Positions 1 through 64,000 of a stretch of DNA of 64,000 nt are shown here, piece after piece (within the stretch, counting starts at the first letter, position 1; each line of letters starts with the position of its first letter). Location: contig CAJNDS010002123.1 of the NCBI GenBank assembly GCA_905221605.1, positions 341,001 through 405,000 of the forward strand, in the 5' to 3' direction. Source of the DNA: Symbiodinium natans. Lineage: Eukaryota > Sar > Dinophyceae > Suessiales > Symbiodiniaceae. The notes beneath the pieces were generated by a model. It did no database searches, was not told the DNA's origin, and worked only from the letters and a program-made list of their open reading frames with translations. Position numbers and translations under genes: made by a program.

Positions 1-110
1 CTCTAGCTCTCTTTTGATCTTTGTTTGCTTTTCTCTCTCTCTCTCTCTGATTAATTGTTGGTTTTTTCTTCTCTGTCTCTCTCTCTCTCTCTCCGTCTCC
101 ATCTCTCTCA
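1..110. repeat. CT-rich microsatellite
   Basis: Imperfect (CT)n runs at about 35-50 and 74-95, separated by a T-rich stretch. No coding signal. Confidence 0.8.
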
Positions 111-160
111 GTTTCGTTAGTTCGGATTTGGAGTGTTAGGGCCTTTTGGGGGATGTCCTT

Positions 161-247
161 CCCTAAAGGTCCATGTGCCTATCTAGTATATACTTGGGCC
201 CTAGAGCTACTATTTTATCTACCATCAAGGTGCATGGACCCTGTGGG
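161..247. mobile_element. Family A palindromic TIR element, copy A1 (diverged)
   Basis: The left end reads like CCCTAAAGGTCCATGTGCC and the right end like GGTGCATGGACC, so the termini are inverted repeats. An inner inverted pair (ACTTGGGCC) is also present. The same termini occur at seven other places in the window (A2-A8). There is no coding capacity, which fits a MITE-like non-autonomous element. Confidence 0.6.
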
Positions 248-883
248 CTTTTGTATCCTATATGATGGAACCCCTGACTCTCTTAGGGTTTAGGGTTTAG
301 GGTTTAGGGTTTAGGGTTTATATACCCCTCATATACCCTCTAAAACCCAAGGGCCCTTACCTCAGAACCCTTGAAAGTGGGTAAGGGAGAATTTTAAGGG
401 ACCCTGTAGCTACCCTCATTAAGAGACTCAGAACGCAGATGTCCGGGTGTCAGGGCATGGGGTGCAGGAAAGCTGCCAAACACGAAGTTCTGCTCAGAAC
501 CTTATCTTCGCGGGATAGGGTTTGGGGTCTAGGGTTTAGGGCTGGAGGGTCCAGGCGTTTAGGGGCTGAGGGGTTTAGGGCTTAGGGCTTAGGGGGTTTG
601 AAAGGACTTGGGGCATTGAACTCAACAGACCCTACACCTCATGCAGTTAGTCCACGAACTGCCAGGCTTGAGACATCATAAGGAGGGGTCTTCCCAGGTA
701 CAGGCGGGGGGCACCTTAGAAAGGGCTTCTTACAGGAGGCAGGCATGGGTGTCCCGGGTATCCTGCTACTCTGTATCCGGGATCAACAGATGGAACTCCT
801 AGCTTGTCGCTACCTCAAAACGCCCTCTGCAAAAGAGACAGGGTTTGGGGTCTACGGGTTTATGGCTTTTGGGGAGTGGCATG

Positions 884-1196
884 AACCCTAAACCCTAAAC
901 CCTAAACCCTAAGCCCTAAGCCCTAAGCCCTAAGCCCTAAGCCCTAAGCCCTAAGCCCTAAGCCCTAAGCCCTAAGCCCTAAGCCCTAAGCCCTAAGCCC
1001 TAAGCCCTAAGCCCTAAGCCCTAAGCCCTAAGCCCTAAGCCCTAGCCCTAAACCCTAAACCCTAAACCCTAAACCCTAAACCCTAAACCCTAAACCCTAA
1101 ACCCTAAACCCTAAACCCTAAACCCTAAACCCTAAACCCTAAACCCTAAACCCTAAACCCTAAACCCTAAGCTAAACCCTCAACCCTAAAACCTAA
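884..1196. repeat. Long telomere-type array, CCCTAAG then CCCTAAA
   Basis: About 43 heptamer units. The block is sub-structured: about three CCCTAAA, then about 20 CCCTAAG (roughly 911-1045), then about 17 CCCTAAA (roughly 1046-1168). The homogeneous variant sub-block implies local tandem expansion after the variant arose and not independent addition by telomerase. Confidence 0.95.
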
Positions 1197-1692
1197 ACAC
1201 TTTCCGCCTGAACTGGAACTCAGAGAAACACGAGGAACTACAGGAGGCCTTTATAGTTCCCCTTCTTTGGTCCAGTAGTCTGGCTTTTAAGTCTCCCCCA
1301 ATCTTTGATATTGGGTTACAAGGAAGTACTGCAAAGGTTTAGGGTTTAGGGTTTAGGGCCAGTTTAGGGTTTAGGGTTTAGGGTTTAGGGTTTAGGGCAA
1401 AATGGAATTATCAGTCCCACTGTGTCTCGTACGCGGGCACTTCGTTGGTATGTCATATTGCATTGCGGTTTGGGGATTAGTTTAGGGCCACATCCTAAAC
1501 CCTTAACCCTCAACCTTAAACCCTAAACCGTCAACCCTCATCGCCGAGGGTCCATGGTTGGCCCAACCCGTCTTGGGCAGGGCGTAGGAGCCTCTGGGCG
1601 GTGCTGGCTTTGGAGCAACCAAGGGGGGGTACCCCCTACTTATGGGGGTTTTTGGTTTAGGGTTTATGGGTTTAGGGTCTAGCTATAACTAG

Positions 1693-1800
1693 CCCTAAGC
1701 GTCCATGTACCTCATCATAATATACTTGGGCCCTTGAGTCCCTGATAGGAAGTACTTTCAGGCCCAAGTATTCCCTATTAAGTGCATGGACCCTTTAGGG
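1693..1800. mobile_element. Family A palindromic TIR element, copy A2
   Basis: Termini are CCCTAAGCGTCCATGTACC and its near inverse at the right (GTGCATGGACCCTTTAGGG). The inner inverted pair ACTTGGGCCC/GGCCCAAGTA matches other copies. Confidence 0.7.
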
Positions 1801-2066
1801 TAGAGCTATGAGGACCCTAAATTGGGCTATATGGCTCCGAACTTAGGTTAAGAGTGCCTGAACTACAGTTCGTGTAGAAAGGGGGCGCACTCCTCGTACA
1901 GGACTTATCAAGGTGCCCGGTTTTTGACGCGCTCCCACACACACAAAAGAGCTGCCTACAGATCTCGGCGCCTAGACACAGGCAAGTTTCCAGGCAAGGG
2001 AAGCTCCCGACCTAGAAATTTAAAATGCCATCGGGAAAATGACACCCCCAAAATAAAGAAAAAAGT

Positions 2067-2127
2067 AATATATATATATATACATATATATATATACATA
2101 TATATATATACATATATATATATATAT
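2067..2127. repeat. TA/CATA microsatellite
   Basis: Alternating (TA)n with periodic CATA interruptions. The open frames across it, on both strands, are tyrosine/isoleucine runs and are not genes. Confidence 0.9.
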
Positions 2128-2237
2128 GAGGAAGCTGTCCGTCACAAAGCCTGCTAGAGCAAGGCACCGAGCTGTCTTGCTACCGAAATCTTCCGCCGAC
2201 AAATAGTTCTGACCAGTAGCATATGATTCAAGAAGCT

Positions 2238-2352
2238 ATATGGGGTTTACGAAAATAAGGGGTCCCTAATTTAGACCCCAAATAGTAGAATTCCCTTATA
2301 AATTAAAAGGACCCCAATAAGGTACCCCTAATTTTGGAAACCCCGTATTCAG
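2238..2352. mobile_element. Short TIR element, single copy seen
   Basis: TATGGGGTTTACGAAAATAA at the left pairs approximately with the inverse of TAATTTTGGAAACCCCGTAT at the right. The interior is AT-rich with no coding potential. The size and shape match the other MITE-like elements in the window. Confidence 0.5.
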
Positions 2353-4142
2353 CTCAACAGAATGACTCTGCTCCAAGATCATGGGAGGGGTGCTGAGAGC
2401 CCTAAAACCCCTAAACCCCTAAACCCTAAACTTCTAGACCCTAACACCTCTCTAAACTCGTTAAAATCGTAACCCCTAGAACCCTCTGGTACCTTTGGGC
2501 CTTTAGGCCCTCCCCCCTAACCCTAAACCCTACTAAACCCTAAACCCTAAAACCTAAACCCTAATGCCTAAACCTCCACCTGAGTTCTGGTCCCAGGCAC
2601 CCACGTCAGGCCGACCTCCACAGGACACCTGCCTTAGTAGGATAGGATTCGGGGGACCCTGGGGGAAAAAGACCCTCTAATAAGGTCCCTGTTGTCCTAC
2701 CTAAGCCAAACCCCAAACCCCAAACCCCAAACCCTAAACCCTAAACCCCAAACCCTCCTTCAGGGTTTTAGCTTAAGGCCTTCCGGGTTGAGGGTGCAGC
2801 TGCGATTTCGGGACGGAGCCTACTTTGCCTCTGTGAATTCCACAGCCGACCTTCCCCCTCCCGGGCGCACGCAAGGCGCACCCTAAACCCTAAACCCTGA
2901 ACCCGAAACCCGAAACCCGAAACCCTAAACCCTACATGTGACTCATCGGGTAAGCCCTACTATATAGGCCCCAAGCCGTATATATCAGCCCCAAAACCTA
3001 GGGCCCTAAACCCTAAACCCTAAACCCTAAACCCTAAACTCTAAACCCTAAACCCTAGGGTCCACTGAACCCAAAACCGCAAGCATCTTCGAACCAGCCG
3101 CAGCAGCGGCCCGTGGCTGAAATAGTAGAAATACACCTCATCGTACGAGGTCTTAGTACAGGGTTTAGGGCTTAGGGCTTAGGGTTTAGGGTTTAGGGTT
3201 TAGGGTTTGGGGTTTAGGGTTTAGGGTTTAGGGTGGAGGGTTGGTTTTCGAGGAGTCAACTCAAGTAGATGATTCGGTAAAGGGGTGGAAAAAGGTATAC
3301 AAGGCACATGAAATTGGGAAATTTCTGACCAAGGTCTCTTGTGCCCTCATGACTAAGGATGTGCGCTTGAGGGGCTAAGGTTCGTGAGCTTTACTTACTC
3401 AACACACACGCACACACACACACACACACAAAGGTTTAGGGCTTAGGGTTTAGAGTTTAGGGCCTGTATAATTAGTGGGTATCAAACTTGGGTACCCTCC
3501 CTAATTCTTTCGCCCCAATACTAGCACGACAGCCCGAAGAAAGGCTCCACGATTTAGAGAACTGGCGTGAGGAGTGGCTTTTGGGGCTTTCCGGTTGGGC
3601 GGGTAAATAAACCCTAAACCCTAAACCCGATAAACCCCAAAACCCCAAACCCTAAACTAAACCCTAAACCCTAAACCCTAAAACCCTAAACCCTAAACCC
3701 TAAACCCTAAACCCCAAACCCTAAACCGCATGATGCGACTCTGGCTTGAAGAGTTGGGTTCCGGGATTCCTAGGCTGGGCTTCGCAAGGGGAGTTGCTCG
3801 GGGTTTGGGGTTTGGGGCGAAGCCCAGCCCTACATAGAATCCCTAAACCCAACTCGTGAAACCAAAGTCCTACAATGCGGTTTAGGGTTTAGGGTTTAGG
3901 GCTAGGGGAAGGAAGGGGCACTGTAGGATTGTTTAGGGTTTTGGGTTTTCTCGAGGTTTTAGAGTTAAGATTTAGGGCCTAGCCCCCCAAACAAACATAC
4001 AATCGTAAATCAATAAAAAAAACAGAGAAAACTATCACCCTTGGACAGCCGTCGACCCGGCCTGAAACCCTAAACCCTGAAACGCTGGTAGGCAGGCACC
4101 TGAATTAGAGCACCCGCCACCTCACCCTGGATGGTTCTTGAA

Positions 4143-4244
4143 CTTAGTTGCTGTGCTCATAAGCCCCAAAAAGTGCACCCTTTCAGTTCCATAGGGGACT
4201 ATCGTATCCCAAAAAGTGTAAAGTGTACTCATTCAGCTACTAAG
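4143..4244. mobile_element. Family B TIR element (introner-like), copy B1
   Basis: Starts CTTAGTTGC and ends CAGCTACTAAG, so the termini are inverted repeats. It is flanked by a perfect 4-bp duplication TGAA (4139-4142 and 4245-4248). The internal motif TATCCCAAAAAGTGTAAAG is shared with copies at 54.9 and 58.6 kb. The 58.6 kb copy lies inside a coding exon, so this family is the best introner candidate in the window. I could not establish whether the DNA around this copy is coding. Confidence 0.8.
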
Positions 4245-4382
4245 TGAACCAGCTTCGGTCTTAGCCTTGTACCCCCAGTCCTACAGGGCCTAAAAGCAAG
4301 CAGCTGCTGTCGACCTCAATGTGGATGACGGGTTCAAATCAGAGCTGTTCTCCAATGCTGGCAGTAAACTTAAAACCCCTGG

Positions 4383-4493
4383 CCCTAAGGGTCCATGTGC
4401 CTAAATGGGGACTAATTGGGCCTTAGAGTACTTCCTATTTTTGGTGACTTTGGGGCTCAAATATACAATGATAAGGTACATGGACCCTTAGGG
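4383..4493. mobile_element. Family A palindromic TIR element, copy A3
   Basis: Nearly complete copy: CCCTAAGGGTCCATGTGCC at the left and GGTACATGGACCCTTAGGG at the right, with about 19-bp terminal inverted repeats. Confidence 0.75.
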
Positions 4494-4779
4494 CTTCTTC
4501 CTCAGTCGACGTTGCCGTTCTGCTCATCGTACTTTGTCGTCAGCTTCCGTTTAGCTTTTCACGATGGACAATTCTACCTTCTAGCCCCTAAAAGACCTAG
4601 CCTGGCTTGTGGCAGAAGGAACTTTAATACCAGCAAAAGGATCTGCAGCAATATGCTCGGTTTCTTCAAAAAGTGTGGCAACTTGAGTCCCACAAGCAAG
4701 CCTGCAAGGCCAAACAAGGACCCTTTCTTTAGGGCTGCTTGTGGGGACTGTAGGGTTTAGGGCTTGGACTGTAAGGCCA

Positions 4780-4895
4780 CTTCGAGGTTCATGGTACTTA
4801 TGAACCAATTTTATCTGTACTTACAACCCACTTATTGGCCCCTTAAGTGCCCGGATATGGTTATAAGTACAGATATAAGTACAGATATAATTGGT
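4780..4895. mobile_element. Family D TIR element, copy D1 (diverged)
   Basis: Begins CGAGGTTCATGGTACTTATG and contains the family motif ACAGATATAATTGG near its right end. The full right inverted terminus is replaced by a telomere-type array starting at about 4895. Better copies lie at 19.5 and 21.9 kb. Confidence 0.5.
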
Positions 4896-4979
4896 AAACC
4901 CTAAACCCTAAACCCTAAACCCTAAACCCTAAACCCTAAACCCTAACCCTAAACCCTAAACCCTAAACCCTAAACCCCA
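4896..4979. repeat. Telomere-type array
   Basis: About 12 CCCTAAA units with one shortened CCCTAA unit. Confidence 0.95.
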
Positions 4980-5546
4980 AGCCCTCTCAGGGGCTGCAAG
5001 GCCTTAAACAGCCCAGCCTGGTCCCTAACTGCGCCATGCCGGCCTCCCGTTGCGTCGCCAGGGTGGCGGCCAAGCGCCGCGCAGCGCAGACCTGAACAGG
5101 GTTTAGGGTTTAGGGTTTGGGGTTTAGGGTTTAGGGTTTAGGGTTTGGGGTTTAGAAGGATTTAAAATTTAAAATTTAAGGGAGATGAAGCGTTTAGGGT
5201 TACGGTTTAGGGCTTACAGGGAGGGGCGGTCCACAGAAGCAAGTAGAGTTCTAGGACTCTATATTGGGTTTGATGTAGGACTACCTCCTGAAGGCTTGAG
5301 CCCCATGTCATAAACCCTAACCGGCCCAGGGACCGAACGAAATACGCCCTCCCCCTACTTTGGAGTAATAGCTATAGTAGGAACCCAGACCAAAAAAATT
5401 GTATTAAAGGATGGTACACCAATACCCAGCTTCTATAGGCCAGAGAATAACATTCATCCTTAGTAGCTTGCTGCACAAGTGGCGACGTGGTAGTCCCCGT
5501 CCGCTGCCTTTTTCGGGTTCAGAGTAGCCCGATGGACTCGAAGGAT

Positions 5547-5620
5547 ATATATATAATATATATATATAATATATATATATAATATATATATATATTATAT
5601 TATTATATTATATATATAGA
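5547..5620. repeat. AT microsatellite
   Basis: (ATATATATAAT)n-type tract of about 70 bp, self-complementary. Confidence 0.9.
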
Positions 5621-5989
5621 TATCTTTCGTAGGGGATAGGAGAGGCGCTCAGATGGACTTCTGTATCTGAATCTGAGCTTCGTCGCTGCGTAATTTGGGG
5701 GCCTTAATAATTAGAACAGGGTTTTGGGGGGGCTTATTGTGACATAATTATAGAGGGACTATAAGGGAACATCATTAGTAACTATTCCGACACCTATAGT
5801 ACGAGCTGTTGGGGGTTTTAGGGTTTAGGCTGGAACACTGCACATACTTGACTTACATGTTGGACAACCGTTGGCCCCTCACTTTTCTGGAGGTTTCTCC
5901 TCTTCAAGCACAGAGGACACGCGCCACTCTCAACCCGAAACCCTTGCACCCCTTTACCCGAAACCCCCTACACCACCTAAGGACCTTCA

Positions 5990-6080
5990 AGAAGGGGCCC
6001 CCCTTGTTATAAGTAGAGTCGTAAGGACCCTCAATAGGGTTAGAAGGCTCCTAACTTAGCTTATTGGCTAGGTCCCTTAG
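5990..6080. mobile_element. Family F repeat, copy F1
   Basis: Shares the TTATAAGTAGAGT and CCTAACTTAGCTTA-type motifs with copies near 6.9, 45.9, 53.4 and 57.6 kb. The outer ends (GGGGCCCC... and ...CCCTTAGCT) are conserved between copies, which fits a short dispersed non-autonomous element. Exact ends are uncertain. Confidence 0.45.
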
Positions 6081-6084
6081 CTCA

Positions 6085-6396
6085 AAGCCCAAAGCCCTAA
6101 GCCCTAAGCCCTAAACCCTAAACCCTCAACCCTGAACCCTAAACCCTGAACCCCTAACCCTAAACCCTAAACCCTGAACCCTGAACCCTAAACCCTAAAC
6201 ACTAAACCCTAAACCCTAAACCCTAAACCCTAAACCCTAAACGTCTCAGGAGCTCTCCTGGCCTTGAAAGCCGCAGCGGGACCACCCCACTCTTCGAAGC
6301 GTGCCAGGGGGTAGGCCGCGAGCACCTGAAGCCCTAAACCCAAAACCCTAAACCCTAAACCCTAAACCCTAAACCCTAAACCCTAAACCCTAAACC

Positions 6397-6463
<67 letters not shown>

Positions 6464-6552
6464 ACCCTAAACCCTAAACCCTAAACCCTAAACCCTAAAC
6501 CCTAAACCCTAAACCCTAAACCCTAAACCCTAACCCTAAACCCTAAACCCTA
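6085..6552. repeat. Telomere-type arrays with a CCCTCAA sub-block
   Basis: Two arrays (about 6085-6241 and 6330-6552). The second contains a homogeneous run of about ten CCCTCAA units (about 6400-6468) flanked on both sides by CCCTAAA. As at 884-1196, a point variant has been amplified locally. Confidence 0.95.
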
Positions 6553-6883
6553 CTATTGGGTCAATCTTAGGAACTCTTAACGGGATCTACTCTTGGGATC
6601 CCTCCAGAAGTCTGGGTTAAGCGCCTGGTCGAGCATTTTTAGAGGGGGGTTCAGGGTTGGGGGGTTTTGGGCTCAAGGGTTAACTATTGAGGGTTTAGAG
6701 GGTTGGGTATTTTGGGTTTTGGTGTCAGGGCTTTACTTGTTCGGGCGAAGGATTGAGGATCTCATTTATAGACATGGTTCGTGGGGGGTTTCCAAGAACC
6801 AACCGAGTTGATTGACTGACAGTTGTTTCAGGGTTTAGGGCTCACGATTTCCAGCAGATGGTCACTTCTCTAGTAGGGGCCCC

Positions 6884-7030
6884 GAATATTTGGGGGTGTT
6901 TGGGAACTACCCAGGAGGGAGCCCTTTATTATACTACTTAACCGAAGTTAAGGGACTCATAGCCTAAGCTAGGAGCCTTACAACCTAAGCTAGGATCGTT
7001 ATGACCCCATTTACGGCCGTTAAAACTCTA
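6884..7030. mobile_element. Family F repeat, copy F2
   Basis: Contains GGGGCCCC, GAAGTTAAGGGACT and two tandem CCTAAGCTAGGA motifs, as in the copies near 57.6 and 53.4 kb. No coding potential. Confidence 0.45.
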
Positions 7031-7540
7031 CGTCGAAGCATTTTGAGAATTGATTCTTGCTAAAATATTTCCTACTTCGTGTGAACATTTACCATTGTCA
7101 GCATAGTACGCTTGTTACCATTGGACACATTCCAACCTTGTCCGTCTTAGCATCATGATGATTGCTGCCATGGTTTTTTCATTGTCCGCATACCTTCATA
7201 TACATGCATGTCGTAGATGGTACACCAGCGCTTGTTGATGCTATTGTTATTCTTACATTGTTGGTTGAAAAGGCTTGAAGGGCGATCCTTTAGCTGCACA
7301 ACCTACAGCCAAAATGCCCGAACTCAACCCCGGTTTATGGTTTAGGGTTTGTGGTTTCGCCCCAAACTCTAAATCCCGAACCCTAAGAACGCGTTAACCC
7401 CCAACTCAAGCCACACGCAGAAAAGGAGGCACGCACTTATAGACCCAGGCTTCATGTAGCTTAGGGCCCGGGGTTTTTGAGTTACGGTTCGGTGGGTTTG
7501 GGGATGAATTAGGGGTCAGGGTTTAGGCTCTAGGAGAACT

Positions 7541-7628
7541 CAAGGGTCCATGTACCTTAGTAATCTATACTTGGGCCAGGAAGTACTGTAAGGCCAAAGT
7601 ATTCCCTACTTAGGTACATGGACCCTAA
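7541..7628. mobile_element. Family A palindromic TIR element, copy A4 (shortened)
   Basis: AAGGGTCCATGTACCTTAG at the left and TAGGTACATGGACC at the right. The centre is about 20 bp shorter than in full copies. Confidence 0.65.
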
Positions 7629-8492
7629 GACTAAACGGGTTTAGGGTTTAGGGTTTAGGGTTTAGGGTTTAGGGTTTAGGGTTTAGCACCTGGTCGCCCA
7701 TCGCCGCTGGAAGAAGGCGGACGGCACCAAAAGTGCCTCCGCTGCCTCGGATACGTCCCGTGTTTCTTCTCAGGATATGGAGTTTCGGTTTGAGGGTTTA
7801 GGGGGTGAGTCGAAATTCTGGCACACCCAAAGCCTTCACTTTTACGTGAACTCTCAACCCTAATTCAGGCCCGAAGCAGGACGAGGAGTTGCCCAAGCCT
7901 CCCCCCTCCCCCGTCCCCCCTCCCAACCAACACCAGCCCGAAGTTAGAGGCTCTAGACTTCGCTTTTTTGAGTTTTCAAGGGCTCAAGGTTTAGGACCTG
8001 GGGTCTGGGACGTCACCGTCGTATCTTCGGGTTCACCGTTCTCGCGAGAACAGGGTTGAGGGTCTAGGGGCAGATCAGCAAGAAATCTGAACCGACTACT
8101 TGCTCGGCCACTAAGACTAAGATCCTCAAGCCCCAGCCCATATGAAGTGAGATCGTTACTCAAAAGCAATAAGACATCACCTCATGTAAGGTGTAGCAGA
8201 CCTCAATCCCCTAAACCCTAGACCCCAAACCCTAAAACCCAAACCCGAAACCCAGACCCCAAAACCCTAAACCCTAAACCCTAAATCCTAAACCCCAAAC
8301 CCTAAGCCGCGTGTGGACCCAGGGCTGCCATGTAACGGTTTACTGGGCGCCAGTGGCTTCGCATGGCCTGCTGATCAGATGGAGACGCTAGACCCAAGGG
8401 TTTAGGGTTTAGGGTTTAGGGTTTAGGGTTTAGGGTTTAGGGTTCCAAGAGTAGCCGAATGAAAAGGGTTTTGGGTTCAGGGTTTAGGCCAG

Positions 8493-8625
8493 GGTGACCC
8501 AAGAGTAGCCTAGGAAAAAAAGGATGCCCTTTTCGTTTAGAGGGGCTTAGAATGGACCCTAAACCCTAAAAACAAAGGAATGAAGGGCCTACTCCGGGTG
8601 CTAGTTTCAGAAAATAACGTTTCAG
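8493..8625. mobile_element. Family M repeat, copy M1, with a telomere-type insert
   Basis: Shares GACCCAAGAGTAGCCTAGGAA and AAGGGCCTACTCCGGG with copies at 15.7, 54.7 and 56.8 kb. A short telomere-type stretch (about two units, near 8565-8580) sits between the two halves. Compare elements G2 and H2. Confidence 0.45.
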
Positions 8626-9711
8626 GGTTGGATGTTTGGGGCTCTTGGGGGTTCAAAGTTTAGGCTTCTGAGGGTTTAAACTTTAGGGTTTAGGGTTTAG
8701 GGTTTATGTAGGGTTTACAGTTCTGTTTGTTTTTTGGGGTAGTGGCCTTTTGCTGCAGCACCCACCAGGGTTTAGGGTTCAGGGTTCAGGGTTCAGCGTA
8801 GGGGTTAGGGGCAGCCCTTTCTGGGGCGGTTCCTAAGTCCTGTGAGAAGGATTATCGTATTTCGGTGTATTCGGGCGACAGAAATGCCCAAGAGGAGCTT
8901 CGTTGACCTACGCCCTTACTTTCAATTGCTTTCTCGTGGCCACCAAGTTTGTGTGTAGGCCGAGGGGACAAACAGGTAAGCCAACAAAGGAAGTGCAAGC
9001 AAGGCTTCGGAAGCGCGGCAACCGGAGCCGGCCAGTTTCCGCCCCGGGCTGAGCCCGGACCGAATACTCAAAGGGAGTCAAAGGGCTTTGGGTTTGGGGT
9101 CTTGGGCTGTTTCCAGATTCGTTCCGGGTCCCACACTAGAGAATGTTGGAGGAAGCGTAGGGTTCCCGACACCATCCGCACACAAGCCCCCTTCTCCCCC
9201 TTAAGAGCGAATGCTGGCAAGACGAGTCCCTGAACCACGGCAGCCCCTAGCCCAAACTCGAACCTATACCCCAAACCCTAAACCCTAAAGCCCAGAACAC
9301 TATGCGGCCTTCCTGAGTTTCTGTCTACAAGGGGCTTGGGCCCCTTGAGCGCAGCACCCTGTAAAGATGCCTCTGTAAGTCCCAAGATGTTCAGCCTGAC
9401 CACCTCTTAAACGGACGACGTAAACAGAAAACAGCACCTCGAGACATTCGGAAGGGGGTGGGGAGGGAAGGGATGGGGGCTGAGGTAAGGTGGTAGACCC
9501 TCAAACCCTAAAACCCTAAAACACTACAATCCTAAAACCCTAAAAACCCCAAAAGCCCTAAAAACCCTAAATCCCTACTATACCTCTCACGAATCCCTAA
9601 CCGGCTTGAGGGTGCTGAAGACATCCTAGGCCTGGGCTTACAAGAACAGTCCAGGGGTTCAGGGATTGGGGTTTAGGGCTTAGTGCCATTCGTAATTTAC
9701 TTGAGATATCA

Positions 9712-9811
9712 TGTGGGTGGTTGTCAAAATCATGATGCCTTTTGGGGTACCCTAAATATTAGGTGCCGTAATAGGGATCCAAAAAGGGACCATTATTTTG
9801 ACAACCACCCA
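9712..9811. mobile_element. Family J TIR element
   Basis: GGGTGGTTGTCAAAAT at the left is the inverse of ATTTTGACAACCACCC at the right, a perfect 16-bp terminal inverted repeat around a roughly 68-bp centre. Sequence near 16.02-16.11 kb shares parts of the centre (CCCCTTTTGGGGT, GGGACCATCATTT). Confidence 0.75.
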
Positions 9812-11898
9812 TGAAGAACTGAATCAGTCCTCCGAACCCCCTTGTTTGTTGTTCATGTTTGTTGGTCATGGTCCTTGTTCTTATCACTGCAACAAGCAAA
9901 GTTTGTATGCTGGGATAGAAACAAGCTGTTGTGCCTTCATTCCGCTTTTGGACTTCGTGTTTGAGGTTTGAGCAACCACTCGCAAGAACATGGTTTGTAC
10001 CAGCTTCTGCTGCGCAGAGGTGAAGGTTGCAGGAAGCTTGCATAGGGCGAGGATTTGGGATACCGGGTCCTGCTTCTTTGCCCTGTTTGGCGTTTCGTGG
10101 TCCAAGCGAGCTTCATAGCCAAATCTGCCTGGAAAGCCTTAGACCCTCAACCCACCTTTAATCCCTAAAAGCCCGAAACCGTGTACGCCCTAAACCCTAA
10201 GCCGTAACAAAAGTGGACTCCTAAACGTAATAAACCTCAGTCAATCCGAACTTTAAGCCCTAAACCCTGAACAACCCAAAATTTGTAGAGTCCTCTATAT
10301 ATGAGGGCTCTAGATCCCTAGGGCCTACCGTGCTTGCTGCCTCTGCGTACTGGTCCGCTGTCGTTGGTAGCTCTTTTCTGGGCACGTAGACCTCAAAGCA
10401 CTTCGCAGTTTGAGTTCACGCCCGAGTTTGCAGGACTTATAGGGTGTAGTTATAGGGTTTGTAGAGGTCCTCTGGGTTTGTGGGGTTTAGGGTTTAGAGT
10501 TTATTTCGACCCACCCGGTGTAAAGTCGGCCCAACCCCTGTGGCACACAGCCAAACAAGGCAGAGGAAGGAAGTCACCCCAGGAGATGTAAAGTCGGCTC
10601 AGCAACAGCGAAACCCAGGGGCACACGGCTTTTGAGAGCTTTCGCGCCTTTTTACAAAAATAGCACCGGAGCTGTGCACAGTGGGTTGAGAAGCCTTAAA
10701 ACAGCATTTGTAAGCGGTTTTGAATTGCGAAACTGCAGGGGCACATGGTTTTCTGACTGGGGAGAACTCGCGAGCGCATGCGGTGTGAAGGAAAATCCAT
10801 TGTTTTGGGGAGGGGCATATTTGTGGCCCAGCCCGAGGGTCGCACGACCTTGCGTGAGGCCCGCGTGGGGTAAGGTAAGGCACTGGCCTTTTGGTATTAA
10901 GCACAATACCTGGGCCTGGAGGCCTCGGGACACTCTGGGGAGGCCCCTGGGAGGCACCTGCGTCTCTGAGGCCCCTTGCGAGGTTGTTGAGAGGCCTCTG
11001 CGTTAGGGTTCTGGTCAGCCCGCATTTGCACCCAAAACTTCCAAGACCATGTCCCACCCCAAACCCTCCCTTGAAGGCTCACGATGAAGGGGGTTGGAAA
11101 TCTACGTCTTCAAACCTTGAGTCTTTTGAACTTCTGCTTCATGGTTTGTCGTCTTTCCCTAGTGGCACGCCCCGCACAAACCATCTGAGAACATAGCCCA
11201 TGTGACATGGTATCGCGGTTTTTGCAGCGTTCCCCGAAAGGGCACACTGGGATTGGGACTTGCAATGGTTTCATGCATCGGAAGCTTCGGGGTTACAGCA
11301 CAAACAACGATTCGGAAATTTTCCAAAACCATGTGCATGGTACTAGAAGACCGCAAAACTCTGGGTCTGATGAAATTATATGAGATATGTTGGGGATATG
11401 GGAAAGTAAGCCCAAACCCTGCGGCACATGGGCTTGGCACGACTTCACCCCGGCAGGGTCGACTTAAACCTACCACTAGTAAAAACTTCCCAAGCTCCTG
11501 ATGCCCCATGCCTTTAGGTCTACGATGCAGCTTATCTAACCCTAGTTTTGTTTTGATTGTTTGGGGCCTAGATCGGTGGATGCATATGGGCAACAAACCC
11601 AAAGGGTTTTGGGGTTAGGCTGCAGGGTGCAGAAGTGTGAGTATGCAACAAAGTCGTGCAGCATGCAAGGCCAGCATTCAGCGCCCTAAGCCCATTCACC
11701 TTCAGGGTTTAGGGTTTAGGGCTTGCTAATTAATTATGGCTTAGGGCCTCAGAGCTTCAGATGGTCTAAGAGTTTGGTGGTTCATCCACCTTGAGGAGTC
11801 TACAACAGCCTTCCGAGACCCAGTGGCATCTCCAGCGACACCATCGCGGGAGGTTGCGCCGATGATGAAGGCTGCGGGGACAATGAGTCCTGATGCCA

Positions 11899-11922
11899 CC
11901 CCCCCCCCCCCCCCCCCCCCCC
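11899..11922. repeat. Poly-C run (about 24)
   Basis: One of several long C/G homopolymers in the window (also 15986-16009, 41155-41200, 44031-44065, 46998 onward). Lengths of such runs are unreliable in assemblies. Confidence 0.9.
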
Positions 11923-11954
11923 ACAAAAAGGGACGCTGCAGGCAATATGTAGAA

Positions 11955-12063
11955 CCCTCAGGGTCCATGTACCTAAATAGGGAATACTTGGGCCTTAAAA
12001 AACTTCCTATATAGGGATTCTGGGGCCCAAGTATATAATGATAAGGTGTATGGACCCTTAGGG
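11955..12063. mobile_element. Family A palindromic TIR element, copy A5 (full)
   Basis: CCCTCAGGGTCCATGTACC at the left and GTGTATGGACCCTTAGGG at the right. The inner inverted pair ACTTGGGCC/GGCCCAAGTA is intact, so nearly the whole element is a palindrome. Confidence 0.75.
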
Positions 12064-12732
12064 GAATACATTGGGGGCCACTCGGGGAAATGCTTGCAAA
12101 CAGGGGATGGGTCTTCCAGGGTCCTGAATTTCCTTAGCCCCAGCCTCGGACTCATTGCATACAAAAAAAATTATAGGGTTTACATGTATACAGTTCAGGC
12201 GGGCTTACCGTTTATAATCGATCTGCATGGGCCACCCTATTCCACCATCTGTTGTGGATTTAGGGTTGCGGATGTACGGATTAGAGCTCAGGGTCTGTAG
12301 GAAGGGCCTAGGATTCGGCCCACTGATAAACCCGCGTTTGCTTATCGAGGTGGGGTTTGAGGCTACACCCTGTAGATTACAGGGGACTCAGGACTGTACG
12401 ACAGTCTAGGTTTTACAGTAGCAGAAGAAGAAGGGTCATAACCCTAATGGAGGGAATAAGAGCACACCGGCCTCCAACCCGTTTTGGAGTCGCACAGCCA
12501 ATAAGATCATCAGTTTGTGGGCTAGGGTTGATCTTGAAACTGGCTTACACCTAGAGAAAAAAACTCTTGAAACGGTGAAGTGGCACGGCGGAGGGGGAAG
12601 GCCAGCTACCGGCAAACATGTTGACAGCGCCCTCGCACACAAGCCAGCAGCCAAGCAACGCAGGAAGCATGCCGAGAATGTCCGCGAAGTATTGACTGCT
12701 CAAGAGGATGCTGTCAGGCTTCTGGGATCTGG

Positions 12733-13818
12733 TCACTTTGCAGACTCGAGTATGTCAAGGGCTCGGCCAATGCGTGCACTGAGCGTTGTTAAGCTGATGC
12801 CGGCAGCACGAAACTCAGCAAGGGCTCCACGAGCAGCAGCCAAACGTTCCGGTGAGCGCGTTCGCAGCTTTGTTGCAACGAGTTCTTGTAAAGTCCACTT
12901 CTCTTCTTTTGGTTTGCGGAGCACTGTCGTCAAGTACGTCTCAATGAAGGCCATATCGGCCTGGATGCTGCTTTCCTTCATTTGCTGGACCACAGCCTGC
13001 ACTTTGCGCAAGCTTGCTTGCTTGTACGCACCGACGAGACAAGTATATGTAGCGATGTTGGGCTGTAAGCCCAAGTCGTCCAGTAAACGGAACAGAAACC
13101 CTGCTGCATTGTCATTCCTGCCAGAAGCTTCCCAGCAAGCACGGATGGCGGTAGTCACATGCCCAACATCTATTGGGACTCCAGTACGGTTCATTTCGTC
13201 TAGGACATCAGCTGCTGTCTTGACATCTCCCTCTCTTGCAGCAGCGACGATGCGTGCTCCTGCCAAGAACTCATCCAGCTCGCATGCCGTCCTAGATTCG
13301 TCCCAGATTTCCCTGACTACATCTGACTGGCCCAACTCTGCAAAGATCTTCATTGCAGTGGAATAGGTTGGTGCATCCTTAGATACCTTCTTCCTGCAGA
13401 GCTCGTCATACACTTTCGCCCCCTCCTTGAGTTGCCCGCAGTTGAGTGCATGATGTAACACAGCATGGAAGACAGGCAGCTCAGAACCACCATAACCAGC
13501 AAACAGACGGCGAATCTGTTGCCAATCTCCCCTTGCACCAGCTTCTGTCACTTTGGAAAGGAGGAGCTTCCCCGCTTTGCTGAGCAGTATCTTTCCGGTG
13601 TCCACCTGCACATGCTGTTGTATGCCGGCCTGCTCGCGAACAAGTCGCAGCGGACTTTGACCCTGTCTGCGCACTCCAAACCCACAGGGTTGCTGCCGTA
13701 GCGCGCCCAAGTACAACACAGCAAGTGCAGCTGCGAATCCTCGATGGCGGCACCTGAGCTTGTCCCAAGCAAGCCATGGCGCCATGACCACGGAAGTGCC
13801 TGTTGTGAACATCCACAT
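12733..13818 (-). CDS. Pentatricopeptide repeat (PPR) protein, 361 aa
   Basis: P-type PPR proteins bind single-stranded RNA in organelles and act in editing, cleavage, stability or translation. The specific RNA target cannot be read from this sequence. From about residue 112 onward there are about five tandem 34-36-residue helical pairs: VFHAVLHHALNCGQLKEGAK..., TYSTAMKIFAELGQSDVVRE..., a degenerate third ending VLDEMNRTGVPID, a fourth ending DDLGLQPN, and a fifth starting IATYTCLVGAYKQA. The N-terminus (about residues 18-45) holds a basic patch followed by a hydrophobic stretch (GFAAALAVLYLGAL), which fits an organelle-targeting or signal-anchor leader. The C-terminal third is helical with no extra domain. 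The frame is uninterrupted, so the gene is a single exon or retro-derived. The start at 13818 is the first in-frame ATG; a second lies 11 codons in. Large antisense frames are shadows. No telomere-type repeats interrupt this block, unlike its surroundings. Confidence 0.85.
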   Translation of the reverse strand: MWMFTTGTSVVMAPWLAWDKLRCRHRGFAAALAVLYLGALRQQPCGFGVRRQGQSPLRLVREQAGIQQHVQVDTGKILLSKAGKLLLSKVTEAGARGDWQQIRRLFAGYGGSELPVFHAVLHHALNCGQLKEGAKVYDELCRKKVSKDAPTYSTAMKIFAELGQSDVVREIWDESRTACELDEFLAGARIVAAAREGDVKTAADVLDEMNRTGVPIDVGHVTTAIRACWEASGRNDNAAGFLFRLLDDLGLQPNIATYTCLVGAYKQASLRKVQAVVQQMKESSIQADMAFIETYLTTVLRKPKEEKWTLQELVATKLRTRSPERLAAARGALAEFRAAGISLTTLSARIGRALDILESAK

Positions 13819-15217
13819 GATTTACCTGCACTTCCTACGGCTGCGTCCGTGACCATGGAGGCGTGAATTAACTAATCAGAGTGATCCAAGGTACAGGTCA
13901 GCGAGCCGCATGGCATGCATTGACTGCAACCCTTAGGCTTCTAAACCCTAAACCCTAACCCCGAAACCCTAAACCCTTTAGGGTGCAGGGCTTAGAGTGA
14001 GGATTGACCTGCCTGCTTTGAGGCGCTTGGCGATGGGCTCCGGCGCAATCCAGCCATCGAGCCAGTAGCCTTCATCATGACTTTTGGACTTAGCGTTTAG
14101 GGTTTGGGGTTTCGGGTTTTAGGGTTTGGTGTTCGGTGTTCAGATGGACTCCCTGATTCCTAAGCCTTAAGGTCTCAAGCCTTTGGCCTTGACTTGTATT
14201 GCAGGGCAGAGGTTTGGGGTGGCGTGGCGGGCGTTGAGGGTTTCAGAGAGCTCGGGCTCATCACTTTCAGGGCTGCCAGGTATGTCTTGTAGGTGCTCTT
14301 GATTGGCATAAACCTGACGCAACTTGACGTGGTGCTAAAGTTAATGCTTGCTGGCTTCTTGTTTAGGATGTAGAGTCACTACGGATTGTAGACGTACATG
14401 TCTATACATATATATATATATAGTTGCTTAGGACTTAGGGTGAATCAAATGGCGCTTGGGCCCTAAACCCTACCATCCTCAACCCTAAGCCCTGAAAGGG
14501 TTTGCCCAAATGTCCCTGCCTGGAAACTCGATGTCGTACTGGTCCTCCGAGGAGAGGGGAAAAACCCACGTTGCTTGCACCCGCCGCGTAATTTAGAGGC
14601 CCTTTGCTACAGCAAGGGTTAGGTACACAGGGTTTGGGGTTTACTTGCCTGCAGGTAAACCCTAAACCCTAAATACCCTAATTAAATCATAAAAAACAAA
14701 CCCGAAATCCTAAACCCTAAACCCTATTATAAACCCTACATCCCTCACAAAGGGCCTAGGGGCACCTTCTTGGCTCCTGGCCACCGGATGGTAACCTGGT
14801 TCAAAGCTGCATTCTTCAAGTTTTCAAAAGTGTCGAAGAGCCGTGAAGCGGGAAGTCCCCAAACACCGCGCAAACCCTGAACCCTAACCCTAAACCCTAA
14901 ACCCTAAACCCTAAAAACCCTAAACCCTAAACTGTCTAGGACTTGATTCCTGGCGAGACCAGGGGTGCTGGATAGTTGCGACTTTCAAGTTGAGGAGGCT
15001 TCAGTGCTTGGAAGATCCCTCACCCCAAGCTACCCAAAGGCTCCTCTGTAGTACCTTTTTGTAGTAGTATACTAGAATCCCCTATACCTGACACAAAACG
15101 GATCTACATGGGAGCCTTTGGGTTATGAGTAGAGAGTATGGGAGATCATCCTAAATGAGTTGCAAGTACCAAAAACTGAAGTGTAGAAAGGCCCTTGACC
15201 CTCCAGGATGCGGATGG

Positions 15218-15352
15218 GTAGGGTTTAGGGTTTAGGGTTTAGGGTTTAGGGTTTAGGGTTTAGGGTTCAGGGTTTAGGGTTTAGGGTTTAGGGTTTAGGG
15301 TTTAGGGTTTAGGGTCTAGGGCTAAGGGCTTAGTGGTTAGGGACTAGGGCTT
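15218..15352. repeat. Telomere-type array (TTTAGGG)
   Basis: About 17 units with scattered variants (TTCAGGG, TCTAGGG, CTTAGGG). Confidence 0.95.
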
Positions 15353-15671
15353 AGGGCTTTGCAAACTATTCGCTAAAATGCAGGTTCCTGCCAGACAGCA
15401 AGTGGTCACAAGAGCATTGCGCTAGCGACACTGAAAGGAAGCCAACATACCTAACTCCCCCCCCCCCCCTCCTGAACTCCTAAACCCAGAGACCGATAAC
15501 CCTAAACCCTAAACCCTAAACCCTAAACCCCAAACCCTAAACCCGAAACCCTAAACCCTAAACCCTAAACCTACAGTCCTGCCCCTGGCCCCAAAGAAGC
15601 TGCCAGGGAGGCACCCTGCAACGCGACCAGGGAAGAACGGGGTTACTTGGACACATCATGGGTGTTTTTAG

Positions 15672-15763
15672 CCCCAACCTACTAGACCCAAGAGTAACCT
15701 AAAACTAGAAAGGGTGCCTTTTTTGGTTTAGAGATAAGGGCCTGGTGCTAGACTATCACTGCA
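15672..15763. mobile_element. Family M repeat, copy M2
   Basis: CTAGACCCAAGAGTAACCTA at the left and AAGGGCCTGGTGCTAG at the right, shared with 56.8 kb. The outer CTAGACCC and GGTGCTAG ends are roughly inverted. Confidence 0.5.
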
Positions 15764-17022
15764 CTTCGAAGCCCCCCTGATCCCCCCTAAGCGGTCATGA
15801 GGTCCATCACTGTACTTACAAGCCCCCCCCCAAAATCCCCTGAAGCAGGATAAAAGTCTAAGATTGTGGTTGAAAGTCCAAGTAGGGGCTTTCGCAAGGG
15901 CTTTAAAGTAAAGCTGAGGAGCCCAACTGTCCAACGTTCGAGGATCCCCAACAGGTTCGACGAACCTCTTCGAAGTGTTTGGGGAGGGGGGGGGGGGGGG
16001 GGGGGGGGGCGTTTCGACATGGTCACTTCCCTAAAACATGGCCCCTTTTGGGGTCCGTATTACAAGGCGGCACCGATTGTTCAGGGCACCAAAACAGGGA
16101 CCATCATTTAGAGAACTGAGCATATAGGCTGCGGCAAAACTCAGATGAAATGTCTTATCTGGTTTGACAAACGATGAAAGACAGATCCATGAAGTGTTTG
16201 TTGTTTCTGTCAAAGTCGGCCCGAATTTGGCAGCCTGATGCCCGTATATATGAATATAAATGTATATATATATATATACACAGAAATATGCCACAGCAAA
16301 CTAAAAAGAAACAACAACAAACAACATGTTCATAGAATGCCCCTGGAAGGCATGTTCTGTGAACATGTTGTTGTTTTTCTGACCTTATGAACCCTAAACC
16401 CCAAACCCTTAAGCCCAAACCCTGAACCCTAAACCTAAACCCGAAATCCTACACCCTAAACCCTAACCAGGTGCCCGCGCGTCCGGAGCGCTGCCGGCGA
16501 AGTACCGTTGGGCAGTGAGGCAAGGAGCCGTGCCCGCACGGCCTCGCCTCTTTTGTTTCGAGCTGAGGGGCTTTGGGCCCCCGATTTGATAAACCCTAAA
16601 CCCTAGACCTTAAACTCCCTAAACCCTAAACCCTAGACCCTAAACCCTAGACCCTAAACTCCCTAAACCCTAAACCCTAAACTCTGAGTAGTTTTGGGAC
16701 GTGGCTCTTGGGGTATCAAGGCGTTTGGATTCTCAGGGTTTTGAGGGAGGTAGGGACTCCTGAAGCTTCATGTTGAAATTTGAGCGCTGCTGAACGGTTC
16801 GGGGTTTAGGGGCTGAGGGCGGTTGGGGTGTTTCGGGGTTCGGGAATTAAGGGGTTTAGGGTTTAGGGGTTTAGGGTTTAGGGTTTAAGGTTTAGGGTTT
16901 AGGGCTTTGGGGTTTTATGGTATTGCGTTTGGGAGGAGTTGGGGGCGCACAGGACTCCATTTCTGACTGCCGCGCGATGTAGACACGCGGCTGTGCCGTC
17001 TCTCAAGCCCAAAGGGTCCTAC

Positions 17023-17160
17023 AAGTGCCTACATAGTACAAAGTAGGACTTCTATAATGGGCATTACTGTTGTGGTTTGGGTAACTGTCCTAAGTACCTA
17101 CATAGTACAAAGTAGGGGTTTCTTTAATGGGCATTACTATTATGGTTTGGGCAAGTGTCC
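17023..17160. repeat. Tandem duplication, 69-bp period
   Basis: Two copies, both containing CCTACATAGTACAAAGTAGG and GGGCATTACT (copy 2 with about six substitutions). No coding function seen. Confidence 0.85.
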
Positions 17161-17350
17161 CCCACAAAGGTCCGCAGGACCCTTTTGGGAAGCCTTCTTC
17201 GGCAAACCCTAAACCCTAAACCCTAAACCCTAAACCCTAAACCCTAAACCCTACTTCGGCTAGAGGACTTGGAGATAAAGAGAGGTCGTGGCTCATCATG
17301 TCATGGCTCGGGCGGATCGATCATGCGCGAATCACGACGCTCAGCTGGCT

Positions 17351-17530
17351 GTTTAGGGTTTTTAGGGTTTTAGGGTTTTAGGGTTTTAGGGTTTTAGGGT
17401 TTTAGGGTTTTAGGGTTTTAGGGTTTTAGGGTTTGAGGGTTTTAGGGTTTTAGGAAAGTTTTAGGGCTTTAGGGATTTAGGGTTTTAGGGTTTTTAGGTC
17501 TTAGGATTTTAGGGTTTTAGGGTTTAGGGT
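17351..17530. repeat. Octamer telomere-variant array (TTTTAGGG)
   Basis: About 20 units of TTTTAGGG, one T longer than the heptamer found elsewhere, with a few heptamers at the edges. Confidence 0.95.
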
Positions 17531-17545
17531 CAAGCTTCGATGATT

Positions 17546-18092
17546 CTAGCATGATCGCATCCACTTCAAAGGACAGCAAGGATGAGCGTGAATGCCAGCC
17601 ACCAATATCCCAGTCCCCACATGATGCTTTCTCATAAACAGCATTGCCGGACAGAGGCTCACTGCAAAGCAGTGCTTGATCAATATCAGGTACTGCGCAG
17701 ATCTTGCTACCTTGGCTGCACTGAGAAGGGTATCTATAAATTTAAGAATTAGCTGCCTTGTTAAGAAAGCCAACAATCCTAAAGTTACAGTAAAGCACCA
17801 CAGAGTTACTGTAGAACATGAGGCACAATACTCTAGATGGCCTCATGTAGGGTGAGGAAGCTCTCGAAGACGAAGCTGAGTCGCCGTGGTACTGGAAACA
17901 CCCTACACCCGAACGGGTGGTTGGAAGGAAAGCCCTTCGGAAACATGTAACTTTGAATGTGTTGTGTGTAGCATCATGCGACAGCTGAGGAAGAGCAGCA
18001 CTCTTCCAGCCTACGTCCGGCAAGCACGTCGGCTGAGCCCACGATAAAATTGGAGCAGGTGCAATCGTGAGACATCTCACGAGGGCATGCAC
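17546..18092 (-). other. Possible exons of an unrecognised gene around an intron-like repeat
   Basis: On the minus strand two coding-looking stretches flank a repeat (17711-17803) that is homologous to the GA-AG intron of gene P2 at 58.4 kb. The downstream stretch reads KVARSAQYLILIKHCFAVS... and ends at a stop at 17546. The upstream stretch includes SQLSHDATHNTFKVTCFRRA-like sequence. I do not recognise the protein, and no precise splice junctions could be fixed. The main reason to flag the region is the shared intron-like repeat. Confidence 0.3.
17711..17803 (-). mobile_element. Family N intron-like repeat, copy N1
   Basis: On the plus strand it shares CTTGGCTGCACTGAGAAGGG, TTAGCTGCCTT, AAGAAA and AAAGTTACAGTAAAGCACCA, in the same order, with 58434-58550. 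That second copy is a removable GA-AG intron in gene P2. Confidence 0.7.
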
Positions 18093-18129
18093 TTGCTTCT
18101 TGAAATGAGAGGTGCTACCCGTGGAGACC

Positions 18130-18720
18130 CCCTTCGGGGCCTTACTATGTCAACACACATGTATGCATATGCATGCGTACATGCAAACACGTATGTAGAA
18201 TGTGTATATGCAGGTACACGTGTATATGGTGCAAATGCAGAATGCGTAGGTTGGTACAGGTGGTCGGCTTTCAGGATTTATGTGTTAGCTATGAAATATT
18301 AGGTATACAGCACTATAGGCCCTAGGAAGAGGTAGCATTCGATATGGGCAAGATACATTTTGTAGCATTCGATATGGGCAAGATACATTTTGTATCTACA
18401 CAAACACATTTTTTCACAGCCCCGCAGAGACAGATGCACGTAAACACATAGATAATGAAGCCAGGGTACCTGTACATATGTATGCATACATGACAATACG
18501 TACACACGTACATAGATACACACTGATGCAGGTATTGTGTGAATTTGTGTCATTGCCACTAACATCAATTGTGCTATTGTTATGGTCAGCAGTATTGCCA
18601 TAATCACTGCTATTGTTGATATATGCGTGACTGCATGTGTTTTGGTTATTCTTCTTATCCTGTTGCAACTACATGTGTATGTCTGCATTCATGCAAGCAC
18701 ATAACGTGCGTAATCTGTAT
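18130..18720. repeat. Purine-pyrimidine-rich spacer with a 30-bp tandem duplication
   Basis: Rich in ACATGTATGCATACA-type alternation. The 30-bp unit GTAGCATTCGATATGGGCAA... is present twice in tandem (about 18331-18391). Open frames here look like translated simple sequence. Confidence 0.6.
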
Positions 18721-18818
18721 GTATGGCGGCTCATGAGTGAATCCGCACGGGCAGCCATTCCCAAGGAAATCTGCAAACTGGTGGAAAGAAGTAGTGCCCA
18801 GCCATGGGAGATGGTACG

Positions 18819-18922
18819 CTAAGGGTCTACGTACCTTATCATAAAATACTTGAGCCCCCAAAGTCCCCATAAACGAAGTACTTTAAGGCACAAGTAATCC
18901 CTGTTTAGGTACATGGACTCTA
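18819..18922. mobile_element. Family A palindromic TIR element, copy A6
   Basis: CTAAGGGTCTACGTACCTTA at the left and TTTAGGTACATGGACTCTAA at the right. The right end runs directly into a telomere-type array. Confidence 0.65.
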
Positions 18923-19056
18923 AACCCTAAACCCTAAACCCTAAACCCTATTTAGCTACATTGGCCCTTGAAGGTATGAGCGTGGGATGCCTAGGTTCCC
19001 ACTAAGCCAACTCAAAGTCATCGCAGAATGCTACGACCCCATGTAGTAGTCTTTGG

Positions 19057-19157
19057 GTTTAGGGTTTAGGGTTTAGGGTTTAGGGTTTAGGGTTTAGGGT
19101 TTAGGGTTTAGGGTTTAGGGTTTAGGGTTTAGGGTTTAGGGTTTAGGGTTTAGGGTT
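19057..19157. repeat. Telomere-type array (TTTAGGG), homogeneous
   Basis: About 14 near-perfect units in one orientation. Confidence 0.95.
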
Positions 19158-19528
19158 GAGAAACCTAAACATACGGTTTACATGAGTATAGCCCTGTCAA
19201 TGGCGTGACGATCATGTTGACGACCATGTGCTTACAGCGGTGTCGGTAGTGAGCCCCAGGTACTGGCGGGCTGGTGCCCAGTCCACTGAGCTTCAATCTC
19301 ATTAAGGTGGCTCATGCACTGAGTGTTAGGGTTTAGGGTTTAGGGTCTAGCGTTTAGGGTCTACGGCTTAGGGACGCAAGCTGTACGCTCATACCTGACA
19401 GCCTTCGTACCGTACCTTCCAGATCCTTTAAGCCTCCACACTGCGCGCTGAAGCGTCTAGCCGTGATGCAATCTTGGAAGCTGGGAATTGAGCAGCACCA
19501 GCTCCCGTGCAGGCTGCACTGCATGCAC

Positions 19529-19656
19529 TACTTGGAGGTCATAACCCACTTATAAGTCTACTTATAACTTATAACCTACTTAGGGGAACAGGAATCAGGG
19601 GGCTTATCAGTGTACAGTTATAATTGGGGTTATAAGTGCCCATGAACCTCCAAGTA
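19529..19656. mobile_element. Family D TIR element, copy D2 (best copy)
   Basis: TACTTGGAGGT at the left and ACCTCCAAGTA at the right form a perfect 11-bp terminal inverted repeat. Inside, TTATAAG/CTTATAA motifs give further pairing, and the motif ACAGTTATAATTGGGGTTAT is shared with D3. Confidence 0.8.
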
Positions 19657-19793
19657 GACCATTAGAACAGTAGTTTGCATGAGAACTAATGTCGTTCGAG
19701 TGGCACAATGGTCACGGGCTGACAGTGGTCCGGCTCATAAAAGCAACAGCCCCTTTGAAAAAAAAGTGCGGGGAGGCTCTAGCAGGTACTCAC

Positions 19794-20100
19794 ATTGTCT
19801 GCCGGTGACTCGAGATAATGTCACTGAAGGCATCTGGGGCGACCTCGATCTCTTTTCTGAAGAGGTCCATGAGTTTGAGGTGCCTCTCATGCGAAATCCG
19901 GTTCGGCGGGCGGGGGACATCCCTTGGAATGTCTTGGGCCCAGGTTGCAGAGTCCCAAGACGACTCGACAGCTGGCTGTGGCGTGTGCTGTGGCTTCGGG
20001 AGCTTTGGGCCATGCCTAGCCAACTCTGCCAACTTCATCTTCATCGACACCTTCATCGCCATCTGATCCGTATCACCTGGTCTCTGGATCTGGGCCTTGC
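19794..20100 (-). CDS. Gene P1, main exon (unrecognised protein, partial)
   Basis: Minus-strand open exon whose product runs from about KAQIQRPGDTDQMAMKVSMK through VESSWDSATWAQD and NRISHERHLKLMDLF to SDIISSHRQT. It is clearly paralogous to gene P2 at 58.4-58.8 kb (ESSWDSATW, NRVMHEKHLKFMD, VEVRPDVLEDLVS). The two positions that carry introns in P2 are uninterrupted here. The exon ends at a canonical donor: CAAT followed by GTGAGTACC (intron from 19793 downward). Upstream, separated by the family C repeat at 20.13-20.20 kb, is a second P1 segment (20214-20290). The protein family and function are unknown to me. The upstream leader resembles a transit or lumenal targeting peptide (see P2), so the product may be an organelle protein. 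Confidence 0.55.
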
Positions 20101-20129
20101 TCTCATAATAAGGGGGCACCCCTTTTTGG

Positions 20130-20202
20130 GGGGGTTGGTGACTTTATCAAGGGAACCTTGAACCAAAAAAAAGAAAGGGTAGAAGGTACCACTGGGCTAC
20201 CA
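20130..20202. mobile_element. Family C TIR element, copy C1, between two P1 exon-like segments
   Basis: The right end GGTACCACTGGGCTACC is shared with copies at 55.5 and 58.0 kb. The left terminus is degraded. It lies between two minus-strand segments that are both homologous to P2 exons, so it occupies an intron position. Confidence 0.6.
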
Positions 20203-20213
20203 AGGGACGTTGT

Positions 20214-20290
20214 GAGGATGGGTGGGGATCCCTGCCGCGCATCCCATGGCTCCAAAAAAATGCAGCGATACAGTTCAGCTGTCGCCGCCT
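20214..20290 (-). CDS. Gene P1, upstream exon-like segment (leader)
   Basis: Minus-strand sequence homologous to the leader exon of P2: both contain GCCATGGGATGCGC...GCAGGG and encode AMGCAAG. Relative to P2, two extra bases lie just before this block (T-run at about 20255-20261), so the frame is shifted here. P1 may therefore be a pseudogene, or the T-run may be miscounted. No convincing start codon was found. Confidence 0.45.
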
Positions 20291-20742
20291 TGAGTCCTTG
20301 AGCCTTATTGGTCAGTCAAGCGATATCCGAGGTCTCCTTCTGCAGCTAGAGTACACTACATGAGCAATAAGAACAGAAACATACATCATACGGTACTTAC
20401 AAAAAGATGCATATATATATATATGCATATAACTCTATATGTATATACATATATATATATATTTTTTCCTACATATGTGCATCCTAAACCCTGAAACCTA
20501 AACCCTAAACCCTCAAGCCCCTGTAACTTGAAACTATTCAAAAATCCAAAAAACAAAACTCCTCAAAACTGTCGTCGAAACTTTCCCCGGACCTGAACCC
20601 TGAACAAATTTCAATAAACCTTAAAACCAAAAACCCTAAACCCGAACAGGCCTTCGGCGAAGGAGCCGGGCCCCCAGGGTCCGAGGCAGGCTCCAGACTC
20701 GAGGATGGCGCGGTGGAATAGCCCTTGAGCGGTTTTTTGTTT

Positions 20743-20967
20743 AGTTTAGGGTTTAGGGTTTAGGGTTTAGGGTTTGGGGTTTGGGGTTTGGGGTTTGGGG
20801 TTTGGGGTTTGGGGTTTGGGGTTTGGGGTTTGGGGTTTGGGGCTTGGGGCTTGGGGTTTGGGGTTTGGGGTGTAGGGTTTAGGGTTTAGGGTCTAGGGTT
20901 TAGGGTCTAGGGTTTAGGGTTTAGGGTTTAGGGTTTAGCGTTTTGGGTTTAGGGTTTAGGGTTTAGG
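20743..20967. repeat. Array mixing TTTAGGG and TTTGGGG
   Basis: About four TTTAGGG, then about 15 TTTGGGG or CTTGGGG, then TTTAGGG and TCTAGGG again. TTTGGGG is a known ciliate-type telomere sequence. Here it sits inside a TTTAGGG array, so it is best read as a locally amplified variant. Confidence 0.9.
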
Positions 20968-21878
20968 GCTAGAGTTTCGAGTTGTTTGGAGTCTTCGAGC
21001 TCGGGGCTTGGGGGGTTTAGGGTTTTGAGCTTCTGGAGTTTTGGGTTGCTGTTTTTTTGGGTTTCGGGTTCCGGGTCTAGGCACTATTTTGGGGCTTTTC
21101 AGGGCATTTAGGGCGCTTAGGGCTTTGCGGGCCTTTGGGGTCCATATAAGTTCCACACAGCCTATAGGGCGTTCAAGCGTGAGTTTGTAGGGCAGAAGAG
21201 GTTTATAGGGGCTTTAGGATTTGAGGTTAAGTGAACAAGCCGTCTATGTGATGCAGGGCTTAGGGTTAGGGCTTTGGGCTTTGGGGTTCTACGGAATCTT
21301 TAGGACTTTAGGGCGTTCTGATCAGGCTCTACAGGCTATGCACCAGGTTTTTGGGGTTTAGGGCTTCCAGGGCGACTATGTGAAAAGACTCGCCATTCTT
21401 GTGGCTGGCCACATTGCGAGGTCTCTTACACCTTGGGGCATGATCCACGGTAGGCTTTACCTGGGACTCTGTTTACCTACAGTTTAGTAGTAACTGCACC
21501 TGAATGAGTAGGTCTAACCCATGAATCATGAAACTGTAGGTAAAGAGAGTCCTTAGAGTTGAGGCTATAGCAGTTTGAAAGCGAATGTGGAGAATGCTGG
21601 AAGGATGTGTCTCCCTCTCTAAGACTCTTTGAGCGCTTCCACACGCACACTCATATGTATATATATATATACATATCTATATGTCTACATATATATATAT
21701 ATATGTATGTATGACCATGGCCATGTTTGCGATACCCCTAAACCCCAAGCCCGAACCCCTAAACCCTATACCTCGGTAGACACAGACTGTTGTTCCTAGC
21801 TTGCATTCCAGGTCTCAAGACATCCCTTGACATACAGTTCATAACGCAACCCTTGAAGCCTCTTCTCAACATAACCTG

Positions 21879-21995
21879 CTTGGAGATTCATATATGGGTA
21901 CTTGTAACCCCAACTGTAAGTCTACTTAAGCAAATTATAGGGGGCTTGTAAGTACAGTTATAATTGGGGTTATACGTACCCACGAACCTCCAAGT
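21879..21995. mobile_element. Family D TIR element, copy D3
   Basis: GCTTGGAGATTCATATATGG at the left and CCCACGAACCTCCAAGTGG at the right. The inner motif ACAGTTATAATTGGGGTTAT is identical to D2. Confidence 0.75.
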
Positions 21996-23535
21996 GGTTC
22001 TCACAAAAACCATGAACCCTTGCTCTCAATATAACTCTGGAAACCCTGCTTCAACATAGCGTGTAAACGCCGCTGTGGGAAAGTTTTAGTTGAAGGCCCC
22101 TAAAACCTAAACCCAAACCCTAAACCTTAAACCCGAAAATTGACGCCTGACCCCGGCTGGCGTCCTTGCGTCAGCGGCGAGACAGAAAGCGTGCAGACGG
22201 AGAGGCCCCCCGCAGATTCCCCGAATAAGGTCACCTGACATCATGGATGCGATCAGGGTGTAGGGTGTAGGGTTTGGGCGCTAGGGTTTAGGCACATTTA
22301 CACGATAAACACATGCACAACTCGAAGATCTAAATCCTAATCGCCTGCAAACAATGAACCCCCCAAACCCTTAAGCCCATAATTCAAAACCCTAAACCCT
22401 AAACCCCAAACCCACGTGAGTTCCAGGATGCGGCAGGGTTCTCTAAGTCCCATACTGGGTGCTCAAAATGGAACCTCCACCCTAAACCCGAAACAACTGC
22501 CTATGTGGGATTCAAGAAGCTACAGGAAGATGTGGTCCTGCGGATGAGTTAGTTGAGCCGAAACCCTAAAACCCCTGAAAGCCCTGAACGCCCAACAAAC
22601 GCTAAGATCCGAAAAACCCTATAAACCCAAAAACCCTATAAGCACTGAACTCTACACTCTGAACCCTTATTTTGAGTTGGGAGTCCAAAATCCTGCAAAA
22701 GTCGGGGCGCGACCGGGTGGTCGGCTTTAGGACACTAAGCCCCACAGCCTAAACCCTACCAGCACTCCCCCCAACTATACCCTTTAACCAAAAAATAGTA
22801 GGGTATACAAGCCCCGCCCCCTTACAAAGGGTGCGATAATTGCCAAGCGGATTCCCTTATGGTCCCCTCAGAATTCGACAATGATCACCCCCCCAAAACA
22901 CTGTTCTGGATATTCAGGCCCCTATATTAGTTGGGGGTGCAGGTAAACCCTGAACCAAAGACCAGAAACCCCGACCATTGCGGACCTTGTCTGGATCCCC
23001 GCCGAAGCTGGCAATGTGGGCCTGCCTGGCTCTATAACCACCCAACCCACCCTAAACCCAGGACCACATTCAGTTGTCCAGCTTAAGCTGTTAAAGGACT
23101 TCGTGTTTAGGCTTTAGGGCTTAGGGCTTAGGACTTAGCCTTAGGGTTAGGGTTTAGGGTTCAGGGTTCAGGGTTCAGGGTTCAGGGTTCAGGGTTTAGG
23201 GTTTAGGGTTTAGGGTTTAGGGTTTAGCGTTTAGGGCCGTAGAAACGTTTTGGGCCTCATCAGCACCTTTGCCATGGTCTGGGAGGTGCTTTGAGACCGT
23301 TTAGGGTTTAGGGTTTAGGGTTTAGGGTTTAAGGTTTAGGGTTTAGGGTTTAGGGTTTAGGGAGCTGCGGGAGCCTATTCTACTATGTAGTACATAGACT
23401 ATGTAGGGTCTACATTCGGCATCCCAAACTTCCATAAACTTCCATATTCCCACATTTCTCGCCATGGAAAAATACCACTCAAGGCCTACTTCATAGTAAC
23501 CCTAATTTAGGGTTAGGGCTTCGCAAACCCTAACC

Positions 23536-23540
23536 CCCTA
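23536..23540. repeat. 5' target-site duplication CCCTA
   Basis: CCCTA immediately precedes the 5' LTR, and the same five bases follow the 3' LTR at 32373-32377. The element therefore inserted into a CCCTAAA-type sequence. A 5-bp duplication is usual for LTR retrotransposons. Confidence 0.8.
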
Positions 23541-23827
23541 TGCGGAGCTGCAATTGGTATTGTAGAAAGGAGTTAGTGTTGGAAGTTGGAAGGGTTAATG
23601 AACCCGGTAATCGTATTTGGCTCAAGATGGGCTTGAACAGAAAGCCACAAGTTCAAAAAGAAGTGCCTGGGTTCTTAGGGTTTGGTAAGGGTGTGGATTC
23701 CTTTCCCCTTTCCTTCCCCCCTGGGTTGCTCTTATCCGTGTTCTTGGTTGTTTCTTGGTTCGATCTGGGAAATATAAGTTCAGGGCGATTAGGGGAGTTG
23801 ATTTCCTTCCTTGGTTGTCCCCCCGTA
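23541..23827 (+). repeat. 5' LTR (287 bp)
   Basis: By eye it is identical to 32086-32372 over its full length. It begins TGCGGAGCTG and ends CCCCCCGTA. Positions 23616-23626 read TTTGGCTCAAG, which equals the last 11 bases of the dinoflagellate spliced leader. The open frame running through it and out is present in both LTRs and is not a gene. Confidence 0.9.
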
Positions 23828-23839
23828 GGTTATGAGCCT
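23828..23839 (+). promoter_or_regulatory. Candidate primer-binding site (tRNA-Met CAU anticodon-arm type)
   Basis: GGTTATGAGCCT begins at the first base after the LTR. It is complementary to the AGGCUCAUAACC anticodon arm of methionine CAU tRNAs (initiator type) and not to a tRNA 3' end. Drosophila copia is known to prime from a tRNA-iMet fragment cut in the anticodon arm, so this arrangement has precedent. Confidence 0.55.
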
Positions 23840-23884
23840 CCCTGCGGTTAAGTGTTCTTTCAAGGTTTTTGGGATCAAGAAGCA

Positions 23885-24541
23885 ATGCCTTCCCCGAAGC
23901 GATGGCTCCAACTTGCCTCGGATGGTGGACAAGATGGTGGAGCTGGAAATGGTGCAGCTGAGTCTCTGGGTGAAAGATCGGTGTTGGAAGAGGTGATTCC
24001 CGACGCTGAAGTACATCTGGAAGAGGCCTTAGTTGCAGAAAGCCCCAATGCGGGTATGAATCCCAATAGGGATATGGTTAGCAATGCTGAAGCTGAAGGA
24101 CGTGCTGTTTCTGTACCGCCAAAGCCTGGTGAAAAAAGGAACTGGGATGCGACTGGTGGCATAGATCGTGAAATGGAGGTGACTGTTTTACGAGTGTTAC
24201 ACAAACACGGGTACCAGCCGTCGTCTTCGACTTCGGGTCGAATGGTAGACCAAGAGTCTCAGACCGATCTGATTGGAGAAGTGCTACAAGCGACCAGGAG
24301 GCCGTTGAAAAAAAAAAAAAAGGGTCCATCTTCGAGTTCCCAAGGTGGTGGAAGCGGTCACAAACAGAAGGGTGCGGACGGCTTTGAAGCTGCACCTGCT
24401 GCTGAATACGCCATGGGGGAGAAGGAGATCCTACAGATGGAGGCTGAACGGTTGCGACAGCTGTCAGAAGAAGAGGACGAGATGCGACAGGTTTCTGAAA
24501 GGGACGGTTTTCGGAAAGACGAGCATCTGATCCAAGTGTGA
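23885..24541 (+). CDS. Element ORF1: N-terminal part of the polyprotein (218 aa)
   Basis: Starts at the first ATG after the primer-binding site (MPSPKRWLQLASDGG) and ends at TGA 24539-24541. Composition is low-complexity and acidic, with a KKKKK patch coded by a 13-A run at about 24307. A charged helical, coiled-coil-like segment near the end (EKEILQMEAERLRQLSEEED) follows. No catalytic motif. The next frame (WW domain) begins only a few bases later in the +1 frame: reading past HLIQ with a +1 shift gives ...DGTMWELHLHEDG, which is continuous with the WW domain. So ORF1 and ORF2 probably form one product, through a +1 shift, a sequence error, or termination-reinitiation at this point. Confidence 0.65.
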   Translation: MPSPKRWLQLASDGGQDGGAGNGAAESLGERSVLEEVIPDAEVHLEEALVAESPNAGMNPNRDMVSNAEAEGRAVSVPPKPGEKRNWDATGGIDREMEVTVLRVLHKHGYQPSSSTSGRMVDQESQTDLIGEVLQATRRPLKKKKKGPSSSSQGGGSGHKQKGADGFEAAPAAEYAMGEKEILQMEAERLRQLSEEEDEMRQVSERDGFRKDEHLIQV

Positions 24542-24548
24542 TGGCACA

Positions 24549-26999
24549 ATGTGGGAATTGCACCTCCATGAAGATGGGAGACAATATTATTACTGCCTGG
24601 ATACGCACGAAACCAAGTGGACATTGCCGGTGGTAGGTGAAAAGGTGAAGAGTGACGAGGTGGTTGGGTCTCCTTTGGGCAATGAGCTGGAAATGGAGGC
24701 AGCACTGGATTCTTCATCCTCTACTCCGAAGACTGAGTCTACGAGGGCATTCCAGGGTAGTGTAAATAGTTTAGGTGAAAAAGATTTTTCCTCTACTATC
24801 AGGGATAGCGGTCCTAGGGCTGATGGTGACGCCCCGACCTCGGGTTCTCCTGATGAGGAAGGGATTCCTGGGAACCAAGCCAACATCGCTGGAGCTCAAC
24901 ACCTGGATCGGGAAGAAACAGAAGCGCTTTCTGAGGGTGGGGCAGCGATGGAATTGGTGGATCCAGAAGAGAAAATGCCCAATGAGGTGATCGGAACTGT
25001 GTCGGCTGCAGAAGAGCGAGTGGTGGATGTGGTACCTGTTGTTCAGGAAGGTGGTCCTGGAGATTCGGAGGATGGAGAGAAAAAGTTGTGTGTTACGACT
25101 GAGGAGGTCTCTTCGTTTGGTGCCAAGAATTCTGCCATTCAAGGGGAAAAAGAAGCTTCTGGAATAGCTGGAGACACGGATGATCTGAAAAATGAGGCCT
25201 GGAGCGCCAATGATGCGCGGGTTGATGCGCCAGATATTACCTGGAGTGCGAAGGAAGCACGGGTTGAGGTGCATGTGGTGGTACGTTCCACGGGCGACTG
25301 CAACAATGGGGCGCAGGTCTCCGCAGCAGCTGATGATGGAGGTTCACAGGTGGACGCACTGGTGCAACCTGAAGTTAGCAGCGAGGAACGAAATGACAAG
25401 GGCTACACCGGAGCCAATGAGGCAGCTGTGGTCAATGATGGTGGAAATTCTCCTTTGGAGGCCATGGAACCAAAGGAGCCTGCGGTGGAAGAAAGCGTGC
25501 CTGCCGTGGATGATCGACTCAATTGCCCTGCAGTGGAAGAAGATTTGCCTGCTGCAGAAGGTGAGACAAAGGACTCCAATGATGGGTCCACTCCCATGAA
25601 GGGAGAAGCGTTGCCGTCTGGAAGTTCACCGGAAGTCGACACCGAGCGAACTACAGCAGATGAGGCAAAGCCGTTGGCGGAGAAAAAGGGAGGTCCTGAA
25701 ATCCAGGAGCACAAAAAAGATGAGCTTGTGGGACTCGTGGAGCAGGACGAGCAGTGTGACCCAAAGGTGAAGACAAAGGATGCGCCAGGAGCCGATGATA
25801 CAGAGATGGTTTCTGAAGAGCGTGTAAAGAAAGTGCCCCGAGCGGGAGCCTTGGAGTCACCTGGGCCACATTGCTATCAAGAGGGAGATGAGATCATGGG
25901 TCTAGTGCGCTGCATCAATGGGTATGGAGCCTTTTTGGACCATGGGGATATGAATGTATTGATTCCTGCAGAAGGGAACAATGCATATCAGTTCAAGTTT
26001 GGTGATACTGTCAATGGAACAGTGAAACGAGTGGAAGATGATGGTACCATAATCTTGGACACCTTTCTGGTTTTGGAAGAGGACGTGGAGGACTCTTCTT
26101 CGACGCTGCGGAAGTGGAAACCCAGCGGCTGGAGTACGTGGTGGACGGATTCATGGTATGCTGGTCAATGGTACCAAGATTCCAACGGTCAATGGGACTG
26201 GAAACAGGAGGAAGAGCAATCCGATGAAGAGCTTGTGGTACAGGAGTTGTCTTCTGAAGAACGAAAAGAAAGGCAACTTTATGGAGAAAAGATCTACAAA
26301 GCTCTTCTGGAGAATGGAAATGAAGAGGAAGCCTATGTTGGCAAAATTACTGGGATGCTGTTAGGTCGGCCGATGGAAGATTTACAGGAGTGTGTTGCGG
26401 ATCAGGCATTCCTCAATGCGGAAGCTCGGCGCGCGTATGGCATCTTGCAAGATGATGGTTGGGAGCCTGATGGTACAGAAAACACAGGTTTGGGGGAGTT
26501 AACCACCTTTTCCCGAACACAGTACCACAACGCGCTCTTCGAACTGGCACGTAGGAAAAGGAGATTTTCTCGACCAGTTGTGGGTGATGCGGTGGCAGTG
26601 GTGCTGGATCAAGGGGAAGAGGAGTTTTGGAACGCGCTTTGGTTGGACACCAAGCTATTTTTGCAGGAGCTTGATGGTGCAGTGCAATCCATGAGCAAAA
26701 GGGAGAACAAGCCAATGGAAGCCTACATGGATCCTGACCAGTACAAAAAGGCTTACATGACACCAAAGACGGTGTTGTCACCTGGTTACAGCAAGCTGTG
26801 CAGGTTCTTCAATAAGGGAAGGTGTCGCAATGGCGATGGGTGTCCCTATGAGCATCGTCGGTACGGTGAAGGTTGGCCAGAAGGGGGTCAACTGATCCAA
26901 AGAATAGCCAAGAAGCTGATGATGAGGACGGGAACATCGGTGACCCTCCCACAGAGGAAGGTACAGTGGATGAGGCACAGCAGGAGCGGGAGGATTTAG
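24549..26999 (+). CDS. Element ORF2: WW domain, S1-like domain, CCCH finger (816 aa)
   Basis: Residues 2-27 form a textbook WW domain (W2, DGRQYYY, T.W, P), a module that binds proline-rich peptides. Residues about 30-440 are acidic and disordered. About 445-510 matches an S1/OB fold (GDEIMGLVRCINGYGAFLDH, then LIPAEG, FGDTVNGTVKRV), which binds RNA. A tryptophan-rich patch follows (GWSTWWTDSWYAGQWYQD, about residue 525). About 749-768 is a CCCH zinc finger, C-X7-C-X5-C-X3-H (CRFFNKGRCRNGDGCPYEH). The last 40 residues are in the wrong frame. At the GGGGG run near 26883, shifting back one base gives WPEGGSTDPKNSQEADDEDG, continuous with ORF3. This is an RNA-binding architecture, not a classical Gag-Pol. 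Confidence 0.75.
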   Translation: MWELHLHEDGRQYYYCLDTHETKWTLPVVGEKVKSDEVVGSPLGNELEMEAALDSSSSTPKTESTRAFQGSVNSLGEKDFSSTIRDSGPRADGDAPTSGSPDEEGIPGNQANIAGAQHLDREETEALSEGGAAMELVDPEEKMPNEVIGTVSAAEERVVDVVPVVQEGGPGDSEDGEKKLCVTTEEVSSFGAKNSAIQGEKEASGIAGDTDDLKNEAWSANDARVDAPDITWSAKEARVEVHVVVRSTGDCNNGAQVSAAADDGGSQVDALVQPEVSSEERNDKGYTGANEAAVVNDGGNSPLEAMEPKEPAVEESVPAVDDRLNCPAVEEDLPAAEGETKDSNDGSTPMKGEALPSGSSPEVDTERTTADEAKPLAEKKGGPEIQEHKKDELVGLVEQDEQCDPKVKTKDAPGADDTEMVSEERVKKVPRAGALESPGPHCYQEGDEIMGLVRCINGYGAFLDHGDMNVLIPAEGNNAYQFKFGDTVNGTVKRVEDDGTIILDTFLVLEEDVEDSSSTLRKWKPSGWSTWWTDSWYAGQWYQDSNGQWDWKQEEEQSDEELVVQELSSEERKERQLYGEKIYKALLENGNEEEAYVGKITGMLLGRPMEDLQECVADQAFLNAEARRAYGILQDDGWEPDGTENTGLGELTTFSRTQYHNALFELARRKRRFSRPVVGDAVAVVLDQGEEEFWNALWLDTKLFLQELDGAVQSMSKRENKPMEAYMDPDQYKKAYMTPKTVLSPGYSKLCRFFNKGRCRNGDGCPYEHRRYGEGWPEGGQLIQRIAKKLMMRTGTSVTLPQRKVQWMRHSRSGRI

Positions 27000-27466
27000 C
27001 CTTCCGGGCCAAGTACAATTTTGGCAAAGGTGCATCAAAGGGTGAGCCTACGTCAGGTGAGCCAAAAGGTCGGCTGTGCTTGTATTACAATCAAGGTGCT
27101 TGTAAATATGGGACTGCATGCAGGTACCTTCACAACGATGATGTAGCATTGGAAGGGACTTGGGAGCCCGGCAAATCTTGGGACAATGCTTCCAGGAAGG
27201 CGCTAAGGGACGCAGGGTTCCACAATTGCTGTTTCGATTATTACCTCCGAGGACGTTGCCGGAAAGGGTTAAATTTCTGCAAGTACTCACACGACGAGAT
27301 GTCCGAGGAGCGGTCAACACTCCTGAAACACCTGGTACACGTGGCCAATCAGGTCCGGTTTGAAAGGAGAGAGGATGGGAGATCTCGGACAGAAGCACTT
27401 TTCAGCCACCTGCAAGTGGGGGAGCTGAATCCTCCTCATCCTCGGCACCAAAAGCACTGCAAATGA
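26873..27466 (+). CDS. Element ORF3: two CCCH zinc fingers (no start codon of its own)
   Basis: The frame is open from 26870 to TGA 27464-27466 but has no ATG before the zinc fingers, so it must be translated as a continuation of ORF2. It encodes an acidic linker, then CLYYNQGACKYGTACRYLH (C-X7-C-X5-C-X3-H) and CFDYYLRGRCRKGLNFCKYS followed by H (C-X8-C-X6-C-X3-H). CCCH fingers of this type bind single-stranded RNA. Near 27410 a second one-base step back at TTTT gives EALFQPPASGGAESSSSS, continuous with ORF4. The nominal stop overlaps the ORF4 ATG as ATGA. Confidence 0.7.
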   Translation: MARRGSTDPKNSQEADDEDGNIGDPPTEEGTVDEAQQEREDLAFRAKYNFGKGASKGEPTSGEPKGRLCLYYNQGACKYGTACRYLHNDDVALEGTWEPGKSWDNASRKALRDAGFHNCCFDYYLRGRCRKGLNFCKYSHDEMSEERSTLLKHLVHVANQVRFERREDGRSRTEALFSHLQVGELNPPHPRHQKHCK

Positions 27467-30400
27467 CCAATGTGTCACAAAAAGATGGTGAAAAAGGTAT
27501 TCTGGATGAAGTAGAAGCTGATGAGCAAAAGAATTCGGTGGCTGCATCCACTAGTACTCAGCTTCACAATCCGGAGGAGCCGATTGAAAATTGGATGGCT
27601 CGCAACGCACACCTGTGGGTGTATACCCCTCATGTAAGTGAGGTGATGATTACGCTTGGTGTGACCAATGTGTCGGACTTGCAAGAGTTCATCTTTGTGG
27701 AAGATTTGGTTGACAAAGGGATCAACAAAGTGACCGCATGCAAAATTCTGCAATTGGTGGGTGAGGTCCGATATCGACCGGGAGGACCGGAAAAGGCAGT
27801 TCCTTCTGATGCATCTGTACGGGTACAACAATCTTCTGGGAACAAAGGGACTGGAAGAGCGGCGGTGCGAACCCTCACTCAGGTGCGTGAAGCTGAAGAC
27901 TCCGGTGCAAAAACTATGCCGAGAGGCTCCTATCGGGAGCTTTTTGATAAGGTCAGGTACCGTGATGGTTGGACGCTTGCGCAGAGGTCTCCGTTGTGCG
28001 TACAGAAGCTGCGGTTGGTGGGAGTTGGAATGCCGCCGGTGAATCCACCAACGAAAAAGTATCGGTCAAGATCAAACCCTGTAAGAAGGGGAAGGCCCTT
28101 GCTGGACAAAAAACAGGTGCGACAGGTGCCACGATCTCGGTCACAACGACGAGTGCAACTGGCGGAAGTGGTGGAAAAACCGAAGCCACTGGAGCCGGTG
28201 AAACCTCGTGGTGGTTTGTCGTATCCATTCAGCAGAGCGTGGGCAGATGTGGTGGATGATGATGACCAGGCGGAGGCTTTGGTCTCGTATGCCGCTTCCT
28301 CAAGCCCTTCAAGCGAGGAGGAGACCAATGCGGTACAACGCCTGAAGGAACTCTTTTTGCAAGAAAGGGATTCGTGGAGAACTGCGAGTCGTGGCAATGT
28401 TCCACAAAGTGGTTCTTCAGGCTCCAGTGATGGGCCGAAAAAATCGGTTCACCTTGGCGAAGGGCGCGACAAAGCGTCGCGGGGGGAGACCCGCCAAGAA
28501 GTGACTTCACAAGTTTTTTCGCTACCACAACCTTCTCGTCGAGCTGAACGGTCTCAAAAAAGAACAAGGGATGGTTCAGTTATGGTTGGTTCGCTGGCGG
28601 TGGGCTCCACGGATGAGGTTTTACCTGGGCAAGGTGCTGCTGGACAGGTGAATGTCTCTGAAAGCGCTCAAGTTCTTCCTGGGCATGAAGTGGCTGGACA
28701 GGAGACGGCGCCGGAAGGAGCAGTACAGATTTCTGGCGAGGAGACCGACCAAAAAGAAGGAGAAGGCGGGAGCAATGATCTCCGTGGTAATGATGCGAAG
28801 ATGTTGGATGGTGGTCCGGTGAGGAGTGACCTTCAGCAATTGCTGGTGAAAGGCCTTCTGACTCGAATTTATTGGAAGGTTGCAGTTGGCAAGTTGCCAA
28901 TGGGGCAAAGAGATTGCCAAAAAGGGTCCAATAAGATGGATCGAAATTTGGTTATTAGCATGTCATCCGAGGGTGCAAGCGAACAGGATGAGAACCTGGC
29001 ACTGGAGGACGATGCTGATCAGTCAATGGGAGACGGTGCAATGGTTATGGTGTATGATCCAGGAACGCTGATCCAGTCGCCAACAACTGATTGGGTTATG
29101 CGTCGCGGTCTGACCGATCGTACCGTCTGGCCAGCAATGGCGCACCTGGCACAGAGGATATGTGCTGAAATGGTTCAAGTGGATGAAATGAATGCCCAGC
29201 TAGGGACTGGAACACTCCTTTTTCAAAGGAGAGATCAAGGATATTATACTGACCTGCATCATTCGTTCCATGACAACCCGTGCTTGCCGGCGGTGGGGAA
29301 TTACCCTCTTTCGGTGATGGGTGCCTTGTTGTCTCCTGGTCTGGAAGGGGAATTCAAGAATACGGACAAGTTTGGTACTGCTATGGAGGCAATTGCCTAT
29401 GATTGGAGCCGCAGTCCAGGCATGGAAGTTCATATTGAACTTATGGCGAGGGTAGCCAAAATGGTTCACCCATTCCTGAATCTGGGAGCACAAGGGTCGG
29501 TGATGGTTTCAGAATTTCTCTGGCAGCGCGGGAGGGCTCGGTTGATGGAGTTTCTTCAAGCGGCGACTTGTGCGGACCAATTGGAGGCTCTCTGGAGAAG
29601 GATGGACGACGATGCGGATGAGGAGGTGGATCCTTCGACAGCGATGCTGGAAGTTCTTGGACTAGAGGATGCGGTGCTTGATCAAGGGAACAATGAATCC
29701 CTTATTCCCATTGAAGATGCTGGAGGTGAGACAAGCGGTGACACTGGAGGGAAGGGCAAAGCGCCAGAAGTTTCTCCGGAAGAGGAGAAATCCAGTGGGT
29801 CATCCAGACTGGCGGACACAAGGATTTTCTTGTGGTCAGTGTACTCCCGCGTGGCTTCGAATTTCTCTATGCAGGACCGCACTACTGGTAAGATCTTTGA
29901 CAGCACCAAAGGATATCCTGGTGAAGGACCAAACAATGATGACAATCCTTCCTCTAAGGGGAACTTTCCCTGGATTTCAGAAGACTACCTCGACGAAGTG
30001 GTGTCAAAAAAGATGGAAAGGTCTTCAGATATGGATGGGTTTGTTCCGGGAAGTGAGGGATCATTGGAAAAGGTAGAGGTGGAGAATGTTACTGCCTCTA
30101 AAATTCTTATGGCTCTTTGGAAGAAGGGACATAGAGTTGGGTTTAGAAGGTTGCGTCGTTTGAATGCATCTGGATGCAAGGTTGGAGCAATGAAACGTCC
30201 AATCAAAAGGGTGCAGAAGATTGGCGCTAGGAAGGCCTTCATGAAGATGTTCAATGTTTTTGGATCGTCTCAGCATGGCTCAGGAGTTGGCGGAAAACCG
30301 ATCATGAAGGTGGTAGGACCAAGGCCAGGTTTTCCAGCTGTACTCCAAGCACCAAATACTGATAGCACGTCGGGTGAAGGGAGCAGTCCCCAGGTACATG

Positions 30401-31716
30401 GCAATGTTCATGTAGAGCACAGTCGCCCTATGGACCGGTATGAGGCAGAGCGCTTGGAGAAGAGGAAGAAGGGTTTCTGCTATTGGTTTGGCAAAGGGAA
30501 AGATCGCTGCAAATTTGGTGACGACTGCAAATTCATCCATTCCGAAGATGATGTGGTGCTACATTCATATTGGTGCAAGTACTATGTGGCAGGGAGAGAA
30601 TGTTTCGCTGGAAAGGATTGTGAGTTCTCGCATGATGCAACTGGTGTGAGGTGCGTCCAGTTTGCTCGGTCTGGGAAGTGTCGGTTTGGTGACAGGTGTG
30701 TCTTTGGACATGAGGTTCCGTTGGAAAAACAGAGGCCAAGGTCTCCAAGGACGCCCCCAAGGGATGGTCCAAGGAGAAAGTCTGGTGCAAATGGTGGAAA
30801 AAAGGAGATCTCTCCTGAACAGTTCGGTGATGATGAGGAGGATTTTATGGTTTATGACGAAGAGACCAAGATGACGGAACTGTTGATGGAGGCGATTTCA
30901 TTTCTGTCCAATGGCAAGTCAGATTTGGCTCGAGCAGAGGCGGACCCATTGTTCAAACTCCTGAAGATCACTGGAGATGCTGACTACATGGATCAAGTAT
31001 GGGTTTCGTGGACCACTGAAATGTTGTCAGTGCTGGAACTTCTCGAAGTAGTGAAGTCGTACGATGTTTCGCTCGCGGAGGTGGAAGAATGGGTCAATGA
31101 CCTGAGGATATGGTATGAGCGAGCCAATTTGGGAGAAGAAAAGGATCCCAAAAAAGGGAAAAAGAGGTCCCTAGAAGGGGAGTCCAGCAAAGATATTCCT
31201 GCCGAAAAAGAAGTGGTTGAGACTTCGGAGACGGAGGTTGCCGTTGAGGAGGAGAAGAAAAAGGTAAAAAAGAAGAGGAAAGCTGCAGCTATCGAAGATC
31301 CTTATACCCTCATGGTTCCAAAGCCGAAGAAGATGCCGGCGGTCATTGAGAAGGGTGGATCATCATCCAATGTGGTGGTTTCTGCAGTGGAAAAAGCCTC
31401 AAAAGCGCGCACAAAGTCAAATGTCGGTGGAAAGACAAAGAAGAAGGAGAAAAGTCAGAGTCCCAAAAAAGAAGAGGTGGTAATGGTGCAAGATCCTGAG
31501 GAAAAGGATCGTCCATCCGATGCGGAGGCACCAGGGTCTGCCAATGCGAATGAAGAGCTGGATCAATCTTGCCAGGCGATTGAGGATGCGAAGAGAGAAG
31601 GATTGGTATCCTCAATTCAAAGGGGCATACAGGATCCTGTTCTTACAGTTTCGGACCTGGAGTATATTCTGCTGCAACTTCACCTCAAGATTGCCAACAA
31701 TCGGAAAAAGAAGTGA
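27463..31716 (+). CDS. Element ORF4: SAM-like domain, unknown core, three CCCH fingers (1,417 aa)
   Basis: In-frame coding extends upstream of the ATG to about 27364, supporting fusion to ORF3. Residues about 42-105 (ENWMARNAHLWVYTPHV... to VTACKILQLVGEV) fit a SAM-type helical bundle (W start, GV..VSDLQEF, EDLVDKGI, KIL). About 180-480 is basic/serine-rich. About 530-760 is a hydrophobic folded region of unknown family (VMRRGLTDRTVWPAMAHLAQ, FLWQRGRARLMEFLQAATCA). Residues about 1004-1085 hold three CCCH fingers in tandem (X9/X5/X3, X8/X5/X3, X8/X5/X3). The C-terminus has acidic helices and a KKKVKKKRK nuclear-localisation-like cluster. No polymerase, integrase or protease motif is seen. It could be a captured host RNA-processing gene or a highly derived capsid/nucleocapsid protein. 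Confidence 0.75.
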   Translation: MTNVSQKDGEKGILDEVEADEQKNSVAASTSTQLHNPEEPIENWMARNAHLWVYTPHVSEVMITLGVTNVSDLQEFIFVEDLVDKGINKVTACKILQLVGEVRYRPGGPEKAVPSDASVRVQQSSGNKGTGRAAVRTLTQVREAEDSGAKTMPRGSYRELFDKVRYRDGWTLAQRSPLCVQKLRLVGVGMPPVNPPTKKYRSRSNPVRRGRPLLDKKQVRQVPRSRSQRRVQLAEVVEKPKPLEPVKPRGGLSYPFSRAWADVVDDDDQAEALVSYAASSSPSSEEETNAVQRLKELFLQERDSWRTASRGNVPQSGSSGSSDGPKKSVHLGEGRDKASRGETRQEVTSQVFSLPQPSRRAERSQKRTRDGSVMVGSLAVGSTDEVLPGQGAAGQVNVSESAQVLPGHEVAGQETAPEGAVQISGEETDQKEGEGGSNDLRGNDAKMLDGGPVRSDLQQLLVKGLLTRIYWKVAVGKLPMGQRDCQKGSNKMDRNLVISMSSEGASEQDENLALEDDADQSMGDGAMVMVYDPGTLIQSPTTDWVMRRGLTDRTVWPAMAHLAQRICAEMVQVDEMNAQLGTGTLLFQRRDQGYYTDLHHSFHDNPCLPAVGNYPLSVMGALLSPGLEGEFKNTDKFGTAMEAIAYDWSRSPGMEVHIELMARVAKMVHPFLNLGAQGSVMVSEFLWQRGRARLMEFLQAATCADQLEALWRRMDDDADEEVDPSTAMLEVLGLEDAVLDQGNNESLIPIEDAGGETSGDTGGKGKAPEVSPEEEKSSGSSRLADTRIFLWSVYSRVASNFSMQDRTTGKIFDSTKGYPGEGPNNDDNPSSKGNFPWISEDYLDEVVSKKMERSSDMDGFVPGSEGSLEKVEVENVTASKILMALWKKGHRVGFRRLRRLNASGCKVGAMKRPIKRVQKIGARKAFMKMFNVFGSSQHGSGVGGKPIMKVVGPRPGFPAVLQAPNTDSTSGEGSSPQVHGNVHVEHSRPMDRYEAERLEKRKKGFCYWFGKGKDRCKFGDDCKFIHSEDDVVLHSYWCKYYVAGRECFAGKDCEFSHDATGVRCVQFARSGKCRFGDRCVFGHEVPLEKQRPRSPRTPPRDGPRRKSGANGGKKEISPEQFGDDEEDFMVYDEETKMTELLMEAISFLSNGKSDLARAEADPLFKLLKITGDADYMDQVWVSWTTEMLSVLELLEVVKSYDVSLAEVEEWVNDLRIWYERANLGEEKDPKKGKKRSLEGESSKDIPAEKEVVETSETEVAVEEEKKKVKKKRKAAAIEDPYTLMVPKPKKMPAVIEKGGSSSNVVVSAVEKASKARTKSNVGGKTKKKEKSQSPKKEEVVMVQDPEEKDRPSDAEAPGSANANEELDQSCQAIEDAKREGLVSSIQRGIQDPVLTVSDLEYILLQLHLKIANNRKKK

Positions 31717-32073
31717 TTGGATGGTATGGATGAAGGGATGGTTTTCTCTTTCTGGAGACAGGTGCGCTGGAACAGCCAATGTGCTGACAATGTGGTGGTT
31801 ACTATTAAGGGTATGGAAATCCCTGATAGTAGGAGTCAGTAGCTTTTCGCGTAGCGAAGACCACGGTTTGTGGTGAAGAAGGCCAAGGAGTCTTCAGTGA
31901 TGAGAGGATCAAGGTGAAAAAAGATTCTCTATGGGTAGTAGGTTAGCCAATGTGCTATAATTCCGTCCTGGAAGACGTTAAACCACAATTTGCATTTCAA
32001 GCAGCTGGCTGCTGCCGTAATGGCAGTTTTTGGCCAAAAGATCTGCATCTCCAATGTGTCCTAGGAAATCCTA
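31717..32073 (+). other. Element 3' untranslated region
   Basis: About 360 bp between the ORF4 stop and the polypurine tract. It holds small hairpins: ACTATTAAGGG with CCCTGATAGT (about 31800-31830), CTTTTCGCG with TAGCGAAGA (about 31843-31860), and CCTAGGAAATCCTAGG (about 32060-32075). These are candidate structural or packaging signals (inference). Confidence 0.5.
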
Positions 32074-32085
32074 GGACAGGGGGAG
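32074..32085 (+). promoter_or_regulatory. Polypurine tract
   Basis: The purine-rich GGACAGGGGGAG (one C) ends exactly where the 3' LTR begins, the expected position for plus-strand priming. Confidence 0.65.
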
Positions 32086-32372
32086 TGCGGAGCTGCAATT
32101 GGTATTGTAGAAAGGAGTTAGTGTTGGAAGTTGGAAGGGTTAATGAACCCGGTAATCGTATTTGGCTCAAGATGGGCTTGAACAGAAAGCCACAAGTTCA
32201 AAAAGAAGTGCCTGGGTTCTTAGGGTTTGGTAAGGGTGTGGATTCCTTTCCCCTTTCCTTCCCCCCTGGGTTGCTCTTATCCGTGTTCTTGGTTGTTTCT
32301 TGGTTCGATCTGGGAAATATAAGTTCAGGGCGATTAGGGGAGTTGATTTCCTTCCTTGGTTGTCCCCCCGTA
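32086..32372 (+). repeat. 3' LTR (287 bp)
   Basis: Same length and, by eye, same sequence as the 5' LTR. The spliced-leader-like TTTGGCTCAAG is at 32161-32171. It is followed directly by CCCTA (32373-32377). Confidence 0.9.
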
Positions 32373-33960
32373 CCCTAAACCCTAAACTCTAAACCCTGAA
32401 CTTGAACTCTAAACCCTAGACCCTAAACCCTGAACCCTACCCCCTAAACCCTGAACCCTAGGTCCTTTATCCCCCAGCCCGTAGCCAAGCCACACCCACC
32501 GCAGCGCAATGATCTGATCATGCATGCCTGAGCAAAGGTGCTCAAACCTAGAGTATACTAAAGTATACTTCAGCTCTATCCTAAGTATAAGCTCTATAAG
32601 CCCTATAAACCCTATAAACCCTTAAAACCCAATTAACCCTATAAATCCTATAAACTCTATAAACCCTGTCAACCCGAAGCTGCCCTAGACTCTGCAACCC
32701 AAGCGCTATACTACAAACGTTTAGGGTTTAAGGTTCAGGGCTTAGGGTTTACGAAGCAACAGCCGATATGCGTCGATTCATCCTGCTGTGAGAAGTCGGA
32801 AGGGTGTTCAAGTGTCAGCAATCTCCGGGCAAGAGCTGACAATGGAAAATCACAGGAGACCCTAAACCCTAAACCCTAAACTCTCCTAAGGACGTAAGAT
32901 GATCCAGGGATGTTCAAGCTACTATAGGCAACCGTGTTCATGGTACTATAGGCAACCGGGTGTTCCATCCCTGTTTTCCCGTTGAAAGCCTCAACCCCAA
33001 ACCCTACATCCCTGCGCCCGATCTTCCCTTAATAAAGATGTTTAGGGTTTAGGGTTAAGGGGCCCCAAACCCTAAACCCTAGACCCTAAACCCTAATACC
33101 CAAAACCCGAATACCCAAAACTCTAAAGCCTAAACCCTGAACCCTAACTTTGTCCGGGGCTCGTGGGAGGACTCTGCGTGGACTTTGAGCTGGCTTTCCC
33201 ATGAGTCGCATTACACAAGGCCCCGAAAAGGGTTTAGGGTTTAGGGATTTGGGTTTTGGGTTTAAGGGTTGGGATTGCCTATTCAATGTTGAATGGGTAT
33301 TTGGGGTAGCCTATATTGTAACGAGGCAGGGATGACAAGAGGATACCCCTGGCTATCCGTGTATGCTCTGCCTGCCTCCGTCCTAAATAACCCTGCAGTA
33401 CCAGTGCCCTACCCCCCTAAACCCAGTAAACCCTAACCCCTAACCCCTAAACCCTAAACCCTAAACCCTAAACCCTAAACCCTAAACCCTAGACCCTAGA
33501 CCCTAAACCCTAAACCCTAAACCCTAAACCCTAACCGGGGCAGGGCTTCACCGAAAGCCCAGCTGCCGTTCATCCCGCCGCTGCCACCCTTGGCGCCGAA
33601 GGGGCGCATGGGCCTTGAAAAACTCGAGGTTTAGGGTTTAGGGTTTAGGGTTTAGGGTTTAGGGTTTAGGGTTTTAGGGTTTAGGGTTTAGGGCTTTCAC
33701 ACACTGAATGAGCCTACCTACTCATCAACCGGCCATTCTGCCTGAAGATGTTCATGTGGGGTCCATGCAAAGAGCCCCGCTAAGCCCGAAACCCCAAACC
33801 GCCACTGCTGGGTTTAGGGTTTAGGGTTTAGGGTTCTAGGGTGTGGGGTTTAGGGTTTAGGGTTCTAGGGTGTGGGGTTTAGGGTTTAGGGTTCTAGGGT
33901 GTGGGGTTTAGGGTTCAGGTTCTCGGTTTAGTCTGTGAGTACCCAAGCACACACACAATT
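32373..33960. repeat. Telomere-type tracts and CTATAAAC-type repeats
   Basis: Tracts at 32373-32452, 33421-33535 and 33628-33694, and a CCCTATAAA-like stretch at about 32590-32665. A 39-bp direct repeat (GGTTCTAGGGTGTGGGG unit) occurs three times at 33810-33910. No gene seen. Confidence 0.8.
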
Positions 33961-34004
33961 GGCACAGATGAAACCCTACGGGCGTCAAGCCAACCAGGAT
34001 CACA

Positions 34005-35275
34005 CTAAGCCCGAGCACAGCCTTTGGCAGCACAACGGCCGCTTAATTGGCATTCTCGGCACATGGAGGCCCCAAGTAAACACCTAAATCTTACGCCTCG
34101 GACGGCAGCCATTGGGCTCACGCATGCGGACACGGATACTAAGAGCAAACCGAGGCACAGGAGCGCACTTTCTCGATCCGACATCTCATTCTGTCCTTGG
34201 AATGCAGCGTGGAATAGGCCGTTCTCGAGGGCTGTGCCGAAGTCACAGAAGAGGGACCCCATCATGGGGGTGCGGAGCACACTCCGAAGTGCGGCAGCGA
34301 AATTCTTCTGCGCGTGACACACGCCGGGCAGGAAGTGGACGGTCTCACCGTCTGAGGCTACCGCCACGCGAATCCCAAGTCGCAACACGCAACGTGGTGG
34401 ATCCTTGTACCGCAATTGCCCGAAGAACGGCACCTTAGCCGCTGGATTGTGAGACACGTGGCACGACAACATATGTCACTGCTGCTCGTTTCTGCCTCTA
34501 CTAATGGATGTCTGCTACAGCTGGCTTGCCGCTGCAGTCTTCAGCAGGTCGGACGGGAGGTTCAGCGGCTTGCCCAGCAATGCATCCGCAAGCATGTTGT
34601 GGCCGGCATGCTGATCGCTGATCAGGAAGCGAACTTTCGGAGAGCAGGCCAGGACGTGGCCTGTCCGACAAAGTGTTTCATACTGGCCTCGTCGTTTCTT
34701 CTTTTCGGAAACACCTTCATCGAAGCGGGTGCAGACTGCCGCCTGGGCCTTCACAGGAAGCTGGCGAGATCGTAGACACGAGAGCGCTGCATACCCGAAT
34801 GCCAGACCAAGTACACTTCCATCTCGTTCGCCTTGTCCGCTTCACCGGGACACGTTGGCGCCTCCTCATCTTTGGGCAGCGGAAGCTGGCTCTCGTCCTT
34901 GTCGTCGAAGCCATCCGGTCGATGCACTCCTCCTAGCAAAACGCTTCCTTGCGTTGTCTGGCAGAGGCGAAGGGCCTGTTGCACGTGCGTGCGATCCATC
35001 GCCATGCAGAGGACCTGGTGGCCCCCCGAGCAGCTGGAAGACGACAGCAAACAGCATGACAACCAGCCTCCAGCCTTTGCGCGTTCGGCGCCACGAAGTC
35101 TGGCAGCCCGCGCTCCACCAAGGTGGCCAGGGAACGCTGGCGTTGCGAGGTCTGGCTCCAAAGTACGCCAAAATAGGCAAGTGCCTTGCTGTTGAGACCC
35201 AAGCTGGCAAGCTCCGAGCCACATTCCAGAATCATGCTCCTGTCGATCAGAGACCACAGCACTGAATCCAAGCAG
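34005..35275 (-). pseudogene. Frame-broken gene remnant, unrecognised family
   Basis: Coding-like sequence runs continuously on the minus strand but changes frame several times. In order: MILECGSELASLGLNSKALA ... ATLVERGLPDFVAPNAQRLE (about 35250-35060), then HQVLCMAMDRTHVQQALRLC ... SGMQRSRVYDLASF (about 35030-34755), then VKAQAAVCTRFDEG ... RFLISDQHAGHNMLADALLG (about 34754-34515), then KVPFFGQLRYKDPPRCVLRL ... GSLFCDFGTALENGLFHAAF (34440-34190). At 34755 a one-base step restores continuity (DLASF-PVKAQAAV), which is typical of a small deletion. The upstream edge is cut by a GA microsatellite at 35278. I do not recognise the protein. It could instead be a multi-exon gene, but I see no good splice sites at the breaks. 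Confidence 0.5.
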
Positions 35276-35277
35276 AG

Positions 35278-35292
35278 GGAGAGAGAGGGAGG

Positions 35293-35351
<59 letters not shown>
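35278..35351. repeat. (GA)n microsatellite
   Basis: About 35 GA units, continued by degenerate GGGTTTCTGG-type repeats to about 35635. Confidence 0.95.
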
Positions 35352-35354
<3 letters not shown>

Positions 35355-35639
35355 TTGGGGTTCTTGGCTCCAGGGTTTCTGGATTTGGGGATTCTTGGTT
35401 TGGGGTTTCTGACTTCAGGGTTTCCGGGTTCGGTGTTGCTGGGTTTAGGAATTCTGGGTTTAGGGTTCTTGGCTTCACGGTTTCTGGTTTTGGGTTTGCT
35501 GGGTTTGGGTTCTGGCTTCAGGGTTTCGGGGTTTGGGGTTGCCTGGATTAGGATTTGGGGGGTTGGGGTTTCTTGCTTCAGGGTTTCTGGATTTAGGGCC
35601 GCTGAGGTTTCTGGATTCTCGGTTCCGGGTTTGGCCACT

Positions 35640-38455
35640 GGATTATTCCTTGTGTGTCATAGTTCTTGTGGGGGGTCTGCAATGGGTAACCCCGGAAAGG
35701 TCTAAAATGGGTCCGCCCCCATTGCAGACCCCTCATACGTCGGCTGCCAGCACCCACCCATTCAAGACCCTTCCAAACTGAGGGGATCAACCACATCCAG
35801 TCAACCACAGCCAGTCCCCCGCCCTGCAACGGGCGAGAGGAGGGGGGGGGGGGGGGGGGGAGGGGGGGGAGGTGGTCAACACAACCACATCCAGTCAACC
35901 ACAGCCAGTCCGCGCCCTGCAACGGGTGAGAGGGGGGGGGGGGAGGGGGGGTCTCTAAGAATAAGCTTGTTTGACGCGCTCAACACAACCACATCCAGTC
36001 ACCCGCCCTTTCTGTGCAGGTGCCAGAGCCGCGGTCCGACTATGCGTTATAATCAACATGACCTTCAAAGCTCCAAGTAACTCTCCACGTCTACTCTCCC
36101 CAACCTGCCTACGTAGGAGTCCGCGGGCACCAGTATCTCCGTTGCATCCACACCCGCAGTCGCCAACTGCGATCAGGAAGCATGCGCAGACATCGGTGTG
36201 AGCTACGGCAAGCCTCGGAAAGTTCTACAGGTTGCCGCCTTCGTTTCAAGGTTAGCCGCCCTGAAACCCAACAATTGCCAAGATCAGCTTTGCAGCGATA
36301 CACCACCCAAGCCAAGGCAAGCGAGGTCACCGAACTCAACTAAGACCGTGCGCAAAATTATCTCTTAAGACGTGTGTTGCTGTCTGCATCTGTGCCACGA
36401 ATCCGGACACTGAGATCAGTAAACGCACTGATTCGTTCAAAGCCTTCGCCGACCGGCCGGCGCCGGCAGCAGAGGAGGCAGCATAGAGATTGTACCTACA
36501 CAACTTGCCAGCGTTCAGGCAGCACGAGACTTCACAGGGTCATGACTCAGCCCTTGTATTGAATGAGTAGTGAAGTAAACAGCACGGCGCCTAATCACTC
36601 CAGGAATTTGCGTCCACCACGAAGGACATGCTGCCACCCAAACTGAGCCACAAGCATCAGGGTAAGGCTGCTGAAGAGCTGAGATACTGCAGAAGGTGGC
36701 AGCAAATGAGATACTGCAGAAGGTGGCAGCAAAAACAAAGTTGCAGCAAAGCGGTCCACCCATCAGCACTAATGAGGACTGAGAAGGCGACTCTCCTTCG
36801 TCCAGATCGAAATCGTCAAACGCGGAGATTGTGATGCCAGTGTACAAGTCCTCGAAAACTCGTAACACCCACAAGCTGTTTTGAATGCCATTTTTAAAAC
36901 ATTTAAACTCTGAGACGCCCCCTGACCTTTCCACAGCCTTTCCAGCCATTTCCAGCAACAGCTGCAGCTGCACACCAACCCGAGGTCTTTACAGCGCTGT
37001 GATATGGGAAAGATTGGCAGATTGGGCCTTTGAAAGGGGTGCACATACGCAGGGCCCCCGGGCGTTTATCTGCACGGCTTTGGGCGTCGTCTGCTCCGCA
37101 AGTGTGGAGGCCTTGTCTTCGCCATGTTTCCAAGGGGGGGGGGGGGGGGGGTCGAAAATGGAATCCGGATTTCTGGACGTCCCCCAAACATGTTTGGTGC
37201 AGGAATGCAACAACGGCGCAAAATGCAGTGGAAACTTTTCTTCCTGACTGTCGCAGGCTGCGCATGGTCCCCGGATCTCCCCGGTGAAACGGTACGGCAC
37301 GGACATCCATCGAGCACTTGCAGCGTCGTCTGCTGGCCGTGCTTACGGCATTCTATGTCTTCGGGGGCCTCGGGCTGCGCCTACCGGAGTTGAGGCTCAG
37401 GCCGAGTCAGGCTTGTTTGGGGAGGCTTTAGGTTTGAATTGGGTTCTGGGGTCTATGCTGGGTCATGAGGCTTTATGCTGGAGGTGGTTCCTTGGGCGTT
37501 CGCAGGGTATCCGCATGGCTCCGCAACTCCGTGGATACAAGCCCGGCTCGGTGCAGGGACCTGTAATGTAGGGTCCAGGGGTATATACCTCGTCCGAATG
37601 GATGTCGGCACAGTGCAAATACGACTAGCGTACGGTCGCAACATACATGGGCGATTAACATTGGATCGTCCGTGTCCAAGTTTAAACCCGGGACTTGTCT
37701 GGTATAGGGTCGGATGACAGTGCAGGATGTGTTTGCAGAATTCGCGAGTCCACATTGAGTTGGAGCGGAATCCGAACATATGCAAACCGACAACTTAACC
37801 CTCTGAGACCCGAAATGACCCGAAGACCTTGCACCTGCCTCGGACTTTGGGGATGTTGAGGGCTGAGGGATGCTGAGGGTCAGTGATGTGTTCGGTGGTG
37901 GGTCTGCCATCCTGTTCTCTGCTCAGGGTGAGAGCCAAGCATTGAGTGCCAAGATCTTTCTTTTTTTGGGGACTTGCAAACTGAACGCTCACGAATGATC
38001 CGCCCAGCCTCTGGTAACTGATCTCTTGAACCCTCGAAACCCCCTCTTTTCTTTTGCAATGGAACAAAAGTTTTGTTCCGACCCCTGACAACTCCAAAGA
38101 ATAGCCTTAAACCCAAATCTCCAAACCCAGCACCTGATAGCACTGCTGCTGGGCCCAGTCAGCTTCCCTGATTGCAAACTTGGCAAGTCGAGTCCCATGC
38201 GTCGCGCGCCGAATTCCCTCGATCTACAGTCTTACTGTTTGGGGTCTTCGCAGGCATAATCGATGGACTAAGACTTGAAATAGTTAGTGTAAATGCAGGC
38301 GAGACGCTTCAGATCGGGTCTCCGACGGCTGAAAGTAGAAACGCCGACGCCTTGGATTGATTTCGAAAACTTGGAGCTTGGGCTAAAACCTAAACCCGAA
38401 ACGGCCCTCATCCTAAACCCAAAAGCTGAAACTCTAAACCCTCACATCCTAACAG
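35640..38455. other. Non-telomeric GC-rich region without a recognisable gene
   Basis: This 2.8 kb is nearly free of TTTAGGG units. It contains G-runs (35850-35865, 35935-35948, 37135-37152), a CAACCACATCCAGTCAACCA direct repeat (35790-36000) and a 26-bp tandem repeat (GAGATACTGCAGAAGGTGGC, about 36679-36732). Open frames exist in several phases, for example minus 36515-36973 containing FDDFDLDEGESPSQSS, but none shows a domain. Exons of an unknown gene are possible. Confidence 0.5.
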
Positions 38456-38461
38456 GCATCT

Positions 38462-39649
38462 TCAAGGAACCCCGGGGGGATCTCTAACAAAGCCGAGCAT
38501 CGCTGGCCATCTGACGACGACGCTTGAGGTCGTCCGCCTTCTGCCGATCGAGCTCGGCGATTTGAGCGTTGAGCTCATCCTTTTGCTTTTGCTGCTGCTG
38601 CTGGCCCTGCTGTATCTGCTGCTCCAGCCCGGCGACTTGCTGCGCCCGATCTCTGAGCAGCTGCTGGTCATGCTTCCTCTGCCGCTCAAGCTCTGTGATT
38701 TGCCGCGCCTGAGAGTCGAGCTCATCCTTTTGCTTTGCTGCTGCTGCTGGCCCTGCTGTATCTGCTGCTCCAGCCCGGCGACTTGCTGCGCCCGATCTCT
38801 GAGCAGCTGCTGGTCATGCTTCCTCTGCCGCTCAAGCTCTGTGATTTGCCGCGCCTGAGAGTCGAGCTCATCCTTTTGCTTTTGCTGCTGCTGCTGGCCC
38901 TGCTGTATCTGCTGCTCCAGCCCGGCGACTTGCTGCGCCCGATCTCTGAGCAGCTGCTGGTCATGCTTCCTCTGCCGCTCAAGCTCTGTGATTTGCCGCG
39001 CCTGAGAGTCGAGCTCATCCTTTTGCTTTTGCTGCTGCTGCTGGCCCTGCTGTGTCTGCTGCTCCAGCCCGGCGACTTGCTGCGCCCGATCTCTGAGCAG
39101 CTGCTGGTCATGCTTCCTCTGCCGCTCAAGCTCTGTGATTTGCCGCGCCTGAGAGTCGAGCTCATCCTTTTGCTTTTGCTGCTGCTGCTGGCCCTGCTGT
39201 ATCTGCTGCTCCGGCTTGGCGATGTGCTGCGCCCGATCTCTGAGCAGCTGCTGGTCATGCTCCCTCTGCAGCTGCGGGTCCTGCTGCCTGTGCTGTTGCT
39301 CTTCCCTTTGCTTTTGCTGCTGCTGCTGCTTGCACTTCTCGCTGTTACGATGTTTTCCCAACCCTTTTCTCTTCTCAAAAGTTTCGCCGCACGCCTCGCA
39401 CGTCAAGCCAGCACGAGGAGCATGTGCAGCCTCGTCCCGGCTCCCCTCTTCCTGCTGCGGCTCCTCCTCCTCTGCCTCCTCCTCCTGCTTTTTCCTGTTA
39501 TGCAACTGGGCATATTTTGACCTTGCGTCCTCGAATTGCTTCTTCTTTTCTAAGTAGTCTTTGTTCGAGGCCTCCATTTCTTTCCTCCGTTCATCGATGA
39601 ACTTTATTTGCTGTAGCTCATCCTTAGTGCTACTGAAGAAGAAATACAT
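38462..39649 (-). CDS. Zinc-finger and coiled-coil repeat protein, frame broken near the C-terminus
   Basis: Residues about 1-80 are charged and helical (DELQQIKFIDERRKEMEAS). About 83-108 form a zinc-finger-like knuckle, C-X2-C-X12-H-X5-C (CEACGETFEKRKGLGKH...C). Then five copies of a 49-residue coiled-coil unit follow (LEQQIQQGQQQQQKQKDELD, ARQITELERQRKHDQQLLRD) from an exact 147-bp DNA repeat. In the fourth unit in gene order, TTTTGC has become TTTGC (about 38734), one base short. Beyond it the annotated frame becomes serine/arginine-rich and stops at 38462. The unshifted frame instead ends DLKRRRQMASDARLC with a stop at 38484-38486, so the break is a recent deletion or a sequence error. 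Function unknown; an extended coiled coil suggests a structural or scaffold role. Confidence 0.6.
   Translation of the reverse strand: MYFFFSSTKDELQQIKFIDERRKEMEASNKDYLEKKKQFEDARSKYAQLHNRKKQEEEAEEEEPQQEEGSRDEAAHAPRAGLTCEACGETFEKRKGLGKHRNSEKCKQQQQQKQREEQQHRQQDPQLQREHDQQLLRDRAQHIAKPEQQIQQGQQQQQKQKDELDSQARQITELERQRKHDQQLLRDRAQQVAGLEQQTQQGQQQQQKQKDELDSQARQITELERQRKHDQQLLRDRAQQVAGLEQQIQQGQQQQQKQKDELDSQARQITELERQRKHDQQLLRDRAQQVAGLEQQIQQGQQQQQSKRMSSTLRRGKSQSLSGRGSMTSSCSEIGRSKSPGWSSRYSRASSSSKSKRMSSTLKSPSSIGRRRTTSSVVVRWPAMLGFVRDPPGVP
38570..39305. repeat. 147-bp tandem repeat, five units
   Basis: The landmark CCCTGCTGT occurs at 38605, 38751, 38898, 39045 and 39192: spacing 146, 147, 147, 147. Near-identity of units implies recent expansion. 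The 146 spacing marks the one-base deletion. Confidence 0.95.
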
Positions 39650-39655
39650 AGGGTT

Positions 39656-39844
39656 TCAGTCTAGCTCCAAGTCTTGCGGATGAACTGTAGTAAACGGAAT
39701 CAGCAGCCGAGATTCTGTGATCCTCTCATTTTTCCGCAGCTCAGCTTCTTCGCTGCTCTTGGGGTGGCACGCAGGCGGCTTATCCTTGGAAGCGGGTGAT
39801 CTGTGGAATTTTCCAGGGTAAGGTTCAGGAGGAGGTGTATGCAT
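39656..39844 (-). CDS. Upstream in-frame segment of the coiled-coil gene, separated by one TGA
   Basis: 62 codons (MHTPPPEPYPGKFHRS to TTVHPQDLELD) in the same frame as the coiled-coil protein. Only TGA (39656-39658) and two further codons separate it from that protein's ATG. The charged segment EEAELRKNERITESR looks coding. It may be the true N-terminus with a stop mutation, or an upstream exon. Confidence 0.35.
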   Translation of the reverse strand: MHTPPPEPYPGKFHRSPASKDKPPACHPKSSEEAELRKNERITESRLLIPFTTVHPQDLELD

Positions 39845-39950
39845 TACCCGACTCTATGTCATCCGCCCCTTGCTGTGGGATTCGTGCAATGATTTAGGGT
39901 CACCTGCGACACCCACATAAGCCCTTGCTGACTTGCGGCGTGGTTCTTCA

Positions 39951-40195
39951 TACTATATATAGTATACTATAGTATACTATAGTATACTATAGTATACTAT
40001 AGTACACTATAGTACACTATAGGATACTATAGGATACTATAGGATACTATAGGATACTATAGGATACTATAGGATACTATAGGATAGTATACTATAGTAT
40101 ACTATAGTATACTATAGTATACTATAGTATACTATAGTATACTATAGTATACTCTAGTATACTAATAGTATGCTGTATAGTATACTATATAATAT
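39951..40195. repeat. TATAGTATAC-type decamer array
   Basis: About 24 units of ACTATAGTAT with a homogeneous ACTATAGGAT sub-block (about 40021-40085). Self-complementary throughout. Confidence 0.95.
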
Positions 40196-40199
40196 ACGT

Positions 40200-41145
40200 C
40201 CGAAACTATCTAGAGCCCATGATCCTTTCAGGAAGTGCTTCGTTAGCGAGGCGCCCTTTTCGGAATGTGGATTTGGGGCGCAAGGAATCACATTCTTGGG
40301 GGCAGGGTGGCAAGGGCGGGGAGGTCCTTGAAGGGACCCTCTGAATTTGATACCACAAATCTCAATCAGAGCGCACTTTTCAGCAGGTTTGGCAGGCGCT
40401 GAAGTGCACAGGTGTAGGCTATAGGGTTGTTGTAACCCCCACAAAGCCTGGCAGTAACCCTGAAGCGCTTCAAAGTTTTGATTGTATTAGGCTGCTAGTG
40501 AGGAACAAGACTTGCTCGGGCCTTTTGCATGGGCGCACTGCGCTGTCGCGGGGACACTACTGTAATGTTGGTACAAGCAATCAGGTTTCGGCGAGTAGCT
40601 GATACCACAGCACACTATACATAGCACACAAGAAAGTATACCATATGTTATGCTATGTTGCTGACTTGCGGTGCGGCCCAGGCGCCTTTGCAGCAACCCC
40701 CTTCCTGTTGGCTTTGCCTTTGCCTTTCCTGATCAGGATCGCTGCCACAAAAGACCCGTGGAACCCTGACAGCCACGATTTCCCTGGTTCGTATATCGAA
40801 CTCGACCCACGCTACATTCTCAACCCTGAGTGCCTAGTGTCAACCTGTTTGTCTAAATACACCTCAATCTCAAGACCCTATACGCTGCACCCGTTGCCCT
40901 GCTGCTCAAAAGCCAGTGCTGAAAAACCTGAAGCCTTCTAGGGCTTGGGGTCCAGGGCTTGTGCATAAGGGTTTGGTTTTGGGTGTACATGTCTTCAATT
41001 ACTACGTGCCGTGCCTGCTGGAGTTCAAGTGATCCAAAAAGCCGGCCGCCATAGGCTGAGGGCTTTAGGGTTTAAGATTTGAGGTTTATAGGGCACAATA
41101 CAGCCAGGCCCCAGGGACGCCGGTATATATGGTTCAGCGTCGAGC
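40200..41145. other. Unique sequence, no gene recognised
   Basis: Mixed-composition DNA with short open frames (for example plus 40645-40941) that show no domain. Confidence 0.5.
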
Positions 41146-41149
41146 GTCC

Positions 41150-41150
41150 T

Positions 41151-41184
<34 letters not shown>

Positions 41185-41660
41185 ATGGTATCCCCCCCCC
41201 CCCACCTACTCTACGGTCCCTAAACCCTAGACCCTAAACCCTAAACCCTAAACCCCTAAACCCTAAACCCTAAACCTAAACTAAAAACCCTAAAACCTAA
41301 AAACCTGAACCCTAAACCCTAAAAAGTCTTAAACCTTGAACCCTAAACCCTAACCCTAAAACCAACCCCAAACCACACCACAGGGGGGGGGGATCATCTT
41401 AGTACCCCATCCGCGGGGAAAACCCTAAACCCTAAACCCTAAACCCTAAACCCTAAACCCTAAACCCTAAAAAAACCCTAAACCGTAAACCCTAAAACCC
41501 TAAAACCCTAAACCCCCAACCACACCACAGGGGGGGGGGGGGGTACCATGGGGGGGGGGGGGGGGGGTAGGGGGGAGGGGGGTAGGGGGGAGGGGGGGGG
41601 GGCCCGCCGGGGCTGAATCATATATGTATAGGTATGTGTGAGAGAGAGAGAGAGAGATAG
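41150..41660. repeat. C/G homopolymers, telomere-type tracts and GA microsatellite
   Basis: Poly-C at about 41155-41200. CCCTAAA tracts at 41218-41352 and 41421-41513. Poly-G runs at 41530-41610 and (GA)n at about 41640-41657. The poly-C and poly-G blocks are in inverted orientation around the telomere-type tracts. Confidence 0.85.
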
Positions 41661-41679
41661 CTGCAATCTCCAGGTGCGA

Positions 41680-42270
41680 TGTATGCACTGCTAATTAAAC
41701 CGTTTTCAATAGGCAGTCCCCTTGGGAGCAGCATTGGTCCGACAGTGTCTGCGGCAGCGGCGAGTGGCAGCGACGAGTCCATGAGCTTTAGCAAGAATGT
41801 AGTATGTTTCTTCGACCTTGTTTTCTGGGGTTGGACTGTCCGACCATGCTTTGAAACCATGCCCCCTTAGATTGTGCTCAAAGACAATGTTTTACATGCC
41901 TGCTGCCAAGACTGAACTCGATGCTGTCAGAGCAAGGCAATGCAACATAGATAAGTGCATAGTAGTGAGTCTTGCGATGTCATGCTCGATGCCCAATGGG
42001 GCATAAAGAAGTGCGTAGGAGTGAGTTTATGATGTCATGCTCGATGCCATGACATGCGGAAAGCGCAATTGCGTTTCCACGCGGCGTTCCTTTTCTTCTT
42101 TCTTTGCCTCCCTCCCAAAACAGACAAGAAGGCCAGGCGCGGCGCCCGGTTTTGCTTTTAGGCATGTACTTTATAGTCATAGTTCAGGCATTCGGGAGAC
42201 AAAGTGTCTTTTGCAAGTGTTGGAGAAGAGGAAGCAGAAGAAGCAAGAGACACCGAAAAGAGAGTTAGGG
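41680..42270. other. Unique sequence with a 55-bp tandem duplication
   Basis: GATGTCATGCTCGATGCC occurs at 41976 and 42031, within a 55-bp imperfect duplication. The plus-strand stretch GSPLGSSIGPTVSAAAASGS (about 41710) looks exon-like but has no recognised family. Confidence 0.5.
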
Positions 42271-42430
42271 TTTAGGGTTTAGGGTTTGGGGCTTAGGGTT
42301 TAGGGTTCAGGGATAGGATTTAAACAGCTTCACCGTAGCCCCTAAACCCTGCTGTGGACATCTTCGATAGTTGGAGGCCCTGGTGTAACACCTGAACCCT
42401 GGAGCGATGAAGACAACTTCACCCCATCCC

Positions 42431-42808
42431 CTAAACCCTACTTGGAGGTTCGCGGGTACCCTATAAACCCTATAAACCCTATAAACCCTATAAACCCTAT
42501 AAACCCTATAAACCCTAAAAACCCTAAAGCCTGAACCCTATAAACCCTGAACCCTGAACCCTAAACCCTATAAACCCTGAACCCTACAAACCCTGAACCC
42601 TATAAACCCCATGAACCCTAAAAACCCTAAAAACCCTATAAACCCAATAAACCCTGAACTCTAAACCCTGAACCCTAGAAACCCTATAAACCCAATAAAC
42701 CCTAAAGCCTATAAACCCTAAACCCTACAAACCCTATAAACCCTAAACCCTACAAACCCTATAAACCCAAAAACCCTAAAAACTCTAGAAACCCAATAAA
42801 CCCTAAAA
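42431..42808. repeat. CCCTATAAA nonamer array fused to half of a family D element
   Basis: About 38 units, mostly CCCTATAAA or CCCTGAA. The array starts right after ACTTGGAGGTTCGCGGGTAC (42434-42453), which is the left end of family D. The rest of that element is missing. Confidence 0.85.
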
Positions 42809-44029
42809 TGCCCAGGCGCAGAAAGCCAAGGGGGCCGAGGCGGTAGTTCACCGACACGACAACCGCGTCGCCGCGGCCCGCCTCATGCAATTGGGACCGG
42901 AAAAATTTAGGGTTCCGGGTTTAGGGTTTGGGGTTTAGGCTTTGGGGTTTTCAGGGTTTAGGGTTTGGGGTTTTCAGGGTTTCGGGTTTAGGGTTTTGGC
43001 TTCGGTGTGCCTCTCCGAGGGTTTTGAGGGCTTTGCAGGTTCTCTGAGCTTGTTCACGGGTTTCACTCCAAGTTGCCGCCATGGTAGAACAACTCTTCCT
43101 AGGACTGATAATAGCAGCTGCCCCATGGCAGGCTGATTAAGACTTACAGGGCCCCCCCCCCCCCCCCCCCCCCCTACTATACTAACCGCAGTTCAGGGGT
43201 TTAGGGTTTAGGGTCTAGGGTTTAGGGGTTCTAGGGCTTGGGGACACAACCCAATCTAGGGCCCTTATAGCTCTAAGTACAGCCAGGGAGGGAGGGCCCC
43301 TCCTTTCACAAATCAGGCGTGGAACTTGAGATTCGATTCCGTGATTCGCCATGTGCACACTGCCATAGACCAACCTCACTATAGTCAACTGGTCGGTGCT
43401 CCATATTCCATCACATTCTACTATTTGCTTAAGAACCCTCTCACCCCCCCCAAAAAAAAAACAATCGTAATCCTCTATTGCCCTCAACCCTGGGCCAAAA
43501 AGGTTAGCGTTTCAATCATTGTAGGAGTACATCTACCCCAAAAGGTTCATAGGGTTTAGGGCTTAGGGCTTAGAGTTTAGGGTTTAGGGTTTAGGGTTTA
43601 GGGTTACCTACTCAGCTACTAAGATCTTGATCAAGCTTCGCTTGATACTTGAAAGCCGCCCGGCATGAGCCCTAACCGTGAATCCCTATCCTAGACCCTT
43701 GACAGGGTTTAGGGTTTAAGGGTTAAGGGTTTAGGGTTTAGGGTTTAGGGTTTAGGATGAGGCTAGCACCATACAACCGGAAACTCTCCGAAACGCCGAC
43801 GAACAGGCGAGTCGAGGGAGGTGCTTCAAGGGTAAGCTTGCGTGTTTAGGGTTTAGGGTTTAGGGTTGTAAGGTTTAGGGTTTAAGGTTTAGAGTTTAGG
43901 GTTTAGGGTTTAGGGCCTTCTCACCAGCGGGTGAGCCCTTATAGACCCCAGAACTTAGAGTTTGCAGACTTTAAGGTTTATAGGGTTCAGGGGTTTAGGT
44001 TTAGGGTTAGAAAATTAAATCTAAATCGC

Positions 44030-44065
<36 letters not shown>

Positions 44066-45427
44066 ACACACACACAGACACAAACACACACCCCAGTGAG
44101 CAACCCCCTGGGAACTAAACATGCCAATCCCAAAGCACGTGAGCAGAAAAACTTCTTGCAGGATCTACCCAGGAGGGCTGTCGTACCCTAGACTCCCCAA
44201 ACCCTAAACCCTGAACTCTAGAGCATAAACCGCAGGAGACCCTTAATAAGGTTACGAAGGAAATAATGTGTTGTAGCACATCCTGCCATAGGGCCAATCC
44301 CCGTTACCCCAACCACCACAAGTCCTGAACTCTACATGAGGTCGAGGTTTCATTGCTGGTATACACGCACCAACAACACTACTAGTACTATATGCCCAAT
44401 GTGACATGAGGGCCTTTGGGCACCTGGATCACATCTCCCCTCACCGTTAGCTTCGTGCAACCCCGACGCAAGCGCGCTTCCGTTTCCAGTGCCGCGGCCC
44501 TCGCCGGAGTCGCCTGCTGATTGACATTCACGGTCAAGTGCCCACGGAAGTTGCATGTGTCAGTTTGGGCGATGGGCGTCTTGGGCTTTTGCTTCCTAAG
44601 TAATAGGGGACAGGGTGGAAGTCAAACCTGTCTTATAGATTGGGATGGGAACAGGACGAGCTTGGGAGACATGAAGGCAGACTCTACGGACTGGAGAGGA
44701 GCCGGTCTAACTGGACGGTGGGGTTCTGAATTGGAAGAGATATACAAAGAAACCACAGAACATCGGCTTAGGGTTTATAAGGTTCAGGGTTTAGGGTCTA
44801 GGGTTTATAGGGTTTAGGGTTTAGGGTTTAAGGTTTAGGGTCGCCCTGCATACCTGCGGGGGTGCCTGGGGAGGTGCAGGGCCTCTGAAGTTTAGAGACT
44901 GAGGGGCTTTGCGTTTGGGGGGTTTTTCGGGGCGAGATTGTATAGGCTTAGGGTGCTTAGGGTTCCGGCCTAGGATCATGCCCCCGCCGTGGATCCACAC
45001 CATCGTCGCCTCGCAGATTTTGTTGGGGCTCTTGCGGCGGAAGACTTGGGGCTTTGCACTTTGGGCTTCGGACAGCCCTGGCGCGACCAAGACCGCTGAT
45101 GAGAGCAAGAATAGACCGACCCTTGCAAGGGCCCATGAAGAGTTCTTAATTGCCGGACACTCCCTCTGGAAGCCATGAACACCAAAGCTGCCCAGGGCCG
45201 ACCCGGGACTGACACACCCCAGCGAGGGTTGCGCGCAAGATTCTTGCAAGCCCAACCCTAAACCCTAAAAACCCTAGAAAAAAAACACTAAAACCTCAAA
45301 CAAACCTCAAAAACCTTAAACCCTAAACCCACCACCTGCCTTGCGGTCGCCAGATTTGGTACCGATGGGACGCCGAACATCCAGAAACAAACAGTCCTTC
45401 CAGGGCTGGGGAGAATAGGTTTACCTC

Positions 45428-45522
45428 AAGAACCCACAAGCTACTTTATGTGTAGGGTTTCTTGGAAATCTATAAGGGGATCTATACTTATAACCTACAA
45501 CAAAGTGGGTTTGGGGTTCTTA
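45428..45522. mobile_element. Family E TIR element, copy E1
   Basis: AAGAACCC near the left end and GGGTTCTTA near the right. Inner inverted pair TGTAGGGTT and AACCTACAACA. The same structure occurs at 49.2 and 56.5 kb. Confidence 0.7.
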
Positions 45523-45908
45523 AAGTAGGATGTAGGGTAGGCGTTTGCAAGCGTAGGCTTTGCTGGAGCTGATGTGCCGTGGTGGTGTCCACCACATGCA
45601 GCGAGCAATGCGCTGTGACCCTGCTAGTTTTGCATGTAGGGTGTCCTGTAGCAATCTACTGGTGCAGCCCGAAACCCTAAACCCTAAACCCTAAACCCTA
45701 AACCCTAAACCCTAAACCCTAAACCGACTCTAAGGCGCAACAGCCCATCCCGGCACCGAAGGACCCACAAGCCAGCGGAGTCCTCCGACATGTCAGCGGA
45801 CTCTGTCGACCGGCAGGCCTATCTCAAAGCGTAGGGCCGTACAAGGAGGGGTTTAGGGTTTAGGGTTTAGGGTTTGGGGTTTAGGTTTAGGGTTTTTGGG
45901 TTTGGGGT

Positions 45909-45980
45909 AAGTTCAAGCAGGGGCCCCCCTAGTCACAAGTAGAGTAATCCTAACTTACGTTATAAGTCCCTTCACTACAG
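45909..45980. mobile_element. Family F repeat, copy F3
   Basis: AGGGGCCCCCCTAGTCACAA, GTAGAGTAATCCTAACTTA and TTATAAGTCCCTT, in the same order as the copy at 5.99 kb. Confidence 0.45.
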
Positions 45981-46424
45981 CAAGTATAGTGGGGGAAGGT
46001 GGACGCTCCTTGAAGAGTCTCGGGGTGCGTACGGTTGCTATCATGTTGGTCGCTTGCTGTGTTGTCAATTTGCTGGGATGATGATATTACCATCATCAGC
46101 ACCTATAGGCGCCTTGGGTACAGTTCGGTTCTGGTCGTGGGACGGGCGATGGCTGAAGTTTTGGTGCTTCGGGTTGGGGCTCGAAGCTTGTATAGGTTTG
46201 GATTGAGGGTTTAGAAGCTCTAGAGCCCCTGGCCTGCGCGGCACTTTGGCCGGGGGGCGGCACGCAGGGAAACTTCTCCGGCTCCCAACAACGTGGCCCC
46301 TGGCTGGTAGCCTCTGCATTGGCGGGAATTGAGCTGTTAACAAGAGTTTAGGGTCCAGGGTCTATGTTTTAGGGGTCATTTTCAGAGGCTGTCATGTCAC
46401 TGTATGTGGAAACTTGCCGTTAAC

Positions 46425-46545
46425 ATGTCGAAACGTCGCCACGTGGAGGAGTATTCTCAGGACGTTCGTTGTGTGATTAGAAGCGATGAAGCTGCAACCC
46501 TTCAATGCCCAGTCTCGGATGTCATATTGAGGGCAACCGCTGCAG
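46425..46545 (+). CDS. Candidate first exon (40 codons) with a canonical GT donor
   Basis: ATG at 46425 opens MSKRRHVEEYSQDVRCVIRS and continues to VILRATAA. It ends at GCAG followed by GTAAGTTTG (donor at 46546). Codon use and composition look coding. No downstream exon was fixed: the following 320 bp contain no obvious acceptor-linked frame. No known family. Confidence 0.3.
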
Positions 46546-46892
46546 GTAAGTTTGAAGCAAACAACAGGAATTGGGGTTAGGGGTTGTGGCTACATCGAAC
46601 ATTCATGCTGCTTACAAAGCTCAGAGCATACCCAAGCCGCATGCCAACAGCCTGTTGCAAACAACAATATATAACTCAGTTCTGCTTTGAACCCCGTGAA
46701 ACTTTTTCAAAGTTGGGTTCCTGTATAAGGAACAAGGCGAACCTAAGCATTACCCTAAAGCACAACCCAGACAAAACGTATCCAGCCTTCAATCGGAGAA
46801 CCTCAAGCCAGTACCCGACAGTGTGAACCTCAAACTGCTTGGGGAAAGCCCTCAGAAGCACCATAAAACACGTGGAGTTACTTCGGAAAAGT

Positions 46893-47035
46893 AAACCCTA
46901 AACCCTAAACCCTAAACCCTAAACCCTAAACCCTAAACCCTAAACCCTAAACCCTGAACCCTATAGACCCTAAACCCTAAACCCTAAACCCTAAACCTAC
47001 CCCCCCCCCCCCCCCCCCCCCAAACAAAAAAAAAC
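46893..47035. repeat. Telomere-type array followed by poly-C and poly-A runs
   Basis: About 15 CCCTAAA units, then about 20 C, then AAACAAAAAAAA. Confidence 0.9.
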
Positions 47036-47119
47036 ACACCATGCCTTGCGGCACCAGACCCAGGTTTGACGTGACCAGGATCTATATCAAGGGATTAGAG
47101 GAGATGACCTATAAGGGAC

Positions 47120-47380
47120 CTGAGGGGTAATGTGGGGTCATGCATATAGGGACTATTTAAGGGATATATAGGGGTTATATAGGGGATAAGGGTCGGATGA
47201 AGGACCTTCGGGGAATGTGGGGTAATGTGGGGTCATGCCGGGGCTACATACGTATATAGGGACTATTTAAGGGACATATAGGGGTTATATAGGGGATAAG
47301 GATCGGATAAGGGACCTTCGGGGGAATGTGGGGAAATGTAGGGGCTACGTAGATATATGGGGACTATATGAGGGAAGCTT
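47120..47380. repeat. Tandem duplication, about 120-bp period
   Basis: AGGGACTATTTAAGGGAYAT is present at about 47148 and 47268, followed by ATAGGGGTTATATAGGGGAT in both. A third, shortened copy (GGGGACTATATGAGGG) follows near 47360. Confidence 0.85.
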
Positions 47381-47971
47381 GCGGGGTCCCCACCTGTATC
47401 CCTTTACTGACCCTAGAAGCAATGATGTATGTTAACTTGTATAGGGTATATAAGGGGGTATATAAGGGGTATCCTTTTTCAGGGCCCATACTAGGGGACC
47501 ATGGAACTATCCTTAGACGAAATCTTAAACCCTAAACCCTAAACCCGAAACCCTAAACCCTAAATCCTGAGACTATAGTCCCTAGAAGCCATGGGCGCCT
47601 ACCTCGTACACGCTTTCCCAGGGTGCTGTCGACAGCTCCGACAGCTCGAAACGCCCCTTTCTGTTGGGGTTCGGGTGTTGGGTAGACTTGTTAGGGCTTA
47701 ACTGAAACCCTAAACCCTAAACCCTAACCCCTGAACTCTAAACCCCAGACCCTAAACCCGAATCCCTCTGTCTTTCAGGGCTTAGGGTCCTGAACGAAGG
47801 GCCGGCAGCTCTGGGGGTTTGGGGTTTGGGGTTTGGGGTTTAGGGTTTAGGGTGTGTATCAGTGAACGCGCCTTTTCTATAAAGACCCGCCCATTAAGTC
47901 CCAGAATATTTGCAAACTAGGTCGCAGCCATTTCATAGAAACCCTCAAGCCAGCTTACATCCTGCTTAATT

Positions 47972-48056
47972 ATCCCTAAATAGCCTAAATTATGGGGGGT
48001 AACCTAGGCTAGGGGGGGGGTAGTATAGAGGGGTGTAGTAGGGGAACCCATGGGGC
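47972..48056. mobile_element. Family G TIR element, copy G1 (right half)
   Basis: ATAGCCTAAATTATGGGGGG through GTAGGGGAACCCATG, which matches the right half of G3 at 63.8 kb. Confidence 0.55.
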
Positions 48057-48450
48057 TGGGCCCTAAAGCCCCAGGCCAAGTAGCTCCTCCCCCAAGATCC
48101 CAAGTCAATGCCTACCAACAAGATGCCATGCCTGCGCAAAACTTTGCCAGAATGTCCCAGACCCCCAATACCACGGGAAAGCTATACCAAAATGCCCTGC
48201 TCACGGAAAACTTTATCACATGTCTGCGGCGCCCCAAAGCGCGTGGAAGACTTTACCAAAATGCCCGTGGCCCGCAATGCACACGGAAAACTTTAACCAA
48301 AACAGGGCATTTTGGTACAGCTGGTACAGTTTCCGTGGGCATGGTAACAGCCAATATTTTTGGGTAGTGATTGCTGTGCAAAGAAGAGGTTGAAGGGTTC
48401 AGTGCCTAGGGCTTCCAACCTTTACACCCCCAACATATCCAAACACACAA

Positions 48451-48559
48451 CCCTAAGGGTCCATGTACCTAAATAGGGAATTCATGGGCCTCAAAGTACT
48501 TCCTCTATAGGGACTTTGGGGCCCAAGTATATAATAACAAGGTACTTGGACCCTTAGGG
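48451..48559. mobile_element. Family A palindromic TIR element, copy A7 (full)
   Basis: CCCTAAGGGTCCATGTACC at the left and GGTACTTGGACCCTTAGGG at the right. The outermost nine bases are themselves telomere-like (CCCTAAGGG). Confidence 0.8.
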
Positions 48560-49079
48560 CAATGGAATGCCCCTGCAAAGGTTCGCCAAACGGGGCCCTT
48601 TGATTTTCGGGAACCCCGATTTTGGGGGGCGGGCCTGAAGAGGCATTTGGGGACTGGGCTTGGCGCATAGGGTTGAGGGTGTACAGTTGAGGGTTTAGGG
48701 TTTATCGAGCCCCCTGCTACCACAACCCGCCACGCAGCTAAGTCGCGAGCAAGAACCCCGACGCCAAGAGCCCGAACATCCGAAACCCGAAAGCACCTGA
48801 AGCCCAACCCAGACAACCCTGCACCCTAAACCCGAAGACTCTGATTGCATCCGAAAACCCCTGAACTGGACCCCAAACCCGAAAACGTGAAACTCTAGCG
48901 GCTCCCTAAACCCTAAACCCTAAACCCTAAACCCTAACCCTGAACCCTAAACCCTAAACCCTAAACCCTCAACATCGAGCCACCGGCTCCGGAGCATAGC
49001 GGATGCCCAGGAACTCCTTGGCCCAGGTAGTGTCAAAGGCTTGCGGTTTAGAAGGGCTAGAGGTATAAGGAATATACGA

Positions 49080-49137
49080 GTTTAGGGTTTAGGGTTTAGG
49101 GTTTAGGGTTTAGGGTTTAGGGTTTAGGGTTTAGGGT
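49080..49137. repeat. Telomere-type array
   Basis: Eight perfect TTTAGGG units directly adjoining element E2. Confidence 0.95.
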
Positions 49138-49151
49138 TATAAGGGCTACCT

Positions 49152-49246
49152 CCAGAACCCAAAACCTACTTTAGTTGTAGGGTTCCTAAGAAATCTTCAA
49201 GGGGATTTATACTTAGAACCTACAAAAAGTGGTTTGGGGGTTCTTA
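49152..49246. mobile_element. Family E TIR element, copy E2
   Basis: CCAGAACCCAAAACCTACTT at the left; CTACAAAAAGTGGTTTGGG then GGTTCTTAA at the right. Terminal inverted repeats of about 25 bp with small gaps. Confidence 0.75.
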
Positions 49247-49829
49247 ATTAGGGGTAGAAGGAACATAAAGCTTATACGGGTTATAAGGGTTTAGAAGGGA
49301 TACAAGGGGTATAAGGGTCATAGGGGCTAATGTTTACAAGGTTTATAAGGGCTTTAAGGGTTTAGAAGGGCTATAAGGGTTTATAAGGGCTAAGGTTTAC
49401 TGGATAGAAGCGCTATAAGGGCTACGGTTTTAAAGGGTTCTAATGGATAAAGGGCTCAGGTTAGAAAGGGTTATAAGGGCTAAGGCTGATAAGGCTTATA
49501 AGGATACAAAGGGCTAAGGTTTATAAGGGCTATCAGGGTTCTGAGGTTTATGTTCTGATTGTGGCTGAGGGTGAACAACCGTGGTTGTCATAACCTTCAG
49601 GCAAAGGAGTAGTGCCTTAGCTGTTTGCCAATGTTCGAGGTTGACAGGTAGTGTGGGGCATGGTTTAGGTTTCGGGTTTCGGGTTTAGGATGATGAGCCC
49701 CGAAACCCCAGCATCCTCCAGCGCCCTTCTGAATCCTCTCAGGCCTCTGCAAGGCAAGTGTCTCGGTCAACCCCCCAGGCCCCAGGCCCCCGGACCCTTT
49801 CCTGCGAAAAAACAAACTCCAAGCTATGT

Positions 49830-49862
49830 CGCTCTCTCTCTCTCTCTCTCTCTCCCCCTCTC
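49830..49862. repeat. (CT)n microsatellite
   Basis: About 15 CT units, followed by CAGACAGACAGACAGACATA. Confidence 0.9.
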
Positions 49863-50393
49863 TCCATGCATACAGACAGACAGACAGACATACATATATG
49901 TAAGCCAAGCCCTAAACCATAAACCATGTATATATCCATATAAATACATCCATATATTAAAACACAAGCCCTAAACCCACTATGTGTGTCTATATATATA
50001 TATATATTAATACATCAGCATAAGGCTAAAATACACACATAAGTACACACATAATTAAAGTATACATAAATAAATAAACATAAATATGTATGGTCACCCC
50101 CCCCCATGATCTAGGTTTTGCTTTGTCCCTATAAAAACCCTCGTAAATACCGATTAAAATGACATGCTGGCTATGCTAGGCGATGTCCTGTTTTTGCACG
50201 TCTAGTCCTATGCGAGAAAACCTGTAAATGGTGAAAAACGCGTGTGTTTAGCACTACTTCCACATCACCACATAAAAAACACCCAAAAAACACAGGAAAA
50301 TGCAATTTGGTAAACATGTCTATGAATTATTTGCATAGGACAGGCTTATAAACACAGAATTGTATGCAAAAAACACTTCTTTTTTGCAGAATT

Positions 50394-50893
50394 TGCAAAA
50401 TTTGACACAAATCCAAAAATCCAAAAATCCAAAAATTCAAAACCATGGAGCCGGGAGGCCGCCTTTTTTGGATTTTTTGGTTTTCTCGAGGTTTTTTTGG
50501 TTTTTTTTGGAAAAATCCAAAAAAAACCATGGTTTTTTTGGATTTTACTTGCTCCTGGCCTCAAAAACCTAAAAAACACATGGTTTTTTTTGGATTTTGA
50601 GTGAAAATCCAAAAAAACCCTGTGTTTTTTTAGTTTCTGAGACCAGGAGCACCTGAAATCCAAAAAAACACGAGGGTTTTTTTGGATTTTCACTCAAAAT
50701 CCAAAAAAAACCATGTGTTTTTTAGGTTTTTGAGGCCAGGAGCAAGTAAAATCCAAAAAAACACATGGTTTTTTTTGGATTTTTCCAAAAAAAACCAAAA
50801 AAACCTCGAGAAAACCAAAAAATCCAAAAAAGGCGGCCTCCCGGCTCCATGGTTTTGAATTTTTGGATTTTTGGATTTGTGTCAAATTTTGCA
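50394..50893. repeat. ~500-bp near-perfect palindrome
   Basis: The left arm begins TGCAAAATTTGAC and the right arm ends GTCAAATTTTGCA. In between, ATGGAGCCGGGAGGCCGCC pairs with GGCGGCCTCCCGGCTCCAT, and CTTGCTCCTGGCCTCAAAAA with TTTTTGAGGCCAGGAGCAAG. Arms are about 235 bp with a ~30-nt central spacer near 50632-50661. The arms are dominated by AAAATCCAAAAAA-type motifs. Confidence 0.95.
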
Positions 50894-51049
50894 AAAAATG
50901 CTTTTCTTGTATAAAGAATGTGTATTGTTATACGTTGTTTCTGCTAATGTGACTGCCTTGCACACACACAGAGAAAAGCACACAAACACATCCACCATTC
51001 GTTTTTTTTTCAATTCAGCCTATTCGGTATGCAGGGCGTGGCGTTAACA

Positions 51050-52850
51050 TGTAAAGTTCCATTAGATTTAATTACGAATGAGGCTTAGAAGAGGATGTCT
51101 TGGGATGTGGCGTCTTAATATGAAAAGTAATAAAAAAAAGAAATAGAGAGGGTTTCTTAGGGTGTGGTTCTTTTGAGGATGTGGACCTGCAATTCAAAAG
51201 TCTAATTGGACTTAAAAAAGAGTGGGGCTTCGAAGAGGATGTCTTGGGGTGTGGCCTCTTAATTTAAACGTCTATTTAAGTGGAATCACAAAGGAAGTCC
51301 AGTTGAGGATTTCTTAGGGTGTGGTGTTTTAGTGCAAACCTCAAATTACATTTCATTACGAAGCGGGGCCAGAGGAGACTTTCACAGGGTGTGGTCGGTA
51401 AAATAAAATTCCAAAGAGGTAGTAACGAATGAGGCTTAGAAGGGCGTGGCCTCTTAATTGTTTTACTTGGTTTGGTTTTACGAACGAAGCTGTGGCTTTA
51501 CCATACACAGGTCTTAGGGTGTGGCCTTTTAAATTCTGTCCAAAGGGGTGTGGCCTCTAAACTTAAAATTTAATTTAAGTGGAATTCCAAACGAGTCCAG
51601 ATGAGGATTTCTTAGGGTGTGGCGTTTTAATACACACCTCAAATAACATTGTAGTATGAAGCGAGGCCAGGGGGGAATTTCATAGGGTGTGGTCTGCAAA
51701 ATAGAATTCCAAATAGGTATTAACCAATGAAGCTTAGAAGAGGATGTCTTGTGGCGGGGCCTCTTAATTTGTTTGTTTGACTTGGGTTTAATTTACTAAC
51801 GAAGCTATGGCTTTATCATATACAAGTCTATTGACATTTCACTAATAGGCACCAGAAGAGGATTTCATAGGGTCTAGCGGTTAAATATGGAATTGTAAGT
51901 ACATTCAAATACGAATGGGGGCTCATGATATAAATTTCTGTCCAAGAGTTACATACGAACCTAGCCTAGGTCAGAACTTCTTAGGGTGTGGGCTTCTTAC
52001 CTAGAATTATAAACTTCTTACGAGATTCTGTTACGAACAGGCCCCAGAATGGTGTGGCTTTTTTTAATACAAGCATCTTGGCAAATCGAAAATAAGTCTA
52101 ATTACAAACGAAGGTCTAATGAGGATTTCTTGGCGTGTGGCTTTGTAATACAGAATTCTAATTAATCTTCATTACAAATAGGGGCCAGAAAGGGATTTCA
52201 TAGGGTATGGTCTGCAATATAGAATTCTAACTCGGTTTCATTGCGAGGAGGATGTCCTGGGGTTGGCCTCTGAATATACACTTGCTTTACTTGGGTTCAA
52301 TTACGAACGAAGCCCAGAAGAGGATTTCTTAGGGTGTGGGCTTACAATATGAAATCAAATTGCGTTTCATTACGAATGGGGCCAGCGAAAGATTTCACAG
52401 GGTGTGGGAAAAACAAAAATGTTCTAAATAGGTATTAATCAATGAGGCTTAGAAGAGGATGTCTTGGGGCTGGGCCTCTTAATATGTTTTTTTACTTGGG
52501 TTAATTACGAACGAAGCTGTGGCTTTATCAGACACAAGTCTACTGAAATTTCATTAAGAGGGCCCAGAAGAGGATTTCATAGGGTGTGGCCTTTAAGTAT
52601 AGAATTCTTTTCGTAGGGTGTGGGCTTCTTATGTAGAAGCATTTTCTCAATAAAATAGGAAGGAAGCCCAGATGAGGATTTCTGAGGCTGTAACCTCTGC
52701 ATATAAAGCTCTTGTGAGATTTTGTTACGGACAGGCAGGCCCCAGAAGAGGATTTCATAGGGTGCGGCTTTTAATTGGCAAATTTAGATTTCTAAAAAAA
52801 TTTTACTACGAATGAGGCCAGTGGCCTTTTAATTTTCATTCCGACTTAGG
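51050..52850. repeat. Degenerate ~90-110-bp tandem repeat array (GGGTGTGG motif)
   Basis: Recurring blocks AAGAGGATTTCTTAGGGTGTGG, CTTTTAATA, AGAATTCTAA and CATTACGAACGAAGCC appear about 18 times with variation. There is no continuous open frame. Confidence 0.8.
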
Positions 52851-53354
52851 TTTAAATCTCGCTTCGATGGGCCCGAAAGGCCTTTCGACCTAGATCATGG
52901 GGGGGGGGGGTGAGCATATGTATATATGGGCATTTCCCAAAAGAGGGGTACCCCATGTATACCTCAATCAGAATGGACTTCCTTCAAGAGCCGCCCCAAA
53001 AAAAATGTACCCCGGTTGTCAGAAACCCTAAACCTAAACCCTCAACCCTCAACCCTCAACCCTAAACCCTGTACTAGGAAACCTAAACACAAGATCCCAA
53101 CAGGTTAGACCAGACTTGGGCCTCTGAATCCTCCCCGCGCCGCCCGCGGATGAGGCCTCCGCGTGCCGGCTCTAAGGTCTGCGGGGTTGGGGGGGGTTGG
53201 GGGTTTCGGGTTTCGGGTTTCGGGTTTAGGGTTTAGTGTGAAGGGTGTGGGGTTTAGGGCTCAGGGCTCCTAAATCCTGCTGGCTCTTAGTAGGACTGAG
53301 GGTTTATAAGTTTGTAGGATTCAGGGTCTTAGGGTTTTTAGCCTGCGGGGTTTG

Positions 53355-53465
53355 AGGCTTCCCTTAATTGCTATACGAAGTGTAGTTAAAGGACTTACAG
53401 CTAAGTTGGGAGCCTTAGAACCCAATTACTCTACTTTTATTCAAGGCCCCTCCTTGTAGCTGAGT
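53355..53465. mobile_element. Family F repeat, copy F4
   Basis: TTAAAGGACTTACAGCTAAG, GGGAGCCTTAGAACCC, TACTCTACTTTTATTCAAGG, then GGCCCCTCCTTGTAGCT. Complete in order compared with F2 and F5. Confidence 0.5.
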
Positions 53466-54658
53466 TTCTGAGAAGGGGATACAAGTTGCTCTCTGAATGG
53501 GTTTTGGGGGCTTCCCTGGGCACTTGGGTTTTTTGGGATTTTGCCTTGAGGGGTTCTGAGATTGAAGGCGCCGGATGTGAGATATACTTAGGTGTGCACC
53601 AGACGATGATTGCGAATCTGATGAGTATCGACCTTAAGAGCCCCAATCCTTACCTTTTCTTGTGGTAGATTACCTAAGTATCCGACAAGGGTTTTTGCAA
53701 CAAGCGCCTGCGAAAAAATAGGGTTGTGGGATTGTAAGGTTACCCTAAAGCCCTAAAACCCTACAACCCTCAAACCCTGAAACCCTACAACCCTCAAACC
53801 CTGAAACCCTGAAACCCTGAAACCCTGAAACCCTGAAACCCTGAACCCCAATCCTGGGCCTTGCGGGGTGAGCACCTCGGGAGGGCCACCACGAGGCGGC
53901 TCGGTGACCTCCTGGCAGGGATCTTGGGCTCGTGACTTCGCCTAGAAACCCCCCAACCGGGTTTAGGGTTTAGGGTTTAGGGTTTAGGGTTTAGGGTTTA
54001 GGGTTTAGGGTTTAGGGTTCAGGGCTTCGTAGCGGTTGAGGCTTCGGGCTCTGGGTTACTCTGTGCAAGGCACCTGCTGTTAGAACCGCCGACTAGCCCT
54101 CACAAATCCCCTCACCCCCGCCCCCTTCCCTTACTTTGGAACCCCTGAAGAAATAGAATGCCCCTGAAAGGAATACAAATGCCCCAAATCCTAAACCCTA
54201 CATCCTAAACCCGAAATCCTAAAACCCAAAATCAAAACCCTAAATCCCAAACCCTAAACCCATGTCCCAAAAAAGGTCTAGTGCCGCACTGGACTGGAGA
54301 GAGCAGGGATTCTAGGATTTAGGTGACTAGCTGGGGGGGGGTCTGGGGCAGGGGGCGGGGGGGTCTTCAGCTTAGGGTGCCCTTCAGGGCTCATAGGGAC
54401 TCTTATGGAAAAGCGAACGCTCCACCCTACATCCCGAAAAGCCGAACCCCCCCCCCCCCCCCCAACTCCAAAGCACCAAGAAGCTTCAGAGGCGAAAGAG
54501 AACACAGCCCTAAAACCCTGGAGGCCCTGAGTAACTTCAAGCCAGTCAAAGGCCTGGCAGTTTTCGGGCAAAATAAAGACTCCCCTAAACCCTAAACCCT
54601 AAACCCTAAACCCTAAACCCTAAACCCTAAACCCTAAACCCTAAACCCTAAACCGTGG

Positions 54659-54768
54659 CTAGACCCAAGGGATCCCAGGAAACAAAGACGGCGCCCTTGT
54701 TGCTCTCTAAAGTGCCTTACTTGGGGAACCTAACCCCCCAAAAAAACGGGAATAAGGGCCTACTCCTA
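54659..54768. mobile_element. Family M repeat, copy M4
   Basis: CTAGACCCAAGGGATCCCAG at the left and AATAAGGGCCTACTCC at the right, then directly telomere-type repeats. Confidence 0.4.
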
Positions 54769-54865
54769 AACCCTAAACCCTAAACCCTAAACCCGTGGGA
54801 TGTTCAGGGCTTTGGGTGGTTCAAGGGCTCAGCTCTTCCAGCTTGGAGCTTGGGTCTAAGAATTT

Positions 54866-54970
54866 CTTAGCTGCTGAGTTCAGAAGCCCCCCCCAAAAAA
54901 TCTACGCTTTTAGTTTTGTAGAGATTATAGTATCCCAAAAATTGTAAAGTGTACTTACTCAGCTACTAAG
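54866..54970. mobile_element. Family B TIR element (introner-like), copy B2
   Basis: CTTAGCTGCTGAGT at the left and ACTCAGCTACTAAG at the right: 14-bp terminal inverted repeats with two mismatches. Flanked by AATTT on both sides (54861-54865, 54971-54975). The internal motif TATCCCAAAAATTGTAAAG matches B1 and B3. Confidence 0.85.
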
Positions 54971-55490
54971 AATTTGCGGGCTGCAAGAACAGCACAGGCC
55001 CCCCAGCGCCTTGAACTGGCTGGTGATGGCGTCCCTTGGGGTGACTGGGGTTTGGGGTGCCCTAAACCCTAAACCCTGAACCCTAGAACCCTAAACCCCA
55101 AACCCTAAACCCTAAACCCTAAACCCCAAACCCTAAACCCTAAACCCTAAACCCTAAACCCCAACCCTGGGTTAAGGCTACGGGTGCCTGGACCTGGATA
55201 TGGGCTCCTGTACAGGGGCACCAATGCCGACGAACATGATCGATTAGGGTTTAGGGTTTAGGGTTTAGGGTTTGGGGTTTAGGGTTTAGGGTTTGGGATT
55301 TAGGGTTTAGGGTGCAAGGATCAGAGGGTTTGGCTCAAATGTGAGTTGCCCCAGAACCCAGGAAACGAAAACAAGGAGCACACATAACCCCTAAGCCCTG
55401 AACCCTTTTTGTGTCTAAGGCCTTAAAACCCCAACCCCCCCAAGCCCACGGGAAAAAAAGAGGCTGACTTGGTAGGGAAGCAACAAGATA

Positions 55491-55566
55491 TCCTTATTGG
55501 GTTTGGTTGCTGTATAAGGGAACCTTCAACCAACAAAGAAGGGGGAAAGGGGCACCACTAGGCTAC
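55491..55566. mobile_element. Family C TIR element, copy C2
   Basis: GGTTGCTGTATAAGGGAACC and GGCACCACTAGGCTACC shared with C3. The left end is degraded. Confidence 0.55.
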
Positions 55567-55983
55567 CAAGGAGGCATGGCGTTCTCTGGGGCTGTGGGGC
55601 TGCGGAATTGACCGGTTGAGGGTTAGGGTTTCGGGTTCAGGGTTTGGGGTTTAGGGCTTAGGGCCTAGGATTTAGGGTTTAGGCTACGGGTTAGGGTTTC
55701 AGCATGTGGGAGGGTGCCGAGTGCAAGGCCAACAATCTGATGTTAAGGTTTAGGGTTGATGGTGCTTAGCACAGGGTCGAGGGTTTGTAGGGCTTCGGGT
55801 CTAGGGTTCGGGGTCAAACGGATCCAGGGTTTAGGGACTATAGGGGCTTGAGAAAAACGAGCTCAGAGTTTGGAGAAGTTGCTTCTTCCTGGCAGGTGCT
55901 CTGCCGATAGGTCTGCGTACTTCCCTACGGATGGGAAAAATTGAAGGCGCGTCTCCATGGAGCCAGTCAGCTTCAGACTTCTT

Positions 55984-56083
55984 CCTAAGGGTTCTAGGGA
56001 AGACTAGGGCCTTAAAGTACTTCATTCTTATATAGGGACTTTGGGGCCCAAGTATATAATGGTAAGGTACATGGACCCTTAGG
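55984..56083. mobile_element. Family A palindromic TIR element, copy A8
   Basis: The right half (GGGGCCCAAGTATATAATGG, GGTACATGGACCCTTAGGG) is intact. The left end is shortened to CCTAAGGGTTCTAGGGAAG. Confidence 0.65.
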
Positions 56084-56228
56084 GACTTCGATCAAGGCTA
56101 ACGGCCAACCCTAGGACATAATTGAGTTGCAGTTGCTTGCCTAGGGTACCCAAACTTAAGCCTTAGTATCGCTGAATAAGAAGATCCCAATTGAGGGTCT
56201 TGGTACACTGAGAAACTTAGACCTAAAC

Positions 56229-56375
56229 CTTAAACCCTAAACCCTAAACCTTGAAGGGGAACATATTCAAAACCCTAAACCCTAAACCCTAAACCCTAAA
56301 CCCTAAACCCTAAACCCTAAACCCTAAACCCTAAACCCTAAACCCTAAACCCTAAACCCTAAACCCTAAACCCAA
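56229..56375. repeat. Telomere-type array
   Basis: About 17 CCCTAAA units, interrupted near 56250 by 20 bp of unique sequence. Confidence 0.95.
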
Positions 56376-56442
56376 ACCCCAAACCGCAATGAATGTTCCC
56401 TGACGAAGGCTGAAGGTATCTAGCACTCCTTCAGGCCTCCCG

Positions 56443-56553
56443 TAAGAAACCCAAAACCGACTTACTCTTTTTGTAGGGCTCCTAGTTCCCACGAATTCTC
56501 TAAGGGGATTTATGCTCAGAACCTACAAAAAGACATGTGTTTTGGGGTTCTTA
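56443..56553. mobile_element. Family E TIR element, copy E3
   Basis: TAAGAAACCCAAAACC at the left and TTTTGGGGTTCTTAA at the right. The inner pair TTTTTGTAGG and CCTACAAAAA is perfect. Confidence 0.75.
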
Positions 56554-56817
56554 AGGTCAAGAAAAGCCGTAGTCGCTAAGCCTTCAACCTCACCCCAAAC
56601 CCTAAACCCTGAATCTCCCTGAGCTCGAACACTTTGCCGTCTTGAGCTTCATGGTGACGACCTCTGTCTTCCTGTAAGATAACATATTGGTTGCTTCCAA
56701 CTGGGTTAGGGTTTAGAGGGTTGAGGGTTGAGGGTTTAGGTTTTAAGGTGCAGGGCCCCTAGGTATGCAGAGGGAGGGAGAGGGGGGAGGGGGGAAGCGG
56801 GAGGGTGGAGGGAAGTT

Positions 56818-56905
56818 TACTAGACCCAAGAGTAACCTAGGAATAAACAGGGTGCCCTTTGTGTCGTGAAGGGAAGGGCCTGCTCCGGGGCCTAGTTTAG
56901 GGTTT
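56818..56905. mobile_element. Family M repeat, copy M3
   Basis: ACTAGACCCAAGAGTAACCT at the left and CTGCTCCGGGGCCTAGTTTA at the right. Confidence 0.5.
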
Positions 56906-57602
56906 AGGGCCGGGTTTCGGCATAGCGCTTTTCCAAGTGGGGCCACAGTTAAGAACGGCAACCAACACCCTGAAGGCCCGAGATCCCATTATTTAAGGCT
57001 TTTCGTCTGTTTTGGGGCCGAAAGGCCTCATCATTTGGGGCTTGGGCCTTCGGGAAAGAGTGCCCAAGGGGCACAGAAAGCAGCAGTTCTTCATGAACCC
57101 AACACATTAGGCACTCCTTGCAGCACCTGCTCCAGAGATAGCTCACGGGGCGTTCGGGTGTGAGGGTCTCGGGCTACAGGGCCTCATAGCTATAGCTTAC
57201 AAGTAAATCAGTGTAGCGTACAAGTAGCAGAGCTTGATGGGTTCGCATTCAGTTTCTATGAACCTAGTCTGACATAGGCTAGAGGCCTGTCCAGTGAAAA
57301 GTGCCCTGTGATGATAGCACAGAGAGCAGCTGCGACACAGTGGTAGTCTGACGTCCGAAGTGCCCATCGTTCGGTACGCAGGTTGCCCAGTTAATCCAAT
57401 ACCACAAAAAGACATACCTTTAACCCTCAAGAAACCCTAAACCCTTCAGAGAACCTCTCTCCCACAAAGGCGGAATAAGAGTGCGACTGGGCATCCTGGG
57501 AAACAAAAATGCAACTTAAACCTGGCACAGGCACCTGGCTCTTCAAGGAGGGCACCCCGAACTATACGAACTGAGGTTTAGGGTGTGGGGTTTAGGGTTT
57601 AG

Positions 57603-57720
57603 GGTTAGCTAAGGGACTTGTAACCTAAGCTAGGAGCCTTGGACCCCATTTAGGGCCCTTGTAACTCTACTTATAACTATAGGGACCCTAAACCCTAAAC
57701 CCTAAACCCTATAACTAGGG
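57603..57720. mobile_element. Family F repeat, copy F5, with a telomere-type insert
   Basis: AGCTAAGGGACTTGTAACCT, AAGCTAGGAGCCTTGGACCC and AACTCTACTTATAACTATAG, then about three CCCTAAA units, then CTATAACTAGGG. Part of the element thus appears on both sides of the telomere-type tract. Confidence 0.45.
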
Positions 57721-57960
57721 TGCGGGGGCGGGGGGGGGGGGCCTCCTTGCATGGCTCTTCGCATGAGGACACTAAACACTACAGTCGAAAAGTGCTCTCC
57801 CAAATCTTCCCAGTGGCTTGCCACCACGGGAGGGTGAGCGAAAACTTCCAGTGGGTTGAGGGTTTAGGGTTTAGGGTTTAGGGTCTAGGGGGGTTTAGGG
57901 TTTAGGGTATGTGGGCCACGGGAGGGTATTGGGTTCAGGGTTCCTCAATCGTGTAGTCTC

Positions 57961-58069
57961 GGTAGCCCAGTAACCATCTCACAAGAAGGCTACCTTCTTT
58001 GTGGTTGGCTACTTTTGTATAAGGGAACGCGGACTCAAAGAAAAGGGCAAAGGGTACCACTGGGCTACC
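57961..58069. mobile_element. Family C TIR element, copy C3 (best copy)
   Basis: GGTAGCCCAGTAACC at the left and GGTACCACTGGGCTACC at the right form inverted termini. The middle AAAGAAAAGGGCAAAGG is shared with C1 and C2. Confidence 0.75.
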
Positions 58070-58359
58070 AAGGGATGAGAGCGACTGCACTCCAAGATCG
58101 AGTCCCATCCCTAGCGTGCTGATCAGCCATGATGGTGCTGACAGCAGCTAGAGTCCTCAAGTCCCTTCCCGGCAGGGCCTTAACCACACTCCCCTTAGAA
58201 CCTTACCAAGAACATTACTATTGCTAATATTCCCTTGGGTGTTAAATAAATAGCAAATGAAAGTCATTCCCAAGGAGGCTACAGTCAAGGCCTTTCGCCC
58301 TTAAGATCTTGTGAAACGTTTCAGGTGACTGGCGGCTGCCAAGCTTTGGGCCAGGGTTC

Positions 58360-59146
58360 TCAGTCCTCGCTCGTCTGCCGTCGTACGCTGACAAGGTCTT
58401 CAAGGACATCGGGCCTCACTTCCACTTGCTTCCTCTTGGCTGCACTTAGGAGGGAAGCAAAAAATTAAACTTCTAGCTGCCTTATGAAGAAACCCCATAA
58501 ACCCAAAAAAGGCTAGAGATGTAAAGTTACAGTAAAGCACCACAAAAGTCCTGAAAGTGTCCATGAATTTCAGGTGCTTCTCGTGCATCACCCGATTCGG
58601 CTTGCCTTAGTTGCCGAAATCATCGGCCCCAAAAAGCCCAAAAAAGAAAGTGTAGACTGTCAGTTCTGTAGGGGATTCTAGTATCCAAAAAGTGTAAGAT
58701 GTGTACTCACTCAGCTGCTAAGTTGCGCGGCACGCCCCTTGGAAGGTCCTTCTTCCAAGTTGCGGAGTCCCAGGATGACTCGAAGAGCACCTCGGCTGGG
58801 CCTTATAAAACCCTCAAAAGCTTTAGGGACTTTAGGGTTTAGGGTTTGGGGTTTAGGGTTTGGGGTTTAGGGTTTAAGATATAGGGTTTAGGGCTACTCT
58901 TCCTGAATAGGATCCTCTTAAACCCAATTAATGGGAAAGAATAAACACAACAATTACCCGAAGGGCGTACCTAGGCACGACCTGGGAAAAGCCATGGTGG
59001 TCTATTTTCTTTGCCTGGGCATTGGCAGGATGGATTTGGACCCCTGCGGCGCATCCCATGGCTAACAGAACGCAGCGGCAACTCTTACGGGAGGGGCCGC
59101 AACGCGCTCGCTCACTTGAGCCTGAAGTCGACGTTGCTGTATCCAT
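58360..59146 (-). CDS. Gene P2: unrecognised protein with at least three introns
   Basis: Minus-strand exons supported by comparison with P1: leader 59015-59146, 58727-58802, 58551-58605 and 58360-58433. The last three splice into one unbroken frame, EVLFESSWDSATWKKD, LPRGVPRKPNRVMHEKHL, KFMDTFRKQVEVRPDVLE, DLVSVRRQTSED, stop TGA 58360-58362. The junctions are GC-AG (58606-58726) and GA-AG (58434-58550). The leader ends at a GC donor (CCCAG then GCAAAG). It encodes a basic stretch, a short hydrophobic run (CVLLAMGCAAGVQ) and ANAQA, resembling an organelle or thylakoid-lumen targeting peptide with an A-x-A cleavage site (inference). The connection from the leader exon to 58802 is not fixed and probably includes another exon. 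The family is unknown to me. An ATG at 59146 overlaps the end of element G2. Confidence 0.6.
58434..58550 (-). mobile_element. Family N intron-like repeat, copy N2: GA-AG intron of P2 (117 bp)
   Basis: In gene orientation: CAG, then GACTTTTGTGG ... CAGCCAAGAG, then GAAGCAAG. Removal joins TTC-AGG-AAG and gives DTFRKQVEV, which aligns to DLFRKEIEV of P1 with no gap. A homologous copy lies at 17711-17803. Dinoflagellate introns are known to use GA and GC donors besides GT. Confidence 0.8.
58606..58722 (-). mobile_element. Family B TIR element inside a P2 exon, copy B3 (introner)
   Basis: Termini CTTAGTTGCC and AGCTGCTAAG are inverted. A 4-bp duplication TTGC flanks it (58602-58605, 58723-58726). 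In gene orientation the target duplication GCAA provides a GC donor and the element's CTAAG end provides the AG acceptor. Removing GCAA plus the element (58606-58726) gives VPRKPNRV, matching VPRPPNRI of P1 exactly in length. Confidence 0.85.
58803..59014 (-). other. Intron region of P2 containing telomere-type repeats
   Basis: Lies between the leader exon and the exon at 58802. Contains about eight TTTAGGG or TTTGGGG units (58828-58893). A missing exon equivalent to the P1 segment KAQIQRPGDTDQ was not found here. Confidence 0.5.
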
Positions 59147-59331
59147 GGGTTTCCCTACTACCCCACCCCCCTCTCTACTACCCCCCCCCCTAGGTTCCCC
59201 CCTTAAATAACCTTCATGAGGCTTTACCAAACCCTAAACCCTAAACCCTAAACCCTAAACCCTGAACCCTGAACCCTGAACCCTAAATAGCCTTAAGCAT
59301 GGGGGGACCTAGGGGCGTAGGGGAACCCATG
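59144..59331. mobile_element. Family G TIR element, copy G2, split by a telomere-type tract
   Basis: The left end CATGGGTTTCCCTACTACC and right end CGTAGGGGAACCCATG are inverted. The centre (about 59228-59286) is a run of CCCTAAA and CCCTGAA units. Copy G3 at 63.8 kb has no such insert and shows the expected uninterrupted centre. Confidence 0.75.
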
Positions 59332-59782
59332 ATGTATCAGCTTAGGGAAGGCACCCGCCATAATCCAACGATCGCAACCCCATTAGGGTTTGGGGTTTGG
59401 GGTTTGGGGTTTAGGGTTTAGGGTTTAGGGTTTAGGGTTTAGGGTTTAGGGTTTACGGTGCATTGAGAAGCATGCGCTTTTTCATGGCTGGGCCATCTTA
59501 CAGGCTTTCCATACCAAGGCTGACCACCTTTAAGACCATCTCAGCCAGCGTCCAAGAACTCCTAAACCTAAACACAAATCCAAACCCTAAACCCCAGGCC
59601 CTAAACCCTCAACCCCTAAACCCTAAACCCTAACCCCTAAACCCTAAACCCTAACCAATAAAGGATGAAACAACAATCCCACCCGAGCCGTCCAACAAAC
59701 CTCGGTTCTTGTACCCTTTCATAGGGACCATAATAAGAAGGGGTACCACAATCCCTCTTAAAGCTAGAATAGGGGGGAGCAT

Positions 59783-60178
59783 CCCAACCTACACCCTGAA
59801 CCCTAAACCCTAAACCCTAAACCCTAGACCCTAGACCCTAGACCCTAAACCCTAAACCCTAAACCCTAAACCCTAAACCCTAGACCCTAGACCCTAAACC
59901 CTAAACCCTAAACCCTACAGTAGACCCTTTAGGGCTTTTTTTCTGTGGCACAGCTCAGGGGCTTTAGATGTAGGACGGCGGCCAGGAGAAGCGCCACCAT
60001 GGCATCCGCCGTATAGGTTTCAAGGTTTGACCCGACACCGGTGTGGGGTCTAGGGTAAGGGTTTAGGGTTTAGGGTTTAGGGTTTAGGGTTTAGGGTTTA
60101 GGGTTTAGGGTTTAGGGTTTAGGGTTTAGGGTTTAGGGTTTAGGGTCTAGGGTTTAGGGTTTAGGGTTTAGGGTTCGG
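59783..60178. repeat. Two telomere-type arrays in opposite orientation
   Basis: CCCTAAA/CCCTAGA units at 59783-59928, then about 125 bp of unique DNA, then TTTAGGG units at 60057-60178: an inverted, head-to-head arrangement. Confidence 0.95.
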
Positions 60179-61269
60179 GGCTCAGAATTTCGAAGCTGTA
60201 GAACCGCTGCATGGACATAGGGGCCTATCGCACTCATGGAATCCGTAAACCCTAAACCCTGTATTAAGGGTTTAGGGTTTAGGGTTTAGGGTTTAAGGTT
60301 TAGGGTTTACCCTAAACCCTGTGCCTACAAACCTAAGAGACTCAACCCTCAAGCCCTAACACCCCAAACCCAACCACCTTTCAACCGCGAACCCTATAAC
60401 CCTAAACCCTAAACCCTAAACCCGAAACCCTAAAGTTCCTCAAGCCCGAAACCGCGCATTTCCTTGAACCCTGCGTCAACCTTGAGGCGGCTACACAGCC
60501 CAGCTAAAGTCGGTACCCTAAAGGGGCTTAGGGTTTGGTATTTAGGGAAGACGAATCGGGAGCAATAGAAAAGTCTGTGACTCGTCCCGGTTTCTGGCTT
60601 GAGGCCAAGTGTGAGCGGAAGTAAGTTCTGAGTAAAGTTCTCTGCCGGAGATACCTTTCTATAAGGAGGGCAGTAAGATGGGCCCTTCATATGGTCCCTT
60701 ATACCTCCTCTAAAGGGTTCTGAGGTCTGGGCCCTTGGGTTATATGGCGTATATAAGGGGTCACGTTTTAAGGGCCTATAGGGACCACGGAACTACTACT
60801 CTAAGACGGAAGGGGGTTCGTAAAAAGTTGGGGGTGCAGGCTCTGACAAGATCGCACCGATGTTCTTCTGGCCAACTACCCTCAACCCGAAAGCCTAAAC
60901 ACGAAAGGGAACGCCTCAATTGAGGCATGGTAGTCCAAACACCTCAAATCCCGAAAACTGCCTAAAGCACCCCCGGTTTAGGGTTTGGGGTTTGGAGTTT
61001 AGGGTCTAAGGCTTCCGAGAAAGATCTCTTAACCCAACAACCGCAAAGCCCTGAACCCTTAAACCCTTCATTTCGCCTGAGACCCTAACACCGAGACCCC
61101 TTCAAGTTTTCCTAAACCCTAAACCCTAGACCCGAGACCCTAAACCCTAAACCCTAGACCCTAAACCCTAAACCCTAAACCCTAAACCCCAAACCTTCAT
61201 CCCTTCCGAGCCCACCCTATCCGAAGCCCTGCAAGAAGCCAGCAGAGACAGCTGTTGGAGCCTACACCT

Positions 61270-61433
61270 TGGCATGTTCCCCGTTATACTAACAGTCCTT
61301 AGTCGGGATTCTAGTACCCCTAGTTATCACCCCTAAACCCTAAACCCTAAACCCTAAACCCTAAACCCTAAACCCTAAACCCTAAACCCTCAACCCTCTG
61401 TTAGTATAAGGGGTGGGGCACATCCTAACCTAA
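61270..61433. mobile_element. Family H TIR element, copy H2, split by a telomere-type tract
   Basis: GGCATGTTCCCCGTTATACT then AACAG at the left, and CTGTTAGTATAAGGGG then TGGGGCACATCC at the right, are inverted. Between the two halves is a CCCTAAA run (about 61329-61396). Copy H3 is uninterrupted. Confidence 0.7.
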
Positions 61434-61716
61434 ACCGTTTAAACCCTGAACCCGCAACCTTACGCCTTAAACCCTGAACCCAATTGGTGCTCAAAGAGGA
61501 TGCTGTTTATGAACATTTTGTGTGAGGGGGTTGAGGCTTTGGTTGTGGACATACAGAGTCTGGTTGAAGGTTTCAGGAGTCTACTTAAGCCTGATAGGCC
61601 TTGCCCTAGACATGTAGGGTTTAAGGGCTCAGGACTAGGGTGTTGAGGGATCTTCGCCCCCCTCGCAGACCCTCCACCATCATCGGTAAGGAATGTCCAC
61701 ACGTAAAACCCCTAGA

Positions 61717-62005
61717 GTGTGTGTGTGTGTGTGTGTGTGGGTGTGTGGGTGTGTGGGTGTGTGGGTGTGTGGGTGTGTGGGTGTGTGGGTGTGTGGGTGT
61801 GTGGGTGTGTGGGTGTGTGGGTGTGTGGGTGTGTGGGTGTGTGTGGTGTGTGGGTGTGTGGGTGTGTGTGGTGTGGGTGGGTGTGTGTGGTGTGGGTGTG
61901 GGTGTGTGTGGGTGTGTGGGTGTGGGTGTGGGTGTGGGTGTGGGTGTGGGTGTGGGTGTGGGTGTGGGTGTGTGTGGGTGTGGGTGTGGGTGTGGGTGTG
62001 GGTGT

Positions 62006-62050
<45 letters not shown>

Positions 62051-62098
62051 TGCCTGCCTGCCTGCCTGTCTGTCTGTCTGTGCGTCTGTCTGTGTGAC
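61717..62098. repeat. (GT)n and GTGTGGGTGT minisatellite with CTGC/CTGT tail
   Basis: About 380 bp: GT runs, then a GTGTGGGT decamer sub-array, then GTGGGT hexamers, GT again, and finally CTGCCTGC and CTGTCTGT. All six frames are open because the sequence lacks stops. None is a gene. Confidence 0.95.
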
Positions 62099-62483
62099 TC
62101 CCATTTTGGCAAGCTATCCCCAAGGGGAAGCTCATCCCCAACGTAGAGGACCCCCCCCCCCAGCTCAAAAACACAAAAACAAAGCGAAAAGCTGATAGAA
62201 AATCGGCCCTAAACCCAACCCAGAACAACTCTAAGCCCTATAAACTCTAAGCCCTAAACCCTGAACCCTCGAGCAACAAGCCCTAAAGTCCTGAAGCCGA
62301 ATCCGGCCCTGAGCTTCTAGTCCCTGCCGAGCGCCTAAACGGTCGAAACCTTGATTTTGAATGACTGGTCTTCTTGGTTCTTTGTTTGTAGGGCTTAGGG
62401 TTCTGGATTCAGGTTTAGGGCCTATGGAAAAGCATGACATTTGCAATGAGTGAATACAGGGGCCAGGCAACCCCTGAAGCATA

Positions 62484-62722
62484 CCCTAAACCCTAAACCC
62501 TAAACCCTAAACCCTAAACCCTAAACCCTAAACCCTAAACCCTAAACCCTTACGCAGCCCAAAGCCCCTCAACCCTTGAGCCCCCAAACCCGAAACCTAC
62601 GCCAGCCCTCAATTCCTGTAGGTACCCGGACAGGCACCACATCGTCGGCAAACCTCCTGTAAACCCTACACCCTAAACCCTAAACCCTAAACCCTAAACC
62701 CTAAACCCTAAACTCTAAACCC
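62484..62722. repeat. Two telomere-type arrays
   Basis: CCCTAAA tracts at 62484-62548 and 62667-62722, separated by unique sequence. Confidence 0.95.
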
Positions 62723-62923
62723 GGAACCCGGAACCCGGCAGAAGATGAGGAACTGGCCGCTTCGGGGAGCGAGGCGGCTGTGTAGGCGTAGGAGATGTTG
62801 CCGTTGGTGGTGTACAACGCCTTGAGCCCCCAAAAAACCTTCAACCTTACAACCTGGCAAAGGAAGAACAACTTTAGGCAAATACCAGCCACATGAGCAT
62901 GTGCTCACTAAGTTGGCACCACA

Positions 62924-63043
62924 ACCTTATAACTTGGGATGCTCCCCTTATACTAACAGCCCTTAATAGGCATTATAGGAGGTATACTGCAATCCCTAGT
63001 AAGGAGTGTTCGTACAAGGGTGAGCATCCCGACTTATAACCTC
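62924..63043. mobile_element. Family H TIR element, copy H3 (uninterrupted)
   Basis: CTTATAACTTGGGATGCTCC at the left and GGGTGAGCATCCCGACTTAT at the right form inverted termini of about 25 bp with few mismatches. A related right end (GGGGGGAGCATCCC) occurs near 59.78 kb. Confidence 0.75.
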
Positions 63044-63049
63044 TGCAGC

Positions 63050-63800
63050 TTGGGGTTTAAGGGTTGAGGGTGTAGGGTGTTTCGGGCTTAGGCTTTTCTT
63101 CGCTTTAGGTTTTAGGCTTTAGGCTTTAGCTCCCTCAGCGTTCAAACCAAGAAAGGCAAAAGCAAGTCTTTACGACCAAGTCGTAGGGTCGTTTAATTTG
63201 ACAAACCGGGAGTCGGGGTCATTCTTAGGGATTTGGGATTTGGGGGAGAGGGGGTGGGTTTCCACACGGGCTCTACTGGTGTTGAGGTCTTGTTGTAGAT
63301 TTTGTTGCTTCCATTTGTTCCTGCACTGTTTGACAAGAAAAACATGCCAAGTTACGTATCACATATAGGTCCCAAAGGAAGGGTGAATCTACTGTCTTGG
63401 TGTGGTTTCCTTTCGAAAGGTGTCCAAAAGGTGGGAACAAAGGACTCATTCTAAAGGTTGTTCCAGAAGCTCGTTTCTTGTCTAGTGAGCGAAAGGAAAA
63501 AGGTCGTGCGTATTTCTTTGATTCTGGCAAACAGCATCAATTGCGCCCTGTACGATGTTCATGGCTGCACGCCTTGTTTTGAATATTTTTTGCCCTTCGA
63601 CTATCTTTCGGTGCTCTGCTGGTTTTCGAAAAAGTTCACCCCCCCCCCCCCCCACGCCCACCCCCGCACAAAAAAAAGCAGCAACGCCTTTCGGCAAATC
63701 CAAACCTTTGCCAACCAGGCTAAGTCGCCCAGCGTTCCGCCTCAGCGTCGTAGGCGAAGGTGGCCGTCTCCAGGCCCATCTCTTCCGCGTAGACGGACTG
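63050..63800. other. Unique sequence, no gene recognised
   Basis: Mostly non-telomeric. Open frames on both strands at 63273-63853 overlap each other and show no domain. A C-run lies near 63639-63653. Confidence 0.5.
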
Positions 63801-63808
63801 AGGCTCAT

Positions 63809-63935
63809 CATGGGTTTCCCTATACTACGCCCCTCTGTACTACCCCCCCTTAGGTTCCCCCCTTTACAGAACCTGAACTAGGCTTAGCTATCCCTAGATA
63901 GCCTTCATTATGGGGGGTAATTAGGGGAACCCATG
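63809..63935. mobile_element. Family G TIR element, copy G3 (uninterrupted)
   Basis: CATGGGTTTCCCTA at the left and TTAGGGGAACCCATG at the right, with inner CCCCCCTTAGGTTCCCCCC and ATTATGGGGGGTAATTAGG. This serves as the reference for the split copy G2. Confidence 0.75.
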
Positions 63936-64000
63936 AGGTTCGGACCAGACTCCTCAACTATTCCTCTACTGGGCCCAAGGGCCCAAGCCCTGAGGGCACA

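Follow-up and report, generated by a model that had tools for sequence, protein, structure and literature searches.

The closest described counterparts of the locus treated here are the introners of Symbiodinium microadriaticum, for which the same recruitment of splice sites is described in the accessible part of the report by Gozashti et al. (2022, PMC9860276). The principle of introner gain by such elements has thus been in print for that species since 2022. In the part of PMC11453091 available to us, Roy et al. (2023) are cited for dinoflagellate genomes that each contain several families of introners, for their recent activity and for many intron gains, and the same part gives the share of GC-AG and GA-AG introns in Symbiodiniaceae as 25-74%, so that such donors are ordinary there. 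In the literature searched, a partial coverage with subscription papers mostly outside it, no report on introners of Symbiodinium natans was recognised. Full-length transcripts have been produced for this species according to PMC8045281.

The window analysed here, i.e., the whole stretch of 64,000 nucleotides of S. natans DNA to which all plain coordinates refer, contains a small gene termed P2 and its paralogue P1. One exon of P2 is interrupted by an element (58606-58722) that is very probably an introner: a DNA-transposon-like element (MITE) that inserted into the exon and now appears to be spliced as a GC-AG intron, the splicing being predicted from the DNA.

The element in P2 and its target site

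Direct reading agreed with the earlier note in that a 117-bp element with inverted termini and a 4-bp target duplication lies in P2, the exact tetranucleotide TTGC (forward strand) being present at both edges, 58602-58605 and 58723-58726. With the element and one TTGC taken out, P2 reads on the minus strand ESSWDSATWKKDLPRGVPR directly followed by KPNRVMHEKHLKFMDTFR, and P1 has the unbroken ESSWDSATWAQDIPRDVPRPPNRISHERHLKLMDLFR; the P1 counterpart of the rejoined junction lies in the exon 19969-19796, which has no interruption, just as had been claimed. The rejoined DNA passes from ...GTGCCGC to GCAAGCCGAATCGG... and is translated as ...GVPRKPNRV..., which bears out the restoration of VPRKPNRV described earlier, and compared with P1 codons are neither added nor lost.

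According to the mechanism that we propose, a non-autonomous DNA-transposon-like element, probably moved by a transposase supplied in trans, would have inserted into the P2 exon, with duplication of a four-base target that reads GCAA in the direction of the gene. The spliceosome would excise a GC-AG intron of 121 nt made up of the element and one of the two duplicates, for which the 5' copy of the duplication would provide the GC and the inverted terminus CTAAG the AG at the 3' end, while the 3' copy would restore the exon. All of the DNA evidence fits this assignment of donor and acceptor, which had been put forward in the earlier note. The predicted intron 2 (58606-58726) reads GCAACTTAG...ACTAAG, and the predicted junction joins ...GTGCCGC to GCAAGCCG. 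Its length is 1 modulo 3, and its retention would shift the frame.

The P2 gene model (C1811:399360-400059 in contig coordinates) is complete, with an ATG at 59059, 90 codons (MGCAAG...TSED) and the stop codon TGA at 58362-58360; start and stop resemble those of the paralogues. Three insertions that had been absent from the earlier note were found in addition, namely those corresponding to introns 1 and 3 of P2 and one in P1 (Table 1). For intron 3 the fitting splice register is GA-AG (58433-58550), and the AGGA duplication itself yields both the GA and the AG. The three frame-restoring insertions in P2 would use three donor types, GT, GC and GA. If insertion 1, 2 or 3 alone were retained, 43, 54 or 116 codons, respectively, would precede the first stop; the third, when retained, shifts the frame, yet it is stop-free in its own entry frame.

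Table 1. Coordinates of features in the window, with strand and characteristics
Feature	Position	Strand	Remarks
P2 gene model	58360-59059	-	exons 59059-58979, 58790-58727, 58605-58553, 58434-58360
P2 intron 1 (predicted)	58791-58978, 188 nt	-	duplication GTGC/GTGC, GT-AG; telomere-like repeats inside; absent from L049
Family B element, 117 bp, CTTAG...CTAAG termini	58606-58722	-	predicted intron 2 of P2; antisense to family consensus
GCAA target duplicate on the 5' side of the element (gene direction)	58723-58726	-	predicted source of GC donor
GCAA target duplicate on the 3' side of the element (gene direction)	58602-58605	-	opens next exon, AG/G context
P2 intron 3 (predicted), family A element	58435-58552, 118 nt with one duplication	-	AGGA/AGGA, inferred GA-AG
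P1 gene model, 114 codons	19790-20247	-	exons 20247-20209 and 20095-19790; unbroken at family B and A sites
P1 insertion, family C	20208-20096	-	duplication GTCC/GCCC, GT-AG
Family B copy	4143-4244	+	duplication TGAA/TGAA; nhmmer E 1.1e-31; 79/102 bases identical to P2 copy
Family B copy	54866-54970	+	flanks share AATTT; nhmmer E 2e-27; 76/101 bases identical to P2 copy
Family C occurrences	20096-20208; 58043-58090; about 55504		also in loci L020 and L055 outside the window

Telomere-like tracts (TTTAGGG/CCCTAAA) are scattered across much of the window (283-60131), some of them within introner-like insertions such as 58791-58978. Long open frames are present at 12733-13821 (-) and 24531-31716 (+); by eye, one is PPR-like and two have WW-like and CCCH-like motifs.

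Paralogues, empty sites and the state of P2

When the P1 exon was searched against the whole genome (45 candidates scored), 27 matches were obtained that represent 26 places including P1 itself, L049 and L054 being halves of one gene. P2, being split, was not among them. The family B site is read through in 26 of the 26 places, a count from an exon-by-exon search that is biased to uninterrupted genes. Two relatives, L030 and L032, contain the entire protein from MGCAAG onward in single open frames. In a tree built from 21 proteins of this set the closest paralogue of P2 is L049 (81% identity, support 97/94), and since L049 is continuous at all three sites the insertions of P2 are to be read as gains.

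Insertions are also found elsewhere in the P family, and in each of the following cases removal joins the sequence in frame: L049 has one of its own (duplication GAAA, GA-AG), L051 carries another (GAAAC/GAAAC, GA-AG), as does L055 (GCTC/GTTC, GC-AG), and the pair L033 and L036 has one in common (GAAG/GAAA and GAAG/GAAT, GA-AG). Together with the three in P2 and the one in P1, the P family thus contains at least eight insertions. Pfam gave no family match for P2 or for an 84-residue part of P1. An N-terminal MGCGA or MGCAA, which may resemble an N-acylation motif, is common among the proteins of the P family in the wider sense. At least four P-family genes (L034, L035, L037 and L038; G000:C2063:257326-261998) are arranged head to tail at distances of about 1.5 kb.

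P2 might itself be a dead copy, in which case the element would be a MITE sitting in a pseudogene and never spliced. Dead copies do occur in the P family, where the relative L052 looks frame-shifted and is a probable pseudogene. P2, however, carries three separate insertions that are each removable, leaving a frame that is intact from the start codon to a stop codon in the customary position. Over 57 codons, comparison with P1 resulted in a dN of 0.30 and a dS of 1.42, i.e., a dN/dS of about 0.21, and family B cleanly interrupts other open genes as described below. We therefore consider a dead P2 improbable and return to a gene with an intact frame and a very probably spliced element.

Family B across the genome and in other genes

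For two further members of the family in the window, target duplications of their own had been claimed earlier. The copy at 4143 has a clean one; that at 54866 also belongs to the family, though its flanks share five bases and the exact 4-base duplication did not hold up. A loose scan of the window (CTT...AAG, inverted ends agreeing at 9/14 positions, exact 4-bp duplication) gave three hits and was not significant, 20 shuffles giving a mean of 0.85 and a largest value of 3, so that the case rests on the copies in the genome. A genome-wide search, which the earlier note had suggested, proved productive: a strict two-ended pattern matched 366 times (165 forward, 201 reverse) and its reversed control not once, 4-bp duplications were frequent, and further genic copies emerged.

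Application of a profile built from the three window copies to the fetched loci yielded 24 full-length copies, the window three included, after two truncated hits had been discarded together with eight loci present in duplicate; the 4-bp duplication was exact in 14 of these, agreed at three of four positions in eight and at one or none in two. A separate set comprised 60 copies taken in near listed order from about 100 listed of the 366, some already sampled or of unusual or longer length being skipped. Here, 30 copies have an exact 4-bp duplication and the other half do not, whereas 1000 shuffled pairings gave 0.77 on average and never more than 5. The flanks match at a frequency of 0.72-0.78 at each of the four duplication positions and of 0.18-0.38 outside. 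An exact 5-bp duplication occurs in 2/60; sharing of five bases was seen in the copy at 54866 and in L152. The 60 copies are 96-111 bp long (44 of them 102-105 bp, consensus 103 bp). Family B thus has the features of a MITE, i.e., inverted ends, a 4-bp duplication and many short copies of uniform length without coding capacity. The copy in P2 is diverged, with 79% likeness to the 60 sampled copies, which are themselves 87% alike on average, and on present mobility it is uninformative for that reason.

In an open-frame screen all 60 copies were considered in both orientations (120 cases) over 190 bases across the joined flanks. An open joined frame was present in 26 cases stemming from 19 copies, and frames from 18 of these 26 cases (8 + 10) were run against Pfam. 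The 19 copies were extended and read on both strands; extension was confined to these 19 of the 60, so that genes made up of short exons could escape notice. Joined frames of at least 700 bases occurred in 6/19 in antisense and in 0/19 in sense orientation, the longest sense frame (693 bases) lying opposite an ion channel gene. Among the 60 sampled copies, a genic location was recognised for only six. Beyond P2, eight copies in six genes appear to be removable as GT-AG, GC-AG or GA-AG introns, and the cases followed have a frame-restoring removal register with AG at the 3' end. Similar sequences as introns at unrelated positions, by which introners are recognised, are accordingly found in S. 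natans by inference from DNA.

The ion channel gene (L116; duplication GCTT, GC-AG) gives, when rejoined, an Ion_trans match with an E value of 7.5e-15 over residues 44-233 that spans the junction near residue 135; its 5' half alone has no match in Pfam and its 3' half alone reaches 5.6e-7. Two copies about 0.6 kb apart, L119 (duplication GTGG, GT-AG) and L152 (GAAGC, five bases, GA-AG), reside in one MFS transporter gene (G000:C413:938764-939578). At the L152 site the frame continues to 398 codons if five bases are removed and is lost if four are removed. The joined protein matches MFS_1 (E 4.1e-18, 65.9 bits) from residue 128 to residue 383, a stretch that includes the second junction; the part before this junction alone scores 52.8 bits and the part after it has no match. 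In L118 (GATT, GA-AG), the whole joined protein matches RCC1_2 (E 9.5e-44), and the junction falls within a repeat unit that neighbouring units, judged by eye, have uninterrupted. Long open frames are also restored in L117 (GAAC, GA-AG) and L120 (GTAG, GT-AG), neither of which has a match in Pfam; the L117 protein has what we presume to be a dynein-like look.

An Ostalpha-like gene (L020) contains two family B copies (GTCG/GTCC and GTGT/GTGT, both GT-AG) and a family C insertion (GTTC/GTTC). Its joined protein, which contains one guessed exon junction, matches PF03619 over residues 3-154 with an E value of 7.5e-5 and 22.6 bits, just below the cut-off of 24.9, and the match spans the first B copy and the family C site only, not the second B copy. 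The separate pieces have no Pfam match. For this gene there is no second copy in the genome, hence no empty site, and no match to a solved structure. Another family B copy (L014:2614-2715), with a TTGC duplication and a mutated end, lies within a joined open frame of 735 nt that has no Pfam match; a clean AG is not present at the usual place.

Spread of the introner via RNA by reverse splicing, with no DNA transposase involved, is a mode proposed for fungal introners in the part of PMC9860276 at hand. For family B we judge it very improbable, given that the inverted ends of the consensus agree at 13/14 positions, that 4-bp duplications are frequent and that only 6/60 sampled copies were recognised as genic, the remainder having been tested less than exhaustively. 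An ancestral intron lost from P1 and the remaining paralogues is possible in principle but can be practically dismissed, as loss would be required in every paralogous place found, the closest one included, and the intron, which is bordered by a target duplication, belongs to a repeat that the strict pattern matched 366 times. Insertion of a DNA-transposon-like element into P2 is thus the reading retained.

All nine recognised genic copies, P2 included, are antisense, and all nine duplications start with G (GT 4, GC 2, GA 3). The antisense bias of genic family B copies rests on the reading of 19 copies on both strands. In an unselected test, a G[TCA] duplication was present in 7/13 copies with an open joined frame compared with 16/47 of the other copies in antisense orientation (p=0.16, not significant), and in 4/13 compared with 11/47 in sense orientation (p=0.42). 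One genic copy (C413:939479) was scored as non-G in this test since its duplication, GAAGC, has five bases. As the effect of G is not significant here, the G-first rule, resting on the recognised genic copies, is only a lead. Scoring by codon usage was unable to tell coding and non-coding cases apart among the joined flanks. We propose tentatively, and with not quite even confidence, that family B becomes an intron only if it inserts in antisense orientation into a G-first target (GT, GC or GA donor, AG/G acceptor) and, separately, that at least eight insertions from several families in one small gene family allow donor choice to be compared inside a 90-codon gene.

The 22-base left end of family A occurs 637 times in the genome (control 0). 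Out of 1587 candidates 40 were scored, and 20 of the best-scoring matches to the copy in P2 were fetched, 19 of which fitted the extraction pattern. These 19 best-scoring copies are 96.6% alike, a uniformity that is overestimated because the best matches were chosen, and 12 of them have an exact 4-bp duplication. Family A has probably been active recently and is likely younger than family B. For family C, at least 40 matches were found in the genome (best 40 scored of 1359 candidates). Its element begins with CTTGGTAGCCCAGTGG, presumably resembling a tRNA-type A box.

Significance and comparison with known systems

Frame restoration, empty paralogous sites, the intact frame of P2, the dN/dS ratio and the genic family members all support the reading of a TIR element as an intron. 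The earlier note had called the locus direct evidence for intron gain by such an element; the gain is upheld by the frame, the empty sites and the other genic copies, while "direct" is too strong a word for splicing deduced at the DNA level. What appears to be new is confined to the families and the loci, to a gene with three introners whose sites are empty in paralogues, and to the possible rule of antisense orientation and G-first duplication. The origin of new introns is a long-standing question, and here a single genome contains the states before and after, which even share a window. With three inserts of three donor types in one 90-codon gene, and with paralogues that have or lack an insert, these loci are suited to testing the tolerance of GC and GA donors and the orientation in which an element is spliceable.

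Family 1 of the S. microadriaticum introners (a sequence of which lies on LSRX01000224.1:86725-86839), according to the accessible part of PMC9860276, has the mechanism that is proposed here for family B; it stems from another species, and the likeness is one of description. MITEs in general resemble family B in short length, inverted ends, target duplication and lack of coding capacity. With the dinoflagellate introners of Roy et al. (2023), as represented in the available part of PMC11453091, the S. natans elements have in common multiple families per genome, recent activity and many intron gains. The introner elements of Amoebophrya (Farhat et al., 2021, PMC7789003, as far as the accessible part goes) are alike in having inverted repeats and direct repeats of 3-5 nt at the intron edges, whereas their splice motifs are very varied and the S. 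natans insertions have GT, GC or GA with AG.
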